Source: Alphaproteobacteria bacterium
Lineage (GTDB): Bacteria; Pseudomonadota; Alphaproteobacteria; Rs-D84
Reading direction: 5' to 3'
DNA: 64,000 nucleotides
Assembly: GCA_017472065.1 (NCBI GenBank)
Contig: JAFURB010000007.1
Coordinates: forward strand, 1 to 64,000
Translations under genes and position numbers: made by a program
Shown here: positions 1-64,000 of the stretch, piece by piece
Layout of the letters: every line of letters starts with the position of its first letter
Position numbering within the stretch: position 1 is the first letter of the stretch
The notes under the pieces: generated by a model
What the model saw: the letters and a program-made list of their open reading frames with translations, nothing else
What the model was told of the DNA's origin: nothing
The model's database searches: none

Positions 1-139
1 CGTTATATTTTGATGTAAAACCGGGGATGGCTTTGTTTTTATGTTGCCAAACACGTCCAATCAAATCGGACGTAGAACCGACATACAAAGTACCCATTTT
101 TTTATTAGTTAAAATATAAACCCAACCGCCAGATTTCAT
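1..139 (-). CDS. GIY-YIG domain protein, N-terminal part (partial)
   Basis: The gene runs off the left edge; 46 codons are visible from an ATG at 139. The translation opens MKSGGWVYILTNKKMGTLYV and continues with GSTSDLIGRVWQHK, the first half of a GIY-YIG fold: the W-V-Y-I-L strand stands for GIY, L-Y-V-G for YIG, followed by the usual S-x-L-x-R-x-x-Q-H helix. Small single-domain proteins of this kind (UPF0213/YhbQ type) are common in proteobacteria. They are thought to act on DNA, but their role is poorly defined. The family assignment is strong; the rest of the protein is outside the window. Confidence 0.85.
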   Translation of the reverse strand, partial: MKSGGWVYILTNKKMGTLYVGSTSDLIGRVWQHKNKAIPGFTSKYN

Positions 140-197
140 AATAATTCATTATATGTTCTTTGACTTACCAGCGCAAGGGTTATCAAGAACACAATGG

Positions 198-217
198 ATC
201 CCGGCCTGCGCCGGGAT
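198..217. repeat. Palindrome, REP-like intergenic element
   Basis: A perfect 8-bp inverted repeat (ATCCCGGC / GCCGGGAT) with a 4-nt loop lies in a GC-rich patch that stands out from the AT-rich flanks. Similar GGATCCCGG...CCGGGATGACG palindromes recur between genes in many alphaproteobacterial genomes. Only one copy is in the window, so dispersal cannot be judged. Confidence 0.5.
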
Positions 218-264
218 GACGGTGCGGGGGTTAGGGGGACAGATACCGGGGGCGTATAAGATAA

Positions 265-291
265 TAAAAAAACCCCAATCGGGGATTTTTT
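265..291 (-). terminator. Terminator of rpmJ
   Basis: A hairpin with CCCC / GGGG at its core and A/T-rich flanks follows the rpmJ stop on the minus strand. The A run at 266-272 becomes a U tail in the minus-strand transcript. The T run at 286-291 would also serve plus-strand transcription from the left. Confidence 0.75.
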
Positions 292-316
292 ATTAGGTCT
301 TAATTCGAACTTAATC

Positions 317-451
317 TTATTTTCTTTTGAAACCCTGTTTCGCTTTGAACTTAGGATTATCTGGATCGATTAAGATTACCTGCTTGCCACGACGGATCTG
401 TTTTACATTACCGCGTTTCTTCCAAGCCTTTAATGAACTTAAAAATTTCAT
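317..451 (-). CDS. rpmJ: Ribosomal protein bL36
   Basis: A 44-residue basic protein that starts MKFLSSLKAWKKRG and ends FKAKQGFKRK. It is a component of the large ribosomal subunit. The pattern M-K-x-x-x-S-L-K, a central R-R-G, a short V-I-L-I strand and the K-F-K-A-K-Q-G tail match bL36. The four zinc ligands of the classical C+ form are absent, so it is the zinc-free (C-, YkgO-like) type, usual in alphaproteobacteria. A clear hairpin terminator follows. It diverges from most bL36 in the middle (VKQIRRGKQVILIDPDNPK). Confidence 0.88.
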   Translation of the reverse strand: MKFLSSLKAWKKRGNVKQIRRGKQVILIDPDNPKFKAKQGFKRK

Positions 452-767
452 GTCTTAATCCTTTGGTACGGGGGTCATTATAAACACTTTTTGTGAAAAA
501 TCAAATATTAATATTATTTTTTGTTGTTTTTGTAGGGCCTGTTGAAATTGTTGAAAACTTTTATTCACTTTTTTTTAACAGGTTTTTAACAATTATTTCC
601 AGGTTTTCTGCGGTGTTTTGTTTGTGATGTTGAAAAATACACCTGTTAAATTAACAGTTAATAATTATCTTTTTTTTAACATAATTAACAATTTTTTTGT
701 GGATGTTTTTGTACTTGTTGAAAATTGTTGAAATTGTTATAATTCAATTACATAAGGGACAAGAGAG
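452..767. promoter_or_regulatory. AT-rich intergenic region with promoter and TTAA boxes
   Basis: No gene is visible here. A promoter for the virB3-virB4 run is clear: -35 TTGTTG at 715-720, 17-nt spacer, -10 TATAAT at 738-743. Upstream lie many TTAAC or GTTAA motifs. One pair at 575-590 has the exact spacing TTAA-N7-TTAAC known for CtrA sites. Near-matches to DnaA boxes occur at about 561 (TTATTCACT) and 697 (TTGTGGATG, reverse strand). The promoter is well supported; the regulator sites are inference. Confidence 0.6.
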
Positions 768-1064
768 ATGAAACAGCAAGTTTTAAAGGCTTTGGCAAAC
801 CCAGCGCGCATATTTTATGTGCCGTATTCGTTGGCCATATTAAACTTTGCGGTGCAATTCATTATCTTTATTGTTGTTTTCGTGGCAAGTTTGCTGATTT
901 ATGGAACAGATACAGAGGTCAGTCCACTGTTTTTCTTGGTATCGGTCATTGTTGTGCATTCTTTGTTGGCAATTTATGCAAAAAAAGACCCACAAATTGG
1001 CCAGATTATTGTTGCGAAAATGCAATTGTTAAAGAAAAGGGTCCCAAATAAATTGGCGGCATAG
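768..1064 (+). CDS. VirB3-like type IV secretion protein
   Basis: A 98-residue protein with the VirB3 hallmarks: an N-terminal N-P-A-R-I-F-Y-V-P-Y-S segment, two adjacent hydrophobic helices (about residues 22-45 and 50-68), and a short basic tail after a D-P-Q-I-G motif. VirB3 is a small inner-membrane subunit that works with the VirB4 ATPase in type IV secretion. The gene directly precedes virB4 with only a few bases between them, the order found in virB operons, which strengthens the call. The other virB genes are not in the window. A GAGAG Shine-Dalgarno precedes the ATG. Confidence 0.72.
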   Translation: MKQQVLKALANPARIFYVPYSLAILNFAVQFIIFIVVFVASLLIYGTDTEVSPLFFLVSVIVVHSLLAIYAKKDPQIGQIIVAKMQLLKKRVPNKLAA

Positions 1065-1071
1065 GTTGAAA

Positions 1072-3492
1072 ATGAACGGATTCTTTGATTATTTTGCAGG
1101 CGGCGAATTTACAGTGACCACAACGATTATCGTTATGGCTGTGATTTTTGTATTTATTGCGATGATGATGTATGTACCGGCATTAACACGCAAAATATTC
1201 CCTAAATTTGGATATGCAAAATATGCAAACTATTTGCCGTTCAAGACGGTTTATTCCGATAATTCAATTGAATTGACGGACGGATCACTTATACGGGCAT
1301 ATCGTATCCAGGGTGTTCAGACAAGTATGCAGGATGATAAGACAAAAGAGAAATTCTTGGACCTGCGTACGCAATTATTTAATCAAATTCGTGACCCGGG
1401 TGTGACATTGCGGTTCTTTATGGTGCGCGATGCAATGGATGAAAATACAAACTATGAATTTGATCAGCCAACATTACAACGAATTTACAACAAGTGGAAA
1501 AGTCAGGGATTGCGGATTTTCCTAAACAGTTATTATGTTGTTATTTCGGTTAGTGGTGGTGACGCGCGGGCAAAATTAAATCAATATGGTAATTATATCG
1601 AATCTATTCTGGCGGCATACAGACCAAGTATGTTAAAAAATAACAACCCAGATAATATGGCGCGATTCTTTGGCCGGATTTTATCACCGGTCACAAAACC
1701 ACAGCCCAAGACATGCAATAACGACATTGCAAATATGGTAACGGTTGATGATGTCGAATTTTTACATGATGGAATTATCCGGTATATCAGTGGTGGGGCG
1801 CAATCTTTTGCAGCGATTATGTCGTTTAAGGTGGCACCAGATTATCTGGACGAAGAATTTTTTGATACTGTTTCAACTATCCAAACCGAAATGATTAATA
1901 TGAACGGGTTTGGTATTATGGGGGGGGCGGATGTAGATGCGGCAATTCGTCAAACACGGTCAACGGCCGATGACAAAGTCAAAAAATCTACCGAAGAACA
2001 GATTTATGCTATTGAATCTGCAATGGATGAAAATATTTCTGGAAATCAAACACTGGTTAATTACTATCCGATGTTTATGTTATTCGCAGGTACAGTCGAA
2101 GAATTACAGAAATATATTGCAGAATTCAAAAAAATAGCGGCATCATTTGGTATTTCACCGGTTGCAGAAACATTTGCATCAAAGGTGGCGTGGTTCTCGC
2201 TTATTCCGGGATTTAATGTTTTTCCGCGTAATTTCAGATTGTTGTCACGGACCGCGGCAATCAGTATCCCGATGTCCAGTACACCACGCGGAATTACAAA
2301 TTCAGACTGGGGCCAGGGGCCATTGGTTATTTTCCCAACAGCCCAGGGAACACCATATCAATTCCAATTCCATGTGTCTGACAAGCCGGCCGCAGTGGCA
2401 CATACATTGACAATTGGTCCAACAGGTGGTGGTAAAACAACATTATTCTCGTTCTTAATCGCGCAAAGTTTGCGTTTCCCGAAATTAAAAGCCTTTTTCT
2501 TTGATAGAAACAAAGGGGCGGAAATATTTACACTGGCGGTTGGTGGTAAATATATCACCATGCAAGGCAAAGAAAAAAATAGTGACCCGATGGCAAATTC
2601 TTTCCAGACGCATTTGAATCCGTTGAAAATGCCAGACAGTGCCGCAAATCGTGCATTTTTGCGTCGGTGGTTTTCAATTATTACCGGGCAAAATGATGCA
2701 GCGTCGATGGATGAAATTGCGCGTGCGGTTTCGGTAAATTTTGATTATTTATCAGACAAAGACAGATTGTTAACAAACCTGTGGGAAAGTTGTTTTTCAT
2801 CCGCAGGTGCAATGCGACCGGCACTTAAAAAGTGGGTTGATCCATTACAATATGGGTATATGTTTAATGAAAAAGAAGATACACTGGATTTACAATCGCG
2901 GTTAACAACTTTTGATTTTACAGAAATTTTACAGGATGAAATTTTATCACCGGCGGTAATTTCATATATTCTGCATCGTATTAATACAACGACGGTTGCA
3001 GGGGGGAATCCATCACTGATTATGATTGACGAAACAGCACCGATGTTGGAAAACAAAATGTTCCGTGATAACTTTATCGCAGGGTTGCAAGAAGGGCGTA
3101 AAAATCGCCAGGCATATATGGCCGCGTTCCAACGCGCAAATGTTCTGGATAAATTAGGTATTGGTGATGTTGTTCGTGGCCAGGCACAGACTGTGTTATT
3201 CTTCCGTAATCCGGCGGCCGATGCGCGCGATTATGAACACTGGAATTTGAATCCGTTGGAAATGGCGTTTATCCAGGGCAAGGCATATCCAAACCTGAAA
3301 CGCGCAGTATTATTGTCGCGACCGGTTAATCAAGAATCTGTTATCTTGAATACAGAATTGGGTGGACTGGGGAATATGTTGCGCCTGTTTGAATCAGGCA
3401 GATCGTCTGTGTTACTGGCCGAAGAATTATATAAAATGTATGGTAATAATTTTGTAAATGAATACCTGAAAAAGCAAGGGGCGGCAGAATAG
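1072..3492 (+). CDS. virB4: VirB4-type secretion ATPase
   Basis: An 806-residue type IV secretion ATPase of the VirB4/TrbE family, an inner-membrane-associated motor for substrate transfer and pilus assembly. An N-terminal hydrophobic helix (about 18-38) is followed by the VirB4 N-terminal domain. Then comes the RecA-like ATPase domain with Walker A GPTGGGKTT at about residue 449 and Walker B LIMIDE, with the acidic pair at about 653. The length is normal for VirB4. I chose ATG 1072 because AGG lies 6 nt before it; a TTG at 1066 is in frame but would touch that AGG. It sits between the VirB3-like gene and an exported HExxH protein. Confidence 0.92.
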   Translation: MNGFFDYFAGGEFTVTTTIIVMAVIFVFIAMMMYVPALTRKIFPKFGYAKYANYLPFKTVYSDNSIELTDGSLIRAYRIQGVQTSMQDDKTKEKFLDLRTQLFNQIRDPGVTLRFFMVRDAMDENTNYEFDQPTLQRIYNKWKSQGLRIFLNSYYVVISVSGGDARAKLNQYGNYIESILAAYRPSMLKNNNPDNMARFFGRILSPVTKPQPKTCNNDIANMVTVDDVEFLHDGIIRYISGGAQSFAAIMSFKVAPDYLDEEFFDTVSTIQTEMINMNGFGIMGGADVDAAIRQTRSTADDKVKKSTEEQIYAIESAMDENISGNQTLVNYYPMFMLFAGTVEELQKYIAEFKKIAASFGISPVAETFASKVAWFSLIPGFNVFPRNFRLLSRTAAISIPMSSTPRGITNSDWGQGPLVIFPTAQGTPYQFQFHVSDKPAAVAHTLTIGPTGGGKTTLFSFLIAQSLRFPKLKAFFFDRNKGAEIFTLAVGGKYITMQGKEKNSDPMANSFQTHLNPLKMPDSAANRAFLRRWFSIITGQNDAASMDEIARAVSVNFDYLSDKDRLLTNLWESCFSSAGAMRPALKKWVDPLQYGYMFNEKEDTLDLQSRLTTFDFTEILQDEILSPAVISYILHRINTTTVAGGNPSLIMIDETAPMLENKMFRDNFIAGLQEGRKNRQAYMAAFQRANVLDKLGIGDVVRGQAQTVLFFRNPAADARDYEHWNLNPLEMAFIQGKAYPNLKRAVLLSRPVNQESVILNTELGGLGNMLRLFESGRSSVLLAEELYKMYGNNFVNEYLKKQGAAE

Positions 3493-4106
3493 TGCCAAGG
3501 TTTAATTTTATTACTTTGTTGGCTTGTTTTTTTTCTTCGGTGGCAATTGCCAATGATTGTGTGTCGTATAAAATGACACCAAAAATTACTATATTAACCC
3601 CGTCTTGGACCAAGGAAGTTGTTCAACCATTAGAACCAATGGATTTGTGGCATGGTAATGTTATTGCGACGATGGTTGATAATTATGACATTGTTGCAGA
3701 TATTACATCAATCGAAGATGGTTTTTGCGTCGGTGTTAAACAAGTTGATGCAGAAATAGGGTATTCTAATTTCTTGGTCCAGGTGGATATAAGACATATT
3801 CCAAATACTTGTTCATATGATGCGGTTTTGTTACACGAAGATCAGCATATCCGCGAATATTTGTCTGTTATTGATGATTTTAAGGTTGGGTTACATAATG
3901 CGTTATACAGTGCGGCGGATTCTGTGATGCCGATTTTTGTGTCAAATACAGATGAAATAGATGATGCAATTGAACAATTAAATAATAAAATTCAAACACA
4001 CCCAGAAATGGTTATTATTAAGCAGAAAATCAAGGCCGAAGAAGAAATACGCAACAAACGCATTGATAAAAATGATAGTGGCGCGGCATTGAAAAAATGT
4101 ATTTAA
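3492..4106 (+). CDS. Exported protein with HExxH metalloprotease motif
   Basis: A 204-residue protein with a signal peptide (cleavage probably after the A-I-A-N at about residue 20). It carries an HEDQH motif, histidine 115, glutamate 116, histidine 119, in the hydrophobic-helix setting (A-V-L-L-H-E-D-Q-H-I) of zinc peptidases. The GTG start overlaps the virB4 stop by one base, so the two are translationally coupled. A periplasmic peptidase beside type IV secretion genes could be cell-wall or substrate processing, but no substrate can be inferred. The C-terminal 50 residues are charged and helical. The family is not recognised with certainty; the fold around the motif resembles secreted DUF922-type proteins. 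Confidence 0.65.
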   Translation: MPRFNFITLLACFFSSVAIANDCVSYKMTPKITILTPSWTKEVVQPLEPMDLWHGNVIATMVDNYDIVADITSIEDGFCVGVKQVDAEIGYSNFLVQVDIRHIPNTCSYDAVLLHEDQHIREYLSVIDDFKVGLHNALYSAADSVMPIFVSNTDEIDDAIEQLNNKIQTHPEMVIIKQKIKAEEEIRNKRIDKNDSGAALKKCI

Positions 4107-4186
4107 TAAATTTGGTTGATTTTCGGGCGTTTTTAAGGCTAAGATGTTGTTAGGTTCTTGGTTCTTCAAACAAAAGAGGATTTTTT

Positions 4187-5074
4187 ATGAAGGGAATTAT
4201 TTTAGCAGGGGGCAGTGGTACCCGTCTGTATCCATTAACAAAAACAACATCTAAGCAATTATTGCCGGTTTATGATAAACCGATGATTTATTATCCGTTA
4301 TCAACACTGATGCAATTTGGTATCAAAGATATATTGATTATTTCAACACCGGTTGATACACCAAATATCGAAAAATTGTTTGGCGATGGTTCTAAAATTG
4401 GTTTGAATATTCAATACGCAATTCAGCCAGAACCAAAGGGTATTGCCCAGGCATTTACAATCGGAGCGGATTTTATTGGAACTGATGATGTGTGCTTGAT
4501 TTTAGGGGATAATATATTCTATATGGGTGGACAATTCCCAATGTTTGAAGCCGAGGTTAAAAAGAACGCAGGTAAATCTGCAACGATTTTTGCATATCAT
4601 GTGTCAGACCCAGAAAGATTTGGGGTTGTTGAATTTGATGAAAATTTACGCGCTGTTTCAATCGAAGAAAAACCAAAGAATCCAAAATCAAACTATGCAT
4701 CTGTGGGGTTGTATTTTTATCCAGGCGATGTCGTTGAAAAAGCGCGCAATTTAACACCGTCTGCGCGTGGGGAACTGGAAATTACAGACTTGAATAATGT
4801 GTATCTGCGCGAAGGTCGTATGTCGGTCGTTCCAATGCGTCGTGGTAATGCATGGTTAGATGCAGGAACACCAGACAGCCTTATGGAATCTGGACAATTT
4901 GTACAGATTATCGAAGCGCGCCAGGGATTAAAAATCGCATGTATCGAAGAAATTGCATACACCAAATGTTTTATCAATGATGAACAAATGCGGGCATTAA
5001 TTGATGAATTAAAATCGGGTACATATAAAGATTATCTGGAAAAAGTATATAGGGAAAAACATGAACTTTATTAA
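4187..5074 (+). CDS. rfbA: Glucose-1-phosphate thymidylyltransferase
   Basis: A 295-residue RmlA. It joins dTTP and glucose-1-phosphate to dTDP-glucose, the first step to dTDP-L-rhamnose. The N-terminal nucleotide-binding loop [11 protein letters not shown] spans residues 8-18. The body is typical throughout, including [17 protein letters not shown] and the C-terminal CIEEIAY. The length matches the family. A good Shine-Dalgarno (AGAGGA) precedes the ATG. It is the first gene of a tightly overlapping operon rfbA-rfbC-rfbD-rfbB; cytosolic. Confidence 0.96.
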
Positions 5075-5612
5075 AACTGAAATAGACGGTGTTATCATCG
5101 TTGAACCGCGTGTGTTTAGCGATGCGCGTGGATACTTCTTTGAATCTTATAACGAGGCTGAATTTATTAAAAACGGTATTCCAAATAAATTCGTCCAGGA
5201 TAATCAATCAAAGTCATCATATGGGGTGGTACGTGGATTGCATTGTCAATTGGGTGAACATGCCCAGGCAAAGTTAGTGCGTGTATTGCAGGGGCGTGTT
5301 TTAGATGTCGCTGTAGATATTAGAAAAAATTCCCCAACATTTGGTAAATATGTGGCGGTTGAACTGTCGGACGAAAATAAACGACAATTGTTTATTCCAC
5401 GCGGTTTCTTGCATGGGTTTTCAGTGCTTAGTGAAACGGCGATTTTTGCATATAAATGCGATAATCTGTACGCACCACAGGCCGAATTTGGTATTCGTTT
5501 TGATGATCCGGATATTAGAATCGATTGGATGGTGCCGGCGGATAAAATTATCACATCTGCCAAGGATAATATAGCCAAAGGGTTAAAAGATGTACCTGAT
5601 AACGGGATGTAA
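5061..5612 (+). CDS. rfbC: dTDP-4-dehydrorhamnose 3,5-epimerase
   Basis: A 183-residue RmlC cupin. It epimerises C3 and C5 of dTDP-4-keto-6-deoxyglucose. Conserved features are F-x-D-x-R-G-Y-F (19-26), QDNQSKSS (46-53), the catalytic histidine in R-G-L-H at residue 61, the D-V-A-V-D strand and [10 protein letters not shown]. The start overlaps the end of rfbA by 14 bases. It feeds rfbD, which follows. Confidence 0.95.
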
Positions 5613-6411
5613 TGGACAATTAGGCACAGAATTAAAAAAGCGTTTGCCAGATGCAATATGTGCGGATGTTGATATGTTAGATATCACAGACGGGGCAGCG
5701 GTTCAAAAATTTGTGCGTGAAAATAATGTTGATTTGATTATTAACTGTGCGGCGTATACCGCCGTTGATAAGGCCGAAGATGATATAGATTTGGCCACTA
5801 AAATCAATGTTGATGGACCGGCTAATTTAGCAAAAACAGGCGCAAAAATAATTCATATTTCAACGGACTATGTTTTTGATGGATGTGGGCATTATCCATA
5901 TTCGCCAGATGACGAAACAAATCCGGTTTCGGTATATGGTAAAACAAAGCGGGCAGGTGAATTAGCAGTGCTTAATAATGCGCCAGTGGCGGTTGTTATT
6001 CGTACTGCATGGTTGTACAGTCCGTATGGTAATAACTTTGTAAAAACAATGCGTCGGTTGGGGGCAGAAAAAGAATCAATAAATGTTGTTGCAGATCAAA
6101 TTGGAACACCAACATATGCAGGTGACCTGGCGGATGCGATTGTGCAAATTATTCCACAGATGACACGCGAAAACAGTGGTATTTATCACTTTACAAATAT
6201 GGGTGTATGTTCGTGGTATGATTTTGCAAATGAAATTATGGAAATGTCTGGATTGAAGTGCGTTGTAAATCCAATTAAGTCAAGCGAATATCCAACACGT
6301 GCAGTACGGCCTTTTTATAGCGTTTTGGATAAATCAAAAATTCAAGCGGTATTTAATATAAAAATTCAACACTGGAAAAAAGGATTGGAAAAATGTCTAA
6401 AACAATTTTAA
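5590..6411 (+). CDS. rfbD: dTDP-4-dehydrorhamnose reductase
   Basis: A 273-residue short-chain dehydrogenase (RmlD). It reduces dTDP-4-keto-L-rhamnose with NAD(P)H to dTDP-L-rhamnose. The nucleotide-binding motif GCNGQLG is at residues 6-12, the Y-x-x-x-K catalytic pair (YGKTK) near residue 117, and the family signature STDYVFDG precedes it. The start overlaps rfbC by 23 bases. The length is slightly below the usual 290 residues but no domain is missing. Confidence 0.95.
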   Translation: MYLITGCNGQLGTELKKRLPDAICADVDMLDITDGAAVQKFVRENNVDLIINCAAYTAVDKAEDDIDLATKINVDGPANLAKTGAKIIHISTDYVFDGCGHYPYSPDDETNPVSVYGKTKRAGELAVLNNAPVAVVIRTAWLYSPYGNNFVKTMRRLGAEKESINVVADQIGTPTYAGDLADAIVQIIPQMTRENSGIYHFTNMGVCSWYDFANEIMEMSGLKCVVNPIKSSEYPTRAVRPFYSVLDKSKIQAVFNIKIQHWKKGLEKCLKQF

Positions 6412-7400
6412 TTACAGGTGGTGCAGGGTTTATCGGTTCAAACTTTGTTCCGTATTTTTGTGAAAAATATCCCCAGTATAAAATTATCAATCTGGACAAA
6501 TTAACATATGCAGGAAACCTTGATAATTTGCGTGAATGTGAAAGTATGCCAAATTATACATTTGTTCAGGGCGATATTTGTGATGCAGATTTAATTGATA
6601 AATTATTTGATGAAAACGATATTCGTGGGGTAATTCACTTTGCCGCGGAAAGCCATGTTGATAATTCAATCAAGGGGCCGCGCGCATTTATTAATACAAA
6701 TATTGTTGGAACATTTAATTTATTGGATGCAGCGCGTCGTCATTGGATGGATGGGCCAGGTAAAGTTAAACCAGGATACGAAGATGCGCGTTTCCACCAT
6801 ATTTCAACCGACGAAGTTTATGGTGCGTTGGGCGAAACAGGTATGTTCCGCGAAGATACACCATATGCGCCAAATAGTCCATATTCTGCGTCTAAGGCAT
6901 CATCTGATTTCTTGGTTCGCGCATATCATCACACATTTGGTATGAATGTTACAACATCTAATTGTTCAAATAACTATGGACCAAAACAGCATAATGAAAA
7001 ACTGATTCCACATATTATTTCCAAGGCATTAGCATTGCAACCATTACCAATCTATGGCAAGGGTGAAAATGTTCGTGACTGGTTATATGTTCTGGATCAT
7101 TGCAAGGCAATTGATTTAATTTTCCATAATGGTAAATCAGGCGAAACATATAACATTGGTGGCCGCAATGAACGAAATAATATCACAATTGTAAAAACAA
7201 TTTGTGCAATTCTGGACGAAAAGAAACCACGCAGTGACGGTAAAAAATACGAAGAATTAATTACATTTGTTGCCGACCGTGCAGGACACGATTTTAGATA
7301 TGCAATTGATGCAACAAAATTGGAAAATGCATTGGGGTGGCGTGCAGATGAAACATTTGATACAGGTATTGTAAAAACCGTAGAGTGGTATTTACAATAA
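6393..7400 (+). CDS. rfbB: dTDP-glucose 4,6-dehydratase
   Basis: A 335-residue RmlB, an NAD-dependent extended SDR that makes dTDP-4-keto-6-deoxyglucose. The motif TGGAGFIGSNF is near the N-terminus, STDEVYG carries the catalytic Thr-Asp-Glu, and YSASK holds the catalytic Tyr and Lys. It overlaps rfbD by 19 bases and closes the operon. With the other three genes it supplies rhamnose, presumably for O-antigen or capsule; no glycosyltransferases are beside it. Confidence 0.96.
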   Translation: MSKTILITGGAGFIGSNFVPYFCEKYPQYKIINLDKLTYAGNLDNLRECESMPNYTFVQGDICDADLIDKLFDENDIRGVIHFAAESHVDNSIKGPRAFINTNIVGTFNLLDAARRHWMDGPGKVKPGYEDARFHHISTDEVYGALGETGMFREDTPYAPNSPYSASKASSDFLVRAYHHTFGMNVTTSNCSNNYGPKQHNEKLIPHIISKALALQPLPIYGKGENVRDWLYVLDHCKAIDLIFHNGKSGETYNIGGRNERNNITIVKTICAILDEKKPRSDGKKYEELITFVADRAGHDFRYAIDATKLENALGWRADETFDTGIVKTVEWYLQ

Positions 7401-7421
7401 AATCTAATGTCATATCAAAAA

Positions 7422-7471
7422 TAAATGGGGAAATCTTATGTTGTGTTTGTACACTACAATTTCCCCATTTA
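7422..7471. terminator. Long inverted repeat between convergent genes
   Basis: Two perfect 13-bp arms (TAAATGGGGAAAT at 7422-7434 and its complement at 7459-7471) are separated by 24 nt. The element lies between the convergent rfbB and barrel-protein genes, so it is probably a bidirectional terminator. It lacks a strong U tail on either side. Confidence 0.55.
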
Positions 7472-7498
7472 CTTTATCTATACTATTTTATGTTTTTG

Positions 7499-8074
7499 TT
7501 AAAAATTATATCGGAATCCAATTGAAAATTCTGATAGTGATTTTATTAATTCGTTGCTAAGTGTAGAATACTGATATTGTCCCAAAATCGATACAGAATC
7601 ATTTGGAAATGTATACATTAATCCAATCCCAAATCGTGTTGCGGTTTCGGTTGTGGTGTCAGATTCGCCGTATGTTGTTAAGCCATCGTTGAATTCGAAT
7701 TCGTGTGATATGCGATAATTTGCAATTCCAAAAGATGTAAAGAAATCCATATCTTTAACAATTGGATAATAACCAAATATATCAAAACCAAATGATTGAT
7801 ATGAAATATTTATATCCTGGGTCAGGGGTGAATATTCATATGTAATTGTATTTTCGTTGTCTGCGGACTGGGTGAAAAATAATTCAACACCAAAATTTTG
7901 ACCAATACGCATACCGGCATTAATTGTACCGGTGTAATATTGTTCTTCTAAATCAATGTCATTATTATATGATGCGATGTTTAATCCAGCATCCATGCCA
8001 ATATATGGTGTGAAATTATCTGCAAAAGCGTTTGCTGATAAAATTATTGGTAAAATAAAAATAATCTTTTTCAT
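7499..8074 (-). CDS. Outer-membrane beta-barrel protein (OmpA/OmpW-like)
   Basis: A 191-residue protein with a signal peptide (cleavage after A-N-A-F-A) and a mature part made of alternating-residue beta strands. It ends in F-S-I-G-F-R-Y-N-F, the C-terminal aromatic signature used for outer-membrane insertion. The size fits an 8-stranded porin-like barrel of the OMP_b-brl superfamily. I chose the ATG at 8074 because GGGGA lies 8 nt upstream. It is a single-gene unit. Function beyond barrel formation cannot be inferred. Confidence 0.75.
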   Translation of the reverse strand: MKKIIFILPIILSANAFADNFTPYIGMDAGLNIASYNNDIDLEEQYYTGTINAGMRIGQNFGVELFFTQSADNENTITYEYSPLTQDINISYQSFGFDIFGYYPIVKDMDFFTSFGIANYRISHEFEFNDGLTTYGESDTTTETATRFGIGLMYTFPNDSVSILGQYQYSTLSNELIKSLSEFSIGFRYNF

Positions 8075-8133
8075 TATCAAATCCCCTGTATAGTTTTATG
8101 ATAAATATTTATGCGTGGAAAGTAAATAAATAA

Positions 8134-8160
8134 AAAGATGTACCATATGGGTACATCTTT
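8134..8160 (-). terminator. Terminator of tRNA-fMet
   Basis: An 11-bp stem (AAAGATGTACC / GGTACATCTTT) with a short loop. On the minus strand it is followed by a U-rich tail 10-30 nt downstream of the tRNA 3' end. Confidence 0.8.
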
Positions 8161-8169
8161 CGTTAAAAC

Positions 8170-8246
<77 letters not shown>

Positions 8247-8404
8247 TCACTGATTAAAAGCCTGTATATTATATATTATTTTGGATAATAGTCAAATAAA
8301 AAAATAACCAATTGAATTTACAGTATAATGATTTTTATCATAAGCCATTTCTTGAATTATGTGTTTTTTGTTGCTAAACTGACCAAATAAACCAAGGATT
8401 TAGT

Positions 8405-9193
8405 GTGATACATAATAAAAAATTTAGAAAAGCATGGAAAAAATTCTGGAATCCTATACTGGGGTGTGGGTTGATTCAGTGGTTTGTTGCAATTTGTTTA
8501 TCTATCCCGATGTGGACGGTGTATTTTACATCGCGTAAAGAATATGTGGGATTAGAGTATTTTAAGCAATATCGTAAAAAACCAGCTATTTTTGTGTTTT
8601 GGCATGGGCGGTCTATGATGTTAAGCCCGATTATTCGTATGCGTGGGATGCGGGGGTATGCAATTGCCAGTCGTCACAAAGATGGACGGATGATGGCAAA
8701 ATTGCAGCGATTGTTTGGGTTAAAGGCGATATATGGTTCAACAAGCGAAGGGGGAATTTCTGTCCTGCGCCAGGGGGTGCGTGTTTTGCGTGACGGACGT
8801 TATGCGTTGTGTTTGTCGCCAGATGGTCCCGGTGGGCCGTCAATGCGTGTGCAAGATGGGGCGTTATATTTTGCAAAAATGACCGGTGCACCAATTATTC
8901 CAGTGTGTTTTTCGTCGTCACGGGCATGGATTCAAAAAAGATGGGATAGATACCTGTTGGCGTTGCATTTTTCGAGAATAAAATGTGTTGTGGGAAAACC
9001 TGTGTTTGTGGCACCAAATGCGTCCGCCGAAGAATTTGAAAAAGTTCGTAAAAATTTGGAAGATGTTATGGTTAAACAGGTGCGTGATTTAGATGCTGAG
9101 TTTGGTTTGTTCAAGGTTGAACAGGATTTAACCGCAGATAAATTTAAGCAAGATATGCGTGATGCACGCAAAAAGAAAAAGGCAGGTAAGTAA
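8405..9193 (+). CDS. DUF374 lysophospholipid acyltransferase-like protein
   Basis: A 262-residue member of the DUF374 family, related to LPLAT/lipid A acyltransferases. An N-terminal membrane helix (about 22-42) is followed by F-W-H-G-R, corresponding to the acyltransferase H-x4-D block, and S-P-D-G-P-G-G-P-S, the family's second hallmark. In alphaproteobacteria DUF374 genes usually sit with lipid A genes, and here lpxK and lpxC follow directly. It probably acylates lipid A or a lysophospholipid at the inner membrane; the substrate is unproven. The start is GTG. The C-terminus is strongly basic (KKKKAGK). Confidence 0.85.
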   Translation: MIHNKKFRKAWKKFWNPILGCGLIQWFVAICLSIPMWTVYFTSRKEYVGLEYFKQYRKKPAIFVFWHGRSMMLSPIIRMRGMRGYAIASRHKDGRMMAKLQRLFGLKAIYGSTSEGGISVLRQGVRVLRDGRYALCLSPDGPGGPSMRVQDGALYFAKMTGAPIIPVCFSSSRAWIQKRWDRYLLALHFSRIKCVVGKPVFVAPNASAEEFEKVRKNLEDVMVKQVRDLDAEFGLFKVEQDLTADKFKQDMRDARKKKKAGK

Positions 9194-9194
9194 T

Positions 9195-10100
9195 ATGAAA
9201 ACACCGTGGTGGTTTTTACGCAAGACACCGTTGTCTTTTATTCTGTGGCCAATTGGGTGGGTGTACTATTTAATTGGTCGGGTGGTATATTTTGTTCGTT
9301 CGGTTCGCCCATTAAAATCGCGTCGTAAAATTATTTGTGTTGGAAATATTCTGGCTGGTGGTGTGGGAAAAACGCCGGTGGTGCGACAAATTGCCACACG
9401 ACTGGATTCACCGGTTGTTATGCGTGGGTATAAAAAAAGTAAAGATTTTGACGATGCAGGTGATGAAGCGACGATGTTATCCCGCGATGGTTTGGCGGTG
9501 CATGTTGGTGACAGAAAAAGTAATATAATTTTATTAAATAAACAAAAATCAGATGACTCGCCAATTGTTATGGATGATGGATTTCAAAATCCAACAATTA
9601 AAAAAGATGTTTCGATACTGGTTTTTGACGAAGCGTTGGGATATGGTAATGGGTTCTTGTTGCCGGCGGGGCCGTTGCGCGAACCACGTGGGGCAGTGCG
9701 TCGTGCAGATGCGATTATTGTTATAAAAAATTCAACACATAAAAAGAATTTTAGTTTGCCGGTTGGTATTCCAACTTTTTTTGCGAATAATTTTACTTTG
9801 TCGCCATATGAAATTGATGAAAAAATTGTGGCGTTTGCAGGAATTGGTTATCCAAAAAAATTCTTTAGATGTTTAACAAATGTTGTGGCAACACGGTCGT
9901 TCGCAGACCATTGGCAATATACGGATGACGATTTGAAAAAATTATTTGCATTGGCTGATAAGCATAAGGCAAAGTTGGTAACAACAGAAAAAGACTGGGT
10001 TCGGTTGCCAGATTATGCGCGTGAAAAAATTAAGTATGCAAAACTGGAAACAAAAATAGATGATAATTTTTGGAAATGGTTGGGGGATAAAATCAAATGA
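9195..10100 (+). CDS. lpxK: Tetraacyldisaccharide 4'-kinase
   Basis: A 301-residue LpxK, which phosphorylates the 4' position of the lipid A disaccharide precursor using ATP. An N-terminal membrane anchor (about 12-36) precedes the Walker A motif GGVGKTP at 55-61. The family motif M-D-D-G-F-Q-N follows, then PAGPLREP. I use ATG 9195, 1 nt after the stop of the previous gene, because it gives the standard LpxK N-terminus; longer in-frame starts overlap that gene. The 3' end overlaps lpxC by 4 bases (ATGA). Confidence 0.94.
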   Translation: MKTPWWFLRKTPLSFILWPIGWVYYLIGRVVYFVRSVRPLKSRRKIICVGNILAGGVGKTPVVRQIATRLDSPVVMRGYKKSKDFDDAGDEATMLSRDGLAVHVGDRKSNIILLNKQKSDDSPIVMDDGFQNPTIKKDVSILVFDEALGYGNGFLLPAGPLREPRGAVRRADAIIVIKNSTHKKNFSLPVGIPTFFANNFTLSPYEIDEKIVAFAGIGYPKKFFRCLTNVVATRSFADHWQYTDDDLKKLFALADKHKAKLVTTEKDWVRLPDYAREKIKYAKLETKIDDNFWKWLGDKIK

Positions 10101-11032
10101 ATACCGTAGTAAAAGATATTAAAATAACAGGTCGTGGAATACATTCGGGATTGCCAGTTAATATGGTTATTAAACCATCTGAAAAGCCGGGGATTTATTT
10201 CCGTCGTGTTGATATGGTGGGGACTGATTTAATTCCGGCGCGTTTTGATAATGTTGGTGAAACAAAAATGCGTAATACAACCGTTGGAAAAATGGATTCT
10301 GCACATGTGCAAACAATTGAGCATTTAATGGCAGCCTTGTTTATGTGTGGTATAGACAGTGTGATTATTGAAATCGATGGTAAAGAGACACCAATTCTGG
10401 ATGGCAGTGCGGCAGAATTTTATAAATTAATCAGTGATGCGGCCCAATCAAAAAATAAAATCAAAAAAATTATTGTTCGCAAACCTGTTGTTGCATATGC
10501 GCGCGAAGTAACACGGCAATTACCGTTGTTTGTTCGTATGCAAATCTGGATTATGAACAAGATTTCAGGGCGCAAGGCAGATGGATTTGTTAAATTAAGT
10601 CCAAATGACGGTAAATCGTTAGATGTTGTTGCAACATTAGTGTATCCAGAAAAAATTATTGGGAAACAGAGTTTTGAATACTCGTTTGATGGAACAAAAA
10701 AATCAATTGATAATTTTGTAAAAAATATTGCGCGTGCGCGGACATTTGGAAAGTATTCCGAGTGGGAATATTTGAAGGCGCGTGGTATGGGGCGCGGTGC
10801 AGACGAAACAAATGTTATTGCATTAAATGATGCAGGTGATGGTACGATAAATGAACTGAATTGGCCGGATGAATTTGTGCGTCATAAAATTATTGATGCA
10901 ATTGGGGATATGTTTACATCAGGTGGGATGATTTGTGGAAAATTAGAAAGTTACAAGGGCAGTCATGCGATGAACAATATAGTTCTGAAAAAATTGTTCA
11001 GCAATCCGTCTAATTATGATATAGTTGAATAA
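10097..11032 (+). CDS. lpxC: UDP-3-O-acyl-N-acetylglucosamine deacetylase
   Basis: A 311-residue LpxC, the zinc amidase that commits UDP-GlcNAc to lipid A synthesis. The zinc ligands are visible: His76 in TIEHLMAAL, His263 and Asp267 in HKIIDAIGD. The catalytic histidine lies in GSHAMNN. The second-domain insert after V-V-A-Y-A-R-E-V-T contains about 20 extra residues compared with E. coli. It overlaps lpxK by 4 bases. Having lpxC next to lpxK, rather than in the division cluster, gathers lipid A functions into one transcript. Confidence 0.95.
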   Translation: MNTVVKDIKITGRGIHSGLPVNMVIKPSEKPGIYFRRVDMVGTDLIPARFDNVGETKMRNTTVGKMDSAHVQTIEHLMAALFMCGIDSVIIEIDGKETPILDGSAAEFYKLISDAAQSKNKIKKIIVRKPVVAYAREVTRQLPLFVRMQIWIMNKISGRKADGFVKLSPNDGKSLDVVATLVYPEKIIGKQSFEYSFDGTKKSIDNFVKNIARARTFGKYSEWEYLKARGMGRGADETNVIALNDAGDGTINELNWPDEFVRHKIIDAIGDMFTSGGMICGKLESYKGSHAMNNIVLKKLFSNPSNYDIVE

Positions 11033-11053
11033 AAGATAATAAAGGAAAGAGAG

Positions 11054-11428
11054 ATGAAAAAGATTTTTGCATTGTTGGTATTTTGTTTGTTGGCGGGATG
11101 TGGGGGACTGATTAAAAATGAAAATGGCAGTCAGTACCTGGTCCAATTAGATGCAGAACCAATTGGTTGTACATATTTGTATAAGTTGGAATCAGAAGTG
11201 TCGGTATATGATGCCGATGATGCACGCAGATATCTGGAAAATCGTATTGTTGACCAGGCGCGTCCAGGTAATGCGTATTGGATTACCAGTCAGCGCACAC
11301 GCCCGAACGAGTGGGTGATATTTGGGCCAGAACGCGCGTTTATCTTGGTTGCAAATGTTTATGATTGCCCAAATCCACAACGCGTGCGTACTGCGCGTGA
11401 TGGTGGATCGGCAACAGTGTCTTATTAA
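11054..11428 (+). CDS. Small outer-membrane lipoprotein (DUF4156-like)
   Basis: A 124-residue lipoprotein: signal peptide with lipobox L-A-G-C, so the mature chain starts at about Cys17. It contains an E-P-I-G-C-T-Y-L segment and a second cysteine pair region (NVYDCPNP), as in small DUF4156-type lipoproteins, but the match is weak. It follows lpxC by 21 nt with a good Shine-Dalgarno and ends at a strong terminator, so it is probably in the lipid A transcript. Confidence 0.7.
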   Translation: MKKIFALLVFCLLAGCGGLIKNENGSQYLVQLDAEPIGCTYLYKLESEVSVYDADDARRYLENRIVDQARPGNAYWITSQRTRPNEWVIFGPERAFILVANVYDCPNPQRVRTARDGGSATVSY

Positions 11429-11453
11429 AAAATCCCCAGACGGGGATTTTTTT
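11427..11453 (+). terminator. Terminator of DUF374-lpxK-lpxC operon
   Basis: Stem AAAAAATCCCC / GGGGATTTTTT with a 4-nt loop (AGAC) and a U tail, right after the lipoprotein stop codon. Confidence 0.88.
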
Positions 11454-11548
11454 AATAATGAGTAAAGTTCAAAGTGCAAAGTTCAAATAATGAATACATT
11501 AAATATTTTATAGATTCCCTAATTGCGCTTTGAACCTTGGTTTTAGTG

Positions 11549-11578
11549 TTGCGGGGGTGGGGATTTTTGTGTTATAAT
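11549..11578 (+). promoter_or_regulatory. Promoter of the type IVb pilus operon
   Basis: -35 TTGCGG at 11549-11554, 18-nt spacer, -10 TATAAT at 11573-11578, 32 nt before the pilO start. Upstream (11465-11540) are imperfect repeats of a CAAAGTTCAAA / CTTTGAACC motif, in direct and inverted form, that could be operators. Confidence 0.65.
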
Positions 11579-11609
11579 TTTATCACATGATATAGGGCAG
11601 AGAGAGAAA

Positions 11610-12872
11610 TTGACTAATCAAGTTGTACATGTTCATCGTAAAAAATACGCAACAGGTCTGTTTTGGCAGCCAATTGGGGCGGGGTTTGTTGCACGCAATT
11701 ATGCGAAAAATCTGGCAAAATCTGTTGATAAAAAACTGAATTTATTTACAGAATTTCGTGGGATGATTGGATTGGGGGCGCGACGCGTGGGGCATCGTGC
11801 CGGTATGCCATCAATCGCCGCCGAGGTTATGGAATCCATGGCGGAATATACATCGTTCTTGGGGGCGTTCGCAACAGATAAACGATATGTTGTAATTGCG
11901 GTCCGCAATGGGGTTATTTTAGAGGATAAAGTTTTTGAAACAGAAGCGGCCGCCCGCGAAGAGTATGTTAAATTATCCAAGATACCTGATTGGGGTGCAT
12001 TAATTGCGCCGGGGGCGTGGGGAATGCCACGCGCGATTGAACGGGATTTGTATGATGTTGTTATGGGCGGGGCGCATGCGCCGTTACATACAATCAGTCG
12101 TTTTACATCCCGTATGACTGCGTTTTTGATTTTGGCGGTTTTCTTGGTTGGATTGTTATTTTTATTCCGTGAACCAATTGGTCAGATGTTGGCGCCGCGT
12201 CCACAAATGGCGGATGTTAACCCAGAACTGGTCGCAGAATATAAACGCCAGATAGAAGAAAAAAACAAGGAATTAGATGCACAATTTGAAATTGAAAAAC
12301 CATTGCCTCCAGAACCGATTGTTATGCCGTTTGAAAATTTACCAGATCCGGTTCAACGCGCCCAGGTTTGTTATCAAGCGATTGGTTTTGTTATGCAACC
12401 TGTTGCAGGATGGAATCAATTATCGGCAACATGTGGGGAAACGCATGTTAATGCAGAATTTCAACGCAGTTTTGGTACATTGGGTGAATTTTACAATATT
12501 GCCGCCGGTTTAATGCCAGGGGTGTTTGTTGGTGAAGAATCTGATGATTTCTTGGTGGTTCAGGCGAAATTACCAGCTGTTAAAACATTTGCATCCCAGG
12601 ATGAACGCGATGCAGAAACAATTGTTCGTGATGTTGTTACAGCATTTCAATCAATTGATACAAACATAGAAACAAATATCGTTGTTGATACATTAACAAA
12701 TGGTGTTGATATAGCAACGGTTAATGTGGTCGAAATTGCGGCATCTTCAAAACTGGTGCCGATGCAGTTTATGAAAATATTTGAAAACTTTGGTGGTGTG
12801 TATATGACGGCGTGTACATGGGACGCATCAAGACGCATCTGGAACTATGAGGTGATAATCTATGCAAAATAA
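11610..12872 (+). CDS. pilO: PilO-like type IVb pilus protein
   Basis: A 420-residue inner-membrane protein. The cytoplasmic N-terminal half (about 1-170) contains the actin-like fold region seen in R64-type PilO proteins (KRYVVIAVRNGVILEDKVF). One membrane helix at about 171-187 precedes a periplasmic domain of 230 residues. It starts with TTG behind an AGAGAGA Shine-Dalgarno. It heads the run pilO-pilP-pilQ-pilR, the R64 thin-pilus order. The family is divergent, so the call leans on context and topology. Confidence 0.7.
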   Translation: MTNQVVHVHRKKYATGLFWQPIGAGFVARNYAKNLAKSVDKKLNLFTEFRGMIGLGARRVGHRAGMPSIAAEVMESMAEYTSFLGAFATDKRYVVIAVRNGVILEDKVFETEAAAREEYVKLSKIPDWGALIAPGAWGMPRAIERDLYDVVMGGAHAPLHTISRFTSRMTAFLILAVFLVGLLFLFREPIGQMLAPRPQMADVNPELVAEYKRQIEEKNKELDAQFEIEKPLPPEPIVMPFENLPDPVQRAQVCYQAIGFVMQPVAGWNQLSATCGETHVNAEFQRSFGTLGEFYNIAAGLMPGVFVGEESDDFLVVQAKLPAVKTFASQDERDAETIVRDVVTAFQSIDTNIETNIVVDTLTNGVDIATVNVVEIAASSKLVPMQFMKIFENFGGVYMTACTWDASRRIWNYEVIIYAK

Positions 12873-13518
12873 AATTAAATTTTTATCTGTGATTCTTGGG
12901 TTGTGTATGGCGACAACAATGTCGTATGCCGCAGAAGAAATAGATGTTGAAATAGAAGAAGTTTCAGCAGATGCAATTGCGGATTATCAGGTCGAAGGGT
13001 CTTTGTTTCAGCAGATTACAGATTTGGAACAGGAAAAAGTTCTGATGCAATTGGAAAAAGAACGCGCACAGTTGGATTTGGAACTGGACAGATTGGCGGC
13101 GGAAAAAATTAAACTGCATATGGAAATTGATACATTGTCCGGGCGTGCAGAACAGCAACAGCAACAAATCGAAACAGAAAAAGCAAAATTAGAAGCCGAA
13201 GCAGCCAGATTAGAACGCGAAAAAGAAAAGATTTTAGCCGCAGAAAATGAACCTGTGCGTTCTGTATCATCATATCAGGAACAAGAAAAATCAGTGCCAG
13301 ATATGGATTTAACACAGAAATATAAACTGGTTAATGTAATTGGGGCAGGCGCACAATTACAGGCAACAATCACAGATTTGTCCACCGGACAAAGCAAACG
13401 TGTCAGTGTTGGTAAATCACTGGATGGATATACGGTAAAATCTATTTCACTGGACGAAGGTGTTGTGTTTATCAAAGATGGTGATACACAAACATTAAAT
13501 GTTGGTGCGACAAAATAA
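12862..13518 (+). CDS. pilP: PilP-like type IVb pilus protein
   Basis: A 218-residue exported protein. A signal peptide (cleavage after S-Y-A-A) is followed by a long coiled coil (about 50-130, full of Leu, Glu, Lys and a Q-Q-Q-Q run). A C-terminal beta domain follows (about 145-218) with V-I-G-A-G-A-Q-L-Q-A-T and V-S-V-G-K-S-L-D-G-Y, the PilP type with a T2SS GspC-like fold. It overlaps pilO by 11 bases. It probably links the inner-membrane platform to the secretin, whose gene lies 33 kb away. Confidence 0.75.
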   Translation: MQNKIKFLSVILGLCMATTMSYAAEEIDVEIEEVSADAIADYQVEGSLFQQITDLEQEKVLMQLEKERAQLDLELDRLAAEKIKLHMEIDTLSGRAEQQQQQIETEKAKLEAEAARLEREKEKILAAENEPVRSVSSYQEQEKSVPDMDLTQKYKLVNVIGAGAQLQATITDLSTGQSKRVSVGKSLDGYTVKSISLDEGVVFIKDGDTQTLNVGATK

Positions 13519-13532
13519 TATTGGGTGTGCAA

Positions 13533-15167
13533 ATGGATAAAGAAAATAATATCTTGGGCGCGGGAATAGGTACAGATAAGTTATCTGTGCCGGTTGGTTT
13601 GGAAAATTCTGAACCGCGGGATATTATTGATTATCTGTTTGAAAATGGTAATCGATTGCTGACCGCAACCGGGGCAGAATTTGAATTGCCACGCGATACA
13701 CAAAGTGTTATTGCATATTTTTCCGGTGGGGAAATTATTATTTCACGAACACATCAATATGATGGGCGGGTGTTGTCTTTTATTGATTTGCTAAAAAAAC
13801 GCGGTCGTGTTGTTCGTGAACCTTTTTATTCTGATTTAGCATTGGTGTCGGGTATCTATAAAACATATGAAGCAAATCTGGGTGGGGGGCATCGTTCCCG
13901 TCAGGACTATGACAACCAGATGCAGAAGGATTTTGTTGATATTATCGCACGCGCGGCGGCACAAAAAGTATCTGATGTTCATATCGAAGTTGCCGATCAA
14001 ACAACAATATATTTCCGTATTGATGGCAGTATGCAACCAGTGCTGGAATATAATTCAGGGTGGGGTGAATCATTTGTTCGTGCCGCATTTGCATCTGCGG
14101 ATATGTCAAATGCAAACTATGCCCAGAACGAATATCAATCGGCACAAAAAGACGGACGCACACCATTGCGTGGAACCAAGGATTTATACCTGCCGTCGGG
14201 GGTGTTGGCGGTTCGTATGCAATTTAACCCAATTGCGTTTGGGTCGCGTTATGTCGTGATGCGATTGTTATATGATAATCCATCCGAAGGTATTAAAACA
14301 GAACAAGAATTTGGTCCATATGAACAGCGTTTATTGGCGCGTATGCGTTCTTTCCCAACAGGATTGGTTATTGTTGCGGGTCCAACCAGTTCTGGTAAAT
14401 CGACGACATTGGTTCGAAATATGTCGATGATGTTAAAAGAACGCAACTATGAAATAAATATGATTACAGTGGAAAATCCTGTGGAACAAAAGATTTTTGG
14501 CGCGCGTCAAATGCCGGTGGTAAATACCACAAACGAAGAACAACGCGATGAAAAATATGTAGAAGCATTGGCGGCCGCATTGCGAAGTGACCCAGATACA
14601 TTAATGGTCGGGGAAATTCGTACATTGGCGGCGGCGGAATTAACAGTGCGTGGCGCGTTGTCTGGGCATAATGTTTGGACAACATTGCATGCAAATTCTG
14701 CACTGGCGGCGTTGACACGATTATTGGATTTAGGAATTGAACCGTTCAAATTAAAAGAAGAAACACTGATGCGCGGTTTGGTTTCAATGCGGTTGTTCAA
14801 AAAACTGTGTCCGCATTGTCGTCAGAAACTAATTGATAATCCGCATCGTTCGGCATATCGTCGTGTGCGTGATGCGTTTGGTGATATTGGCTTGAACCAG
14901 GTATATATCCGTGGTGTGGGGTGCGAACACTGCAAGGGGACCGGGACAATTGGGCGTATCAAGGCCGGCGAAATTATTATCACAAACAGCGAGTTTTTGC
15001 GCCTGGCATTATCAGGAAATACAGATGGGGCGGTTAAATATTGGCTGGAAGAAATGAACGGCCGCACATTAAAAGAAGCCGCATCGTCATTAATGTTACA
15101 GGGAATTATTGGGGTTGATGAATTAGAACGTTGGGTCGGACAATTAGACCAGCCGGGGGTGTATTAA
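13533..15167 (+). CDS. pilQ: Type IVb pilus assembly ATPase (PilQ/GspE family)
   Basis: A 544-residue secretion ATPase of the PilB/GspE superfamily, equivalent to R64 PilQ. Walker A GPTSSGKSTT is at 283-292. An Asp-box region (ITVENPVEQ), Walker B (L-M-V-G-E-I-R) and a His-box (T-T-L-H-A-N) follow. A tetracysteine zinc site (C-P-H-C at 426, C-E-H-C at 464) marks an assembly rather than a retraction ATPase. ATG 13533 is chosen over an in-frame TTG 12 nt upstream because GGGTG precedes the ATG at good spacing. Confidence 0.92.
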   Translation: MDKENNILGAGIGTDKLSVPVGLENSEPRDIIDYLFENGNRLLTATGAEFELPRDTQSVIAYFSGGEIIISRTHQYDGRVLSFIDLLKKRGRVVREPFYSDLALVSGIYKTYEANLGGGHRSRQDYDNQMQKDFVDIIARAAAQKVSDVHIEVADQTTIYFRIDGSMQPVLEYNSGWGESFVRAAFASADMSNANYAQNEYQSAQKDGRTPLRGTKDLYLPSGVLAVRMQFNPIAFGSRYVVMRLLYDNPSEGIKTEQEFGPYEQRLLARMRSFPTGLVIVAGPTSSGKSTTLVRNMSMMLKERNYEINMITVENPVEQKIFGARQMPVVNTTNEEQRDEKYVEALAAALRSDPDTLMVGEIRTLAAAELTVRGALSGHNVWTTLHANSALAALTRLLDLGIEPFKLKEETLMRGLVSMRLFKKLCPHCRQKLIDNPHRSAYRRVRDAFGDIGLNQVYIRGVGCEHCKGTGTIGRIKAGEIIITNSEFLRLALSGNTDGAVKYWLEEMNGRTLKEAASSLMLQGIIGVDELERWVGQLDQPGVY

Positions 15168-15168
15168 A

Positions 15169-16239
15169 ATGAATAAACTGGAAATGCTGTATGCAAAACT
15201 GGTGTTCAGATTAAATACAGAACGACGCATGGCGATATGTCGAAAACTGGCATCGCTGTTGCGTAATGATTTTACATTGATGGATGCGCTGGGGCGGTTG
15301 GAAATGATTGAATCTAAAAATGGTAAAAAGCCCAATGAACCATTTGCAATCGTTATGCGTCAGTGGCAAAAAAATCTGGAACGCGGGATGAGTTTTTCAG
15401 ATGCAACACGTGGTTGGGTGCCACCAAATGAAACACTGTTGGTGACAAGTGGTAATATTTCAAACCTGGTGTTGGCATTGGAAAATGTTGGACGCGTGGT
15501 TGATGGTACGCAACGCATATCGCGCGCAATGCGTGGCGCAATTATGTATCCACTGTTTTTATTAGCATTGACATTTGGTATTATTTTAATGGTGGGTATT
15601 TATCTGGTGCCGCCGTTGGCAGATGTGGCCGGGGATAATATTGTTTGGCGTGGTTCGGCGCGTTCGCTGATTGCGTTGTCTGATTTTTCAATCGCGTATT
15701 GGCCATGGATTGTGGGAATTTTTGTTGGTGTTGTCTTGGTCGGGTGGTTAAGTTTGGCGAACTGGTCCGGTCGGATGCGTGCAATGTTTGATAAGTTTCC
15801 ACCATGGAATATTTACAAGATTCATATCGGTGTCGGGTGGATGATGGCATTGTCTGCGATGGTTGGGTCGGGGGTTACAATCCCAGATGCAATGCGTATG
15901 TTGGCGGATAATGCAAATAAATACCTGCGGTCGATATTAGAAAGTGCGTTGCACTTTATCGCAAACGGTGATAATTTGGGGGTCGCATTGAACAAGACAG
16001 GGCGCGAATTTCCAGATGCTGATATTGTTGGTGATTTGACAGTTTATGCCGATATGAACGGGTTTGATAAAAACCTGAGCCAGGTGGCAAATGATTATCT
16101 GGCGGAATCGGTCAGAAAAATGGAATCTTTGTCTAATGTCATGAACAGTGCAGGGATTTTGTTGGTGTCGTTAATTATTGCATGGGTTGTTCTGGGGACA
16201 TTTCAGATGCAAGACCAAATAACTGCGGCATTGTCATAA
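15169..16239 (+). CDS. pilR: PilR-like inner-membrane platform protein (GspF family)
   Basis: A 356-residue polytopic protein with the GspF/PilC organisation: a cytoplasmic helical domain, membrane helices at about 130-150 and 175-200, a second cytoplasmic domain and a final helix at about 325-350. It is the platform on which the ATPase drives pilin assembly. It follows pilQ by 1 nt. No pilin (pilS) or prepilin peptidase follows; the operon ends here. Confidence 0.87.
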   Translation: MNKLEMLYAKLVFRLNTERRMAICRKLASLLRNDFTLMDALGRLEMIESKNGKKPNEPFAIVMRQWQKNLERGMSFSDATRGWVPPNETLLVTSGNISNLVLALENVGRVVDGTQRISRAMRGAIMYPLFLLALTFGIILMVGIYLVPPLADVAGDNIVWRGSARSLIALSDFSIAYWPWIVGIFVGVVLVGWLSLANWSGRMRAMFDKFPPWNIYKIHIGVGWMMALSAMVGSGVTIPDAMRMLADNANKYLRSILESALHFIANGDNLGVALNKTGREFPDADIVGDLTVYADMNGFDKNLSQVANDYLAESVRKMESLSNVMNSAGILLVSLIIAWVVLGTFQMQDQITAALS

Positions 16240-16255
16240 TAGGGTGTTTTTGTCC

Positions 16256-16283
16256 TTGATTTTTATCTGTATGCCCGTATAAT
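16256..16283 (+). promoter_or_regulatory. Promoter of tRNA-Thr
   Basis: -35 TTGATT at 16256-16261, 16-nt spacer, -10 TATAAT at 16278-16283, 15 nt before the tRNA. Confidence 0.75.
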
Positions 16284-16298
16284 AAGACAAGTTTTATC

Positions 16299-16372
16299 GC
16301 CCTAATAGTCTAGTGGTAAAACACGTCCTTGGTAAGGACGAGTCGCAAGTCCGATTCTTGCTTAGGGCACCA
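16299..16372 (+). tRNA. tRNA-Thr (GGT)
   Basis: A 74-nt cloverleaf with encoded CCA. The acceptor GCCCTAA pairs with TTAGGGC, the anticodon loop is TTGGTAA, giving anticodon GGT, and the discriminator is A. Confidence 0.93.
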
Positions 16373-16381
16373 TGAAAAAAT

Positions 16382-16411
16382 AAAATCCCACATTTGAGTG
16401 GGATTTTTTTT
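16382..16411. terminator. Bidirectional terminator, tRNA-Thr / ung
   Basis: Stem AAAATCCCAC / GTGGGATTTT with a 6-nt loop and a T run. It lies between tRNA-Thr and the convergent ung gene and can serve both. Confidence 0.85.
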
Positions 16412-16413
16412 TC

Positions 16414-17076
16414 TTACCAATCAATTGGTGTTTTCCCATGTTGGGATAGGTATTCGTTCGCACGACTAAAATGATGGTTGCCGAAAAATCCACGATATGC
16501 AGACAAGGGGGATGGGTGCGCGCTTTTAAGCACCAGGTTGTCGTTAGGGTTTACAAATGCAGCTTTTTTCTGGGCATATGACCCCCACAGCATATAAACA
16601 ATATTTTTTCGTGTCGCGGTTGCGCGAATAACAGCATCGGTGAATTCTTCCCAGCCGTGGCCGGCGTGTGATGCCGCCGCGTGTGCGCGCACAGTTAATG
16701 TGGAATTAAGTAATAATACCCCTTGTGTGGCCCAATGGGTTAAATCACCGTTTGTGACCGATTTGCGTCCCAGGTCGGATTCAATTTCTTTGTAAATATT
16801 TACCAATGATGGTGGAACGGGTGTTGGTGGCAATACGGAAAAACACAATCCATGTGCCTGGTTGGGTTCGTGATAGGGGTCTTGGCCGATTATGACAACC
16901 TTGACATTATCAAGTGGACATAAATTAAATGCGTTAAATATGTTTTTTGGTGCCGGGTAAACATTTTTACCAGACATATATTCGTTACGCACAAAATCAG
17001 TTAATTTTACAAAGTATTCTTTGTTAAATTCGTTGGTTAATGCGTCTTTCCAAGATTGTTCGATTTTTACATTCAT
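16414..17076 (-). CDS. ung: Uracil-DNA glycosylase
   Basis: A 220-residue family 1 UDG, which removes uracil from DNA. Motif GQDPYHEP carries catalytic Asp66. GLCFSV, LLLNSTLTVR and the DNA-minor-groove loop HPSPLSAYRGF are all present. The ATG at 17076 overlaps the stop of the upstream gene as ATGA, which fixes the start; a longer reading frame exists but would overlap that gene by 37 bases. Confidence 0.97.
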   Translation of the reverse strand: MNVKIEQSWKDALTNEFNKEYFVKLTDFVRNEYMSGKNVYPAPKNIFNAFNLCPLDNVKVVIIGQDPYHEPNQAHGLCFSVLPPTPVPPSLVNIYKEIESDLGRKSVTNGDLTHWATQGVLLLNSTLTVRAHAAASHAGHGWEEFTDAVIRATATRKNIVYMLWGSYAQKKAAFVNPNDNLVLKSAHPSPLSAYRGFFGNHHFSRANEYLSQHGKTPIDW

Positions 17077-17723
17077 AATTTTATCAGTCCTGATTGTAGT
17101 GATTTCCATAAAACAACATCAATATACCCACGGGGCAGGTTGGTTTCATTAACCAAATGTGCAAACATATTGTCACATGCGGTTTTTATTTCATCACATA
17201 AATTGCCATTATCTATTTTTTTATATAAATCTTTGTTGCCAGAATATACAACCCCAAGCCGTTGAATCCAAATATCATATTTTACCAAATCTTCGCCCAG
17301 GTTTCGTGCCAGGTGATTTGATGTTATTTTTCCAATGTGTGGTAATTTTTGCAGATATTTAACACGGCTGTCTGTGTCAGTACATTTATAATATTCGTTG
17401 CAGAATTGTTCGCGATTTTGCCATATTTTACAAATCGCATTTATTTTATTTTTATTGTTAAAAATTTTTATTAATAAATCAAAATTTGCATCGTTTGTAG
17501 TTATCGAGTTTATAATAGTTTTATGAATTTTTTTTGCTGTTTTTTGTGAAAATCCCCCCGCTAAAATTACATAGATGCAATGCCATGCAAATTCATCGGG
17601 GGAATAGATTTTGCGATTGGTTAAATTTTGTAAAATTTCATCAAAACTTTGTGCGTCACTGTCCAGACCGCGCGCACGCAATTGAGAATCCAGTGATAAA
17701 AACCATGTTCGGGAAAAATCCAT
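17073..17723 (-). CDS. HhH-GPD-like DNA glycosylase
   Basis: A 216-residue helical protein. A helix-hairpin-helix (LPHIGKITSNHLARNLG, from residue 127) is followed by K-Y-D-I-W-I-Q-R with Asp150. This matches the L-P-x-I-G-x-x-x-A and catalytic-Asp arrangement of the Nth/Ogg/AlkA superfamily. It lacks the 4Fe-4S cysteines of Nth. It is coupled to ung (ATGA overlap), so both probably act in base excision repair. The exact lesion is unknown; Ogg2-like 8-oxoguanine or 3-methyladenine glycosylases are closest in layout. Confidence 0.72.
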   Translation of the reverse strand: MDFSRTWFLSLDSQLRARGLDSDAQSFDEILQNLTNRKIYSPDEFAWHCIYVILAGGFSQKTAKKIHKTIINSITTNDANFDLLIKIFNNKNKINAICKIWQNREQFCNEYYKCTDTDSRVKYLQKLPHIGKITSNHLARNLGEDLVKYDIWIQRLGVVYSGNKDLYKKIDNGNLCDEIKTACDNMFAHLVNETNLPRGYIDVVLWKSLQSGLIKL

Positions 17724-18008
17724 TTATTCCATGCCTTGGGCCGCCATCGCCTGTGCCATTTGTGCTTCGTTCATGGCGGCTTGGTTTTTTATGTTTTGTT
17801 GGCCGTTTGCAAAACCCGTGGTCAAATCTTTTTTTTGTTTGCGTTTCGCAATCAATTCTTCAAGTTGTTTTTTGCGTGACTTTTTGAAGTTGATTTCAGA
17901 TGCCGAATATTTTTCAGGATGTTTGATTTGTTCGTCTAATTCATTAATTTCGCGCATCCAGACGGATTCCCATGAATTATCGAATTTGTTTTTGCCATTA
18001 TCCGACAT
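17724..18008 (-). CDS. Small charged coiled-coil protein
   Basis: A 94-residue soluble protein, unknown family. It begins MSDNGKNKFDNSWESVWMRE, has a basic helical middle (KKSRKKQLEELIAKRKQKK) and an Ala/Met/Gln-rich tail (N-E-A-Q-M-A-Q-A-M-A-A-Q-G-M-E). The start at 18008 has AAGGGA upstream. It abuts the glycosylase gene (stop next to start) and follows gyrB, so all four minus-strand genes from gyrB to ung may be co-transcribed. No function is suggested. Confidence 0.6.
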   Translation of the reverse strand: MSDNGKNKFDNSWESVWMREINELDEQIKHPEKYSASEINFKKSRKKQLEELIAKRKQKKDLTTGFANGQQNIKNQAAMNEAQMAQAMAAQGME

Positions 18009-18033
18009 CTGAATTCCCTTTTTTTGTTTCTTA

Positions 18034-20478
<2,445 letters not shown>

Positions 20479-20479
20479 C

Positions 20480-20485
20480 TATAAT
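20480..20485 (+). promoter_or_regulatory. -10 box of the RusA-like gene
   Basis: A perfect TATAAT 22 nt before the ATG in the 74-nt divergent gap with gyrB. No convincing -35 was identified. Confidence 0.5.
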
Positions 20486-20507
20486 TATCAAGAAAAAAGG
20501 GACTTAG

Positions 20508-21077
20508 ATGAAATTCAAATTACTTTATTTTGGTGATATTTTGATTAACCCAAAAAAACGGGCACAACATATCGCTGACATCCGGATGCAGTTTCATCCG
20601 CAACTGAAAAAACTGGTGGAACACAGCCCATGGAACAACCTGACCCAGTATATGGTGCCAAACCCAACAAAAAGCCCAATCACAACACGGCATGTTGGCG
20701 GAATTGATTGGAATCCAATCATTACACCAAACCTGAAATTAATCGCAGAATTAGATATTCAAATGTTACATCCTGAAATCGTTGGGGTGCCGCGGTCGGA
20801 TATTGATAACCGTGTTAAGACAATTATGGATGGGTTGCGTTGTCCGCAAAACGAACATGAAATTGGCGCGAATACACCGCGTGATATCGGGCCGATTTAT
20901 ACATTGTTGGATGATGATCACCTGATTACAAAATTGTCGGTTAATACCAGTCACTTGTTAGATGCGGGGATTTTTTCTGAACAGATTCAGCGTACGCCTG
21001 ATTCAATATTTATGATGATTGATGTTAATGTGCGTGTCGCAGAAGGAACATTGGAAAACCTGCCATTTATGGTGTAA
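20508..21077 (+). CDS. RusA-like Holliday-junction resolvase family protein
   Basis: A 189-residue protein that carries the RusA fingerprint: Asp98-x-Asp100-Asn101, Lys104 and Asp108 in SDIDNRVKTIMDGL, then an acidic cluster at 135-137 (L-L-D-D-D-H-L-I). In RusA the D-x-D-N...K...D and later D residues bind metal and cleave junctions. It is longer than E. coli RusA (120 residues), with about 85 N-terminal residues unlike it. A canonical RuvC is encoded at 60.8 kb, so this would be a second, perhaps phage-derived, resolvase. The motif match is direct; activity is inferred. Confidence 0.65.
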   Translation: MKFKLLYFGDILINPKKRAQHIADIRMQFHPQLKKLVEHSPWNNLTQYMVPNPTKSPITTRHVGGIDWNPIITPNLKLIAELDIQMLHPEIVGVPRSDIDNRVKTIMDGLRCPQNEHEIGANTPRDIGPIYTLLDDDHLITKLSVNTSHLLDAGIFSEQIQRTPDSIFMMIDVNVRVAEGTLENLPFMV

Positions 21078-21155
21078 TTTAGTGTTTGAAAATGATATGT
21101 TTGTTGTCCCGTTTGCTTGCTGTAAATGGGACAATAATTTTTATGTATCTTGATA

Positions 21156-21184
21156 TTGAATCTGTGTTTTTTATGCGGTATAAT
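21156..21184 (+). promoter_or_regulatory. Promoter of leader RNA copy A
   Basis: -35 TTGAAT at 21156-21161, 17-nt spacer, perfect -10 TATAAT at 21179-21184. Predicted start near 21190, at the base of the first RNA hairpin. Confidence 0.75.
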
Positions 21185-21189
21185 ATGCG

Positions 21190-21331
21190 TGCATTGGGAA
21201 ACTGGTGTGAGGGGTCAAAGCCTCTAAGGGAATCTCCAACATTGGTTGGAGGGTTGCGATATATCTAAATAAGCACACTATTACTCTTAATAGCTTTGAA
21301 CCTCCAACCGCCTTTAATGTGGCGGTTTTTG
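21190..21331 (+). ncRNA. Structured leader RNA, copy A
   Basis: About 142 nt from promoter to terminator. Helices: a GNRA-loop hairpin (21192-21207, loop GAAA); a long-range stem TCAAAGC (21215) with GCTTTGA (21293), extended by TAAG (21225) with CTTA (21286); a hairpin CTCCAAC (21234) with GTTGGAG (21245); TGC (21255) with GCA (21273). A terminator AACCGCC / GGCGGTT ends it. A second copy at 24632-24809 keeps all these helices with different bases. GGTTGGAGG (21244) can also pair with CCTCCAACC (21301), which overlaps the terminator's 5' arm, so an on/off switch is possible. Not a family I recognise. It precedes an HTH gene. Confidence 0.75.
21306..21331 (+). terminator. Terminator at the end of leader RNA A
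   Basis: Stem AACCGCC / GGCGGTT with an 8-nt loop and U tail, 24 nt before the HTH gene start. Its 5' arm overlaps the CCTCCAACC segment that can pair upstream. Confidence 0.8.
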
Positions 21332-21354
21332 TTTAACAAAATATGGAGGAAAAT

Positions 21355-21585
21355 ATGAGTAGGACACTTGTTGATGCAGCATTTTATGGTCGCGCACTGC
21401 GTGCAGGACGCAGAAGCGCGCATTTGAACCGTGCAGATATGGCCAAAATACTTAAGATATCCAGAGATGTATTGGTTCGAATTGAAAATGGTAAAATGTT
21501 GCCCAGTAATGATTTGATAAAAAATATATTTACAGAGTCGTGCATTATGTTGTGGGCAAAAAATTATAAAAAAATTAACAACTAA
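21355..21585 (+). CDS. Small HTH (XRE-like) DNA-binding protein
   Basis: A 76-residue protein with one helix-turn-helix domain (about 15-62: F-Y-G-R-A-L-R-A-G-R-R-S-A-H-L-N-R-A-D-M-A-K and I-S-R-D-V-L-V-R-I-E-N-G-K), like XRE-family repressors. ATG 21355 is preceded by a full GGAGG at 5 nt; an ATG 12 nt upstream overlaps that site. It lies just after the leader RNA terminator, so it depends on read-through or regulation by that RNA. Likely target unknown. Confidence 0.8.
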   Translation: MSRTLVDAAFYGRALRAGRRSAHLNRADMAKILKISRDVLVRIENGKMLPSNDLIKNIFTESCIMLWAKNYKKINN

Positions 21586-21612
21586 AAAATCCCCCAAACG
21601 GGGATTTTTTTA
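21584..21612. terminator. Terminator between convergent genes
   Basis: AAAAATCCCC / GGGGATTTTT stem with a T run, between the HTH gene and the convergent 21.6 kb gene. Confidence 0.85.
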
Positions 21613-21615
21613 TTT

Positions 21616-22173
21616 TTATTCGATACAGCAGTTTACTGCATTTTTTACCCACGATTTTAATTTGCCAATGCCACCAGATTTTGGGGCAGGGGTCGTTGTT
21701 GCAGTTGGTTGTGTTTCAGTAACCTTTTTTGATGGTTTTTCTTTTTTTGTATCTTTCTTGTCACCGGTCAACATACCCATGTTTAATCCCCAGAACATGC
21801 AATACAGTTCATATGATTGATCAAACAGGCTGTATGCGGTGTCACGGTCGCCGGCGGCCAGGGCCTTGGTTCCAACCTCAAACACGCGCATTGCGGCGGC
21901 TAATAAATGTTTTGAAATGCACCATACTTCGCCTTCGTATGATGGGATGATTTTTAACATCGCGTTTTTACGCATTTCGCGAATATCATTAATCATGTCA
22001 TAGAATTCGTGTTTGCCGGTTTTGGCACCTGAAAACATCAGGTGTTCTTCGATTGAAATCAAGTTCATAATGCCGATTGTTAAATCCTGGTCGGATGACA
22101 GGTCTTTTGGATTTACTTTCTTGGCGGCATCCAATTTTTCAACAAATTCTTGGACTGATTCTATTTTTTTCAT
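21616..22173 (-). CDS. Helical protein of unknown function
   Basis: A 185-residue protein. The first 130 residues are predicted helical, with a conserved-looking core (KHLLAAAMRVFEVG...GDRDTAYSLFDQSYELYCMFWGLNMG) reminiscent of TPR-like helix pairs. A low-complexity linker of Lys, Thr and Pro (about 138-165) and a short amphipathic tail with Cys-Cys near the end follow. No signal peptide. ATG 22173 is used because AAGG lies 8 nt upstream. Unassigned. Confidence 0.6.
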   Translation of the reverse strand: MKKIESVQEFVEKLDAAKKVNPKDLSSDQDLTIGIMNLISIEEHLMFSGAKTGKHEFYDMINDIREMRKNAMLKIIPSYEGEVWCISKHLLAAAMRVFEVGTKALAAGDRDTAYSLFDQSYELYCMFWGLNMGMLTGDKKDTKKEKPSKKVTETQPTATTTPAPKSGGIGKLKSWVKNAVNCCIE

Positions 22174-22195
22174 CTGGTTCACCTTTTCGTATTAA

Positions 22196-22693
22196 TTAAA
22201 AACAAATCATCATTGCCCAACTGGCCAATGCCAATGCCAGGACAGGCAAAACAACCTTTTCAAATGGAAAGTGTGCGTGGCCACCGTTTTTGTTCTTCAT
22301 CCATTGGTATAATTTACCGGTGCCGATGAATATTAATGCGCCACAGATTGTTCCAAATAACACAGGATCCATTGTAAATGTGCCACAGATTGTTGTTGGA
22401 TTGTAATCAACAACACCCATATATACAAAACCAATCATGGCAACCGATAGAATAATAACAATTGAATCGCGTCCACGGAAATGCCAGTTCTTTTTATCCA
22501 TCCATTTCAGCATCCAATACCCCAGCAATGTTAATAATGCACCCGCCCACAGGCCAACAACACTGTCTGGTACACCCAAACGGCGCGCAATGTCCAGACC
22601 GGCCCCAACCGCAATCGTACATATTGGGCATGCTGGGTTTGCAAATGCATTTAATGGTAATGTTGCAAATAATGCTGCAATCAATTTTCGCAT
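22196..22693 (-). CDS. Membrane protein with N-terminal CPICTIAVGAG motif
   Basis: A 165-residue protein with an N-terminal signal-like segment, then A-C-P-I-C-T-I-A-V-G-A-G and about four membrane helices (residues 42-60, 75-95, 108-125, 143-163). Proteins with a C-P-x-C-T-x-A-V-G-A-G start and the D-x-x-x-G-L-W-x-G motif are known from many uncultured and candidate-phylum bacteria as hypothetical membrane proteins. The two cysteines could be redox-active or bind metal; that is inference. It lies 22 nt upstream of the helical protein gene and may be co-transcribed. Confidence 0.65.
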   Translation of the reverse strand: MRKLIAALFATLPLNAFANPACPICTIAVGAGLDIARRLGVPDSVVGLWAGALLTLLGYWMLKWMDKKNWHFRGRDSIVIILSVAMIGFVYMGVVDYNPTTICGTFTMDPVLFGTICGALIFIGTGKLYQWMKNKNGGHAHFPFEKVVLPVLALALASWAMMICF

Positions 22694-22793
22694 ATAATTT
22701 CCCCTTTCGCTTATATCGTGTACATATTAGAGAATATATAAAAAAAAGTCAACCTTGTAAGGAAATGATGGTTTAGTTTTTATAATATAATAC

Positions 22794-22821
22794 TTGACAA
22801 AATAATATTTTGTTATATATT
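22794..22821 (+). promoter_or_regulatory. Promoter of the 22.9 kb small gene
   Basis: Consensus -35 TTGACA at 22794-22799, 16-nt spacer, -10 TATATT at 22816-22821. Confidence 0.75.
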
Positions 22822-22854
22822 TATAAGTGAAAGTAAAAACAAAAAGGAATAATT

Positions 22855-23124
22855 ATGGTAAAAAAAATATGCTATTTGGGTACTCCGGAAACACCATTGG
22901 ATGTAGTTGCTGAGATGGATCGGCCCAAAAAGGTGCGCTATTGTGGTGCCCCAGATTTAGGTTGTAAATATACGGTAGCCGGCGAATGTATTTGTGAAAA
23001 CAAGTGTTCGTGGGCAGTGAAAGTACAAAAATATAGTACGGAAGATTTACAATTGCAGTATTTGATTATGGTTAAACAGCAAAATAAAGAAATTTTAGAA
23101 TTATTAAACAAGAAAACGAAATAA
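22855..23124 (+). CDS. Small cysteine-rich protein
   Basis: An 89-residue cytosolic protein. Cysteines in the middle (R-Y-C-G-A-P-D-L-G-C, G-E-C-I-C-E-N-K-C-S-W) could form a zinc-binding unit. The C-terminus is a helical Gln/Leu/Lys segment (KQQNKEILELLNKK), possibly for oligomerisation. It has its own strong promoter and an AAAGGA Shine-Dalgarno. Family unknown. Confidence 0.6.
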   Translation: MVKKICYLGTPETPLDVVAEMDRPKKVRYCGAPDLGCKYTVAGECICENKCSWAVKVQKYSTEDLQLQYLIMVKQQNKEILELLNKKTK

Positions 23125-23187
23125 ATATCAAATCTGCATTTTTATGCTATAAACAACATGCAAAGCAAAAAAGTAAGCGAGGCTAAA

Positions 23188-23445
23188 ATGGAAGAAGAAA
23201 AAAGATATACCGGTAAATATCATTGTGAAGGCTGTGGAGATAAATGCCCTATTAAGATAATTACCAGATATCACCTTGGTAAACCCGCAGGAACATATGC
23301 AATGATAAATATGTTTATTATGAGCGACGATATATATATTGACCCCAATGACGAATTTTACCATAGAGAATTTATACCACAACTAATAGAAAGAGTACGT
23401 GATAATGCGAAAAAGGAATGTGGTAAGTACAACAAACAAAAATAA
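23188..23445 (+). CDS. Small protein with CxxCxxxC motif
   Basis: An 85-residue protein with Y-H-C-E-G-C-G-D-K-C near the N-terminus, a candidate half zinc site, then an alpha/beta-looking remainder (M-F-I-M-S-D-D-I-Y-I-D-P-N-D-E-F). ATG 23188 has GAGG 7 nt upstream; an in-frame ATG at 23158 has no ribosome site. It follows the other small cysteine protein by 63 nt, and a terminator closes the pair. Function unknown. Confidence 0.6.
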   Translation: MEEEKRYTGKYHCEGCGDKCPIKIITRYHLGKPAGTYAMINMFIMSDDIYIDPNDEFYHREFIPQLIERVRDNAKKECGKYNKQK

Positions 23446-23448
23446 CCC

Positions 23449-23474
23449 AACCGCCCAATCGGGCGGTTTTGTTT
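23449..23474 (+). terminator. Terminator of the small-cysteine-protein pair
   Basis: Stem AACCGCCC / GGGCGGTT with a 4-nt loop and T-rich tail. The tail overlaps the -35 region of the next promoter. Confidence 0.85.
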
Positions 23475-23496
23475 TTTACATAAAATATGTTATAAT
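23469..23496 (+). promoter_or_regulatory. Promoter of the zeta-like gene; leaderless start
   Basis: -35 TTGTTT at 23469-23474, 16-nt spacer, -10 TATAAT at 23491-23496. The ATG begins 7 nt after the -10 box, so the mRNA probably starts at or next to the start codon. Confidence 0.6.
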
Positions 23497-23502
23497 AAAG
23501 CC

Positions 23503-24057
23503 ATGAATAAAAAACTGTATATTATCGCAGGTCCAAATGGCAGTGGCAAAACCACATTGGCCAAAGAGTTGGTAAGAGAAGAAAAAATTACATTTCTGAA
23601 TGCTGATGAAATCGCACATCGACGTGGCGATAAACTGGGATTGCGATCTGGACGTATTTTGTTAAAAAAACTGGATGATTGTTTTAATGCAAAAGAATCT
23701 ATTGTTCTTGAATCAACTGTATCTGGTAATTATCACACCCGTGTAATTCAACGTGCGCGCAAAGAAAAATATCAAATTATTTTTGTTTATGTGTTTTTGA
23801 TGTCTGTTGAACAAAATCTGGCACGTATTAAACAACGTGTCGCAATGGGTGGACACAATGTTCCCACAACGGATGTTAAAAGGCGTTATAAACGCAGTTT
23901 ACAAAATTTCTTTGAAATAATCCCGAAGGTTCATCAATGGGAACTTTACTACAATGGTGAAGATAGTTTTGAGGTAATTGCCCGTGGTGCTGGTGAAAAA
24001 CTTGAAATTATGGATGATGCGGTCTATAATCAATTTAAGAAAGAGGCAAATAAATGA
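23503..24057 (+). CDS. Zeta-toxin-like kinase
   Basis: A 184-residue P-loop protein. Walker A GPNGSGKTT is at 10-18, then F-L-N-A-D-E-I and V-L-E-S-T-V-S-G, both in zeta toxin/UDP-GlcNAc kinase family order. A basic C-terminal half carries N-L-A-R-I-K-Q-R-V and R-R-Y-K-R-S. Zeta toxins phosphorylate UDP-GlcNAc and block wall synthesis, but short zeta-like ATPases such as this are often uncharacterised. A 47-residue gene overlaps its stop, giving a toxin-first pair rather than the epsilon-zeta order. Confidence 0.8.
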   Translation: MNKKLYIIAGPNGSGKTTLAKELVREEKITFLNADEIAHRRGDKLGLRSGRILLKKLDDCFNAKESIVLESTVSGNYHTRVIQRARKEKYQIIFVYVFLMSVEQNLARIKQRVAMGGHNVPTTDVKRRYKRSLQNFFEIIPKVHQWELYYNGEDSFEVIARGAGEKLEIMDDAVYNQFKKEANK

Positions 24058-24197
24058 CAAAAGAAAGTTATGAATTATCTGCCAAGTTATTGAGATTAGG
24101 TAATCGTGGCGCACGCAAAGCCCAAAATCGCGCCCGTCGTGCAGGTGTACGTGTATGTTATGCTATAAATAACAAACTGGTAAAAATTAAATTATAA
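24054..24197 (+). CDS. 47-residue basic protein, partner of zeta-like gene
   Basis: The ATG overlaps the stop of the zeta-like gene (ATGA), showing translational coupling. The protein begins MTKESYELSAKLLRLGNRGA and continues with R-K-A-Q-N-R-A-R-R-A-G-V-R-V; it is very basic and helical. Position suggests an antitoxin or accessory subunit, but it does not look like epsilon. A terminator follows directly. Confidence 0.65.
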   Translation: MTKESYELSAKLLRLGNRGARKAQNRARRAGVRVCYAINNKLVKIKL

Positions 24198-24207
24198 AGT
24201 CAAATTT

Positions 24208-24235
24208 AACCGCCTAATCTGGCGGTTTTGTTTAT
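24208..24235 (+). terminator. Terminator of the zeta-like operon
   Basis: Stem AACCGCC / GGCGGTT around a short loop (TAATCT) with a T-rich tail. Confidence 0.85.
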
Positions 24236-24378
24236 TCTGGTAGCTGCCCGAGGGATTGTATATTCCCATCCGTCACATAAATGTGCCGCGATGGGCCCCT
24301 TTCCAAATCGCAACGGTTTCGCGGCGTTGCACTTGCAAAACCTGCTATTTTGTCGGCCTCTGGGGTCCTTATCGTCCT
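24232..24378 (-). other. GC-rich open stretch without start codon
   Basis: Between the zeta terminator and the first att copy lies a segment richer in G+C than its surroundings. On the minus strand it is open for 48 codons from 24378 to a TAA at 24232-24234, reading TPEADKIAGFASATPRNRCD then LERGPSRHIYVTDGNIQSLG and QLPE. No ATG, GTG or TTG is in frame. It could be a remnant of an island gene or chance. Plus strand: no gene seen. Confidence 0.3.
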
Positions 24379-24394
24379 TTACTAACCAAAATTA

Positions 24395-24415
24395 AAACCG
24401 GGATAAACCCGGTTT
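24395..24415 (-). terminator. Original tRNA terminator beside displaced 3' half
   Basis: Stem AAACCGGG / CCCGGTTT, immediately 3' (minus strand) of the outermost tRNA 3'-half copy. It probably was the tRNA's terminator before the elements entered. Confidence 0.65.
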
Positions 24416-24421
24416 GAATTT

Positions 24422-24466
24422 TGGTAGCAGCGGAGGGATTCGGACCCCCGACCAAAGGATTATGAT
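24422..24466 (-). repeat. att core, outer copy (tRNA 3' half)
   Basis: 45 bp identical to the 3' half of the tRNA at 33614-33688, from CCA through the anticodon. It is not followed by a 5' half. It is the distal direct repeat of the tandem insertion. Confidence 0.9.
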
Positions 24467-24598
24467 ATACCTGCGCTGGGGAATTTCTCCGCACGAACTC
24501 CGCAGAAAACCGCCACTTTCTTTTGTTTTGTAATAGTTGATGTCTAGAATATGTAAAACAATCCAAAAGTCTTAATCAGATTAAATACAAAATTCACT
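24467..24598. repeat. Left terminal repeat of element I (R1)
   Basis: 132 bp matching 26798-26929 with about a dozen differences, starting right at the core. It contains at 24541-24563 a 23-bp motif (TGTCTAGAATATG...) that also occurs in the right-end repeat, 74-75 nt from the core in both cases; probable recombinase arm sites. Confidence 0.85.
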
Positions 24599-24620
24599 AA
24601 AATAAATCATATAAATATGA

Positions 24621-24626
24621 TATAAT
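24621..24626 (+). promoter_or_regulatory. -10 box of leader RNA copy B
   Basis: Perfect TATAAT located 6-7 nt before the predicted RNA start. No convincing -35 was identified upstream. Confidence 0.55.
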
Positions 24627-24631
24627 CTCCC

Positions 24632-24809
24632 TGACACAGGCGACTGTGTTGGGGCGTAAGAACCTCGCTATTTTCGGTGTCCGTGGGGACAATAAAAACC
24701 TCCAACTTTATTTTGGTTGGAGGGTCGCGAATATATTGAATAAGCGCGCTATTTTCCGAAAATAATAGTTCTTAACCTCCAACCGTCCGTTTTTGTGGCG
24801 GTTTTTTTA
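24632..24809 (+). ncRNA. Structured leader RNA, copy B
   Basis: Homologue of the RNA at 21190. Its helices have changed bases but keep pairing: a GNRA hairpin (GACACAG-GCGA-CTGTGTT, 24633-24650); long-range stem TAAGAAC (24657) with GTTCTTA (24768), extended by TATTTTCG (24669) with CGAAAATA (24757); CCTCCAAC (24699) with GTTGGAGG (24716); CGC (24726) with GCG (24744). The terminator region follows CCTCCAACC at 24776. Between the extended stem and the inner hairpin it has an extra GTCC...GGAC hairpin (about 24679-24690) absent in copy A. It leads the two exported-protein genes of element I. Confidence 0.75.
24782..24809 (+). terminator. Terminator at the end of leader RNA B
   Basis: ACCGTCC...GGCGGT stem with one bulged T and a run of seven T, 20 nt before the next start codon. 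Downstream expression needs read-through. Confidence 0.7.
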
Positions 24810-24828
24810 TATACAAAGGGGTAAAAAT

Positions 24829-25761
24829 ATGAGATTAAAACTGGGCATTGTAATGTCGTTAATGGTGGGGGTGGCACATGCAAACACCGACCTGGCCGCG
24901 GCGATTGAAAATGTTCGCACCGCATGCGGAAACATCAGTGCGGAATTATCGGACATGAAAAAAATGGCGGGCATTACCACCGCGGTGACGGGCGTCGGCA
25001 CGGTCGCCGGTGGTGTGGCACTGGGAACCGGTTTAGCCAAGGCAAATGTTGATAAAGAAATTGCCGACCTGGAACAACAGTTGGCAAGATTAGATGCCGA
25101 CAGAAACCTGCAAACCATTACAATTTCTGCGACAAACCTACAAAACGAGCTTAATCAGTATCAGGCATCGATTCAAACATTATCAAAGTCAGAACTGCAA
25201 GAACAGAAATCAGAAGCCGAACAAAAATCCAAAAACCTGGGCAATGTTCGTACGGGAACATTGGCGGCTGCCACAGCAACAAATATCGCAGGTGCGGTTA
25301 TGTCTGGTACAAATAAGGTCAAAGGCGATTTGAAACAACAAATTGATGAATGTTTGGTATCGATTAAAACATTATCAAACATCCGCATGCAGGCGCGAAT
25401 TGATGGCAGTGCAAATGACACCGAACTGGCGCGTGCGGAAAATATTATTCGGGCATGCGATGCATGGACCACGGTTGATGTCAGTTCAATCAACAAACGT
25501 TCAACGGGTGCAACCGTATCATCTGGTATTGGTGCGGGATTGGGATTGGCCGGTACAATAACATCTGCATCGGCAAATTCAGATGGGGTTCGCAATGGTG
25601 ATGATACACAACATGAAAAAAACCTGAACACCGCGGCAAATGTGTTGGCGGGTAGTACAACCGCGGCAAGTTTGTCCGCAACAATATTTAACGCAACACA
25701 AATAAGTGCAATTAAACATGCGGCAACGGTTGCCGATGAATGCGAGGGGGCGCTGAAATAA
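24829..25761 (+). CDS. Exported helical protein, element I cargo 1
   Basis: A 310-residue protein with a signal peptide (cleavage after A-H-A). The mature chain is helical. A long coiled coil (about 75-150: DLEQQLARLDADRN and SELQEQKSEAEQKS) lies between two Gly/Ala/Thr-rich hydrophobic stretches (V-T-G-V-G-T-V-A-G-G-V-A-L-G-T-G and G-S-T-T-A-A-S-L-S-A-T-I). Four cysteines are spread through it. The shape resembles small exported effectors or membrane-inserting proteins, but no family is recognised. An AAAGGGG Shine-Dalgarno precedes the ATG that follows the leader RNA terminator. Confidence 0.65.
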   Translation: MRLKLGIVMSLMVGVAHANTDLAAAIENVRTACGNISAELSDMKKMAGITTAVTGVGTVAGGVALGTGLAKANVDKEIADLEQQLARLDADRNLQTITISATNLQNELNQYQASIQTLSKSELQEQKSEAEQKSKNLGNVRTGTLAAATATNIAGAVMSGTNKVKGDLKQQIDECLVSIKTLSNIRMQARIDGSANDTELARAENIIRACDAWTTVDVSSINKRSTGATVSSGIGAGLGLAGTITSASANSDGVRNGDDTQHEKNLNTAANVLAGSTTAASLSATIFNATQISAIKHAATVADECEGALK

Positions 25762-25762
25762 A

Positions 25763-26461
25763 ATGAAGAAAAGTTTATTATTTTCGCTTTTAACTGTATG
25801 TGCAATAAATTCGGCTCTGGCTGAAAATATACAAAATCTGGACACACCTGTTAATTGGAGTTATTCCGCCATATTCAATACAATTTTTGATTTGTATGAC
25901 GACAACCCTCTTACATATTACGCTGGTTATACTGTGGCTAATCGTGTGTATATTTCCTATGTCTATGAAAACAAACCTGTTTCTGCGAGATGGATTTGCG
26001 ATAAATATAATGAATTTGCTAGGGAAGAAAGAGCACTTTTTGCACCAGTTGACCCCCAACAATTTAAAATACACAATTGCTACGACATAATAGAAAAAAT
26101 TATTTCTACACACAATAACCAAGTACAATCTCAACAAATAATAAAACCAATAGATAAATATATGCCAGACAAAAAAGTATATTGGATATCCTTTGCAGTA
26201 GAACAAGCATGTTTAAAAGTATATCTTATAAATAATCTTGACATGGACGAAAGCGAACGCTGTGTCAATTTAGGATATGACAAAAAATTGCACACTAAGC
26301 CATATTCTATTAACGAGCTTTTTGATGATTGTGTAAAAAATACGTCACTTCCTTCTGGTGCGGATATTACACAAATATGTTCTTCATTTACAGATTATGC
26401 CATAGAAGAGCACAACAAAAGAATAAGACAGACTGAAAATATTTCAGGCACAATAAAATAA
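25763..26461 (+). CDS. Exported protein, element I cargo 2
   Basis: A 232-residue protein with a signal peptide (cleavage after A-L-A-E). It contains six cysteines that could pair in the periplasm and no motif that I recognise. It starts 1 nt after the previous stop, so the two are co-translated. The gene is more A+T-rich and uses codons unlike the preceding one, suggesting separate origins joined in one cassette. A terminator follows. Confidence 0.6.
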   Translation: MKKSLLFSLLTVCAINSALAENIQNLDTPVNWSYSAIFNTIFDLYDDNPLTYYAGYTVANRVYISYVYENKPVSARWICDKYNEFAREERALFAPVDPQQFKIHNCYDIIEKIISTHNNQVQSQQIIKPIDKYMPDKKVYWISFAVEQACLKVYLINNLDMDESERCVNLGYDKKLHTKPYSINELFDDCVKNTSLPSGADITQICSSFTDYAIEEHNKRIRQTENISGTIK

Positions 26462-26464
26462 CCC

Positions 26465-26491
26465 CACCGCCCCAATTGGGCGGTGTTTTTT
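26465..26491 (+). terminator. Terminator of element I cargo operon
   Basis: Stem CACCGCCC / GGGCGGTG with a 5-nt loop and a U tail. Confidence 0.88.
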
Positions 26492-26500
26492 ATTATATTT

Positions 26501-26752
26501 ATATCACTTTTGTAAAGAGTCATACCCCTTTGTAACCCTTTGTAATCTTTCGCAACCTTTTGTCGCGACTTTCTGTTCTTTTCCCTTTATAATTCATAGT
26601 GTAAAGCAAGCAAAAGGATTACACATGTAAACATATTTTCTATGTCCGAAATTATGTCCAGTATATGTAAAACAATCTGCGTAAAGTCGCAAAATCGCAT
26701 AAATTCGGGCAAATAACACGACATAAAAAAATCCCGGAACACCGGGAAAATC
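26501..26752. repeat. Right terminal repeat of element I (R2)
   Basis: 252 bp closely matching 33362-33613. Contains iteron-like repeats of (C)CTTTTGTAA spaced 10-11 bp (26507-26563), a probable arm site at 26655-26677, and a terminator hairpin CCCGG/CCGGG (26733-26746) directly before the core. No gene is seen in it. Confidence 0.85.
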
Positions 26753-26797
26753 TGGTAGCAGCGGAGGGATTCGGACCCCCGACCAAAGGATTATGAT
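26753..26797 (-). repeat. att core, middle copy (tRNA 3' half)
   Basis: Second 45-bp copy of the tRNA 3' half, identical to those at 24422 and 33614. It is the junction between elements I and II. Confidence 0.9.
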
Positions 26798-26929
26798 ATA
26801 CCAGCGCTGGGGAATTTCTCCGCACAAACTCCGCAGAAATCCGCCACTTTCATTTGTTTTGTAATAGTTGATGTCTAGTATATGTAAAATTGTCCATAAG
26901 CGTTAATCAGATTAAATACAAAATTCACT
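26798..26929. repeat. Left terminal repeat of element II (R1)
   Basis: 132 bp matching 24467-24598. Arm-like motif at 26872-26894. After it, up to 27057, nothing coding is seen. Confidence 0.85.
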
Positions 26930-27057
26930 TTAACAAAAACCGCTACACCACTCACATATCCGCCATTTTTTAACCATTTTTCTATGTAAAGTTTTTACCC
27001 CTACTTAATCATACCAAATACAAATATATACAGTTTCATTAACCTAGCCTGGAATAA

Positions 27058-27086
27058 TTGATTATTAGGAATATATATTGTATAAT
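27058..27086 (+). promoter_or_regulatory. Promoter of helicase-nuclease gene
   Basis: -35 TTGATT at 27058-27063, 17-nt spacer, perfect -10 TATAAT at 27081-27086, 25 nt before the ATG. Confidence 0.75.
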
Positions 27087-27111
27087 TAAAGAAATAGTGT
27101 CGGAGTTTATC

Positions 27112-30100
27112 ATGAAGTCACAAATAAAATTTGATAAAAAGTTTTTGGAAGGCATTTATAAGAAATTAACAGGCTTGGTTGGACGTACGCCAATACATTT
27201 GATGGCTGTGCCTGGTCGACTAAAAAACAGATTAGATTTATGCGACTTATCTATAGCCAACGTAGAACCAGATTTAGATTTGTTTTCTGACACATCAAAA
27301 ACAAAAAAAGATACATATGCAAAGAAGTTTTTAGAAACGCTATTGACTAAAGATAAATTTGATTTCCGATTTTCTTGGGAAGACAAGAAATTAACCAGTA
27401 TGGACGCAGAAATAAAAGACAGGCTTGTTATCGTTGGAAAGCGCCTAGATTCTATGGCTATAGATAACGAAGATTCTTTTATTGATACCGGACTGAAAAA
27501 TTTTGCCTTTGGGTATCCATTGCTGGTATTGCCAGACAAGAAAGATGAAAAAAAGACCATCGTAGCTCCTTTGTTCTTGTGGTCGCTGGATATCAGAAAG
27601 TCTAACCGTAAAAATGAGTGGATTATTTCAAAAAACGAAGATAGTCCAATCAAAATGAATGAAATTTTAATGTCGTACATTGAGAATTCAGAAAAACTTC
27701 AATTGGAACGCCTGGATATAGAAGATATTGACGATGGGATACTTCAAGAAAATGAAATACAAAAGTATCTGAAAGATATATTGAAGAAATTGAATATAAA
27801 ATTTGACGATCTGTCTCTGAAATTGGAACCTGTTGGCACAAAAGAGCATTTGGAAAAATTATGCTCTGGTAATGGTTTTGTTCAGTGGTCTGGGGTCTTT
27901 GGGCTTTTTCGTTCACAAAAAGAAACCATTATAGAATCCGTTTTAGAATTACAAAAAAATATAGATCAGTTTAATGCGGAAGATATGGAATTAGAGCGTT
28001 TTTCTACTTCATCTGAGGCTTCCTTTGATACAGATCCTAGTCAAGAAGAAATAATAAGAACTCTAAATGACAATGAGTTTAAGATTATTCAAGGGCCTCC
28101 GGGGACAGGTAAGAGTCAGGCAATCTCAGCGATCATTTCTAACGCACTGGCAAATGGTGCCAAGACATTGGTTGTCTGTGAGAAGAAAACTGCATTAGAC
28201 GTCTTGAAACACAATTTGTCGGAAAAGGGTTTAGACACTTTTTGTATAGTTGTTGATGATGTTAACAAAGACCGCAGAGCTGTGGTTGACAAAGCACGTG
28301 CTTTACAGCAATACAATCCGACCAAAGCATTTAATGAAGTGGAGTTTGAAAGAGATCAAGAAAATTTTAATAGATTAAGAGATTCTATTAACGCTTCATA
28401 CAAAGCTTCTAGCGAACCTATTTTTGAACAAAAAACATGGTCTGATTTGATTGGTTTGTTCTTAAAGAAATCCAAACGTGATGCCTTTGCATCAATTAGA
28501 GATAATCTGGAGCATGTAGCCACAGGTTGGGAATTTAATTCTGCAGAATTTGTAAATTATTGTAATTTGGTCAAACGTGGGGCAGAAACACATTCCGCAT
28601 GCAAGCATATAGATATAACCTCGTTTGACTTGTTTAATTTGGATAAAGAAATCGATTTATCTGTTAGTGGAAAAATTTTGATTGAAAAGAATATAGATGT
28701 TGCCGTAAAGCATATCAATAAGCTTATCAACTTTATTGATAATACAATTTTAGATATTGGTACAACATCTATGTATACCAAGACTGATAAACTATCCAAG
28801 TCCTTGGGGATTTGTAATAAGATAAAGGCAGACTCCACAAACGCTTCAAAATTATTGAGTGTAGGTAAAAAACAAGAATTTGTTGACATGATTGCCAAAA
28901 TAAACAATCAACTATCTATCATTTCAAAGTCTTGTGGCAAGGATATTGATTTGCTACCAATTGTAGATAAAGGAAAAATTCAAAGTGTACAACATTTTGA
29001 TAATGCTATGCGCGAATGTCTGGTAAAATTAAGCGAATTACAAAATAAACACAATATAATAACAGAAAGTAAAGATAATCTGGCTGATTGGATTAAAAGC
29101 GCAGGAGCGTTATGTGAAGATATACTTACTGTTGCCAGAAGATTTAATTGCAAATGCGAAAGTATGCAGTTAGATGAAAATGCTAAGGATAAGCTTAGAA
29201 GACTCTATTCTATTTTGGATGATGTAGAAGATATTCAAGAGGCTTTTGCAGAAGGAATTGAAATACTTGGGGAAGATTTTAATGCTTATAATTCAAATAT
29301 TGTAACAAGGCTTTTCTCTAAAAAGCTTTCAGAAAGTCATAAATATGCAAAAAAAGTACGTAAGAATTACAAGCAGTTGTTAAGAAAAATAGATGAGTAT
29401 ACAACAAAATATGGAGATTTTTGTTCGTATAATGACTGTGAAAGTGCTGCCCTGCTATCGATCAAGAAAGAAGCAGAAAACGTTTCTATTCAAACCAAAA
29501 ATACTCAAAATCTAATTTATGAACATATCAGATCTCATTTAGCTGATATTGAAAGCAATGTAAATGATATAAGCGCGGATTTGCATGCACGACAGAAAAA
29601 TCTGGCATTAGAACTAGAAGATATACAAAATAAGCTTAAAGAACGTGTATCTGAAGTAGATAATCTGCACAATATATTAAACTCTATAGTGGCAGGCCAA
29701 CAGATTTACGAAGAGGTAAAGGATACTGTTGCTAATAGTTTTAATGGTGTTGTAGCAAAGGATTTTGATTATAGAACAACCCAAGGTGCCAAAGAGTGTA
29801 CGGAAAAAATTAAGACAAAGCTAGTTTCGTTGTTAGATAAACTTGATGAGTTAGAAATATATGTTTCATGGCTACAAGAGTATAAAAGAGATGTAGTGTT
29901 GTTTGATTCTCTTTTGCTTGAGCAAGATGATTCTTATTGGGAAGATTTATTCCAAGCTGTTTATTATTATTACTTCTTGTTAAATCATGCCAAAAAGACA
30001 AAGAAGCAGTTTTTAACATCTGCAAAAGAGCCAGAATTGGCCTCATTGAGAGAGTTGTTTATAAAACTACAAAAGAATAATACGAAAAAAATCTTTAAAA

Positions 30101-31635
30101 CTTGGTATTATGAACGAGAAAATGCAATTGCGACTCTGGATAGTAAATATGGTTTCAAAACATTGTTCGCATTAAAAAGAGGAAAATACGCTAAGAAACT
30201 GTCTTTGAGACAAATTATTGACAAAGAGTTTGACGCATTTACTGATTTATTCCCCGTAATAATGGTTAACCCAATTGTTGCGAATGCCTTGCTTCCATTA
30301 AAACAGGGGCTGTTTAATCTGGTGATATTTGATGAGGCCAGTCAGTTAAGAATAGAAGATGTTTACACCTCAATGATACGTGGACAATATAAAATCATAG
30401 CAGGAGATAAACATCAGATGCCTCCGTCTAACTGGTTTGCAAAAAATGTAGATGGCGGAAGTGTTGATGGCAACGATGGTGACGATGACGGTTTTGACTT
30501 AGCACCTCTTGACTCAGAGTCGTTGTTGGAATATGCAGAAGGCTTCAAAAACGTTAAGGAGTTTGCATCTTATTTAGATTTTCATTACAGAAGCAAACAT
30601 CCTGCGTTAATAGAATTTTCAAATTGTGCATTCTATGGTTGTAATCTGTGCCCATTGCCGGCACGTATCGCTGCTAACAGTCCATTTACATATTACCATG
30701 TTGATGGTGTGTATGCAGATAGAATGAATGAAAAGGAGGCGTATAAAGTTATTGAGATAATAAAAGCATTGCCTACCATGTATCCTGGGAAACTGCCATC
30801 TGTTGGTATTGCAACATTTAATGTGCAACAACGCAATTTAATTAAATTGATGTTACATGAGGTTGCAGCAGAAGATACAGAATTCGCCAAGATATATGCA
30901 GAACTGGAACAACATAAAGATCCTTTGTTTGTAAAGAATCTAGAAAATATCCAAGGTGACGAAAGAGATATTATCATTATTTCCACAACATACGGACCTG
31001 CTCATGACGGTAAGTTTAAAGAACAGTTTGTTATAAATAGGGATGAAGGATATAGGCTGCTTAATGTGCTTATAACACGAGCAAAACAGCAACTGTTTTT
31101 AGTGACCTCAATTCCAGAGATGAAATTTGCTGACTATAAATCCAGATTAGAAGAAAAGCAGGAAAACAACCGCATAGCTGTATTTTATGCTTACTTAGCC
31201 TATGTGAAAGCACATGCACTTGGCGATCTTGCAACAGTAGATACTGTTTTAAAAACGATAAAAGAATACTCTTATGAAACACCTAGACGTGATACAAATA
31301 GTTCCGCTGAAGGATTAACAGAATCGCCATTTGAAGAAGAAGTGTATGAAGAGTTATTAAAAATACTGCCACAAGATGCTATTAAGCCTCAATACAAAGT
31401 TGGGGGATATAGACTTGACTTTTTGTTGAAAGTTGGCGGCAAGGATATAGCTCTGGAATGTGACGGGAAAGCATATCATGGCTCTGAAGAAGCGTTTGCA
31501 GAAGATATGCAGCGTCAAAAAATTCTAGAAAGCTATGGATATAAATTCTATAGAATATGGTCAACAAGTTGGTTTAGATCAAAAGATAGGGAAGTTATTA
31601 AATTAAAAAAGTTTATAGAACAAGAGAGTAAATAA
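27112..31635 (+). CDS. SF1 helicase with C-terminal PD-(D/E)XK nuclease
   Basis: A 1507-residue protein. The N-terminal 320 residues are of unknown fold. A superfamily 1 (DNA2/NAM7-like) helicase follows, split by a long coiled-coil insert (about 430-1000): Walker A GPPGTGKS at 328; Walker B F-D-E-A-S-Q with Asp1074/Glu1075; motif V region N-I-Q-G-D-E-R-D; motif VI L-L-N-V-L-I-T-R-A-K. The C-terminus has a Vsr/DUF559-like nuclease: R-L-D-F-L-L then E1449-C-D-G-K1453. Large proteins of this build occur in anti-phage islands, so a defence role is inferred. ATG 27112 has GGAG 7 nt upstream. Confidence 0.82.
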   Translation: MKSQIKFDKKFLEGIYKKLTGLVGRTPIHLMAVPGRLKNRLDLCDLSIANVEPDLDLFSDTSKTKKDTYAKKFLETLLTKDKFDFRFSWEDKKLTSMDAEIKDRLVIVGKRLDSMAIDNEDSFIDTGLKNFAFGYPLLVLPDKKDEKKTIVAPLFLWSLDIRKSNRKNEWIISKNEDSPIKMNEILMSYIENSEKLQLERLDIEDIDDGILQENEIQKYLKDILKKLNIKFDDLSLKLEPVGTKEHLEKLCSGNGFVQWSGVFGLFRSQKETIIESVLELQKNIDQFNAEDMELERFSTSSEASFDTDPSQEEIIRTLNDNEFKIIQGPPGTGKSQAISAIISNALANGAKTLVVCEKKTALDVLKHNLSEKGLDTFCIVVDDVNKDRRAVVDKARALQQYNPTKAFNEVEFERDQENFNRLRDSINASYKASSEPIFEQKTWSDLIGLFLKKSKRDAFASIRDNLEHVATGWEFNSAEFVNYCNLVKRGAETHSACKHIDITSFDLFNLDKEIDLSVSGKILIEKNIDVAVKHINKLINFIDNTILDIGTTSMYTKTDKLSKSLGICNKIKADSTNASKLLSVGKKQEFVDMIAKINNQLSIISKSCGKDIDLLPIVDKGKIQSVQHFDNAMRECLVKLSELQNKHNIITESKDNLADWIKSAGALCEDILTVARRFNCKCESMQLDENAKDKLRRLYSILDDVEDIQEAFAEGIEILGEDFNAYNSNIVTRLFSKKLSESHKYAKKVRKNYKQLLRKIDEYTTKYGDFCSYNDCESAALLSIKKEAENVSIQTKNTQNLIYEHIRSHLADIESNVNDISADLHARQKNLALELEDIQNKLKERVSEVDNLHNILNSIVAGQQIYEEVKDTVANSFNGVVAKDFDYRTTQGAKECTEKIKTKLVSLLDKLDELEIYVSWLQEYKRDVVLFDSLLLEQDDSYWEDLFQAVYYYYFLLNHAKKTKKQFLTSAKEPELASLRELFIKLQKNNTKKIFKTWYYERENAIATLDSKYGFKTLFALKRGKYAKKLSLRQIIDKEFDAFTDLFPVIMVNPIVANALLPLKQGLFNLVIFDEASQLRIEDVYTSMIRGQYKIIAGDKHQMPPSNWFAKNVDGGSVDGNDGDDDGFDLAPLDSESLLEYAEGFKNVKEFASYLDFHYRSKHPALIEFSNCAFYGCNLCPLPARIAANSPFTYYHVDGVYADRMNEKEAYKVIEIIKALPTMYPGKLPSVGIATFNVQQRNLIKLMLHEVAAEDTEFAKIYAELEQHKDPLFVKNLENIQGDERDIIIISTTYGPAHDGKFKEQFVINRDEGYRLLNVLITRAKQQLFLVTSIPEMKFADYKSRLEEKQENNRIAVFYAYLAYVKAHALGDLATVDTVLKTIKEYSYETPRRDTNSSAEGLTESPFEEEVYEELLKILPQDAIKPQYKVGGYRLDFLLKVGGKDIALECDGKAYHGSEEAFAEDMQRQKILESYGYKFYRIWSTSWFRSKDREVIKLKKFIEQESK

Positions 31636-31666
31636 ATGAGCGCCGTATGGCGCTCATTTATTTTTA
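31630..31666. terminator. Perfect 15-bp hairpin between convergent genes
   Basis: Arms at 31630-31644 and 31649-31663 are perfectly complementary with a 4-nt loop; the left arm includes the helicase stop codon. T/A runs flank it on both sides, so it can terminate transcription in both directions. Confidence 0.88.
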
Positions 31667-31673
31667 TATTATT

Positions 31674-32456
31674 TTATTGCACATCTTGTTTTGCAACAGA
31701 TAACTGTTTCTTTTTTTCCGCTTTTTTAATCATCTTTTTCAAAACCTTTTGATATTCTTTCGCCTCATCACTATCCCAAACCTCTCGCTTAAATATATCA
31801 AACTTTATAAAATTAGAAATCTCTTCATCTGTTATTTTGATACTATTTTCAAAATACAGCTTTATTTGTTTTTTTATAAGCTTATATATCTCAGGACTAT
31901 CTATCACCCCCGCAAGGACATACTTATTTTTCACTTGATTATTTGAATAAATCTCATCTATTACAGAAAGATCCTGACCTTCTTTACTAAGAGCAAAAAC
32001 AACCTCAAGTTGTTTTTCTTTTTTTAAATCCATGTCTAATAAATTGAATTCAAAAACCAATTCTCGTTCTATTGGTTGACTGTATTTAATTTTATAAACC
32101 TTCCAATCTACAGAATTTGTTAATACAACCCACTTTGTTCCATGATTAACACCGTAATCTGTAGCCTGTTTAATATGATTTTCTTTTAAAGGAATAGACA
32201 CCCCTTTTGCTTCTACTAACATGTAAATCTTACCACTTTGTTGCTTTATTGCCAAATCACAAAAGGTTCCACGAATTGCATATTCACTAGTTATTTCGGT
32301 ATATTTATCATATCCAAAAAGATCCGCAAAAATATCGTTAATAACTTTAACTGTATCCGTTTCATTAACTTCTTGTCTTTTTAATTTTCTAACAATAACC
32401 TGATACTTTTTTAATTGTTCATTTGCTCTTTTTATAAACTTTGCGGGAATCTTCAT
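31674..32456 (-). CDS. HsdR-N-like (PD-(D/E)XK) nuclease-domain protein
   Basis: A 260-residue protein with a type I restriction HsdR N-terminal-like fold: E-x-x-I-x-G-T-F-C-D67-L-A-I, then M-L-V-E82-A-K84-G, the D...E-x-K active site, followed by Q-A-x-x-Y-G...W-V-V-L-T-N. The C-terminal 110 residues are helical and Lys-rich. Stand-alone HSDR_N_2 proteins are frequent in defence islands. It converges on the helicase-nuclease gene and may act with it or alone; no HsdM/HsdS is present. Confidence 0.75.
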   Translation of the reverse strand: MKIPAKFIKRANEQLKKYQVIVRKLKRQEVNETDTVKVINDIFADLFGYDKYTEITSEYAIRGTFCDLAIKQQSGKIYMLVEAKGVSIPLKENHIKQATDYGVNHGTKWVVLTNSVDWKVYKIKYSQPIERELVFEFNLLDMDLKKEKQLEVVFALSKEGQDLSVIDEIYSNNQVKNKYVLAGVIDSPEIYKLIKKQIKLYFENSIKITDEEISNFIKFDIFKREVWDSDEAKEYQKVLKKMIKKAEKKKQLSVAKQDVQ

Positions 32457-32518
32457 AATACACCTCTTTATACAGGTATAATAGTATCAGAATTTAATCA
32501 TAAACACAATATACAAAA

Positions 32519-32539
32519 AACCGCCCAAAACGGGCGGTA
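32519..32539 (-). terminator. Terminator of the toxin-antitoxin operon
   Basis: Stem CCGCCC / GGGCGG (32521-32526, 32532-32537) followed on the minus strand by a U run. Confidence 0.85.
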
Positions 32540-32541
32540 TA

Positions 32542-32862
32542 TTATGCTGCTACACTTTGATTATATGTACTTTTAGGCGTAAAATTAACTTTTAAACCCA
32601 ACGCATCTATTGCTTTAAAAACAGTTTCTACATTTGGACGACGTGCGCCAGAGAAACTTTTATACAAAGATTCGCGTCCTACCCCTATTTCTTTTGCTAT
32701 CTTATTTATGCTACGTGCTTTTGCAACATTTCCAAGGGCTATTAAAAAATACTCGATATCATTTTCTTCTAATGCAGCTTCCAGATAGTTAGCAATATCT
32801 TCTTCTGTTTTAAGATAATCCAGAATATTCCATTCTGTTATCTTGTTAGCACCCTTTTTCAT
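32542..32862 (-). CDS. HI1420-type antitoxin
   Basis: A 106-residue HTH protein of the addiction-module antidote family: an N-terminal segment D-Y-L-K-T-E-E-D-I-A-N-Y-L, then an HTH with A-K-E-I-G-V-G-R-E-S-L-Y-K-S-F-S-G-A-R-R-P, and a C-terminal A-L-G-L-K-V-N-F. It is downstream of the toxin gene, the order typical of HI1419/HI1420 pairs. It should neutralise the toxin and repress the operon. Confidence 0.88.
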   Translation of the reverse strand: MKKGANKITEWNILDYLKTEEDIANYLEAALEENDIEYFLIALGNVAKARSINKIAKEIGVGRESLYKSFSGARRPNVETVFKAIDALGLKVNFTPKSTYNQSVAA

Positions 32863-32913
32863 GATTTACTCCTTTGAGTAATTTGTTATCTACTAACCGA
32901 TGACATCCTACGT

Positions 32914-33207
32914 CTACGGTAGTGTTGCCAATATATTCTTGGCCTTTTCAATATCTGACTGTTGCGTCGATTTGTCGCCCCCAATCAGCAACAAGATAAT
33001 TTCTTCACCTTGCCTCGTATAATAAACCCTATATCCAGGACCGTAATTTATTCGCAATTCATAAATCCCATCACCAACTGGCTTAAAATCACCAAAATGA
33101 TTTTGTGTTGCGATGCGATCTATCCTTGTGCTTATCCTAAACTGCGCTTCGGAATCTTTTAATTTATCAAACCATTTTACATATTCTGTTGTCTGCTTTA
33201 TTAACAT
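32914..33207 (-). CDS. HI1419-type RelE/HigB-fold toxin
   Basis: A 97-residue protein of the phage Gp49/HigB-like killer family: E-Y-V-K-W-F-D-K-L-K-D, R-I-S-T-R-I-D-R-I, G-D-x-K-P-V-G-D-G-I-Y-E-L-R, G-P-G-Y-R-V-Y-Y-T-R and a terminal L-L-I-G-G-D-K-S-T-Q. Members of this fold are ribosome-dependent mRNA endonucleases. The gap to the antitoxin gene is 51 nt. Confidence 0.88.
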   Translation of the reverse strand: MLIKQTTEYVKWFDKLKDSEAQFRISTRIDRIATQNHFGDFKPVGDGIYELRINYGPGYRVYYTRQGEEIILLLIGGDKSTQQSDIEKAKNILATLP

Positions 33208-33361
33208 TTTCTTTTACTCCCGGCTGATAACGTCCAGCCTCTACGCCCCTTCTTTTCATCTTAATCCTTTTTGTTTTATTATACATTTGTATTGTATCCA
33301 AACGGATACAAAAAGTCAAGCGCTATTTTAGCATTCACACAAAAAAAATTTAATTGCGTTT

Positions 33362-33613
33362 ATATTACTTTTGTAAAGAGTCATACCCCTTTGTAAACCT
33401 TTGTCATTCTTCGCAACCTTTTGTCGCGACTTTCTGTTTGTTTCCCTTTATAATTCATAGTGTAAAGCAAGCAAAAGGATTACACATGTAAACATATTTT
33501 CTATGTCCGAAATTATGTCTAGAATATGTAAAACAATCTGCTAAAAATCGCAAAATCGCATAAATTCGGGCAAATAACACGAAATAAAAAAAGCCGGAAA
33601 ACCGGCCAAAACT
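33362..33613. repeat. Right terminal repeat of element II (R2)
   Basis: 252 bp matching 26501-26752. Iteron-like CTTTTGTAA repeats lie at 33368-33424, an arm-like motif at 33516-33538, and the tRNA terminator hairpin GCCGG/CCGGC at 33593-33606. Confidence 0.85.
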
Positions 33614-33688
33614 TGGTAGCAGCGGAGGGATTCGGACCCCCGACCAAAGGATTATGATTCCTCTGCTCTACCACTGAGCTACGCTGCC
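33614..33688 (-). tRNA. tRNA-Met-like (CAT), integration target
   Basis: A 75-nt cloverleaf with encoded CCA and anticodon CAT in an ATCATAA loop. It may be elongator Met, or Ile2 if the C is modified. G1 faces U72, and the T-loop reads TCCGAAT, so position 55 is C instead of the near-universal U. The 3' 45 nt are the att core supplied by element II. The promoter on the minus strand is good: TTGCAA (33722-33727 reversed), 16-nt spacer, TATAAT (33700-33705 reversed). Confidence 0.88.
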
Positions 33689-33827
33689 AAGCGAACTGCA
33701 TTATAACAGACTTTTTTAGGATTGCAAGTAACAAAATATTTATGGGATTTTGTTCATCTTTACAATCTTTAAGTTTTTTAATAATTTGTGTTTGAACGCC
33801 GGGCTAATTTGTGATATCATGGGAGTT

Positions 33828-34391
33828 ATGAAAAAAATCGTATGTGCTTTGTGTGGGGTGGTCGTGGCGACAAATGTCGCATGGGCTGAACGTGTTAATC
33901 CTTTCTTTAAGGGGTATGAAAATCAGGTCGCAATTAATGTTGGCTATGGGGTAAATCATGGGTTCTTGTTGCCGGCGCCAACGCAATTTGTGCCGTTCCA
34001 TATGTTGCATTTGCAATATTCGCAACCAACTGAATTTTTTGGGATGCAGGCACGAAAGTCTTTGAATATTATGCAGACATTGGGCCATGGGTCAAAGTAT
34101 GGGTGGCATTGGGATAAATATACAATTCCAATCGCAATGCTAAGCGAGGATGTGTCACCATTGTACGGCGAAGATTGGTACACATTTATCGGGATTGGTG
34201 TCGGGTTCCAGGCCCAGCAAAATGAACGCATTGGTTCTAAGTTATTATTTGGGTTCAAATTCGGGGCAGGGTACAGATTGTCTGATTGTACATCCGTTGA
34301 ATTGTTTGCACATCATTTTTCGAACGGGAATACGGCGCCGGAAAATAATTCTTATGCCTTTTATGGTTTGGGATTAACGTACAGTTTTTAG
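33828..34391 (+). CDS. PagL-like lipid A 3-O-deacylase
   Basis: A 187-residue outer-membrane barrel. Signal peptide (cleavage after A-W-A), beta-strand pattern, and a C-terminal F-Y-G-L-G-L-T-Y-S-F. The PagL catalytic signature H-x-S-N is seen as His163-Phe-Ser165-Asn in VELFAHHFSNGN. PagL removes the 3-position acyl chain of lipid A and dampens host recognition. It is not in an operon with the lpx genes. The assignment rests on the motif and size. Confidence 0.75.
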   Translation: MKKIVCALCGVVVATNVAWAERVNPFFKGYENQVAINVGYGVNHGFLLPAPTQFVPFHMLHLQYSQPTEFFGMQARKSLNIMQTLGHGSKYGWHWDKYTIPIAMLSEDVSPLYGEDWYTFIGIGVGFQAQQNERIGSKLLFGFKFGAGYRLSDCTSVELFAHHFSNGNTAPENNSYAFYGLGLTYSF

Positions 34392-34403
34392 TAAAGAAAA
34401 CGG

Positions 34404-34431
34404 TTGCAAAATATATTTATCAAATTATAAT
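34404..34431 (+). promoter_or_regulatory. Promoter of aspS leader
   Basis: -35 TTGCAA at 34404-34409, 16-nt spacer, perfect -10 TATAAT at 34426-34431. The predicted start is near 34438, leaving a leader of about 185 nt. Confidence 0.75.
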
Positions 34432-34437
34432 TTGTGT

Positions 34438-34610
34438 CAGAATTTATGCAGATGTTCATGTTGACGTGCCTGACAACCACCGAGTGTTCATAAGCAATCT
34501 AAAAGTTATAAGCCAGGGTGGCACCGCGCCGGAAATATCCAGCGCCCCTGATGTTTTAACAAAAAATTGGGTGCCGAAAAATCTAAACTTTTTTCGATGC
34601 CCGCAGATAA
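34438..34610 (+). promoter_or_regulatory. T-box riboswitch candidate upstream of aspS
   Basis: The 14-nt T-box core AGGGTGGCACCGCG lies at 34515-34528. It folds as a canonical antiterminator: AGGG (34515) with CCCT (34546), bulge TGGCACC, GCGC (34526) with GCGC (34542). The bulge UGGC would pair with a tRNA 3' end GCCA, the end of tRNA-Asp with discriminator G. Upstream, TTATG...CATAA closes a stem I candidate with GAC codons near its apex. GCGCCC (34542) can pair instead with GGGTGC (34569), giving a competing fold. A long hairpin (34569-34603) then reaches the ribosome site. How output is controlled (transcription or translation) is not clear. Confidence 0.8.
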
Positions 34611-34623
34611 AAAAGGGACCAAA

Positions 34624-36393
34624 ATGTTATCTTTGAAATCAAAGTTCAGAACACATACATGTGGTGAATTAAATGCAAAAAATGTTGGTGAAACAGTAAC
34701 TTTGTCCGGGTGGGTTCATCGTAAACGTGACCATGGGGCGTTGTTGTTTGTGGACCTGCGCGATAATTATGGTATTACACAGATCGTTTTTGATGGTGGT
34801 AACGAAGAACTGGAACGCGTGCGTCCGGAATCTGTGATTAAGGTTACAGGTAATGTTGTTGCGCGTGATGTCGCGGCGGTTAATGATAAAATTCCAACAG
34901 GTGCAATTGAAATTCAGGCAACTTCGTTCGAAGTTTTAACAAATTCAGAAGTTTTGCCGTTCCAGGTGTTCGGCGAAGACGAAGTGGGCGAAGAACTGAG
35001 ATATAAATATCGTTTCTTGGATTTGCGCCGTGAAAAATTACATAACACTATTTTAACACGCAACAAAATGATGAAATGGTTGCGCGATAAGATGTGGGAT
35101 TTGGGTTTCTCGGAATTCCAAACACCGGTTTTGACCGCATCCAGTCCAGAAGGGGCGCGTGACTTTATCGTGCCATCGCGTTTGCATCATGGTAAATTCT
35201 ATGCGTTGCCACAAGCACCACAGATGTTCAAACAATTGTTACAGGTATCTGGATTTGATAGATATTTCCAGATTGCGCCATGTTTCCGTGACGAAGATTT
35301 GCGTGCAGACAGATTATTGGAATTTTATCAATTAGACTTGGAAATGTCGTTTGTTGACCTGAAAGATATTCAGGCCGTGGGTGACGAAGTTATGCCAAAC
35401 CTGGTGCGTGAATTTGCACCAGATGCAAATGTTTATCCAGAAATTCCACATATCACATTTGATGATGCAATGCTGAAATATGGTTCGGATAAGCCAGATT
35501 TACGCAATCCAATCATCATCCATGATGTAACAGAAGTGTTCCGTGGATCTGATTTTGGTATCTTTGCAAATGCGGTTGAAAATGGCAGTGTTGTTCGTGC
35601 AATCCCAGCACCAAACAGTGCGGATAAACCACGTTCTTGGTTTGATAAACTGGGCGAATATGCGGTCAAAGAATTGGGCCTGGGCGGTCTGGGGTACATC
35701 GTGTTCGCCGATGAGGCCAAGGGACCTGTTGCAAAAAAATTAGACGCGGCGCGGGTTGCAAAACTGCGCGAAGTTGCAGGTGATAATTCATCATTGTTCT
35801 TTGTTTGTGATGTGGCCGAACCGGCATCCAAGGCGGCGGGTAAACTGCGTAACAAATTGGGCGCGGATTTGGGGTTGATTAACCCACGTGACTTTGCGTT
35901 CTGTTGGGTGGAATCGTTCCCGTTCTTTGAACCAGACGAAGACAGGGGTGGCGCACCAAAGTTTACGCATAATCCGTTCTCGTTCCCGATGGCAACATTG
36001 GCGGAATTGGATACTAAAAATCCGTTTGATATCAAAGCGGCCCAGTTCGATATGGTGTTAAATGGTTTGGAAATTTGCAGTGGTGGGTTGCGTAACTATA
36101 ACCCAGATATTATGAAGAAATGCTTTGAAATCGCAGGATATCCAATTGAGGCGGTTGAAAAGAATTTCAGTGGTCTGTACACTGCGTTCCAATATGGCGC
36201 TCCACCGCACGGTGGATGTGCGTTCGGTATTGATCGTTTGGTATCAGAAATTACTGGGTTCGGTGACAGTGTTCGCGAAGTGGTTGCATTCCCAGCCAAC
36301 CAACGCGGCCAAGACCTTTTGATGGGCAGTCCGAACGAGGTGACCGAACAACAATTACGCGATGTTCATATCAATATCCGTAAAAAGAATTAA
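34624..36393 (+). CDS. aspS: Aspartyl-tRNA synthetase
   Basis: A 589-residue class II synthetase. The N-terminal OB fold (LSGWVHRKRDHGALLFVDLRD) binds the anticodon. Motif 2 is FRDEDLRADR and motif 3 GIDRL. A large bacterial insert domain lies between. Alphaproteobacterial AspRS usually also charges tRNA-Asn (non-discriminating), with GatCAB completing Asn-tRNA; that could hold here but is not shown. ATG 34624 has AAGGGA upstream; a longer frame starting with TTG 57 nt upstream would run through the leader hairpin. Confidence 0.97.
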   Translation: MLSLKSKFRTHTCGELNAKNVGETVTLSGWVHRKRDHGALLFVDLRDNYGITQIVFDGGNEELERVRPESVIKVTGNVVARDVAAVNDKIPTGAIEIQATSFEVLTNSEVLPFQVFGEDEVGEELRYKYRFLDLRREKLHNTILTRNKMMKWLRDKMWDLGFSEFQTPVLTASSPEGARDFIVPSRLHHGKFYALPQAPQMFKQLLQVSGFDRYFQIAPCFRDEDLRADRLLEFYQLDLEMSFVDLKDIQAVGDEVMPNLVREFAPDANVYPEIPHITFDDAMLKYGSDKPDLRNPIIIHDVTEVFRGSDFGIFANAVENGSVVRAIPAPNSADKPRSWFDKLGEYAVKELGLGGLGYIVFADEAKGPVAKKLDAARVAKLREVAGDNSSLFFVCDVAEPASKAAGKLRNKLGADLGLINPRDFAFCWVESFPFFEPDEDRGGAPKFTHNPFSFPMATLAELDTKNPFDIKAAQFDMVLNGLEICSGGLRNYNPDIMKKCFEIAGYPIEAVEKNFSGLYTAFQYGAPPHGGCAFGIDRLVSEITGFGDSVREVVAFPANQRGQDLLMGSPNEVTEQQLRDVHINIRKKN

Positions 36394-36400
36394 AAAAACA

Positions 36401-36425
36401 AAAATCCCCCGGTTAGGGGGATTTT
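36401..36425. terminator. Terminator after aspS
   Basis: Stem AAAATCCCCC / GGGGGATTTT with a 5-nt loop, between aspS and convergent small genes. Confidence 0.85.
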
Positions 36426-36433
36426 AATTGAGT

Positions 36434-36607
36434 TTAATCGACTTTTAAGTGTCCAGAACGACCACTTTTTAACCATTCCAGAACAGCGATACGTGATTCT
36501 ATACTAACTTTATCTTGATCTGTTTCTATTTTTATATTTCGTAATTCCTGAATAACAGCGTTAATTTTTTCGATTACTTTATCATTTAGGATTTTGCTTT
36601 TATTCAT
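36434..36607 (-). CDS. 57-residue coiled-coil protein
   Basis: A short gene with a full GGAGG Shine-Dalgarno 7 nt before the ATG. The product begins MNKSKILNDKVIEKINAVIQ and continues E-L-R-N-I-K-I-E-T; it is helical and charged, likely a coiled-coil dimer. It lies 18 nt after the 140-residue gene on the same strand. Function unknown. Confidence 0.6.
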   Translation of the reverse strand: MNKSKILNDKVIEKINAVIQELRNIKIETDQDKVSIESRIAVLEWLKSGRSGHLKVD

Positions 36608-36625
36608 AATAATACCTCCATGTTT

Positions 36626-37048
36626 TTATCGTGCTTGGACGTAGTGTTTTTTATAAAAGGTTTGGTTTTTTGCTATTATGTTGTTGTATGTTTTTTGAAG
36701 ATGGCGTTTCTTTGTTAGATAAGACCTGTTTGTTGCTGTTTTAGCACTCTGTTCATCGTCATCATTATCGTCATCAAAGTCTGTGTTGGTATATGTTATT
36801 TCATTATCAACGTCGGCGTCAATTAGTTCGTCTATACTTACTTCATAACTTTGACCGTCTGTATCTGTGTAGATGACTGTTTCTGCATCTATTGGTACAT
36901 ATATTGTACCTCTGTCCTCTTTTTCTTCAGGTCTTGATATGTCTATATCAAGACGTTTGTCGGCTTTTAAAATAGGGATTCTAGAAAAGGAAATTTTTGT
37001 TTTACGATTTTTTGGCAAAAATGTTCTTTGGTATATATGATTTGACAT
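36626..37048 (-). CDS. 140-residue protein with acidic centre
   Basis: Unassigned. A basic N-terminus (Q-R-T-F-L-P-K-N-R-K-T-K), a beta-rich middle (T-I-Y-V-P-I-D-A-E-T-V-I-Y), a very acidic segment with D-F-D-D-D-N-D-D-D-E (about 88-98), and a basic tail. No signal peptide. A promoter with TTGACT (37102-37107 reversed), 16-nt spacer and TAACAT lies upstream. Likely accessory. Confidence 0.5.
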   Translation of the reverse strand: MSNHIYQRTFLPKNRKTKISFSRIPILKADKRLDIDISRPEEKEDRGTIYVPIDAETVIYTDTDGQSYEVSIDELIDADVDNEITYTNTDFDDDNDDDEQSAKTATNRSYLTKKRHLQKTYNNIIAKNQTFYKKHYVQAR

Positions 37049-37188
37049 TATTAAATCCTTTTTTAGGGGGTATATTTTTATGTTAATAAAAAAAATCGTT
37101 AAGTCAATATGTTAGTTGTAATTGAGAATTCATACCTGTGGGATTGTTGGCAAAAAATAAATATAATTCGTCACAGGAGAAATTTTAT

Positions 37189-37539
37189 ATGCACGATTAT
37201 ATTAGTAATTTAACACACTTGTTACGTTTGACACCATACCAATCGGATGTTTTGAAAAGTAATATTAATAATTACAACCTAGGACATATTGTTAAACGTG
37301 GTGGTGTAATTTATGTGCCGTATGTGTCGCGTGGAATATATGCATGGATTATAAAAAAAATATGTGGTGTGCGTGCTGATTTAATCGGACAAAATAAAAT
37401 TCTTATAAGAAACAAACGAAATATCAGATTTTATAAAAATGGATATTATTGTGTAAAAATTGGTCGATATATATACTATGCAGATTCAATGGGACATGCC
37501 ATTTCACGCAATGAATTTTTACAAAAAATCAAAAATTAA
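37189..37539 (+). CDS. 116-residue protein of unknown function
   Basis: Starts at ATG 37189 with AGGAGA 8 nt upstream. The chain is basic, with aromatic beta-like stretches (G-V-I-Y-V-P-Y-V-S-R-G-I-Y-A-W and Y-Y-C-V-K-I-G-R-Y-I-Y-Y). No signal peptide or known motif. Its last 4 bases overlap the convergent AsmA-like gene. Codon use is A+T-rich compared with core genes, so it may be acquired. Confidence 0.5.
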   Translation: MHDYISNLTHLLRLTPYQSDVLKSNINNYNLGHIVKRGGVIYVPYVSRGIYAWIIKKICGVRADLIGQNKILIRNKRNIRFYKNGYYCVKIGRYIYYADSMGHAISRNEFLQKIKN

Positions 37540-40010
37540 AACTTATTATGTGACTTGATAAATTCGCGCAGGTAATCGCCATCAAAGTTTATCATGATTT
37601 CTGATAATGAATAGCGACGCAGACCGTTTGGTAATATGTTGACCTGGATTATGGATGGGGTGGGTGATGTGCCACGCATACGCAAATCTAATGTGGTGTA
37701 CATTTCGCCGTTTTCTATTTCAATGGTGCCTTGGCCATCAATATGACGCATTGATATTTGAAATGGTTCGGTTGTTATAAAATTTCCATTGTCATATTTG
37801 CCAACAATATGCATGTTTTTTAGTTGTGTTTCACCGTCGTTTAATGCACGTGATAATGCAAATTCTATGTTTAATTGATTTATATCTTTGGCAGATGCAT
37901 AAAAATTATCCATACCCAATCCAACAATATATCCGCCGTCAAACGACATATCCATTTCGCCTGTCATATTATAAAATATATCATGGGCAATTTGACCAAA
38001 TGTTTTCATGTGGATTTCTGCCGTTACCATTGTGTCGCGCAGATTGATAGGCATTGTTTTGTTTAACAAATTTCCATTGATTACAAATTTGTTCATCTGG
38101 GCAAAGATGTCATAATTTGTTTTGTCTTTTTCAATTGTGACCAATATATTGCCGCGCGTGTTGTCGGTAATGGAAAATATCTGGGCATTATTTTTTAACG
38201 AATAAACAAAGTTCGCGTATTTATTACCATCATATACCAATGTATCTGCAGACAATGATATGTTTGCATTTATGCCAAATGGAATTAGTATTGGTGCATT
38301 GGTTAAAAATGACATTTCTTCGTATCGGGTAATAAAATCACGCGATATAAATTTATCTAGGTCCAGTGTTTTTGTGTGCAGTGTTATGTTATTCCCATTT
38401 ACAGAACCGGTATAGATATTGCCCGCTAATTCTATTTTTATATCAGATATTTTATCGTTATCGTATGTGCCGGTTATTTTATATGGCATGTCGTTTATTG
38501 CACGCAAATCCAATCCAGGTAACCATGTGTGTGCAGATATTCCGGACAGTGTAAACCGTTTGCCATCCAATTGAATTTGCCACTGTTTATTGTACGGGGT
38601 AAATTTCATGACTTTATCATGCCAAATAAAATCACCACGATCTGTGTTCATAAATCCAGGTATAAATGGCAGTTTTATGTTTGCCCAATTCAGTGTTTTA
38701 TTATTTGCAAATTTGAATTCTGCATCAATATCATCTGGTGATATATGGTATATGCCAGCGACATCTGTAAATTCAAATTTAATTATACCGTGTGACCCCA
38801 GTTGTTTAATATGATTGCTGATAATCCCGGCGCGCGGCATTTTTGTATCTGATTTAACCGTCATATCAAATGATTTGTTGTTAACAGATAAATTACCGTT
38901 AATGTCACCATATTCGTATGGTGTGCATGACCAATTTTCGGGTGTGCCGGAAAACATGCATGTTGATGGACGGCCATCAAATGGCATGGTAATCAGAATA
39001 TTGTGTGCGCCGGTTGAATCAATTATGCCACCTGTAACGGCAATATCATCGGCGACGATATTTGTTATTTGCAGTATTTTATTTGTTGCAATTACATTTA
39101 TGCGTATGTGCCTAAATTCATGCCCCATAAATTTTAATTTTCCATAAAAATCCAGGTCGTATTGTATGTTCTGTAAATTGGTGTCGGGTGACAATAATGA
39201 TGAAAAATCATAGTTCAGATTATCTGATTTTAATTGAACAATCTTGGTCCCGTTTGGTTGGATTTCAATATTGCCGGTAATGTTGCCAGCCCGGATGTTT
39301 GTGTATTTGAATCCGGTGCCACCATCCCATTCAAAATTCATAGTAACCGATGTTCGTGTTGTTATTTTGGGTTCTGGGATATCGAACCAGGAATTAAAGT
39401 CATCTGTGTCAAATGACATATGACCGCGAATTGTTCCATTATCAAAAAACTGGCCGGTGATTTCCAGATTGTTATTTTTGTTTTTGATACTGAAATTGTT
39501 TCCAAAAACTTCTAAATCATATTTGTGATTCTTGGTTCGTATTGTGCCACGAAATGTATTATCAAGCATCTGGGCGCGAATTATATAAAAATCACGGCCC
39601 ATAAAATGAATTTTTGAATCATATATGTTCACAGTGTGGTTAAAGTTTGCAGGGGCCAGTTTTTTAATGTCTATATCGGCATCGTATATGGTAACACTGC
39701 TGTTAATTTCGGGATTGTCTAGGTTAAAAATACTGCTAAACGGGATGGACAGCATAACAGAACCAATGCGGGCCGTTGGAACCGTTACATCGTGGGCAAC
39801 GATTTTTGCACCGGACAGTAAACTGAAATTAATATCGCCGTTTAATTTTGCATCAACATTGGTTTGTTCCATAATTGCTTTTTCAATCATGGGTTTGAAC
39901 CCATTCAGGGTTATCATTGATGGTACGATAATAAATGCCAATAAAATTGCGGCGATAATTGATACAATCGTCCATACGATTCTGCGTTTGTGTCTGGGTT
40001 TTAATGCCAT
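37536..40010 (-). CDS. AsmA-family envelope protein
   Basis: An 824-residue protein with one N-terminal membrane helix (about 12-33), then the AsmA start L-N-G-F-K-P-M-I-E-K-A, and a long repetitive beta-strand body that lies in the periplasm. AsmA-like proteins are implicated in phospholipid transport between membranes and outer-membrane homeostasis. The C-terminus returns to the family signature (I-E-N-G-E-M-Y-T-T-L-D-L-R-M-R-G-T). It is divergent from uvrB and stands alone. Confidence 0.85.
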   Translation of the reverse strand: MALKPRHKRRIVWTIVSIIAAILLAFIIVPSMITLNGFKPMIEKAIMEQTNVDAKLNGDINFSLLSGAKIVAHDVTVPTARIGSVMLSIPFSSIFNLDNPEINSSVTIYDADIDIKKLAPANFNHTVNIYDSKIHFMGRDFYIIRAQMLDNTFRGTIRTKNHKYDLEVFGNNFSIKNKNNNLEITGQFFDNGTIRGHMSFDTDDFNSWFDIPEPKITTRTSVTMNFEWDGGTGFKYTNIRAGNITGNIEIQPNGTKIVQLKSDNLNYDFSSLLSPDTNLQNIQYDLDFYGKLKFMGHEFRHIRINVIATNKILQITNIVADDIAVTGGIIDSTGAHNILITMPFDGRPSTCMFSGTPENWSCTPYEYGDINGNLSVNNKSFDMTVKSDTKMPRAGIISNHIKQLGSHGIIKFEFTDVAGIYHISPDDIDAEFKFANNKTLNWANIKLPFIPGFMNTDRGDFIWHDKVMKFTPYNKQWQIQLDGKRFTLSGISAHTWLPGLDLRAINDMPYKITGTYDNDKISDIKIELAGNIYTGSVNGNNITLHTKTLDLDKFISRDFITRYEEMSFLTNAPILIPFGINANISLSADTLVYDGNKYANFVYSLKNNAQIFSITDNTRGNILVTIEKDKTNYDIFAQMNKFVINGNLLNKTMPINLRDTMVTAEIHMKTFGQIAHDIFYNMTGEMDMSFDGGYIVGLGMDNFYASAKDINQLNIEFALSRALNDGETQLKNMHIVGKYDNGNFITTEPFQISMRHIDGQGTIEIENGEMYTTLDLRMRGTSPTPSIIQVNILPNGLRRYSLSEIMINFDGDYLREFIKSHNKF

Positions 40011-40057
40011 TCTCTCGTCCCCTTGTATTTTGATTATAATGGATTATACTAAATGTT

Positions 40058-42049
40058 GTGAACAAAAAAATATTTAATCTTGAAAGTAATTACAAACCGA
40101 TGGGTGATCAACCCACCGCTATATCTGAATTGGTGTCGGGTATTAATGACGGTCGTCGGTCCCAGGTGTTGTTGGGGGTAACTGGGTCTGGTAAAACATT
40201 TACAATGGCAAATGTTATTGCACAATTGGGACGGCCGGCATTAATTATGGCGCCAAATAAAATTCTGGCGGCGCAATTATATACGGAAATGAAATCGTTC
40301 TTTCCAAATAATCATGTGGAATATTTTGTGTCGTATTATGATTATTATCAACCCGAAGCATACATGCCAACAACCGATACATATATCGACAAAGATGCAT
40401 CGATTAATGAACAGTTGGACCGTATGCGGCACAGTGCAACACGCGCCATGTTAGAAGAACGCGATGTCGTTGTCGTGTCATCTGTGTCATCGATTTATGG
40501 TATGGGGTCACCCGAACAATATGCAGGGATGCGACTGGTAATTCGTGTGGGTGATAATATTTCAATGCGCGATGTGATGCGTGCGATGGTTGATATTCAA
40601 TATAAACGCAATGATGTGTCTTTTGAACGCGGTGAGTTTCGTGTGCGTGGTGATACATTGGATGTGTTCCCTTCACATGCCCAAGACAGGGCGTGGAAAT
40701 TATCGTTCTTTGGTGATGAAATCGAAGAGATTTGGGAATTTGATACGCTGACTGGGGCAAAGTTACAGCGTCTGGACCGGATTGCGATTTATCCAAATAC
40801 GCACTATGCCACACCAATGCCCAGTGTTCTGCAGGCGATTGGTGAAATAAAAAAAGACCTGAAGGAACGGTTGGATTTCTTTCATGAAAATATGAAATAT
40901 ATCGAAGAACAGCGGTTGCGTGAACGCGTGAACTTTGATATCGAAATGATGGAAAATACGGGAACATGTCGTGGGGTTGAAAATTATTCCAGATATTTGT
41001 CAGGGCGCGCGCCAGGGATGCCACCACCAACATTGTTTGAATATTTGCCACACGATGCGGTTCTGTTTATTGATGAAAGTCATGTGACCGTTCCGCAAAT
41101 TGGCGCAATGAGTCGTGGTGACCGTGCACGCAAAGAAACATTGTCGCAATATGGTTTTAGATTGCCGGCATGTATTGATAATAGACCACTGACTTTTGAC
41201 GAGTGGGACGCGTTGCGACCGCAAACAATATTTGTATCTGCAACACCGGGGACATGGGAATTAGAACAGTCGGGTGGAATTGTGTCCGAACAGGTTATTC
41301 GCCCCACAGGCTTATTAGACCCGGTTTGTGATGTGCGACCAACCACGCACCAGGTTGATGATTTATTGGACCAGGTTAAGGCTGTTTCAGGACGCGTGTT
41401 GGTTACAACATTGACCAAGAAAATGGCGGAACAGTTAACAGATTATTTGAACGAAAACGGAATACGTGCAAAATATCTGCACAGTGATATTGAAACACTG
41501 GAACGCATTGAATTGTTGCGTGATTTGCGACTGGGAAAATTCAATGTTCTGGTTGGGATTAATTTGCTGCGCGAAGGGCTGGATGTACCAGAATGTGAAT
41601 TGGTTGCAATAATGGATGCAGACAAAGAAGGGTTCTTGCGTTCGACGCGTTCGCTGATTCAAACGATTGGTCGTGCGGCGCGTAATGCAAATGGACGGGT
41701 TATTCTGTATGCGGATAAAATTACAGATTCTATGCGTGATGCGCTGGACGAAACGGCGCGTCGTCGCGAAAAACAGATGGCATATAATACCGCCCATGGT
41801 ATTATTCCAAAGACAGTTACCAAGGCTGTATTTGCCGAGGTTGGCGAAAAACAAGAAAAAACTGATAAATCACGTCGATTTGTTTATGATAAATCAGGTG
41901 GCGTGATGGATGCGGAAACACTGCGTAAAGAAATTGCAAAACTGACCAAGAAAATGCGTAGCGCGGCAGAAGATTTGGAATTTGAATTGGCGGCCGAAAT
42001 CCGTGACGAAATTCATAAACTAGAAGATGATTTATTGTTGGTGGAGTAA
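40058..42049 (+). CDS. uvrB: UvrABC excinuclease subunit B
   Basis: A 663-residue UvrB, the damage-verifying helicase of nucleotide excision repair. Walker [12 protein letters not shown] is near residue 40. The beta-hairpin region is [12 protein letters not shown], followed by D-E-S-H, the C-terminal helicase motifs and a C-terminal UVR coiled coil that contacts UvrC ([13 protein letters not shown]). Start GTG. A TATAAT at 40035-40040 gives a leader of about 11 nt. Confidence 0.97.
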
Positions 42050-42053
42050 GGGT

Positions 42054-42452
42054 ATGAAAGAATATTTATTAAATAATATTGATGAAACACGCACGTGGGC
42101 GCGACAATTTGCCGAAAAATTATCTGCGCCGTGTGTTGTTGCGTTGCATGGGGATTTGGGGATGGGAAAATCTGAAATTGCGCGCACGATTATTCAAACT
42201 ATGCGTGGGGCAGATACCGTTGTCCCCAGCCCAACATTTACAATTGTACAATCGTATGATGGTATTTCACATTTTGATTTATATCGCATCGAAGATGCAG
42301 ATGAATTAGTTGAGGTTGGATTACAGCATGCGATTGAGAACGATATTACTTTAATCGAGTGGCCCGAAATTGCCAATGATATGTTGCCGGCAAATACAAT
42401 TCATGTTCATATAACACAACATGGTGATGGACGCAGAATTGTTGTTGAATAA
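42054..42452 (+). CDS. tsaE: tRNA threonylcarbamoyl-adenosine ATPase TsaE
   Basis: A 132-residue TsaE, an ATPase needed for t6A modification of tRNAs that read ANN codons. Walker A is LHGDLGMGKSEIA; the family motifs S-P-T-F-T-I-V and H-F-D-L-Y-R follow, then I-E-W-P-E. The ATG follows the uvrB stop by 4 nt with GGAG and AAGGG upstream, so it is coupled to uvrB. Confidence 0.94.
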   Translation: MKEYLLNNIDETRTWARQFAEKLSAPCVVALHGDLGMGKSEIARTIIQTMRGADTVVPSPTFTIVQSYDGISHFDLYRIEDADELVEVGLQHAIENDITLIEWPEIANDMLPANTIHVHITQHGDGRRIVVE

Positions 42453-42583
42453 ATATATGGGAAAAGGTGCCTGTGGTGTAAAAATTATATTTTGATAGAA
42501 TTTATTTGTGGATACAGATGCAAAAGGTTTTCTGATATTCCGAACCCACATCCCTAATAAAAATCCCCCAAACGGGGGATTTT
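42453..42583. terminator. Intergenic region ending in a bidirectional terminator
   Basis: No gene is seen in 42453-42555. The hairpin AAAATCCCCC / GGGGGATTTT at 42560-42583 serves tsaE and the convergent repeat-protein gene. Confidence 0.8.
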
Positions 42584-43228
42584 TTATTTAATTGGTGGGA
42601 AACAATCGCCACCTGATTTCGGACAGCATGCAAATACGGCATTGCCCATATCTTTGAATATTTCATCGGCGCAACACCCGAATTTGTTTGGTTTTGTTCC
42701 ATCAGCACACAAACCAGATTCCAGATTAGCGTTCTTTTGTTCGTCTGTTAATTCAGGTTCGGTTTCTGGTTCTGGTTCCGGTGTGGCATTTTTAATTGGC
42801 GGAAAACAATCACCACCGGTTTCTGGACAACAATTAAACCCAAGTTCCCCCATGTCAGTATATTTTTCGCCTGGACAACATCCATTTTCATCGGGTGTAT
42901 CACATGTTTTATCAACAGGTTCAGTGGTTTCCGTGCTTTCTGGTTTGGATTCAGATGTTGTAATTGGCATACGACGGGCGTTTTTTGCCGCCGTGCCACG
43001 TGCACCGGCGCGACGTTGACATGAACTGCGTTGTTGTTGCTTTAGTTGGGTCAGTTCTGCGATTGTTTCTTCGTCGGGGTCAACAATCGCGGACAAGTTC
43101 GCAATTTCAGCAGCAATTTCATCGCATGTTTTGCGGTTCGCAACAGATGATGCAGATATTTCATTTGCAATGGCCGCGGTTGCAAAACCAGCAACAAGTG
43201 AAAAAATAGCAAGTTTATATATTTTCAT
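42584..43228 (-). CDS. Exported cysteine-rich protein with two repeats
   Basis: A 214-residue protein with a signal peptide (cleavage after A-I-A-N). A helical part (30-75) is followed by a basic, low-complexity segment (R-A-G-A-R-G-T-A-A-K-N-A-R-R) and a Glu/Pro/Thr linker. Two copies then follow of a cysteine repeat, G-C-C-x(8-10)-D-M-G-x(3)-F-x-C-C-P-x-x-G-G-D-C-F-P-P-I-K, separated by an E/P-rich spacer. The repeat could be a disulphide-bonded surface module. No known domain. Confidence 0.65.
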   Translation of the reverse strand: MKIYKLAIFSLVAGFATAAIANEISASSVANRKTCDEIAAEIANLSAIVDPDEETIAELTQLKQQQRSSCQRRAGARGTAAKNARRMPITTSESKPESTETTEPVDKTCDTPDENGCCPGEKYTDMGELGFNCCPETGGDCFPPIKNATPEPEPETEPELTDEQKNANLESGLCADGTKPNKFGCCADEIFKDMGNAVFACCPKSGGDCFPPIK

Positions 43229-43233
43229 AATTT

Positions 43234-43800
43234 TTACTCGTTTATTATCTTTTCAACTTCCAGAATAAAATCAATTGCTGGGTTTGTTAATTTTTTTGCG
43301 GTTTCAAAGATTTCTTCGGCGGCAGCCTGCATGTTTAAGCGTTTATAGGTTTCAACCACTTCGATTGTATGGTAATCGTCACCAAATTCATCATCTTTTA
43401 ATGCGCGTGCAATGGCTAATTCCTGCTTTGCCATTTCGCGATATTTTTGGGAATTTTCTGCACAGCCGCGTTCTGATAGATTTGCAAAAACCTTGGCGCG
43501 TTCAATGCGATCGTTTGATGATGCAAATTCGTCACCATTTGGCAGACGAACCAACAATGATTCTTCAATTAATACGCATGTTTTTTTAGATTCTGGTACC
43601 TGGGGGGCAGGGACCGCAGATGCATGCGCCGGGTTGGATATTTTTGTTTGAACCGAATTGCCACCAATGCCAAATCCAACCATTATTCCGCATATGAATA
43701 ATGCAATAAATGCCATAATGCCCCAGAAACGCTGGGCAGGGGTGTGTACAATTTGATATTGATTTTTTGTTTTTTTGGTTGTTTTTGTTTGGTGTTTCAT
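43234..43800 (-). CDS. Membrane-anchored periplasmic protein
   Basis: A 188-residue protein with a basic cytoplasmic tail, one membrane helix (about 27-47), a Pro/Ala linker, then a periplasmic helical domain of alternating charged residues ([35 protein letters not shown]). A GGAGG ribosome site precedes the ATG. It lies 5 nt upstream of the cysteine-repeat gene, so the two are one operon. Function unknown. Confidence 0.6.
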
Positions 43801-43827
43801 TATTCCCTCCGTTTTTTATTATCTATA

Positions 43828-44538
43828 TTATGCCACAATTCCATCACGAATTGTAATAATTTTATCAGCACGTTGGGCCAATGTCATGTCGTGTGTCACG
43901 AATAACATAGCCATTTTGTTTTTGCGAACCAAATCCAGTAACAAATCGAACACTGTCATCGCGTGGTTTGGGTCCAGGTTTCCGGTTGGTTCGTCCGCTA
44001 AAAGAATATCTGGATTGTTGGCCAGGGCGCGTGCAACGGCGGTGCGTTGTTGTTCACCACCAGACATTTGGCCAGGCAGGTGGCCGGCACGATGGGCGAC
44101 ATTTGCCGCACGCAATAATTTTAATGCGCGCGCATGTGCATCGTTTTCGTTCATGCCATTGGCCAGCATCGGCAACATAACATTTTCAAGTGCCGTAAAA
44201 TCAGACAGCAGATTATGTTTTTGATATACGAACCCAAGTTTTTTGCGACGAATTTGTGTACGCATGTCTTCGTCCATTTTCTGGACCGATGCGCCATTAA
44301 TCATAATACTGCCCGATGTGGGGCGGTCAAGTAAGCCAACGCATTGCAGTAATGTTGATTTACCAGAACCCGATGCGCCAACCAATGCGATAATTTCGCC
44401 ACGGTGCAGGTCAAATCCACCACCGCGCAAGATGTGTAATGGTTGGCCACCTTCGATAAATGTCTTTTTAATATCGCGCACCGACATAACAATGTCGCCG
44501 GTTTTTATTTTTGATAAAGAATTTAATATACTGCTCAT
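43828..44538 (-). CDS. lolD: Lipoprotein-releasing system ATPase LolD
   Basis: A 236-residue ABC ATPase. Walker [10 protein letters not shown], signature [19 protein letters not shown], Walker [13 protein letters not shown], and the MacB/LolD family marker [10 protein letters not shown]. It powers transfer of outer-membrane lipoproteins to LolA. The first 13 residues precede the usual start. The membrane partner is encoded upstream with one unknown gene between. Confidence 0.93.
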
Positions 44539-45264
44539 TTATTCATGTCCGTGTTGTTTTCGTGCGTTTTCTATTTGTTGAATTTGTTGTTCGGATTTTA
44601 CAAAGTCATCACGATGTTGTGGTGCAATAATATGTCCAATTCGAATAAAGTTTAGTTGTTCGTCGTTTTGGTCTTGTATGAATTGTGCCTCGGTTCTGTT
44701 TAGATAATATTTTATGTCATCTGGTGAAAAACCAAAAACAGCACCGTGGACAAAATTCATGTTTGCTATTTCTTGGTATTGTTCAGGTGTTAAAAATTTG
44801 TTATTTTTTTTAATGTCATCAATTTTTTCAGGTGTGACATGGATGTCTTTTAGTTCTGGGTTCAGACGCTTTAGTTCGTCAATATAATATTTCATTTTAT
44901 CGGCCCAGTGGGATTTGTGGGCCAGAATATAGTTTTCAATATCTTGGATTTGTTCGCGGGTATATTTTTTTATGACTTCGCGATGTTCTGGGCGCAAATC
45001 GTTAATGTTATCCAATTGGCGCAACATATCACCCGCCTGAAAAGATTGAAATATATCCATATAATCATATTGCATTAATAATTCATAACGCGACATGTTG
45101 TCTGGGAATTTATATTCATAGAATATTTTATGTGGTGGTGTGATGCCGTATGATTTATAACGTTCATCCGCGGCCTTGGCAGATAATGTATCGTTTCCCC
45201 AAGTGGCATTAAATGATTCTAGGACAAATTTATTAAATAATAATTCGGTTTGTTTTTTATTCAT
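44539..45264 (-). CDS. Unknown gene between lolD and lolC
   Basis: A 241-residue protein, cytosolic by its sequence (no signal or membrane helix), rich in charged and aromatic residues (I-F-Y-E-Y-K-F-P-D-N-M-S-R-Y). It ends in Q-H-G-H-E. It overlaps lolC/E by 8 bases and abuts lolD, so it is bound into the Lol operon. lolC and lolD are usually adjacent; an extra gene here is unusual. Start ATG 45264 (an upstream frame extends 15 nt). Confidence 0.65.
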   Translation of the reverse strand: MNKKQTELLFNKFVLESFNATWGNDTLSAKAADERYKSYGITPPHKIFYEYKFPDNMSRYELLMQYDYMDIFQSFQAGDMLRQLDNINDLRPEHREVIKKYTREQIQDIENYILAHKSHWADKMKYYIDELKRLNPELKDIHVTPEKIDDIKKNNKFLTPEQYQEIANMNFVHGAVFGFSPDDIKYYLNRTEAQFIQDQNDEQLNFIRIGHIIAPQHRDDFVKSEQQIQQIENARKQHGHE

Positions 45265-46510
45265 TGCGTAATACCTCAACCGGGTCTGTGTTGGCCGCTT
45301 TCCATGCGGGGTAAAGTGTTGCTAAAAATGATAAAGCAATTGCCAGAATCGCAATGCCGGCCACACTGGTTAATTCCAATTTAGATGGTAATTCCGACAG
45401 GTAGTATAATTCCGCCGGGAATAAATCACGACCAGTTAGCATTTGTACAAATTGACGTATCGGTTCGATATAAATTGCAATCAGTACACCGAATATTGTT
45501 CCAAAAAACGTACCAATGACACCAATCGATGTTCCCGACAGGATAAATATCCGCATCATTGATTTGCGTGATACACCAAATGTACGCAGAACGGCAATGT
45601 CTTTGTTTTTGTCTTTGACCAACATAACAAGTGACGAAATTATATTAAATGCCGCCACAATCACAATCAGCATCAATATCAAAAACATTACATTTGATTC
45701 AACCTGAAGTGCGCCAACAAAACCACGATTTAATTCACGCCAATCGCGCACAACAAATCCATCTGGTAATAATTCCAATAATGATTTTTGGACGGCGGTG
45801 GTGTCTTCGGGATTTTCCAGAAACAGGTCAATATGTGTCACCGCATTGCCAATGTTCAAATATTTTTGTGCGGTTTCCAATGGCATGAATATGTATCCAG
45901 AATCATATTCATACATACCCATAAAGAACGATGACATAACCGGATATGACATGATGCGTGGCATTGAACCAAACGGTGTTGGGGTTGCGGCATTTGCCGA
46001 TACCAATGAAATATTGTCACCCATGGTAACATTTAATGCGCGGGTCAGTGATGCGCCTGCGACCAATTCACCGTCACGAATTGCATCCAATGGTTTTCCA
46101 TAAACGCGTGTGCCGGTGGTTGTCTTTTTTTGTAAATCAGCCATCCGTATGCCGCGTATCATTGCGCCGGTATTGTTACCACCGGCGGTGGCCATAACCT
46201 GGCCTTCGGCGATGGGGACGATGGCGGTCGCGTGGGATGATACAATTTTATTCTGGTTCATTTTATCGATTAGAAAATCAAAATCGGATATTGCACCATC
46301 TTGGTGATAGACAACAACATGGCCGTTCATGCCAATAATACGACCCAACAGTGTGTCATGGAATCCACCCATAACAGACATAACAACAATCAATGTTGCA
46401 ACACCCAACATTATGCCAATTAATGACACCCATGAAATTACAGAACCAAAACCACGACGTTTCGCGCCAAGATATCTGAATGCTATTTTTCGTTCTAGTT
46501 TTGAAAACAT
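45257..46510 (-). CDS. lolC: Lipoprotein-releasing permease LolC/LolE
   Basis: A 417-residue ABC permease with the FtsX/LolCE layout: an N-terminal helix in R-Y-L-G-A-K-R-R-G-F-G-S-V-I-S, a large periplasmic domain, then three helices (about 275-300, 320-345, 380-405). The S-L-I-G-I-M-L-G-V-A-T-L-I-V-V-M-S-V-M-N-G-like region is close to the LolC/E consensus. In alphaproteobacteria one such gene often makes a homodimer. It works with the LolD product. Confidence 0.93.
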   Translation of the reverse strand: MFSKLERKIAFRYLGAKRRGFGSVISWVSLIGIMLGVATLIVVMSVMGGFHDTLLGRIIGMNGHVVVYHQDGAISDFDFLIDKMNQNKIVSSHATAIVPIAEGQVMATAGGNNTGAMIRGIRMADLQKKTTTGTRVYGKPLDAIRDGELVAGASLTRALNVTMGDNISLVSANAATPTPFGSMPRIMSYPVMSSFFMGMYEYDSGYIFMPLETAQKYLNIGNAVTHIDLFLENPEDTTAVQKSLLELLPDGFVVRDWRELNRGFVGALQVESNVMFLILMLIVIVAAFNIISSLVMLVKDKNKDIAVLRTFGVSRKSMMRIFILSGTSIGVIGTFFGTIFGVLIAIYIEPIRQFVQMLTGRDLFPAELYYLSELPSKLELTSVAGIAILAIALSFLATLYPAWKAANTDPVEVLRNE

Positions 46511-46525
46511 TTTTATTTATACCTT

Positions 46526-47869
46526 TTATTCACTTAGATATGCGCGCAGGGCATCGCCGGCCAATGGTGTTAATGCATTGTCTGGAATTTTTGCGGCATC
46601 TACAATTGAAATAAGACGCGGTGACATAAACACAACTAATTCTGCAAATGGGCTGATTAATGTTTCAGGTGTTGTCACGAACGAGTGTGTTGGAATACCA
46701 ACGATTACATAATTGTCGCCAACACTGGATGGGATATCAAATGATGATAATTCGCCATTGCTGGTACGCAGGACAATTTTTGAATCAATCTTGTCGCGGC
46801 CTGCATAATCACCATATGTGGCCGTTGCACCAATTACCAGGTCTGTTTCCAGACGTTCTTCTTTGCTGCATTGACCAATGTCAAATCGTGATTGCCATCC
46901 GTTTGGAATTACAAATTGACCCTGGGAAATTAAGACGACATTTGCCTGTTGTGATAAAAATTCTTGTAATGTTTTTGTGTTGATTTCAGAACTGGTAACC
47001 AGCGCACGACCAACAACACCTGGAATTGACATTTTTATGTTCTTTTCCCCAAATGCCGGTAACAAATTCATCCAGATAATTGGATTGTCGGTGCGTGGAT
47101 AAACACGGTATATATCAACATCCCATCCAATCATGTATTTTTTTGATGCGATGTCAGATATTATTTTGGCAACTTCGCGTTCGGTTTGATAGTTGCCTTC
47201 GAATACGACGGTTTTGTCATCCCAGTTAACCAATAAATTACGCATGTCGGCGCCATGCATCGCATCCAACAGGGCCATGATAATACTTTCGTTTTTTGGC
47301 ATCTTAATCAGCCATTTCCCACGATGTGTTAAATGGATTTCGCCAACGGTTTCATCGTATGAATAATATGCGTGTCCCATTTTAGCCATCAATTCAACCG
47401 CATCTGATAATGCACCCGATGAAATTGTACCAGTAATGCGTTCAATCATTTCGCCATCTTCGACAACTGATATGTCGGTGCCATCCAGCAATTTGTCCAA
47501 TGCCTGTTTCACGGTTAATTTTTTGAAATCATAATCAGATACCTGTAATTTGGGCAGTGGATCGCCAGTTTCCAGACGGACGATTTCTATTTTTTCTTCG
47601 GGGACAACAGATACGATGTTCTGGTTGTTCCAATCCACACTGCATCTTTTTGGTAAATCAATTGAAAAACGACGCGCGGTGTCGGTGGTCAAGGCCGCTT
47701 TCTTAGGGAAAATAGGAACCGAGTTTTCATCAATCACCAATGTATCAACAACAGTTATATTATCATATAATGGTTGTTGGTCTTGTTGATTGGTTTGGGT
47801 ACAGGAAAACATAATGCACAATGCACATGGTACAAGGCTTAGTTTTATCAGTTTTTGTATTAGTGTCAT
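46526..47869 (-). CDS. pilN: PilN-like lipoprotein secretin
   Basis: A 447-residue lipoprotein (lipobox I-M-F-S-C). An N0/STN-like domain (about 100-135, L-T-V-K-Q-A-L-D-K-L-L) and an N1-like domain (about 205-245, V-A-K-I-I-S-D-I-A) precede a secretin core ending in L-I-S-P-F-A-E-L-V-V-F-M-S-P-R-L-I, the conserved secretin end. R64-type PilN secretins are lipoproteins like this. It probably forms the outer-membrane pore for the pilO-P-Q-R machine at 11.6 kb. It is shorter than R64 PilN, so part of the barrel or C-terminus is reduced. Confidence 0.75.
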   Translation of the reverse strand: MTLIQKLIKLSLVPCALCIMFSCTQTNQQDQQPLYDNITVVDTLVIDENSVPIFPKKAALTTDTARRFSIDLPKRCSVDWNNQNIVSVVPEEKIEIVRLETGDPLPKLQVSDYDFKKLTVKQALDKLLDGTDISVVEDGEMIERITGTISSGALSDAVELMAKMGHAYYSYDETVGEIHLTHRGKWLIKMPKNESIIMALLDAMHGADMRNLLVNWDDKTVVFEGNYQTEREVAKIISDIASKKYMIGWDVDIYRVYPRTDNPIIWMNLLPAFGEKNIKMSIPGVVGRALVTSSEINTKTLQEFLSQQANVVLISQGQFVIPNGWQSRFDIGQCSKEERLETDLVIGATATYGDYAGRDKIDSKIVLRTSNGELSSFDIPSSVGDNYVIVGIPTHSFVTTPETLISPFAELVVFMSPRLISIVDAAKIPDNALTPLAGDALRAYLSE

Positions 47870-47889
47870 GTCGTTCTTTCCCTTGTTAA

Positions 47890-48213
47890 TTAAATGTTCA
47901 TAAGTTTTTCAAATTCAGCCAATGTCATTTCATGAATTGGTTTCTGTGTCGGGGTTGTCAAATCACGAACACGTTCAAACTGGGCCGCAAAGCGTTCAAC
48001 CAGTGATTTAATTTCAGGTGATATGTTCGGGGTGCCTTGTAATAAACGGCGGCCGTATTCAACAACATATTCAAGAACATCGGCCGCGTAAAAGCGACCA
48101 ACATAGTTTTCCATGGCGATACCGCCTTTCTGGACACAGATGGCAGACATTAGCATTGTTGTCTGATTATAATAATTGGCCAGTTTTATAAAGTTCTGAA
48201 CCGTGATTGCCAT
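47890..48213 (-). CDS. 107-residue protein before the secretin gene
   Basis: Cytosolic helical protein with no recognised family. The start has AAAGGA 8 nt upstream. It lies 20 nt upstream of the secretin gene on the same strand, so it is probably its operon partner. Motifs: Y-N-Q-T-T-M-L-M-S-A-I-C, Y-A-A-D-V-L-E-Y-V-V-E-Y-G. A role as pilotin is unlikely because it has no signal peptide. Confidence 0.55.
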   Translation of the reverse strand: MAITVQNFIKLANYYNQTTMLMSAICVQKGGIAMENYVGRFYAADVLEYVVEYGRRLLQGTPNISPEIKSLVERFAAQFERVRDLTTPTQKPIHEMTLAEFEKLMNI

Positions 48214-48254
48214 GTATGAATTCCTTTGTTCCTTTTATGCTATTATAAAAACTA

Positions 48255-48283
48255 TTGCCCCACAAACGCAAATAAATTATAAT
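48255..48283 (+). promoter_or_regulatory. Promoter placing the transcript start at an ATG
   Basis: -35 TTGCCC at 48255-48260, 17-nt spacer, TATAAT at 48278-48283. The ATG at 48290 is 7 nt downstream, so the mRNA is probably leaderless. No Shine-Dalgarno is visible. Confidence 0.65.
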
Positions 48284-48289
48284 AAAAAC

Positions 48290-48679
48290 ATGAGAATAAA
48301 ATTCCTGGGTGTTTTATGTGCTGTTTTTGTGCTGGGGGGGTGCGCGTCACCAAACCGTGGCAGTATTGATGATGCAACAATTTTGAACTGGGAAAACGAG
48401 GCGGTTACAACCGAACAATTTGTGCGTGACCATAAATCATGCCTGGGGATTGATAAGCCGTCATATACACCGCGTTCCCGTATCGCAAAATTATTGTCCC
48501 CAAATCAAAGTGCTATTATGCCAGATTGGGACGGATTGTGGGTGACTTTTCAGTCAAATGAATACAAGGATGTGGGCCAGCGGTCGTTGATGTCGGTGCC
48601 ACGCAACCAGGCATCGCGAACAACAGGCGCATACCGGCGATGTATGTTCCGCCGGGGATATTTATTGCGTGCAATGTAA
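48290..48679 (+). CDS. Small lipoprotein
   Basis: A 129-residue lipoprotein (lipobox L-G-G-C at about residue 19). The mature protein contains C-L-G-I-D-K-P-S-Y and G-A-Y-R-R-C-M-F-R-R-G-Y, a C-terminal pattern seen in several small alphaproteobacterial lipoproteins of unknown function. ATG 48290 is used; an upstream frame has no ribosome site. It precedes ftsQ. Confidence 0.65.
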   Translation: MRIKFLGVLCAVFVLGGCASPNRGSIDDATILNWENEAVTTEQFVRDHKSCLGIDKPSYTPRSRIAKLLSPNQSAIMPDWDGLWVTFQSNEYKDVGQRSLMSVPRNQASRTTGAYRRCMFRRGYLLRAM

Positions 48680-48739
48680 TTGATAAGGGACATGAAATTA
48701 AATTTTATGTCTCTTGTTTTTTATGATATAATGTCGGTT

Positions 48740-49417
48740 ATGAAACGTTCAATATGGTTTTGGGTGTGTTTTGTTGTTGCCGTTATTATGGCAATCTATT
48801 TTGCAACACGCATTATTATGGTTGGGATGGGGCGCGGAAAACTGGCCCAGGTGCATAATATTTCTATTGTGACGGATTCACGCGATGCAGATATGGATGC
48901 AATGCGTGCGGCGGCCGGCGGATTGGTGCGTAACACATATGATGTTGATTTGGATGTGTTAAATGCACGAATTGCAGCGGTGCCGGGGGTAAAACAATCG
49001 GCGGTGCGGCGTTTGCCAAATGGAAACTTGGCGGTGCGGGCAAATATGCATCGCGCCGTGGCCCAGTGGTCCGATGGGGAAAGTTATTTCCCATTGTCGG
49101 CCGATGGAACAATCGTTAATCAGCCCAGCAGTGCGCGTGATATTGGGGCGGTTGTGTTTGTTGGCGCATTGCCAAAAGATATTGCGGAAATTACATCTGC
49201 GGCACGCAATATGGTGGCCGATGTCGCGTATATGGAATGGATCGAAAACAGACGGTGGAATATTGTCACAATGGGGGGGATTACCGTTATGTTACCCGAA
49301 GAAAACCCGGTTGGGGCAATCAGTACACTGATTTCGTTGAACCAAAATCATAATTTGTTGGGAAAAAAGATTCAGGTTATTGATATGCGTGATGGGGCGC
49401 GTATATTGGTTAAATAG
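48740..49417 (+). CDS. ftsQ: Cell-division protein FtsQ
   Basis: A 225-residue single-pass protein: a membrane helix (about 3-26) and a POTRA domain (I-S-I-V-T-D-S-R... V-P-G-V-K-Q-S-A-V-R-R-L-P-N-G-N-L) followed by the FtsQ beta region (F-P-L-S-A-D-G-T-I-V). FtsQ links early and late divisome proteins. ATG 48740 fits a TATAAT at 48727-48732, suggesting a leaderless message; an ATG at 48731 is alternative. It lies upstream of ftsA as in other bacteria, which supports the call on a divergent sequence. Confidence 0.82.
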   Translation: MKRSIWFWVCFVVAVIMAIYFATRIIMVGMGRGKLAQVHNISIVTDSRDADMDAMRAAAGGLVRNTYDVDLDVLNARIAAVPGVKQSAVRRLPNGNLAVRANMHRAVAQWSDGESYFPLSADGTIVNQPSSARDIGAVVFVGALPKDIAEITSAARNMVADVAYMEWIENRRWNIVTMGGITVMLPEENPVGAISTLISLNQNHNLLGKKIQVIDMRDGARILVK

Positions 49418-49438
49418 GATTTGTGCGGATTAATAAAC

Positions 49439-51214
49439 ATGAATATGATGGATTCTTGTTTTTTATGTCTGGATATTGGCACATCGGGTGTGCGTGGGAT
49501 TGCACATCATGTAAAATCTGGGAATATTGCGAAATCTGCAATGTTTTCTGTGGACAGTTTTGATACTATTTTTGCAATCAAGTCGGTTGTAAATGAACTG
49601 GAAAAACAAATTGGACGCAATCTGGATCGGGCGTATATTACCGGTAATATGGGGCCGGCGCGATTTGGCGCATTTGTGAAAAGTACAACATGGTCCGGGG
49701 AACACAAAATCAATCAATCAGATATAAAAAATCAAATCGCACAGATTACACCGCCGGATGAATTTCATCCTGTGCATATTGTGCCATTGGCGTACAGTCG
49801 GCCAGGCGCACGCGATATGTTGAACCCGGTGGGCGGTGTTGATCGGCAATTGATGTCTATATTCGGGGCGATATTTTACAGACTGGATAGATTGGACAAT
49901 ATTTATTCATTGTTGCGACATGCGTATATTGAACCGATTGCGTTCTATGACCCACAATTTTTAGAAAATGCGGCGTTTCGTGGCGCCAAACAAAATACGA
50001 TATTTATTGATTTTGGCGCAGAATTTACATCTGCATCGATTTGGACAGACCGTGGACCGGTATGGCATATCAAGGTGCCAATCGGCGGAACAAAGATAAC
50101 AAATGATATTGCCGATAATTTTAATATCGATTTTGATGCCGCAGAAAGGATTAAGCGCGCAGTTGCAGATTTAATACCAAAAGAAATGGATCGATTTACA
50201 CCGGCGGATACGGCGTATGGTTTTTCGCGTGGCGATGTTAATGATATTGTGTTGCCGGTGATTTTAGATGTTGTGGGAAAAATTCGTGATTCTGGAAATG
50301 CGGCACTGGAAAAATACAGACCGGTGCGAATTGTGTTGACGGGGGGCGGATCTGAAATGGGGGGGATTCGCGACTTTATCGAAAATACTTTTGCAATTCC
50401 GACCGAGTGTTTACATGCAGATGCGGCGGTGCGCGCATTGTCAAAATATGTCTGGGGGCTGTTTGCAAATAAACGCGCGGCATATCTGGCGCGGCGCGAA
50501 AAAATCTATAATGCGTTTGGTCGCATCACGGGTATGTTTCAGCCGCGAAAAAAACATGTAAAACCGAAATTTATTCCAATTTTGCCCAGTTCACTGTGCT
50601 TTAATATGAAACGGCCAGAAACATACAGCCTGTTTAAGGCAGGTGGAATTTCGATGATTCACATCGATGTTATGGATGGTTTCTATGTGGACAAGGTTGC
50701 AGGTGGCATCGATTTAATAAAATTTATTCGTTCGCATACAGATGCACATTTGCATGTACATTTGATGACCGAAAGCCCAGCCGTATGGGCCGCGGATGCC
50801 GTTGCAGCCGGGGCAGATACGGTGATATTATCAACAAATACATCGGGTGTTCGTAATGCGGTGCGTGTGGTTAAATCATCGGGGCGGCGCGTTGGTATCG
50901 CACTGCATCCAGATTCATCTGTTACAATATTAAAAGATGTCCTGCGCGAATTAGACGAGGTTATGGTAATGACCGTTGCACCAGGGGCGGCCGGCCAGGA
51001 TTTTAGACCAGATTGTTTGCATAAAATTTCGGTCTTGGCGGCGACGCGTAAAAAATATGGATTGAAATTCTTGATTTCCGTTGATGGTGGAATAAATGAC
51101 AAGACTGCACAGATGTGTTGGGATGCAGGCGCAGATTTGTTGGTCAGTGGTTCGTATTTAGCAAAAAGTAATGATTTCCCATTGGCGGTGCAAAGTTTGT
51201 TAAAACACGAATAA
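49439..51214 (+). CDS. ftsA: FtsA fused to ribulose-phosphate 3-epimerase
   Basis: A 591-residue protein of two full-size domains. Residues 1-380 are FtsA: the actin-like ATP-binding motif L-D-I-G-T-S-G-V-R-G at 11-20, F-I-D-F-G-A-E-F-T-S, L-T-G-G-G-S-E-M-G-G-I, and a C-terminal basic, amphipathic region. From about 380 an Rpe TIM barrel starts (P-I-L-P-S-S-L-C-F) with His408, Asp410 in HIDVMDG, His441 in HVHLM and Asp549 in SVDGG, the catalytic metal set. FtsA tethers FtsZ to the membrane; Rpe interconverts ribulose-5-P and xylulose-5-P. No stop or frameshift separates the parts. I know of no such fusion. ftsZ is not next to it. Confidence 0.85.
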   Translation: MNMMDSCFLCLDIGTSGVRGIAHHVKSGNIAKSAMFSVDSFDTIFAIKSVVNELEKQIGRNLDRAYITGNMGPARFGAFVKSTTWSGEHKINQSDIKNQIAQITPPDEFHPVHIVPLAYSRPGARDMLNPVGGVDRQLMSIFGAIFYRLDRLDNIYSLLRHAYIEPIAFYDPQFLENAAFRGAKQNTIFIDFGAEFTSASIWTDRGPVWHIKVPIGGTKITNDIADNFNIDFDAAERIKRAVADLIPKEMDRFTPADTAYGFSRGDVNDIVLPVILDVVGKIRDSGNAALEKYRPVRIVLTGGGSEMGGIRDFIENTFAIPTECLHADAAVRALSKYVWGLFANKRAAYLARREKIYNAFGRITGMFQPRKKHVKPKFIPILPSSLCFNMKRPETYSLFKAGGISMIHIDVMDGFYVDKVAGGIDLIKFIRSHTDAHLHVHLMTESPAVWAADAVAAGADTVILSTNTSGVRNAVRVVKSSGRRVGIALHPDSSVTILKDVLRELDEVMVMTVAPGAAGQDFRPDCLHKISVLAATRKKYGLKFLISVDGGINDKTAQMCWDAGADLLVSGSYLAKSNDFPLAVQSLLKHE

Positions 51215-51222
51215 ATAAATGC

Positions 51223-51250
51223 TTGATTTTATGTCCAGATAATATATAAT
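51223..51250 (+). promoter_or_regulatory. Promoter of tRNA-Gly/tRNA-Tyr
   Basis: -35 TTGATT at 51223-51228, 16-nt spacer, -10 TATAAT at 51245-51250. Confidence 0.7.
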
Positions 51251-51270
51251 CGTATGGCTTTGAATTTGTT

Positions 51271-51345
51271 GCGGGCATAGTACAAAGGCTAGTATGCAAG
51301 CCTTCCAAGCTTGAAATGCGGGTTCGATTCCCGCTGCCCGCACCA
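51271..51345 (+). tRNA. tRNA-Gly (TCC)
   Basis: 75-nt cloverleaf with encoded CCA; acceptor GCGGGCA/TGCCCGC, anticodon TCC in loop CTTCCAA, T-loop TTCGATT. Confidence 0.93.
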
Positions 51346-51398
51346 CACTTCGCCAAGGCTTCGTGTGGCAGGCCACAAAAGCGTGTGGCGATAAGTTC

Positions 51399-51485
51399 GG
51401 GCGTGCGCCGGAGTTGGAGAGCCGGGGCAGACTGTAAATCTGTTGGCTTAAGCCTGAGCTGGTTCGAATCCAGCCACTCCCACCA
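51399..51485 (+). tRNA. tRNA-Tyr (GTA)
   Basis: A class II tRNA of 87 nt with a long variable arm (GGC TTAA GCC), anticodon GTA in CTGTAAA and encoded CCA. With acceptor GGGCGTG against CACTCCC there is one mismatch at position 4, and position 8 reads C instead of U, so the 5' end deviates. Anticodon, variable and T arms are canonical. The 53-nt spacer from tRNA-Gly carries inverted repeats with TTCG motifs. Confidence 0.82.
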
Positions 51486-51490
51486 GAAAT

Positions 51491-51514
51491 ACCGACCGTA
51501 TAGGTCGGTTTTTC
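51491..51514 (+). terminator. Terminator after tRNA-Tyr
   Basis: ACCGACC / GGTCGGT stem with T tail, just after the CCA. Confidence 0.85.
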
Positions 51515-51518
51515 TTTG

Positions 51519-52679
51519 TTAAAACATCCGGACGATTTCGGCCATTATTTGGTGGGTCTGGCGGTCGTATGTCGGGATGTTTGATTCTTGGATGGTATAA
51601 GTGTAACTGAGTGCAGGAATAAAATTTTTTATGTTTATATAACTGTTATAAATGCGGGTGTATATTTGATATATGTTGTCGTGGCGGGTCGTGGTGTGAA
51701 ATTCGTTGTCTATTAAAAATGTCCCGGTTGTGTGATAGGATGCGTGTGAATACATGGCGTTTATATAGAAATTAAATCCGTATGGAAATATTTGAAAATA
51801 TCCAATGGCAATACGACCAATGTCCGCCCCAAGTGCAGATAGTTTTGTGTCATTGTGTGATATGGCCATGGTTAATGATATAAAACTGAAATCGTTCAAG
51901 TAATATTTGGGATGAATATAAAATGTCCAATCGTATCCTGATAATATATTATTAACATCTGGGTTGTGATAGTGGGTGCGCTGGATATCCAGGCCGATGG
52001 ATGAAAACACGCGGTCGGGAAATTGAATTGTGGATCCAACGCGTATGCCGTATGCAGTATTATAAAAATGATTGTCATACATGCGCGCGCCAAATGATGG
52101 TTGAATATAAATGTCGCCATGTGAAAATATATATCGCGGCCCGATGGCGATGTGTGCTGAATAATCTGTTGGAATATTGTCTGATATATTCAAAATTGCG
52201 CCACCAAATGTTGTGCGTATGCCAATGTTTTTTGAAATAGGGATGAAATGATTTACTGCGCCATTTATTTGCAGACCGATGCCAGATGTGGGATCTTCGA
52301 TTTCTGCACAGGCAAGGCCGTTTATGGTATTAACACACTCGTTACGATTTGATGGGGTGTAATTAATACTGGCGTCGGGGATGGCGCCAATGCCGAATTC
52401 TGTGTCCCATTTTTTCTTGTGATGGATGATTGATAAATAAGTGTTTATTTCGTCCAAGATTTCGCGTGGCGCATCACACTGCGCGGTTAGAAATTCAAAG
52501 TTATACTGGGCCGCAGAATATTGTTGGTTTTCAAAATATTTTTTGGCCAATTCATATCGCGCGTGCCAATCGTATGGATTTTTGCGAACTGTGTCGTTAT
52601 ATGATGCGATATTATTGGATGCACAAACATGGTGTGAAAAGATTGCAAAAATACAAAAAATCAAAAAAATATTTCGCAT
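51519..52679 (-). CDS. Slam-like outer-membrane protein (TPR + barrel)
   Basis: A 386-residue protein with a signal peptide, an N-terminal TPR-like unit (Y-D-W-H-A-R-Y-E-L-A-K-K-Y-F-E-N-Q-Q-Y), and a C-terminal beta-barrel of about 14 strands beginning with G-I-G-A-I-P-D-A-S-I-N-Y, similar to the P-D-S-N-x-N start of DUF560/Slam barrels. It ends M-A-E-I-V-R-M-F. Slam proteins move lipoproteins to the cell surface; this could be their counterpart here. Two cysteines in a loop look disulphide-linked. ATG 52679 gives a normal signal peptide. Confidence 0.68.
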   Translation of the reverse strand: MRNIFLIFCIFAIFSHHVCASNNIASYNDTVRKNPYDWHARYELAKKYFENQQYSAAQYNFEFLTAQCDAPREILDEINTYLSIIHHKKKWDTEFGIGAIPDASINYTPSNRNECVNTINGLACAEIEDPTSGIGLQINGAVNHFIPISKNIGIRTTFGGAILNISDNIPTDYSAHIAIGPRYIFSHGDIYIQPSFGARMYDNHFYNTAYGIRVGSTIQFPDRVFSSIGLDIQRTHYHNPDVNNILSGYDWTFYIHPKYYLNDFSFISLTMAISHNDTKLSALGADIGRIAIGYFQIFPYGFNFYINAMYSHASYHTTGTFLIDNEFHTTTRHDNIYQIYTRIYNSYINIKNFIPALSYTYTIQESNIPTYDRQTHQIMAEIVRMF

Positions 52680-52738
52680 ATCTTGTCTTATTGTATCGGG
52701 GGACAAGATGTATCGCAAAAGGATGGTTTTCTTGATTT

Positions 52739-53074
52739 TTAATATGTATTCGATGACTGATTATATCTATGTAATGTTTGGGTTATCATTAGGTCTATAT
52801 CAGATTTGAATTTTTTATATTTGTTAATTCGTTCGGTAAAATCTGGACCATAAAATGCAAGTTTTTTGTATTTGTTTTCTATCTCATATAATGCATTGTT
52901 ATATAAATTAATTGTTTGTGGACTTAATGGTTGTCTGGTGGAAATCTTCTTAAGATTGTCCAGTATGTCATACAGTTGTTTGAAAGTGTTTGATATTGTA
53001 GGACATTCTGCATGAGAAAAAATTTGTATTTGATTTTCTGTGTATTGCATAATTTGTTGAATGTGAGATTGCAT
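52739..53074 (-). CDS. 111-residue helical protein
   Basis: Cytosolic, fully helical, Gln/Lys/Ile-rich (M-Q-S-H-I-Q-Q-I-M-Q-Y, N-A-L-Y-E-I-E-N-K-Y-K-K). It begins 11 nt after the LpoA-like gene on the same strand. No family recognised. Confidence 0.5.
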   Translation of the reverse strand: MQSHIQQIMQYTENQIQIFSHAECPTISNTFKQLYDILDNLKKISTRQPLSPQTINLYNNALYEIENKYKKLAFYGPDFTERINKYKKFKSDIDLMITQTLHRYNQSSNTY

Positions 53075-53085
53075 AATGAAAGCCT

Positions 53086-54690
53086 TTATTCTTCGATTTC
53101 AACTTCGTCTATATATGTGCGGTTGACCGGTTCTAATGTCACAGGGGTAAATCCAGATACGGTGATGGTGTCACGGTCATCTTCGGGCAGGACTGTTATA
53201 ACATCTGTACGCATTGTAACAGGTGTTGATGACATGTTCGCCCCAAATGTTTTTGATGTGTATTTCCCAGTTAAACGTTCTGGGATGCGGATGTAATTGT
53301 TTGGATTTATTCCGTTGGTTTGTAATGACATTTCATCGGCGGGAACAATGTGACGCTGTTCAATATTATATATCGGTTTTATAAAGTTTGCAGGGGCCGA
53401 TGTGACATCTGTGGTTGTGCCGTCGCCATTGGTTTTTACAATGCGTAATGCGCGTTCATTGTCGCCAGTTGGCTTTAATCTAAACAGGCCGTCTGTACCG
53501 ACATAACCACTGGGGTCCAGTAAATATGATGCGCTGGATTTATTTGAATACAGCATGCCGATTGCCATGTTGGCCGCATCATATCCAAATGTTGCCAGAC
53601 GTGATGGGGCGGTGCCTGTGATGTTATTGTATAAATCGGCGTATGTTGTGTTTGTTTCTGGTAAGATTGCGAATTTTGCACCAGTCATTGTTAAATCAGA
53701 TGCAATGTCTGAACCATCCCATAATGCCGTTCCATAGTATGATGCATTGCGTGATGATACACCATAGTAACGCATAAATGATGCCAATTTCTTGGTGTCG
53801 TTCGCGTTGCCCAAGAACAATATTGCATCATATGGAATTGGTCCCAGGGTGTCTGTGCGTGAAATCTTTTCCAGTTGCATGGTCAGGCTGGAACGTTCCA
53901 GAGCAGTCAAGCGTTCGTTGGTTAAGATGTCTGATAATATTTCACGGGCGCGTGTGTTGGCGGCACTGCGCGCAGTGTTCATAGATGCGGTTTTTGATGT
54001 GTCCTTGATTGATGTGGCATTGCCTTCGCTATAATAAAACAGGCCGTTTAATGGAATATTATAAATTGTGGCCGCGTTTTTGGCCGTGCCGGCCATCAGT
54101 TTGCCAGATGTGCTGTCGGGGGCAATGATGATAAATGAACGAACACCGTCAGATGACATTTGTTTTACAATTGCCTCAACCGAATTAGTTGGCATTAATG
54201 CCATGGTCATAACACCATCGCCGACCGCCGTTGCATCGGATGTAAATGTCAGGGCAGGTATGTTGTCTGGCTTTGATTCACGCAGTGTGCGTGCATTATC
54301 GGCAAATACAGGCCCGATTATGATTTCTGGGTTTGTGGCCAATGCATCCGTGATTGCGGTATTAATATCTTTTGCGGTGTCATAATAGGATACAGTTAGT
54401 CCCGGGCGATTATGTTGCAGGACCGCAGTTGTAATTGATGTTGATATTGTTTTCCCAATTGATGCGTTTTTGCCAGATGTTGGTAATAATACCGCAATGC
54501 GGTGTGGTGTTTCATCCGGTGTGGTTGTGCCATATTCGTCCATTGGACGACCGTATTGCATGGCCGATGGTGTGCCGGCCGATGTTGCATCGTATCCGTC
54601 AAACCAATCAGGTGTGTCTGTTACACTGGGTGCACAACCCGCCAACAGTAAAATCAATCCTAAAACTTTGAAAAATTTATTCATATACAT
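53086..54690 (-). CDS. LpoA/LppC-like penicillin-binding protein activator
   Basis: A 534-residue lipoprotein (lipobox L-L-A-G-C) with a periplasmic-binding-protein fold: R-I-A-V-L-L-P-T-S-G-K-N-A-S-I-G-K-T-I near the start, typical of LppC. LpoA activates PBP1A from the outer membrane. It is divergent from rsmI, the classical neighbour of lpoA. Unlike E. coli LpoA there is no TPR domain; only the LppC part is present. ATG 54690 has GGA 7 nt upstream. Confidence 0.82.
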   Translation of the reverse strand: MYMNKFFKVLGLILLLAGCAPSVTDTPDWFDGYDATSAGTPSAMQYGRPMDEYGTTTPDETPHRIAVLLPTSGKNASIGKTISTSITTAVLQHNRPGLTVSYYDTAKDINTAITDALATNPEIIIGPVFADNARTLRESKPDNIPALTFTSDATAVGDGVMTMALMPTNSVEAIVKQMSSDGVRSFIIIAPDSTSGKLMAGTAKNAATIYNIPLNGLFYYSEGNATSIKDTSKTASMNTARSAANTRAREILSDILTNERLTALERSSLTMQLEKISRTDTLGPIPYDAILFLGNANDTKKLASFMRYYGVSSRNASYYGTALWDGSDIASDLTMTGAKFAILPETNTTYADLYNNITGTAPSRLATFGYDAANMAIGMLYSNKSSASYLLDPSGYVGTDGLFRLKPTGDNERALRIVKTNGDGTTTDVTSAPANFIKPIYNIEQRHIVPADEMSLQTNGINPNNYIRIPERLTGKYTSKTFGANMSSTPVTMRTDVITVLPEDDRDTITVSGFTPVTLEPVNRTYIDEVEIEE

Positions 54691-54738
54691 TGAAAAATCC
54701 ATTTTATTTTGTATCATTTTACTATAAAAGGATTTTTA

Positions 54739-55539
54739 ATGCAAACGGGGCTTTATATTGTTGGTACACCAATTGGAAATCTGGGGGATATGTCGGCGCG
54801 CGCAATTGATGTGTTGCGTGGGGTTGATGTTATCGCGGCCGAAGATACACGTGTTTTTGGAAAACTGGCCGCGCATTTTGATATTAAAACACCACGCGTG
54901 TCATGTCATGAACATAATGAACGCGATGTCATAGATGGTTTGATTGCAAAAATTCAGGCCGGTCAATCGGTCGCGGTTGTAACAGATGCCGGTATGCCCG
55001 GTGTGTCAGATCCGGGATTTCGCATTGTGCGTGCGGCACGCGCGGCCGGCGTTGATGTGTTTGTGGTGCCGGGGCCAACCGCGGTGATAAGTGCGCTGGT
55101 ACTGTCTGGGTTCCCAACGGATAGATTTACATTTTGTGGGTTCTTTGATGAAAAAAAGTTGCGTGATGATAATAAAATTCGGCATACAATCGTGTACTAT
55201 GAAAGCCCAAATCGCATTATGAAAACAATTGCAGAATTTGCACGCGTTATGCCAGAACGGCAAATCGCAATCGTGCGCGAAATTACCAAGATTCACGAAG
55301 AAACTATTATCGGGTATCCAGCGGATTTGTTGCGTATCGAACCACCGCGTGGTGAAATCGTTATTGTTGTTGGACCGGCCCCAGATAAGAAAATGACAGA
55401 CGCAGAAATATCTGAAATTGTAAATGATGTTGTGGGGGGGCGCACAAAAAGTGCCGCGGCGGAATTGGCTGCGCGTAGCGGGCTATCAAAAAAAGAAGCG
55501 TATAAAATGCTGTTATCCCAAGGGGGCATGGATGATTAA
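54739..55539 (+). CDS. rsmI: 16S rRNA 2'-O-ribose C1402 methyltransferase
   Basis: A 266-residue tetrapyrrole-methylase-fold enzyme that methylates C1402. G-L-Y-I-V-G-T-P-I-G-N-L-G-D opens it, followed by A-E-D-T-R, V-S-D-A-G-M-P-G-V-S-D-P-G and Y-E-S-P-N-R-I. ATG 54739 has AAAGGA upstream. A C-terminal HTH-like part (R-S-G-L-S-K-K-E-A-Y-K) is also typical. Confidence 0.95.
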   Translation: MQTGLYIVGTPIGNLGDMSARAIDVLRGVDVIAAEDTRVFGKLAAHFDIKTPRVSCHEHNERDVIDGLIAKIQAGQSVAVVTDAGMPGVSDPGFRIVRAARAAGVDVFVVPGPTAVISALVLSGFPTDRFTFCGFFDEKKLRDDNKIRHTIVYYESPNRIMKTIAEFARVMPERQIAIVREITKIHEETIIGYPADLLRIEPPRGEIVIVVGPAPDKKMTDAEISEIVNDVVGGRTKSAAAELAARSGLSKKEAYKMLLSQGGMDD

Positions 55540-56086
55540 ATTTGTTGGCAGTTTTGAAACAGTTGCATCGTTGCCGCGTACGCAGTTTGCGGAATATGCA
55601 TTTATCGGGCGCAGTAATGTGGGAAAATCATCACTGATTAATGCGGTGGTGGGGGCGCCGATTGCACGAACATCTAATACACCGGGGCGCACGCAAAGTA
55701 TTAATATGTTCAATATGGATGATCGTGTGATGATTGTCGATTTGCCGGGCTATGGTTATGCGCGCGTGTCACGGACCGATGCAATGCGGTGGCTGAAAAG
55801 ATTAGAAGAATATTTATTAACGCGTCGTCAATTAAAGCGTTTATTTATATTGATTGATTCGCGTATCGGTGTGCGGGATTCTGATTTAGATTTGATGGAT
55901 TTTTGTGATGTAAATGGAATTTCGTATCAAATTGTTTACACTAAAAAAGATAAAAAAGTACGCGAAGCAAATCAAACACAAATCAGTCATACAAACCATG
56001 GGGCCATGGTGCCAGAAATTCTGGAAACATCGGCAGAAAAGAAAACAGGACTGGAACCAATAAGGGCGATAATTGGGATTAAATAA
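55532..56086 (+). CDS. engB: Ribosome biogenesis GTPase EngB
   Basis: A 184-residue YihA/YsxC GTPase. G1 is G-R-S-N-V-G-K-S-S, G2 region T-P-G-R-T-Q-S, G3 D-L-P-G-Y-G-Y-A, G4 T-K-K-D. It acts in 50S assembly. ATG 55532 overlaps rsmI by 8 bases. Confidence 0.94.
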   Translation: MIKFVGSFETVASLPRTQFAEYAFIGRSNVGKSSLINAVVGAPIARTSNTPGRTQSINMFNMDDRVMIVDLPGYGYARVSRTDAMRWLKRLEEYLLTRRQLKRLFILIDSRIGVRDSDLDLMDFCDVNGISYQIVYTKKDKKVREANQTQISHTNHGAMVPEILETSAEKKTGLEPIRAIIGIK

Positions 56087-58604
56087 AAATATATTTTATG
56101 CAACAAACCCGGCCAAGATGGTTGATGCGTTATTCCATGTCATGGATGCGTCGGGTGTTGATTTGCGTGATATGCTAATATTTGTCCCCAGTCGGCGTGC
56201 ATTGCGTACGATAGAGGTGGCATTGGTTCAGCGCGCTGGGCATGCGGTATTGTTGCCGCATATGGTCGCCCTGGGCGAAGGGGTTGATGATATCGACCAG
56301 GACGAAGAAATAGAATCAAGTGATGTGATTTCAAATCTTGAACGGGTGGTCGTGGCGGCGCGATTATTAGCGGCGGATGCAAATATAAAAAGTTTGTCGG
56401 TGGCGTTGCCGGTGGCGCGTGATTTGGTGCGGATGTGGGACTATATGGAAAACGAAGGGATTGACCCAGCCGAGATAGATTGGAATTCATTGGTCGATGA
56501 AAAATATGCCGCGCATTTTATGGACAAGGCAAAAATGCTGAATATCATGTCACAGGTAATGGATGAGTTTGGTAAAGGTCGTGTTACCCAGGTTCAGAAA
56601 AGAAATAGTGATATTCGCGCATGGATAAATGCATTGGATAAATATAAGTTGGTTGTTGTGTGTGGTTCCACCGCCAGTGTTCCGCCAACTGCGGATTTAA
56701 TGGTGGCGGTTGCAAATGCGCCACATGGGCGAATTATACTGTCGGGTAAAATAGATGGCCGCGCAAAGGATTTTGAATTAAATACAAATCCATATAATTC
56801 AGAGTATAAATTTTTGTTGCGTGTTGGTTGCGATGTGGCGGATATTATTCCAATTGATGTTGGAAAATCTGCAATTGATTTTATGAATTATTGTTTTGGA
56901 AATAATCCAGCCAGATATGATGGTGACACAGATTTATCGCATTGTCATTTGGTTAAATGCCAAACCGAAGCGATTGAGGCCGCCACGGTTGCAGAAATTG
57001 CCGCACGCAGTATTGCGGAAAATAAATCTGTGTTGGTTATAACGCCCGATGCCGCCGGAAACCAGCGTATAGCGGCCGCATTGCGCGCGCGCGAAATTGC
57101 ATCTGATTTTTCAGGTGGTGTGCCGGGAACAATGACCGGGGTGGGGCGTGCAATACTGAATTTATTTGATAAATGGATTGATGGCGGCGCGGACACTTTT
57201 GATAAAATTTACATGAAAAATGGTTGTGATTTATTTAATACTGTGGCGGAAATTGTTGAAAAATTTAGTGATGATTTTGCACCACAATTTGTTGTTGATG
57301 ATGCGGTGGCAATTGCTGTGTGGGGTGCAATTCGTGATTTATCACATGCGCTGAATCAGGCCGGGGTACAATTATCCGTATCGGATGCGCGCGTTTTTAT
57401 TGCAGATACTATTTCATCTGTGTCGATACGAAATATGCCAACAAATGATGCACATGTTGTTGTTCTGGGGACAATTGAATCGCGTATGCAGACCGCAGAT
57501 GTTGTTATTTTGACCGGATTGAACGAAGGGATGTTCCCAGCACGCGGATATGAAAATGCATGGTTGCCACGACGAATTACAGAACAAATTGGTTTGCCGT
57601 CTGCAGACAGAAAGGTGTCGTTGCAGTCATTAGACTTTATGAATTTATCGTGTGGAACAGAGGTATATTGGTTGCGTTCTGCGATTGCTGGGGGGGTACA
57701 GACAACAGAATCCAGGTTTATATCGCGCGTGGTTGCGCGTGATGGTAAATTTGATGTTGCGCTGGGGCAGGATATAATCGATGCGGTATTGGCACGGGAT
57801 AGGGTTGCGCCAAATGGTTTGGATTATTCGCCACCGCAACTGGATACACCAGATTGGAGTGATGTTTATGTCACAGAATTAGAATTGTTAATTCATAATC
57901 CGTATGCGTTCTATGTTAAGCATATTTTGCGGCTAAAAGTATTGGATGATTGGTGGGTAACGGCGGATGCGCGTGCGTTTGGAAATTTGGTTCATGATGT
58001 GATTGAAAATGCCACGGATTTAAGTCCCGATATATTAATTGCCCAGATGGATGCGCGTGCGCGTGATGTTGTTGGACAGAACAGTGTGCTGTTCCATTTT
58101 TGGCATAAAAGATTTTGTGAAATTGCGCCACTGGTGTCAGATGTGTTGGGGGCATTACCCATGCGGTATCATGAAATTGGTGGACGCATAAAATTTCCGG
58201 TTGGAAAATCGTTCCGTAATGTTCGGGCGCGTGCCGATTTAGTGTGGGCCGATGGGGTTATGGATTTTAAGACAGGGGCGGTGCCGAATAAATCACAATT
58301 AGCCAATGGGAATATGCCACAATTACCGATAGAGGCATTAATGCTAAAATCCGGTGGGTTTGAATTGCCACCAGATGTCAGGGTCAGTCAGATGCCGATA
58401 ATGATGTTCTTGCAAATGAAAAATGGTGCGGTTGGGGCAATTGCATATGATTCAGAAACAACCCAGGATATGATAGATGCCGCAACAAACAAGATAGAAG
58501 AACTGTTTAATATATATACGATTGGTAATGCGCCGTATGAATATCGTGAAACAGGCGAAGAAAAGTACAAGATGTATGATGATTTGGCCAGAATAAAGGA
58601 TTAA
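56073..58604 (+). CDS. addB: Double-strand break repair protein AddB
   Basis: An 843-residue AddB, partner of AddA in DNA end resection. An N-terminal F-V-P-S-R-R-A-L-R segment matches AddB, and a C-terminal RecB-type nuclease has L-V-H-D-V-I-E at its start, then A-R-A-D-L-V-W-A-D-G-V-M-D-F-K-T-G, with the catalytic Asp and the D-F-K lysine. It is shorter than the usual 1000 residues but spans both ends. TTG start overlaps engB by 14 bases. addA is not within the 0.5 kb visible downstream, where secB converges. Confidence 0.88.
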   Translation: MGLNKNIFYATNPAKMVDALFHVMDASGVDLRDMLIFVPSRRALRTIEVALVQRAGHAVLLPHMVALGEGVDDIDQDEEIESSDVISNLERVVVAARLLAADANIKSLSVALPVARDLVRMWDYMENEGIDPAEIDWNSLVDEKYAAHFMDKAKMLNIMSQVMDEFGKGRVTQVQKRNSDIRAWINALDKYKLVVVCGSTASVPPTADLMVAVANAPHGRIILSGKIDGRAKDFELNTNPYNSEYKFLLRVGCDVADIIPIDVGKSAIDFMNYCFGNNPARYDGDTDLSHCHLVKCQTEAIEAATVAEIAARSIAENKSVLVITPDAAGNQRIAAALRAREIASDFSGGVPGTMTGVGRAILNLFDKWIDGGADTFDKIYMKNGCDLFNTVAEIVEKFSDDFAPQFVVDDAVAIAVWGAIRDLSHALNQAGVQLSVSDARVFIADTISSVSIRNMPTNDAHVVVLGTIESRMQTADVVILTGLNEGMFPARGYENAWLPRRITEQIGLPSADRKVSLQSLDFMNLSCGTEVYWLRSAIAGGVQTTESRFISRVVARDGKFDVALGQDIIDAVLARDRVAPNGLDYSPPQLDTPDWSDVYVTELELLIHNPYAFYVKHILRLKVLDDWWVTADARAFGNLVHDVIENATDLSPDILIAQMDARARDVVGQNSVLFHFWHKRFCEIAPLVSDVLGALPMRYHEIGGRIKFPVGKSFRNVRARADLVWADGVMDFKTGAVPNKSQLANGNMPQLPIEALMLKSGGFELPPDVRVSQMPIMMFLQMKNGAVGAIAYDSETTQDMIDAATNKIEELFNIYTIGNAPYEYRETGEEKYKMYDDLARIKD

Positions 58605-58605
58605 A

Positions 58606-58633
58606 AAACCGCCAATTGGCGGTTTAGTTTTTT
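58606..58633. terminator. Terminator between addB and secB
   Basis: AAACCGCC / GGCGGTTT palindrome with 4-nt loop and A/T runs on both sides, between convergent genes. Confidence 0.85.
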
Positions 58634-58634
58634 A

Positions 58635-59060
58635 TTATTTTGATTGTTTCTGTTCGTACAACTGTGCGAAGTCAACCGGCTGCATTGCAAATGTTGGGAA
58701 ACCAGATTCACTGGTCAAACGGGTGATTAAACCACGAACCGCCGGGAACAACAATGTTGGTACATCAATCAACAATGTGCGCTTTTTGTTTTCTTCGTCT
58801 TTTTCTTCTTCCATCTGAACCAGGCCAGAATATGTCGATTCAATCAAGAAAATAGATTTTTCGCCTTCGTTTAATTTAGAGTGTACCTTGGTAATCAAAT
58901 CAACCATGAACAGGTTGTTTTCAGCACCCTTGATTTGAATATCAATGTTGATTTCCAGTTTTGCTTGGCCGTTGTCCTGTTTGAAAAACAGTTCTGGAAC
59001 ATTTGGACTTTCAAAAGAAATATCTTTCAAAAACTGAGAAATTATGTTGAATTTTGCCAT
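58635..59060 (-). CDS. secB: Protein-export chaperone SecB
   Basis: A 141-residue SecB: F-K-D-I-S-F-E-S-P-N-V-P (residues 10-21), I-D-I-Q-I-K and the P-A-V-R-G-L-I-T segment with D-V-P-T-L-L-F-P. It keeps preproteins unfolded for SecA. It is next to mltA and dciA, as in many alphaproteobacteria. Confidence 0.95.
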   Translation of the reverse strand: MAKFNIISQFLKDISFESPNVPELFFKQDNGQAKLEINIDIQIKGAENNLFMVDLITKVHSKLNEGEKSIFLIESTYSGLVQMEEEKDEENKKRTLLIDVPTLLFPAVRGLITRLTSESGFPTFAMQPVDFAQLYEQKQSK

Positions 59061-59166
59061 TATTTTTACTCCTTTTATATCTGGTCAAGACACTGGACTT
59101 AAGTTTGTCTTTTATGATAATATAACATTATAAAATTATTTTACAAGTGGGGGATGGGTATAAAAT

Positions 59167-60255
59167 ATGAGAAATGTGTTTTTTAAGTTTTTTGGTATCG
59201 TATTTTCTGTTTTTGTGTTGGCATCGTGTGATGTATCTACACCAACCCAGTCGGTGGATAATGCGGTGGTGCCATCTAATTTTAAGCAGGTTTCTTATTC
59301 CCAGTTGCCGGGGTGGCGCGATGATGATGTGCGATATGCGTTACAAGCGTTTCGTAATTCGTGCAAGGCAAAAATTCAATATGTTGGACGGGTAATCCCA
59401 GATAAAGAATTGTTCGCAGAAAAATGTCGTATGTTGCCGTCTGCGTCGGCGGATGTGGCAACGGTGCGCGCGTGGTTTGAATCTCATTTTCAACCATATC
59501 AAATATTTAATGATAATGGTGGGGATCGGGGGACATATACCGGTTACTATTCCCCGGTAATTCCAGGGTGCCGGACAAAAACAGCCCAGTGTAACGAACC
59601 GCTGATGGGAATCCCAACAGATGGTCGTAACTATAAGGGGGTTGCAAAAAAAGATATTGTTGAAAAACAAATTGGACGCGTGTTGTACTGGGCCAATGTT
59701 GTTGATGTGCAAAATATCCAAATCCAGGGGTCTGGGGTTTTGCGCCTGGAAGATGGGACAAATGTAAAATTAAACTTTGCCGCGGTAAATGATATGCCGT
59801 TCAAGTCAATTGGCGAAGAATTGCGTCGTCGTGGTATTCGTCCAAGTGGAGGCTATTCGGCGGATGCAGTGTGGACACATTTGAAACAAAATCCAAAGTT
59901 GGCGCGTGATGTGATTTATACAAATCCGCGGTATGTATATTTCTATGAATCAAAGCCAGCGGATGTAATCGGTAAACTGGGGACACCATTGTCCAAGATT
60001 CGCAGTGTCGCAATGGATGATGATTTGTACACATTGGGATTGCCGGTTTATATAAATACAAACCTGTCAGATGGACGGCCGTTCCGCAGATTGATGATTG
60101 CCCAGGATACAGGCAGTGCAATTCGTGGATGGATTCGTGCAGATATATTCTTTGGTTCTGGGGACGAAGCATACAAATTCGCCCAGGGTCAGCATGCCCA
60201 GGGGCAAATGTTCATATTAATGCCGAAAGTATACAGTTATGTCAAACCACAATAA
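59167..60255 (+). CDS. mltA: Membrane-bound lytic transglycosylase A
   Basis: A 362-residue MltA lipoprotein (L-A-S-C). The MltA domain includes G-T-Y-T-G-Y-Y-S-P, and the catalytic C-terminal 3D domain has A-Q-D-T-G-S-A-I-R-G-W-I-R-A-D-I-F-F-G-S-G with its conserved aspartates. It cleaves glycan strands of peptidoglycan from the outer membrane. The 3' end overlaps dciA by 17 bases. Confidence 0.93.
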   Translation: MRNVFFKFFGIVFSVFVLASCDVSTPTQSVDNAVVPSNFKQVSYSQLPGWRDDDVRYALQAFRNSCKAKIQYVGRVIPDKELFAEKCRMLPSASADVATVRAWFESHFQPYQIFNDNGGDRGTYTGYYSPVIPGCRTKTAQCNEPLMGIPTDGRNYKGVAKKDIVEKQIGRVLYWANVVDVQNIQIQGSGVLRLEDGTNVKLNFAAVNDMPFKSIGEELRRRGIRPSGGYSADAVWTHLKQNPKLARDVIYTNPRYVYFYESKPADVIGKLGTPLSKIRSVAMDDDLYTLGLPVYINTNLSDGRPFRRLMIAQDTGSAIRGWIRADIFFGSGDEAYKFAQGQHAQGQMFILMPKVYSYVKPQ

Positions 60256-60574
60256 CGAAGATAAATTTTCAAAACGCGCCGCACGACCACAAAGTATGGC
60301 CGGTGTTATGGGTGGGTTCTTGAAAATGTTCGGCGCACGCGCATCTGATTCTGATTTGGTGGCGCGTTGGGGAGAAATTATGGGGCCAGAAATTTCGGCG
60401 GTGGCAACATTGGTGGCAATCAAAAAAATGCGCGACGATAAATTTAATGTGACAATAAGACCGGCAAATCCAGCATATACATTGCAATTGTCGTATATGT
60501 CGGACGAGATAACCGGGCGCATTAATAAATACTTTGGTTATGATGCGGTGGGAAAAATAAGTTTTAGGAAATAA
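60239..60574 (+). CDS. dciA: DciA-like DUF721 protein
   Basis: A 111-residue DUF721 protein. DciA loads the replicative helicase DnaB where DnaC/DnaI is missing. The core W-G-E-I-M-G-P-E-I-S-A-V-A and the following beta strands fit. The last codons K-I-S-F-R-K and its stop lie in a 21-bp sequence that is repeated right before ruvC. Overlaps mltA. Confidence 0.8.
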   Translation: MSNHNNEDKFSKRAARPQSMAGVMGGFLKMFGARASDSDLVARWGEIMGPEISAVATLVAIKKMRDDKFNVTIRPANPAYTLQLSYMSDEITGRINKYFGYDAVGKISFRK

Positions 60575-60773
60575 CGTGGGGGATATGTGATGTGGAAAGT
60601 AATATATTTTTTGTTTTGTGTAGTAGTCTTTAAGTTTGTGTATGATTATGTAGTAGCAAGTAATTTATTTTGGGGTTGGGGGGAATTGATTTGTTTTGTG
60701 GCAATGTTACCTGTTATGGCCTATGGATGGTTTTTGATAAAGAAAAAGTAGAAAAATAAGTTTTAGGAAATGA
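60554..60773. repeat. 21-bp direct repeat flanking a small gene
   Basis: GAAAAATAAGTTTTAGGAAA occurs at the end of dciA (about 60552) and again immediately before ruvC (about 60751), followed by TAAC and TGAC. The repeat unit brackets about 200 bp that holds the 53-residue gene, as expected from a small duplication or insertion at the dciA-ruvC junction. Confidence 0.75.
60590..60751 (+). CDS. 53-residue membrane protein
   Basis: MWKVIYFLFCVVVFKFVYDY then two hydrophobic helices separated by N-L-F-W-G-W-G, and a K-K-K tail. GGGGGA lies upstream of ATG 60590 (GTG 60587 is alternative). It lies between the two copies of a 21-bp repeat, so it may be a recent insertion. Function unknown. Confidence 0.6.
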   Translation: MWKVIYFLFCVVVFKFVYDYVVASNLFWGWGELICFVAMLPVMAYGWFLIKKK

Positions 60774-61252
60774 CAAAACGTGTATTGGGGATTGACCCCG
60801 GACTTTTGCATACAGGGTGGGCGGTTGTTGAATCGTCTGGCCAGTCGCGCAAATATATTGCCAGTGGTGTAATTTTGCCAAAAACAACCCTGCCAATGGC
60901 GGAAAGGTTGGTGACAATATTTCGTGAAGTATCCAAGATATGTGAAACATTTGAACCGGACGAGTGCAGTATAGAAATAACATTTGTTAATAAAAATCCA
61001 AAAACTACTTTAATTCTGGGGCATGCGCGTTCGTCGGCAATCGTTGCGGCGGCAAATCAAAATATTCCGGTGTTTGAATATGAACCAAATCTTATAAAAA
61101 AAGCACTGACCGGGGCGGGGCATGCAGATAAATCGGCGGTTGATAAAATGGTCAAGATTTTATTGCCCGTGGCCAATCCAAAAACCCCAGACGAAGCAGA
61201 TGCAATCGCAATTGCACTGGCGCATACGAATATGATGCGGATTTGTGGATAA
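60770..61252 (+). CDS. ruvC: Crossover junction endodeoxyribonuclease RuvC
   Basis: A 160-residue RuvC. L-G-I-D-P-G-L-L-H-T-G carries the first catalytic Asp (residue 9), S-I-E-I-T-F-V-N-K-N the glutamate, and D-E-A-D-A-I-A-I-A-L-A-H the last Asp residues. It resolves Holliday junctions after RuvAB. The other ruv genes are not next to it. ATG lies in the second 21-bp repeat. Confidence 0.96.
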   Translation: MTKRVLGIDPGLLHTGWAVVESSGQSRKYIASGVILPKTTLPMAERLVTIFREVSKICETFEPDECSIEITFVNKNPKTTLILGHARSSAIVAAANQNIPVFEYEPNLIKKALTGAGHADKSAVDKMVKILLPVANPKTPDEADAIAIALAHTNMMRICG

Positions 61253-61310
61253 ATATATTGAAAAAAAGTTGTTTTTTGCCTAGTATTACAAGTGTTAGAG
61301 AAGTTTTTTA

Positions 61311-61346
61311 TGTGCCGAATCTAATGGGACGATAAAAATCGGCACA
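61311..61346 (+). promoter_or_regulatory. Hairpin in the leader of the cysteine-rich gene
   Basis: Stem TGTGCCGA / TCGGCACA (61311-61318, 61339-61346), ending 17 nt before the ATG and next to the AAAGGGGG ribosome site. It could regulate mRNA stability or ribosome access. No -10 box was located with confidence. Confidence 0.5.
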
Positions 61347-61363
61347 AAAGGGGGATTAAAAAC

Positions 61364-62797
61364 ATGCAGATTTCTGGGATTTTTGATTTGGAAAAGATGC
61401 CTAAGACAATCGTCGGTTTGGTTTCGGCATTGTTTATTTGTTTGTGCTGTAATTTATGGGCGGCAACATGTTCAGAACGCAATACATCACAATTGTGTTG
61501 GGGGCAAAATAGTGCGAGCAATGGGTATTGTTATTGGTACAGTCCTATGTGGCAGGTATATTCTTGTGCAGAATGTAAAAATACGCCAGTAACACTGACA
61601 AATGGTGTTGGAAATGTGTTTTCAGGAACGGTGCCGAACGGTGTGGATTATTCTATACAATGCCCAATGAAATATACGTGTAATTCTGGATATGCTGTGA
61701 ATGTACAGGTAAGTGGCAACGGTTTGGTCATCGGGGGACAAACATATACGCCGGTATGTAAAAAATGTGCTGCCGACGAATGGGCGGATGCTGATAAATT
61801 TGTTCTTAATTTCGGAAGAGATGTTAATGGAAATGTGGAAAATATGTGGCAGGCAGTCAGCGATGCTGGGGCTTTGGTTGGTACAGGTTTGGCAAATCTG
61901 GGGTGTAAAACATGCGGTTCGTATGCAACGGTTAATTCTGTGCAGACAAATTGTGACTGTAATACACATTATGCATATCGCGAGACGGGGTCGTCTGATT
62001 TGCAGGTGGTTAATGTTAAAAGTAATTCTTGTTCGCCGATTGAATATCGTATATGTTTTAACCATACCAGTGCCAAAGAGTGCAATAACTATATCCGGTA
62101 TAAGTATAAAGAAGGATATGACCCATATGATAGTGGAAATTATGGTGTGTGTCCGGGATGTGATTTGGGATATATAATGGAACACCCAAATGATAACAGA
62201 TACTATTTTGATTCGTGGTGGTCGGGTGTAGATGGTACAGGTAAACAGTATTTTTCAGGTAATATTATCTATGAAGATTCTTATAATATCGCAGACGAGT
62301 GTGTAAAGGATAATTCTTGTGAAATTGAAAATATTGATACAATAAATCTTTATGCAAAGTGGCTGCCAAAATCATATACCGTTACATATATGGCTTCGTA
62401 TGAAGATAAAGAGTGTGGCAGTACACAGACATGTAAATATTTTACAGATTGTATCGCAGGTTCTGGGTATTCATCGGTAAAAACATGTGTAAATCCGGGG
62501 AAAACATTAAAAGGATGGAAATGTATTAGTGGATGTACCAGTGATTTTATTGCCGTTGGTAATGCAATACCAGAACCGGCGGTGGGTGAAAATATTGTTT
62601 TGCAGGCGGTCCCACAAGATTGTACACCGGGGTATTATTGTTATGGCGAAACAAAAACACCATGTCCGGCGGGAACAACATCAGATGCCGGTGCATACAG
62701 TCGTGAAATGTGCAAGGTTACATCAGAAACTAAGTTTTGTGATGGTAATGGATTTTGTTTTAACCTGCCAATTAGTGGTGGGGTATATGTTAAATAA
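61364..62797 (+). CDS. Large cysteine-rich surface protein
   Basis: A 477-residue exported protein (signal peptide to about A-A-T-C at residue 35) with more than 35 cysteines, many as C-x-x-C (C-A-E-C, C-K-K-C, C-K-T-C). One segment resembles the Listeria-Bacteroides InlB B-repeat (I-N-L-Y-A-K-W-L-P-K-S-Y-T-V-T-Y-M). The end has a C-P-A-G-T-T-S-D-A-G module reminiscent of eukaryotic GCC2/GCC3 and EGF-like repeats. Function is probably surface binding, but unknown. A strong terminator follows. Confidence 0.7.
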   Translation: MQISGIFDLEKMPKTIVGLVSALFICLCCNLWAATCSERNTSQLCWGQNSASNGYCYWYSPMWQVYSCAECKNTPVTLTNGVGNVFSGTVPNGVDYSIQCPMKYTCNSGYAVNVQVSGNGLVIGGQTYTPVCKKCAADEWADADKFVLNFGRDVNGNVENMWQAVSDAGALVGTGLANLGCKTCGSYATVNSVQTNCDCNTHYAYRETGSSDLQVVNVKSNSCSPIEYRICFNHTSAKECNNYIRYKYKEGYDPYDSGNYGVCPGCDLGYIMEHPNDNRYYFDSWWSGVDGTGKQYFSGNIIYEDSYNIADECVKDNSCEIENIDTINLYAKWLPKSYTVTYMASYEDKECGSTQTCKYFTDCIAGSGYSSVKTCVNPGKTLKGWKCISGCTSDFIAVGNAIPEPAVGENIVLQAVPQDCTPGYYCYGETKTPCPAGTTSDAGAYSREMCKVTSETKFCDGNGFCFNLPISGGVYVK

Positions 62798-62824
62798 AAA
62801 ATCCCCGCAATTGCGGGGATTTTT
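62797..62824. terminator. Palindromic terminator
   Basis: AAAAATCCCCGC / GCGGGGATTTTT, 12-bp arms with a 4-nt loop, between convergent genes. Confidence 0.9.
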
Positions 62825-64000
62825 ATTCTTCGGTATGTTTTTTTAATTTTTTGCGGGTGTTGCTGTCCAATTCCTTTTTACGCAGACGAATTGTGGCGGG
62901 TGTAACCTCTACCAATTCATCGTCCAGGATATAGGACAGGGCTTCTTCCAATGAAATGCGGCGGGGTGGCGCCAAGAATAGTTTTTCATCAGCGGTCACC
63001 GATCGCATGTTGGTTAATTCTTTGCCTTTAATCGGATTAACCTCTAGATCATTTTCTTTGCTGTGTTCACCGATAATCATGCCAGAATAAACCTCGGTCT
63101 GGGGGTCGATGAATAGTGTGCCGCGTGGTTGCAGGTTAAACAGCGCGTATGTCGCGGCCGAACCTTTTTCCATAGATACCAAAACACCCGGACGATATTG
63201 CTGAATTGGACCACGGTATTCGCCGTATTCTGCAAATACGCGGTTCATGATGCCGGTGCCGCGTGTGTCGGTGCGGAATTCTGATAAATATCCAATCAAA
63301 CCACGGGATGGGGCCGAAAATACAATGCGGGTTTTGCCGTTGCCGGATGCCTTCATTTCTGTGATTGTGGCACGGCGTTTTGTCATCTTTTCAATAACAA
63401 CACCGCTGAATTCGTCATCTACATCGATAACGACATCTTCGATTGGTTCTAATTTTTCCCCGTTTGGACCGGTGTGCATTACAACGCGTGGACGGGAAAC
63501 AGATAATTCAAAGCCTTCGCGGCGCATTGTTTCAATTAAAATCCCCAGTTGTAATTCACCACGACCGGAAACCTCGAACGCTTCGTTGTTTTTACTTTGT
63601 TCAACCCTTAGGGCGATGTTGGTTTCGGCTTCTTTGAAAAGGCGTTCGCCAATCATGCGTGATGTTAATTTTTTGCCAGATTTGCCCGCCAATGGTGATG
63701 TGTTCACGAAAAAGGTCATTGTCAGGGTTGGTGGGTCAATTGGCATTGCTGGGATTGGTTCGGTAACCGATGGATCGCACAGGGTGTCGGATACGGTCGC
63801 TTTAGAAAAACCAGCCACAACAACGATATCACCGGCGGATGCGGTTTCGCGTGAAATCTTTTCAACACCGCGGTGTTCAATAATTTTTGTAATTTTTGCG
63901 TTTTCAATAAATTCGCCGTTCATGTTGATTGCCTTGACCGATTGGCCAACGCGGACGGTGCCGGATTCAATTTTGCCGGTCAAGATACGGCCGACATAGG
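62823..64000 (-). CDS. bipA: GTPase BipA/TypA, C-terminal part (partial)
   Basis: The gene continues past the right edge. The visible 390 residues are the second, third and C-terminal domains of BipA, a translational GTPase involved in 50S maturation and stress adaptation. Landmarks are G-R-G-E-L-Q-L-G-I-L-I-E-T-M-R-R-E-G, S-R-G-L-I-G-Y, G-E-Y-R-G-P-I and the C-terminal I-G-E-H-S-K-E-N-D-L-E-V-N. The GTPase domain lies outside. Confidence 0.95.
   Translation of the reverse strand, partial: YVGRILTGKIESGTVRVGQSVKAINMNGEFIENAKITKIIEHRGVEKISRETASAGDIVVVAGFSKATVSDTLCDPSVTEPIPAMPIDPPTLTMTFFVNTSPLAGKSGKKLTSRMIGERLFKEAETNIALRVEQSKNNEAFEVSGRGELQLGILIETMRREGFELSVSRPRVVMHTGPNGEKLEPIEDVVIDVDDEFSGVVIEKMTKRRATITEMKASGNGKTRIVFSAPSRGLIGYLSEFRTDTRGTGIMNRVFAEYGEYRGPIQQYRPGVLVSMEKGSAATYALFNLQPRGTLFIDPQTEVYSGMIIGEHSKENDLEVNPIKGKELTNMRSVTADEKLFLAPPRRISLEEALSYILDDELVEVTPATIRLRKKELDSNTRKKLKKHTEE

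Follow-up and report, generated by a model that had tools for sequence, protein, structure and literature searches.

T-boxes are known almost exclusively as a Gram-positive device, which raises the question of what one would be doing in front of aspS, the aspartyl-tRNA synthetase gene, of an alphaproteobacterium. The locus lies in a 64,000-nucleotide stretch of contig JAFURB010000007.1 (hereafter the window; features are on the forward strand unless stated otherwise), for which an original prediction had proposed a complete T-box antiterminator behind a strong promoter, responding to the charging of tRNA-Asp. Within Proteobacteria, T-boxes have been listed only for leuA of Geobacter and Pelobacter (PMC2494555), and translational T-boxes have been described from Actinobacteria, the only group scanned with the class II model of TBDB (PMC7778990). 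A literature search, with most subscription papers outside its reach, found no published T-box from Alphaproteobacteria. Here we propose, with a probability of roughly 0.83, that the aspS leader is a minimal translational T-box riboswitch that senses tRNA-Asp charging.

An ultrashort Stem I and a canonical antisequestrator precede aspS

The gene in question (34624..36393) matches profiles of the bacterial type of aspartyl-tRNA synthetase (AspRS), its 589-aa product scoring 567 bits with TIGR00459 (cut-off 374) and 724 bits with PRK00476 (cut-off 443). Its 5' leader spans 34438-34623 (186 nt), with the aptamer and antisequestrator at 34454-34549. Transcription is expected to start near 34438, and the promoter described as strong is present as TTGCAA-16-TATAAT at 34404..34431, but this is a consensus match only (10/12), and chance would supply 1.4 sites as good in the stretch. 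The T-box core AGGGTGGCACCGCG lies where it had been reported, at 34515-34528, about 96 nt before the aspS ATG at 34624, and is the sole exact match in the window, where chance alone would give 0.51 matches with up to two mismatches. All predicted parts of the canonical antiterminator, here called the antisequestrator (34515..34549), could likewise be located: an outer helix AGGG/CCCU (34515-34518/34546-34549), a 7-nt bulge UGGCACC (34519-34525) and an inner helix GCGC/GCGC (34526-34529/34542-34545). In 66 related leaders, 100% of the cells of this element are paired, with compensatory changes in the outer helix.

Upstream of the core, where GAC codons had been noticed, a GAC occupies positions 34472-34474 in the apical loop of an ultrashort Stem I (34454..34489), a structure supported by covariation of helices 2 and 3 in the 66 leaders and by RNAalifold. 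Stem I comprises a lower helix (34454-34459/34484-34489, with two U.U mismatches in the window), a kink-turn (GUU 34460-34462, GA 34463-34464, GA 34482-34483 and the non-standard pair C34465.C34481) and a 3-bp upper helix GUG/CAC (34466-34468/34478-34480). The latter is capped by the 9-nt specifier loop CCUGACAAC (34469..34477), as defined by the loop consensus of 71 leaders, and the elbow-binding double T-loop is missing. A linker at 34490..34514, marked by a conserved AAG (34503-34505) and an AnAA in invariant or nearly invariant alignment columns, occupies the place held in other T-boxes by Stem II, IIA/B and Stem III. Only about 17-25 nt separate Stem I from the T-box, too few for a Stem II with S-turn or a IIA/B pseudoknot, neither of which is found in the window leader, and Stem III is likewise absent from it; across leaders, the specifier hairpin and the T-box are 30-36 nt apart. 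The description of this T-box as complete thus does not hold, given an ultrashort Stem I and the loss of all three of these elements.

Between the antisequestrator and the gene lie element D, GGGUGCC (34569..34575), which is complementary to both T-box GGCACC and 3' arm GCGCC; element E, UUUUUUCGAUGCCC (34589..34602), a proposed anti-Shine-Dalgarno sequence that pairs with D and shows co-change in 55 leaders; and the Shine-Dalgarno sequence AAGGGA (34613..34618).

Directly upstream of the leader is a gene for a PagL-like lipid A 3-O-deacylase (33819-34391, forward strand; PF09411), preceded on the reverse strand by a toxin-antidote pair at 32542-33207 (a RelE/ParE-family toxin, TIGR02683, and an addiction-module antidote, TIGR02684). 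Farther upstream, a forward-strand gene (27058-31635) encodes a protein of 1525 aa that combines AAA helicase domains with an REase_MTES_1575 nuclease domain at its C-terminus; it adjoins a gene for an HSDR_N-like protein (31674-32456), and the two are possible defence genes. In many members of the genus (L034, L036, L044 and others), the aspS leader directly follows an apparent tRNA gene end, GGGCACCAG, and may there be cut from a tRNA transcript.

Covariation and distribution support a lineage-specific T-box

The public T-box family model RF00230 produced a single match in the window genome, at 34394-34552, with 20.0 bits and a genome-wide E of 0.009. Since the gathering score is 93 bits, this model alone would not name the leader; just 2/14 control genomes passed the RF00230 cut-off. 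The sub-threshold score is a limit of a model that expects a long Stem I plus Stem II and not a structural definition, and covariance-model support for the leader, which RF00230 withheld, was obtained with a lineage-specific model (R1). This was built from an alignment of 66 related leaders, A1, that includes the window sequence itself; the leaders were picked with the loop pattern YYRAC, a choice that in part predetermines positions 2-6 of the loop and leaves helix covariation unaffected.

A core with at most one mismatch was found in 87/95 genomes of the window's family, mostly before aspS. Several pattern hits (L013, L014, L026 and L027) lay inside unrelated genes and were rejected as T-box leaders. 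Over Stem I and the antisequestrator of the 66 leaders, 91.1% of cells are paired, compared to 39-53% with slid partners, and the covariation score is 0.49, compared to 0.08-0.13 for slid structures; both sides have changed in 14/20 pairs, and RNAalifold recovered the same helices without any prior structure. Relatives thus carry the same leader with its antiterminator pairing kept through compensatory variants, the outer helix occurring as AGGG/CCCU, GGGG/CCCC, CGGG/CCCG and AAGG/CCUU. The non-standard kink-turn pair also covaries, being mostly U.G, C.C, C.A or A.A.

The distribution of R1 matches is sharply bounded: 160/190 genomes in a sample of the order, 5/289 in a sample of the class (3 of them in the window's family) and 2/398 in a sample of the phylum, both in the window's family. 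Among 80 named aspS loci, all 40 from gut relatives have an R1 element before aspS, truncated in one case by a contig end, and none of the other 40 does. The named relatives are MAGs labelled Alphaproteobacteria bacterium or Candidatus Enterousia, many of them from ruminant, horse and rabbit guts. Taken together, the covariation and the distribution of R1 support the claim of a T-box before an alphaproteobacterial aspS, and indicate that the leader is very probably genuine.

The specifier loop and bulge match tRNA-Asp

The tRNA-Asp(GUC) of the window genome ends in CCCGCCA, and the proposed fit between the UGGC bulge and a tRNA-Asp with discriminator G73 is borne out: the bulge is complementary to its GCCA end, and the specifier GAC, followed by the purine A34475, to its anticodon GUC. 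Among 40 tRNA genes examined, those for Asp, Glu, Trp, Ser and Arg end in GCCA, and tRNA-Asp is the only recovered tRNA that has both this end and an anticodon for GAC; no tRNA-Asn gene was recovered from the assembly, which is 80% complete. In all 71 leaders the specifier triplet, GAC in 64 and AAC in 7, is followed by a purine. The inner seven loop bases conform to Y-U/C-[RAC]-R-A/C (CUGACAA in the window), a pattern that resembles the order of Y32, U33, triplet and R37 in a tRNA anticodon loop.

The choice of triplet goes with the type of gene downstream, with 67 GAC and 9 AAC among leaders of bacterial AspRS (n=76) and 3 GAC and 6 AAC among those of the archaeal-type AspRS2 (n=9; Fisher p 0.0007, kinship ignored). 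The window genome carries GatB and, at a contig edge, an AspRS2 fragment, and a complete AsnRS was not found in this 80% complete assembly; Asn-tRNA is therefore probably made by amidation, and the sensing of tRNA-Asn by some AspRS leaders would make sense. Where AAC is the first triplet, GAC often comes next (4/7, compared to 3/64 otherwise; for example L010, L052, L063 and L075), and these AAC-GAC pairs, at positions 4-9 of the Stem I loop, possibly reflect two-codon reading or a purine-purine loop contact.

Shine-Dalgarno sequestration is the likely output

The leader contains no terminator-like site. In short relatives, 24-38 nt separate the end of the antisequestrator 3' arm from the ATG. 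Their Shine-Dalgarno sequence, AAAGGUGCC or AAGGGACC, shows complementarity to GGCACC of the T-box or to GCGCCCCU of the 3' arm; the D sequence here coincides with the Shine-Dalgarno (AAAGGUGCC), at a distance of 9-11 nt from the start codon. In L072 and L073, forbidding the antisequestrator lowers predicted Shine-Dalgarno access from about 0.4 to 0.0. More generally, 56/68 leaders have GGUGCC downstream of the 3' arm and before the ATG, against 0.2 expected. Swapping partners among 55 leaders worsens D:E energies (0/5000 permutations as good, kinship ignored), and E changes together with the Shine-Dalgarno (2/5000 permutations, kinship ignored; p 0.004 with one representative per Shine-Dalgarno type). 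Examples of the latter include AAGGUGU with E GACACC, AAGGCGA with E UCGCC and AAGGAGCC with E GGUUUCUU; the window's own E:Shine-Dalgarno complementarity is short, at 3-4 pairs. Several relatives' leaders (L016, L029, L031 and L090) carry a palindromic repeat, CCCACTTCGCCAAGGCTTCGTGGGACAAG and variants, between E and the Shine-Dalgarno, a repeat that is absent from the window.

We modelled ON and OFF states by means of energy penalties, both with Stem I free and with Stem I held. With Stem I held, predicted Shine-Dalgarno access was higher when the antisequestrator was present (mean +0.26; 43/68 leaders up, 5 down), rising by 0.48 in 13 short leaders and standing at 0.81 versus 0.34 in the window. 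This effect is only partly specific: a shuffled-spacer control retained +0.17, and the real leaders exceeded it (p 0.006). With Stem I free, the switch was much weaker, at +0.12 overall and 0.33 versus 0.25 in the window. The pairings, co-changes and models together point to Shine-Dalgarno sequestration as the likely output, and the D/E relay seems a reasonable, if unproven, reading of window-type leaders.

Comparison between leaders supports Stem I and a canonical antisequestrator with a UGGC bulge, and from these we infer how tRNA would switch the leader. Uncharged tRNA-Asp would pair through its anticodon GUC with GAC and through its GCCA end with UGGC, thereby holding the antisequestrator; with the T-box and the 3' arm GCGCCCCU so occupied, D (GGGUGCC) would pair with E, leaving the Shine-Dalgarno free and allowing AspRS to be made. 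On charged tRNA-Asp, the aminoacyl group would block the bulge and the antisequestrator would open, upon which the T-box or the 3' arm would capture D, and E, or in some leaders the 3' arm itself, would pair with the Shine-Dalgarno and turn translation off. In relatives without D and E, the Shine-Dalgarno (AAAGGUGCC or AAGGGACC) would be captured directly.

Most known T-boxes are transcriptional, and the pairing of GCGCC with D, extended to GCGCCC/GGGUGC at 34569, sits at the usual place of a terminator, so that intrinsic or Rho-dependent termination in the leader unless uncharged tRNA-Asp binds deserves consideration. The complementarity, offered in the original prediction as an OFF-state fold, is real, but it is better placed as a step in the proposed relay than as a terminator. 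With no terminator-like site in the leader, with the D sequence of short relatives identical to the Shine-Dalgarno and with E:Shine-Dalgarno complementarity that tracks changes in the latter, termination is unlikely, though a Rho-dependent form is conceivable; the pairing and covariation point instead to Shine-Dalgarno sequestration, and the transcription antitermination implied by the name antiterminator is probably not how this leader works. That the switch has been lost altogether, the leader being inherited from a functional ancestor and inactive in the window's genus, could be suspected from the missing Stem II, IIA/B and Stem III and from the weakened lower helix of Stem I in the window; this is very unlikely given that strong compensatory change and invariant T-box positions over dozens of species speak for ongoing selection.

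E. coli ThrRS represses its own mRNA, and by analogy the leader could be an AspRS operator in which the specifier hairpin mimics the anticodon arm of tRNA-Asp, as the order of Y32, U33, triplet and R37 in the loop core CUGACAA might suggest. However, the triplet reads as a codon, GAC or AAC, and not as the anticodon GUC, and the invariant UGGCACC bulge, the covariation of the antisequestrator and the match to GCCA would all be left unexplained, making such an operator highly improbable. A leader-peptide attenuator, with a short ORF across the Stem I region as the sensor of Asp supply, is scarcely credible: the window leader does contain an ATG ORF of 15 codons, but without any Asp codon, ATG ORFs of at least 8 codons occur in only 40/71 leaders, those with at least two Asp codons were counted only 12 times, and it is the RNA structure instead of the ORF that is conserved.

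Fuller relatives and the origin of the leader

Some family members possess a second T-box, located before the archaeal-type AspRS2 (best match 'aspartate--tRNA(Asn) ligase'). An assignment of this second gene as asnS was rejected, as profile searches give archaeal-type AspRS2 and not AsnRS, and so was an AAC just 5' of the T-box as the specifier of AspRS2 leaders, the true Stem I with CUAACAA lying further upstream. In two cases (L055 and L058), aspS and aspS2 are divergent, each with a T-box, one minimal and one full, with a few hundred bases between the two cores. An ultrashort Stem I like that of the window is found in AspRS2 leaders and in the aspS leaders of a few other alphaproteobacteria (G281; G282, G392, G560; L054, L069, L070 and others). 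These fuller leaders, like L262, L263 and others, retain both the S-turn-bearing Stem II and the IIA/B pseudoknot, and their RF00230 scores are about 27-56 bits. Given that these relatives retain elements for which the window linker is too short, the window-type leader is, on sequence comparison, a reduced type.

With regard to origin, the nearest outside relatives of the window's AspRS are from Kiloniellaceae, Rhodospirillaceae and similar groups, among which the tree places it. By these relationships the synthetase is itself alphaproteobacterial and was not imported from Gram-positives; only the leader can therefore have been transferred, and the earlier suggestion of a transferred or independently retained T-box stands in that narrower form. 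The AspRS tree unites the T-box-bearing sequences of family f95 with those of the window's family and sets G281 apart, but its long branches make it unsure. No RF00230 match was found at seven aspS loci of other families in the same order, and R1 matched weakly in G103, G104 and G112 from such families, in G112 before AspRS2. RF00230 detected T-boxes in 0/398 phylum genomes at E 1e-4 and in 10/385 class genomes at E 0.01. One old gain with losses and a transfer of the leader are both possible.

Two further T-boxes were observed in the course of these searches. A canonical long T-box (L261:1501-1741), scoring 110 bits and thus above the gathering score, precedes an operon for DAHP synthase and prephenate dehydrogenase in G410, from another alphaproteobacterial family, and is possibly a transfer or contamination. 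In G107, of the window's order, a T-box with a UGGU bulge (L265:1501-1638) precedes a gene that was recognised by eye, from its sequence, as an apparent tyrosyl-tRNA synthetase of archaeal type; the T-boxes of this order may thus reach beyond Asp and Asn.

Discussion

Stem II has been held essential when Stem I is truncated (PMC7583486). Contrary to that model, a T-box with neither a long Stem I nor Stem II appears to run AspRS in a clade of gut alphaproteobacteria, and its GAC specifier does not offer the strong GGC:GCC pairing proposed for Gly T-boxes. If this is true, we know of no smaller natural T-box, and the leader would be a direct test of the minimal needs of tRNA sensing, for which the relatives that keep Stem II provide a natural series from full to minimal. 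We give even odds to the fuller proposition that a T-box functions here without any known aid to codon-anticodon recognition (the elbow-binding tip, Stem II S-turn, IIA/B and Stem III), that its specifier is offered in a loop resembling an anticodon loop, so that two complementary hairpin loops meet, and that a covarying hairpin relay signals to the ribosome site. Since a widespread lineage escapes the public model RF00230, Gram-negative T-boxes are probably undercounted.

The closest known systems are the class II ultrashort T-boxes of Actinobacteria, such as those of ileS in Mycobacterium tuberculosis and Nocardia farcinica (PMC10651847, PMC7583486), which share with the window leader a short kink-turn Stem I without the elbow-binding motif, a UGGN-bulge antisequestrator, a synthetase gene downstream and an output on translation, here predicted. 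The window leader differs from them in belonging to another phylum, in presumably sensing Asp/Asn rather than Ile, and in lacking the Stem II S-turn, the IIA/B pseudoknot and Stem III, and most leaders described here have the extra proposed D/E relay before the Shine-Dalgarno. Firmicutes glyQS leaders also do without Stem II and IIA/B, their Stem I kink-turn being followed by a linker. Unlike the window leader, glyQS keeps a long Stem I with the elbow-binding motif and a strong GGC:GCC pairing, two compensating features that are both missing here, and it acts on transcription. A two-codon T-box in the transamidation operon of Clostridium acetobutylicum was reportedly described by Saad and colleagues (Saad et al. 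2013). It controls Asp/Asn tRNA charging, and the adjacent GAC and AAC triplets seen here invite the same question; that T-box is long, Gram-positive and senses two tRNAs, whereas dual reading by the present leaders is hypothetical. The leuA leaders of Geobacter and Pelobacter (PMC2494555) are, as here, T-boxes in Gram-negatives, but they are typical ones before a biosynthesis gene in two deltaproteobacterial genomes and not alphaproteobacterial synthetase leaders. Set against these systems, the leader predicted here is new in lineage, amino acid and size, and its expression platform is probably new as well.

What the first reader, a model, noticed from the sequence alone, without database searches (positions are those of the whole stretch)
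49439..51214. Cell-division FtsA fused to ribulose-phosphate 3-epimerase
One uninterrupted frame encodes full-length FtsA followed by an Rpe barrel with all catalytic residues visible (His408, Asp410, His441, Asp549). Known: both are normally separate proteins. Inference: it may tie pentose-phosphate flux to septum formation, or simply be a tethered enzyme. The FtsA C-terminal amphipathic helix that binds membrane would have to work internally.
Basis: partly seen in the sequence, partly recalled or inferred. Interest (0 to 1): 0.85.

Follow-up and report, generated by a model that had tools for sequence, protein, structure and literature searches.

The report
Cell-division FtsA fused to sugar epimerase
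A family of small-genome gut bacteria has joined a cell-division protein (FtsA) to a sugar-metabolism enzyme in one long protein and has apparently lost FtsZ, the protein that normally builds the division ring, which raises the question of how these cells divide.

Summary
The fusion is real. Window 49439-51214 is one 591-codon frame: an FtsA-type actin fold, its C-terminal helix, a short basic linker, and a complete ribulose-phosphate 3-epimerase (Rpe) barrel. It is not an assembly error: 175 of 183 held genomes of the same taxonomic family match it, 67 of 67 distinct fusions read keep His408, Asp410, His441 and Asp549, and both halves look under purifying selection. It holds the only rpe found in the window's genome. 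Sister families keep ftsA and rpe as adjacent or overlapping genes, which suggests how the fusion arose.

The larger finding lies outside the given coordinates. No genome of this family has a credible ftsZ (0 of 183; 0 of 35 with a second model), while 17 of 18 other genomes of the order do. FtsQ, FtsW/RodA-type proteins, PBPs and MreB remain. So FtsA is kept without FtsZ and welded to a metabolic enzyme. Most likely it is an active, membrane-tethered Rpe on an actin-like scaffold that serves the remaining septal machinery without a Z-ring. That function is inferred; activity, localisation and filaments are untested.

The parts
49439..51214 (+). ftsA-rpe fusion gene, 591 codons plus stop
   Evidence: open frame; Pfam; 175 of 183 family genomes match
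49439..50473 (+). FtsA-derived module, residues 1-345
   Evidence: PF14450; profile match to FtsA structures over 5-338
49472..49474 (+). Asp12 of the LDIGT motif (phosphate-1 by recall); D in 63 of 67 distinct fusions, Y in the four g26 ones
50009..50011 (+). Asp191 of the IDFG motif (phosphate-2 by recall); D in 63 of 67, N or H in the four g26 ones
50465..50539 (+). Predicted helix, residues 343-367, in the position of FtsA's C-terminal membrane helix, followed by a basic linker
   Evidence: AlphaFold helix 343-367; amphipathic moment only weakly above shuffles, mean z 0.89 over 46 sequences; missing in the four g22 sequences
50576..51211 (+). Rpe barrel, residues 380-591
   Evidence: PF00834; 2fli E 6e-53 by profile; Foldseek TM 0.93 of the target
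50660..50668 (+). His408 and Asp410 of Rpe
   Evidence: 67 of 67
50759..50761 (+). His441 of Rpe
   Evidence: 67 of 67
51083..51085 (+). Asp549 of Rpe
   Evidence: 67 of 67
48680..49417 (+). ftsQ directly upstream (21 bases between its stop and the fusion ATG)
   Evidence: FtsQ_DivIB_C, 40.8 bits; FtsQ relative found in 69 of 69 fusion loci

Best explanation
A single bifunctional protein (about 65 kDa, estimated from length). Shown by sequence: an FtsA-derived actin fold with nucleotide motifs, a helix where FtsA has its membrane anchor, a short basic linker and a complete Rpe barrel; no ftsZ in the whole family; FtsQ, SEDS proteins, transpeptidases and MreB kept. Inferred: (1) the fusion arose when the boundary between ftsA and the adjacent, often overlapping rpe was lost; (2) the Rpe half is the cell's working epimerase and feeds transketolase; (3) the FtsA half sits on the membrane and, without FtsZ, acts as an actin-like scaffold and activator for FtsQ/FtsW/FtsI-type septal wall synthesis, so that Rpe rides along the inner membrane or septum.
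For: Fusion in 175 of 183 family genomes and as one frame in distant genera. Rpe catalytic residues in 67 of 67; one rpe in the window's genome; transketolase in the window's genome and in 24 of 25 family genomes tested. ftsZ 0 of 183 and 0 of 35. Two or more SEDS proteins in 24 of 25, three or more transpeptidases in 25 of 25, strong MreB in 23 of 25. Next to ftsQ in 69 of 69 loci. FtsA half dN/dS about 0.08-0.14, Rpe half 0.05-0.09. A direct action of FtsA on FtsW is reported in a review (PMC10591338, passages).
Against: No experiment. In g26 the two nucleotide-site aspartates are lost (4 of 4 sequences), and in g22 the adenosine motif and helix have decayed, so ATP-driven scaffolding cannot be general. 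The FtsA half evolves faster relative to Rpe in the genus (median ratio 1.94) than in FtsZ-bearing relatives (1.35, 1.57). One complete-looking genome with the fusion, G142, has no transketolase hit. Fusion and ftsZ loss are each seen once on the tree, so no causal link is shown.
Confidence: 0.5

Rival explanations
1. MreB with RodA and PBP2 drives division, as suggested for Wolbachia supergroup J. The FtsA part is only a membrane or cytoskeletal tether for Rpe and has no division role.
For: MreB strong in 23 of 25 and SEDS/PBPs kept; review passage proposing MreB as FtsZ substitute in Wolbachia J (PMC10591338); nucleotide sites lost in g26 and g22 while Rpe is intact.
Against: The FtsA half stays under purifying selection in most genera, stays beside ftsQ in 69 of 69 loci, and MreB had no strong hit in two of 25 genomes, G177 (99% complete) and G197.
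Confidence: 0.28
2. Passenger: after FtsZ was lost the FtsA part became useless but cannot be deleted easily, because it is the upstream half of the only rpe.
For: Faster FtsA half; decayed motifs in g22 and g26; Rpe residues never lost.
Against: About 345 residues kept in streamlined genomes of the whole family, with LDIG and IDxG aspartates in 63 of 67 and dN/dS of 0.08-0.14.
Confidence: 0.12
3. Two proteins in practice: internal translation start or cleavage in the linker frees Rpe.
For: The linker evolves fast (dN/dS 0.26-0.53). 33 of 50 sequences have some ATG, GTG or TTG in the linker region.
Against: 17 of 50 have none, and no one position carries a start codon in more than 26 of 50. 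The frame is kept open in every printed row.
Confidence: 0.07
4. FtsZ is present but too divergent to see, and the fusion works with it.
For: G038, in another family of the order, has an FtsZ-like frame at only E 2.8e-8 and no Pfam match, so strong FtsZ decay does occur in this order.
Against: Two models find none. Of the 13 weak family hits six were read: four are ThiF-family proteins and two have no Pfam match. Strong MipZ (262-311 bits) is in 4 of 7 other order genomes and 0 of 25 family genomes, where only matches of 45 bits or less remain, of a kind that also rings in E. coli.
Confidence: 0.03

Closest known systems
FtsA (solved: 7q6f Vibrio maritimus, 1e4f/4a2a Thermotoga maritima)
   Same: Actin-type fold matched over residues 5-338, nucleotide motifs, helix after the fold, gene beside ftsQ
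   Different: Below the NCBIfam FtsA equivalog score, no FtsZ partner in the genome, helix internal, Rpe attached
Ribulose-phosphate 3-epimerase (Rpe; 2fli Streptococcus pyogenes)
   Same: Complete barrel and all four named catalytic residues
   Different: N-terminally fused to FtsA; below the TIGR01163 equivalog score; HFVPN-type loop of free Rpe replaced by FYVDK-type
FtsZ-less bacteria such as Chlamydia and Wolbachia supergroup J (PMC10591338, passages)
   Same: No FtsZ; MreB, RodA/FtsW-type proteins and PBPs kept
   Different: Those lack FtsA as well (0% in the review's table); here FtsA is kept and fused to an enzyme
Separate neighbours ftsA and rpe in sister families of the order
   Same: Same two genes in the same order, overlapping or nearly so in L038, L039, L041, L051
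   Different: Two genes, and ftsZ present in 17 of 18 of these genomes

Membership tests
FtsA | FtsA-type actin fold with 1C domain | tested here: met
   Profile match to FtsA 7q6f over 5-338, ahead of PilM and MreB; PF14450 over cut-off; 1C not confirmed by the AlphaFold model
FtsA | NCBIfam equivalog score TIGR01174 | tested here: not met
   70 bits against 175.85; hence called FtsA-derived
FtsA | FtsZ partner in the genome | tested here: not met
   0 of 183, 0 of 35
FtsA | C-terminal amphipathic membrane helix | tested here: inconclusive
   Helix predicted at 343-367; amphipathicity weak, mean z 0.89 over 46 sequences, 16 of 46 above 1
FtsA | ATP-dependent filaments and divisome recruitment | not testable with these tools
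   needs purified protein or cells
Ribulose-phosphate 3-epimerase | Rpe barrel and catalytic His/Asp set | tested here: met
   PF00834, 2fli, 67 of 67 for H408, D410, H441, D549
Ribulose-phosphate 3-epimerase | NCBIfam equivalog score TIGR01163 | tested here: not met
   154.1 against 212.6 bits, though subfamily NF004076 is met, 173.2 against 165
Ribulose-phosphate 3-epimerase | Epimerase activity on ribulose 5-phosphate | not testable with these tools
   assay needed
FtsZ-less division (Chlamydia/Wolbachia J type) | No ftsZ with MreB, SEDS and PBPs kept | tested here: met
FtsZ-less division (Chlamydia/Wolbachia J type) | ftsA absent too | tested here: not met
   FtsA kept as the fusion in 175 of 183

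The most novel reading that the evidence does not exclude
The epimerase is part of the division scaffold. Rpe self-association (known for free Rpe enzymes; recalled, not tested here) cross-links membrane-bound FtsA actin-fold units into the platform that FtsZ used to organise, so a pentose-phosphate enzyme has taken over part of the work of the tubulin ring while staying catalytically active.
Probability: 0.1. Interest if true: 0.95.

Novelty: new variant of a known kind. Interest (0 to 1): 0.8.

Why it matters
Walled bacteria that divide without FtsZ are few, and in the review table seen here (PMC10591338, passages) FtsA is absent wherever FtsZ is. A whole family of gut Alphaproteobacteria that lacks FtsZ but keeps FtsA, fused to a metabolic enzyme, isolates what FtsA can do on its own. 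It is also a physical link between sugar metabolism and the division apparatus that can be tested with purified protein. Searches of the held PMC library found no paper for FtsA with ribulose-phosphate 3-epimerase, fusion and cell division, Enterousia with ftsZ, Rs-D84 with ftsZ or FtsZ-less/FtsA phrases. A looser search listed 10 of 14 papers, none of which fits by title or by the abstract start shown. Most subscription papers and all preprints are outside that library.

Tried and rejected
Frameshift or assembly error: rejected. MreB misread as FtsA: the second PF14450 hit of the window's genome is MreB, and the fusion scores better to FtsA than to MreB. Weak FtsZ hits: six of 13 read, four ThiF and two without a Pfam match. 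A syntenic scar of ftsZ loss: neighbours of ftsZ differ among the six order relatives read, so no clean empty site could be shown. AlphaFold of the fusion: only the Rpe half is reliable, because the permitted alignment was shallow for FtsA. FtsZ-contact residues of FtsA were not mapped (one search found no paper). Second matches in some genomes (for example G177 and G135) were not resolved, so 'no second rpe' is claimed only for the window's genome, which is 80% complete. Genomes with weaker scores (for example G112, G153, G167) were not read.

Rows dropped: L064, L067, L079, L083 and L138 for stop codons in the given stretch. L063, L140 and L143 as duplicates in the count of 67 distinct out of 70 gathered; the identical pair L003/L063 was still among the 741 pairs. 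L160 ends at a contig end and was left out of one set. G184 is split over two contigs and is not among the 67. Alignments A1 and A3 used 25 of the fusions in hand. Of nine pairs tried for dN/dS, two were saturated for the FtsA half and two involved the duplicate, leaving five.

Taxonomy: the window's place in order Rs-D84, candidate genus Enterousia, is my inference from genome size, the gut source of named relatives and PMC12306168 (whole text read); no call states it. The names phosphate-1, phosphate-2 and adenosine motif are recalled.

Full report
What is there. The window carries ftsQ (48680-49417) and, 21 bases on, one frame from ATG 49439 to the stop ending at 51214. The product has an FtsA family match at residues 195-330 and a ribulose-phosphate epimerase match at 403-580, in the 597-aa numbering from the upstream TTG. 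A profile of 25 fusions finds Rpe structures (2fli, E 6e-53) and FtsA structures (7q6f, E 1e-18) in separate halves. The FtsA half alone aligns over residues 5-338 to 7q6f (E 2e-18), ahead of PilM (3e-12) and MreB (1e-8). The AlphaFold model is good only in the Rpe half (blocks mostly 77-94; mean 65.5 overall). Foldseek puts the Rpe half on 2fli (TM 0.93 of the target) and finds T. maritima FtsA at E 1e-12, with poor superposition.

How widespread. 175 of 183 genomes of the window's taxonomic family (f1, own genome included) match the protein. The eight without a match are G005, G061, G103, G109, G111, G114, G165 and G187; G111 is listed as 95% complete, the others as 60-87%. Distant genera g22, g23, g26, g28 and g29 have it as one frame of 555-617 aa; in g20 it is split over two contigs. 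None of the 15 other-family order genomes that match shows a fusion in the rows seen; three of the 18 have no match. Named relatives are 'Alphaproteobacteria bacterium' MAGs from sheep, roe deer, water deer and horse gut. With genomes of about 0.5-1.1 Mb this fits order Rs-D84 and candidate genus Enterousia (PMC12306168, whole text read), but that name is my inference.

How it arose. In three families (L038; L039; L041 and L051) rpe directly follows ftsA. The junctions read TAATG in L039 and L041 and ATGA in L051; in L038 the rpe start lies 16 bases past the ftsA stop. In eight f4 loci a gene of about 590-600 aa lies between them; the one tested (L040) is ABC-transporter-like. In one f6 locus (L050) no rpe was seen near ftsA. 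Loss of the boundary between coupled neighbours is the simplest origin; the linker has no conserved start codon that would mark an independent rpe.

FtsZ is gone. PF00091 finds ftsZ in 0 of 35 genus genomes and in 23 of 24 others. TIGR00065 at E<=1 finds nothing better than E 0.002 in the 183 family genomes and E below 1e-84 in 17 of 18 other order genomes; the 18th, G038, has a weak 2.8e-8. Of the 13 weak family hits six were read: four are ThiF proteins, two have no Pfam match. Strong MipZ is present in 4 of 7 other order genomes and 0 of 25 family genomes; G035, G038 and G039 also lack strong MipZ, so this is supporting evidence only. The rest of the machinery stays: two or more SEDS proteins in 24 of 25, three or more transpeptidases in 25 of 25, strong MreB in 23 of 25, and an FtsQ relative in 69 of 69 fusion loci. 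PMC12306168 reports RodA, MreB and MrdA in Rs-D84 and does not mention FtsZ.

Is each half functional? Rpe: all four catalytic residues in 67 of 67 distinct sequences; a single rpe in the window's genome; transketolase present there and in 24 of 25 family genomes tested, G142 being the exception. PMC12306168 reports most genes of the non-oxidative pentose-phosphate pathway in these lineages, transaldolase excepted. FtsA: D12 and D191 in 63 of 67. The exceptions are all four g26 sequences (Y, and N or H). g22 keeps these aspartates but loses the middle G of the GGG motif and the helix. Rough dN/dS is 0.08-0.14 for FtsA and 0.05-0.09 for Rpe in five distinct unsaturated pairs of nine tried. The distance ratio FtsA/Rpe is 1.94 in the genus (741 pairs) against 1.35 (55 order pairs) and 1.57 (10 f4 pairs) where FtsZ is present: mild acceleration, not collapse.

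Mechanism. I favour an active, membrane-tethered epimerase on an FtsA-derived scaffold that still serves FtsQ/FtsW/FtsI-type septal synthesis without FtsZ (0.5). The enzyme function rests on conserved residues and genome context. The scaffold role rests on purifying selection, synteny with ftsQ and retained septal synthases. Filaments, localisation and coupling of sugar flux to septation are inference. The decayed nucleotide sites in g26 and g22 argue that ATP-dependent assembly is not universal and keep the tether and passenger rivals alive. Fusion and ftsZ loss both map to the family as a whole, one event each, so which came first and whether one caused the other cannot be told.

Against known systems. 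The FtsA half has the FtsA fold but fails the FtsA equivalog score and has no FtsZ to bind, so I call it FtsA-derived. The Rpe half has the fold and residues of Rpe but falls below the Rpe equivalog score; activity is untested. The cells resemble Chlamydia and Wolbachia J in lacking FtsZ, but those lack FtsA as well (PMC10591338, passages). No paper on this fusion or on FtsZ loss in this group was found in the searches; one search listed none that fits by title or abstract start.

Noticed in passing
L175:3522-4787, - strand (G038:C18, another family of the order): A 422-aa frame with a weak FtsZ match (E 2.8e-8), no Pfam match and, by eye, no glycine-rich tubulin signature: perhaps an FtsZ in decay. 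The same genome gave no match to the fusion at E<=10.
   Followed up: partly
L176 and L181 (ftsZ loci of G045 and G040): ftsZ lies beside genes that look by eye like phage or gene-transfer-agent portal and terminase proteins; a strong MipZ match lies in the same neighbourhood.
   Followed up: no
G026:C32 and G026:C5: Two full-length fusions in one genome (4% contamination); several other genomes list two matches. Duplication or contamination was not resolved.
   Followed up: no
window 51519-52718, - strand: SlipAM-type surface lipoprotein assembly modifier (PF04575, 83.9 bits) just downstream of the fusion.
   Followed up: no
window 53086-54717, - strand: LppC-type lipoprotein (PF04348, 41.9 bits), a family that by recall includes the PBP activator LpoA.
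   Followed up: no
window 51271-51485, + strand: tRNA-Gly and tRNA-Tyr directly after the fusion gene.
   Followed up: no
L158, L159, L160, L162 (genus g26): All four sequences replace both nucleotide-site aspartates of the FtsA half while keeping the fold length and the Rpe residues: a possible pseudo-actin.
   Followed up: partly
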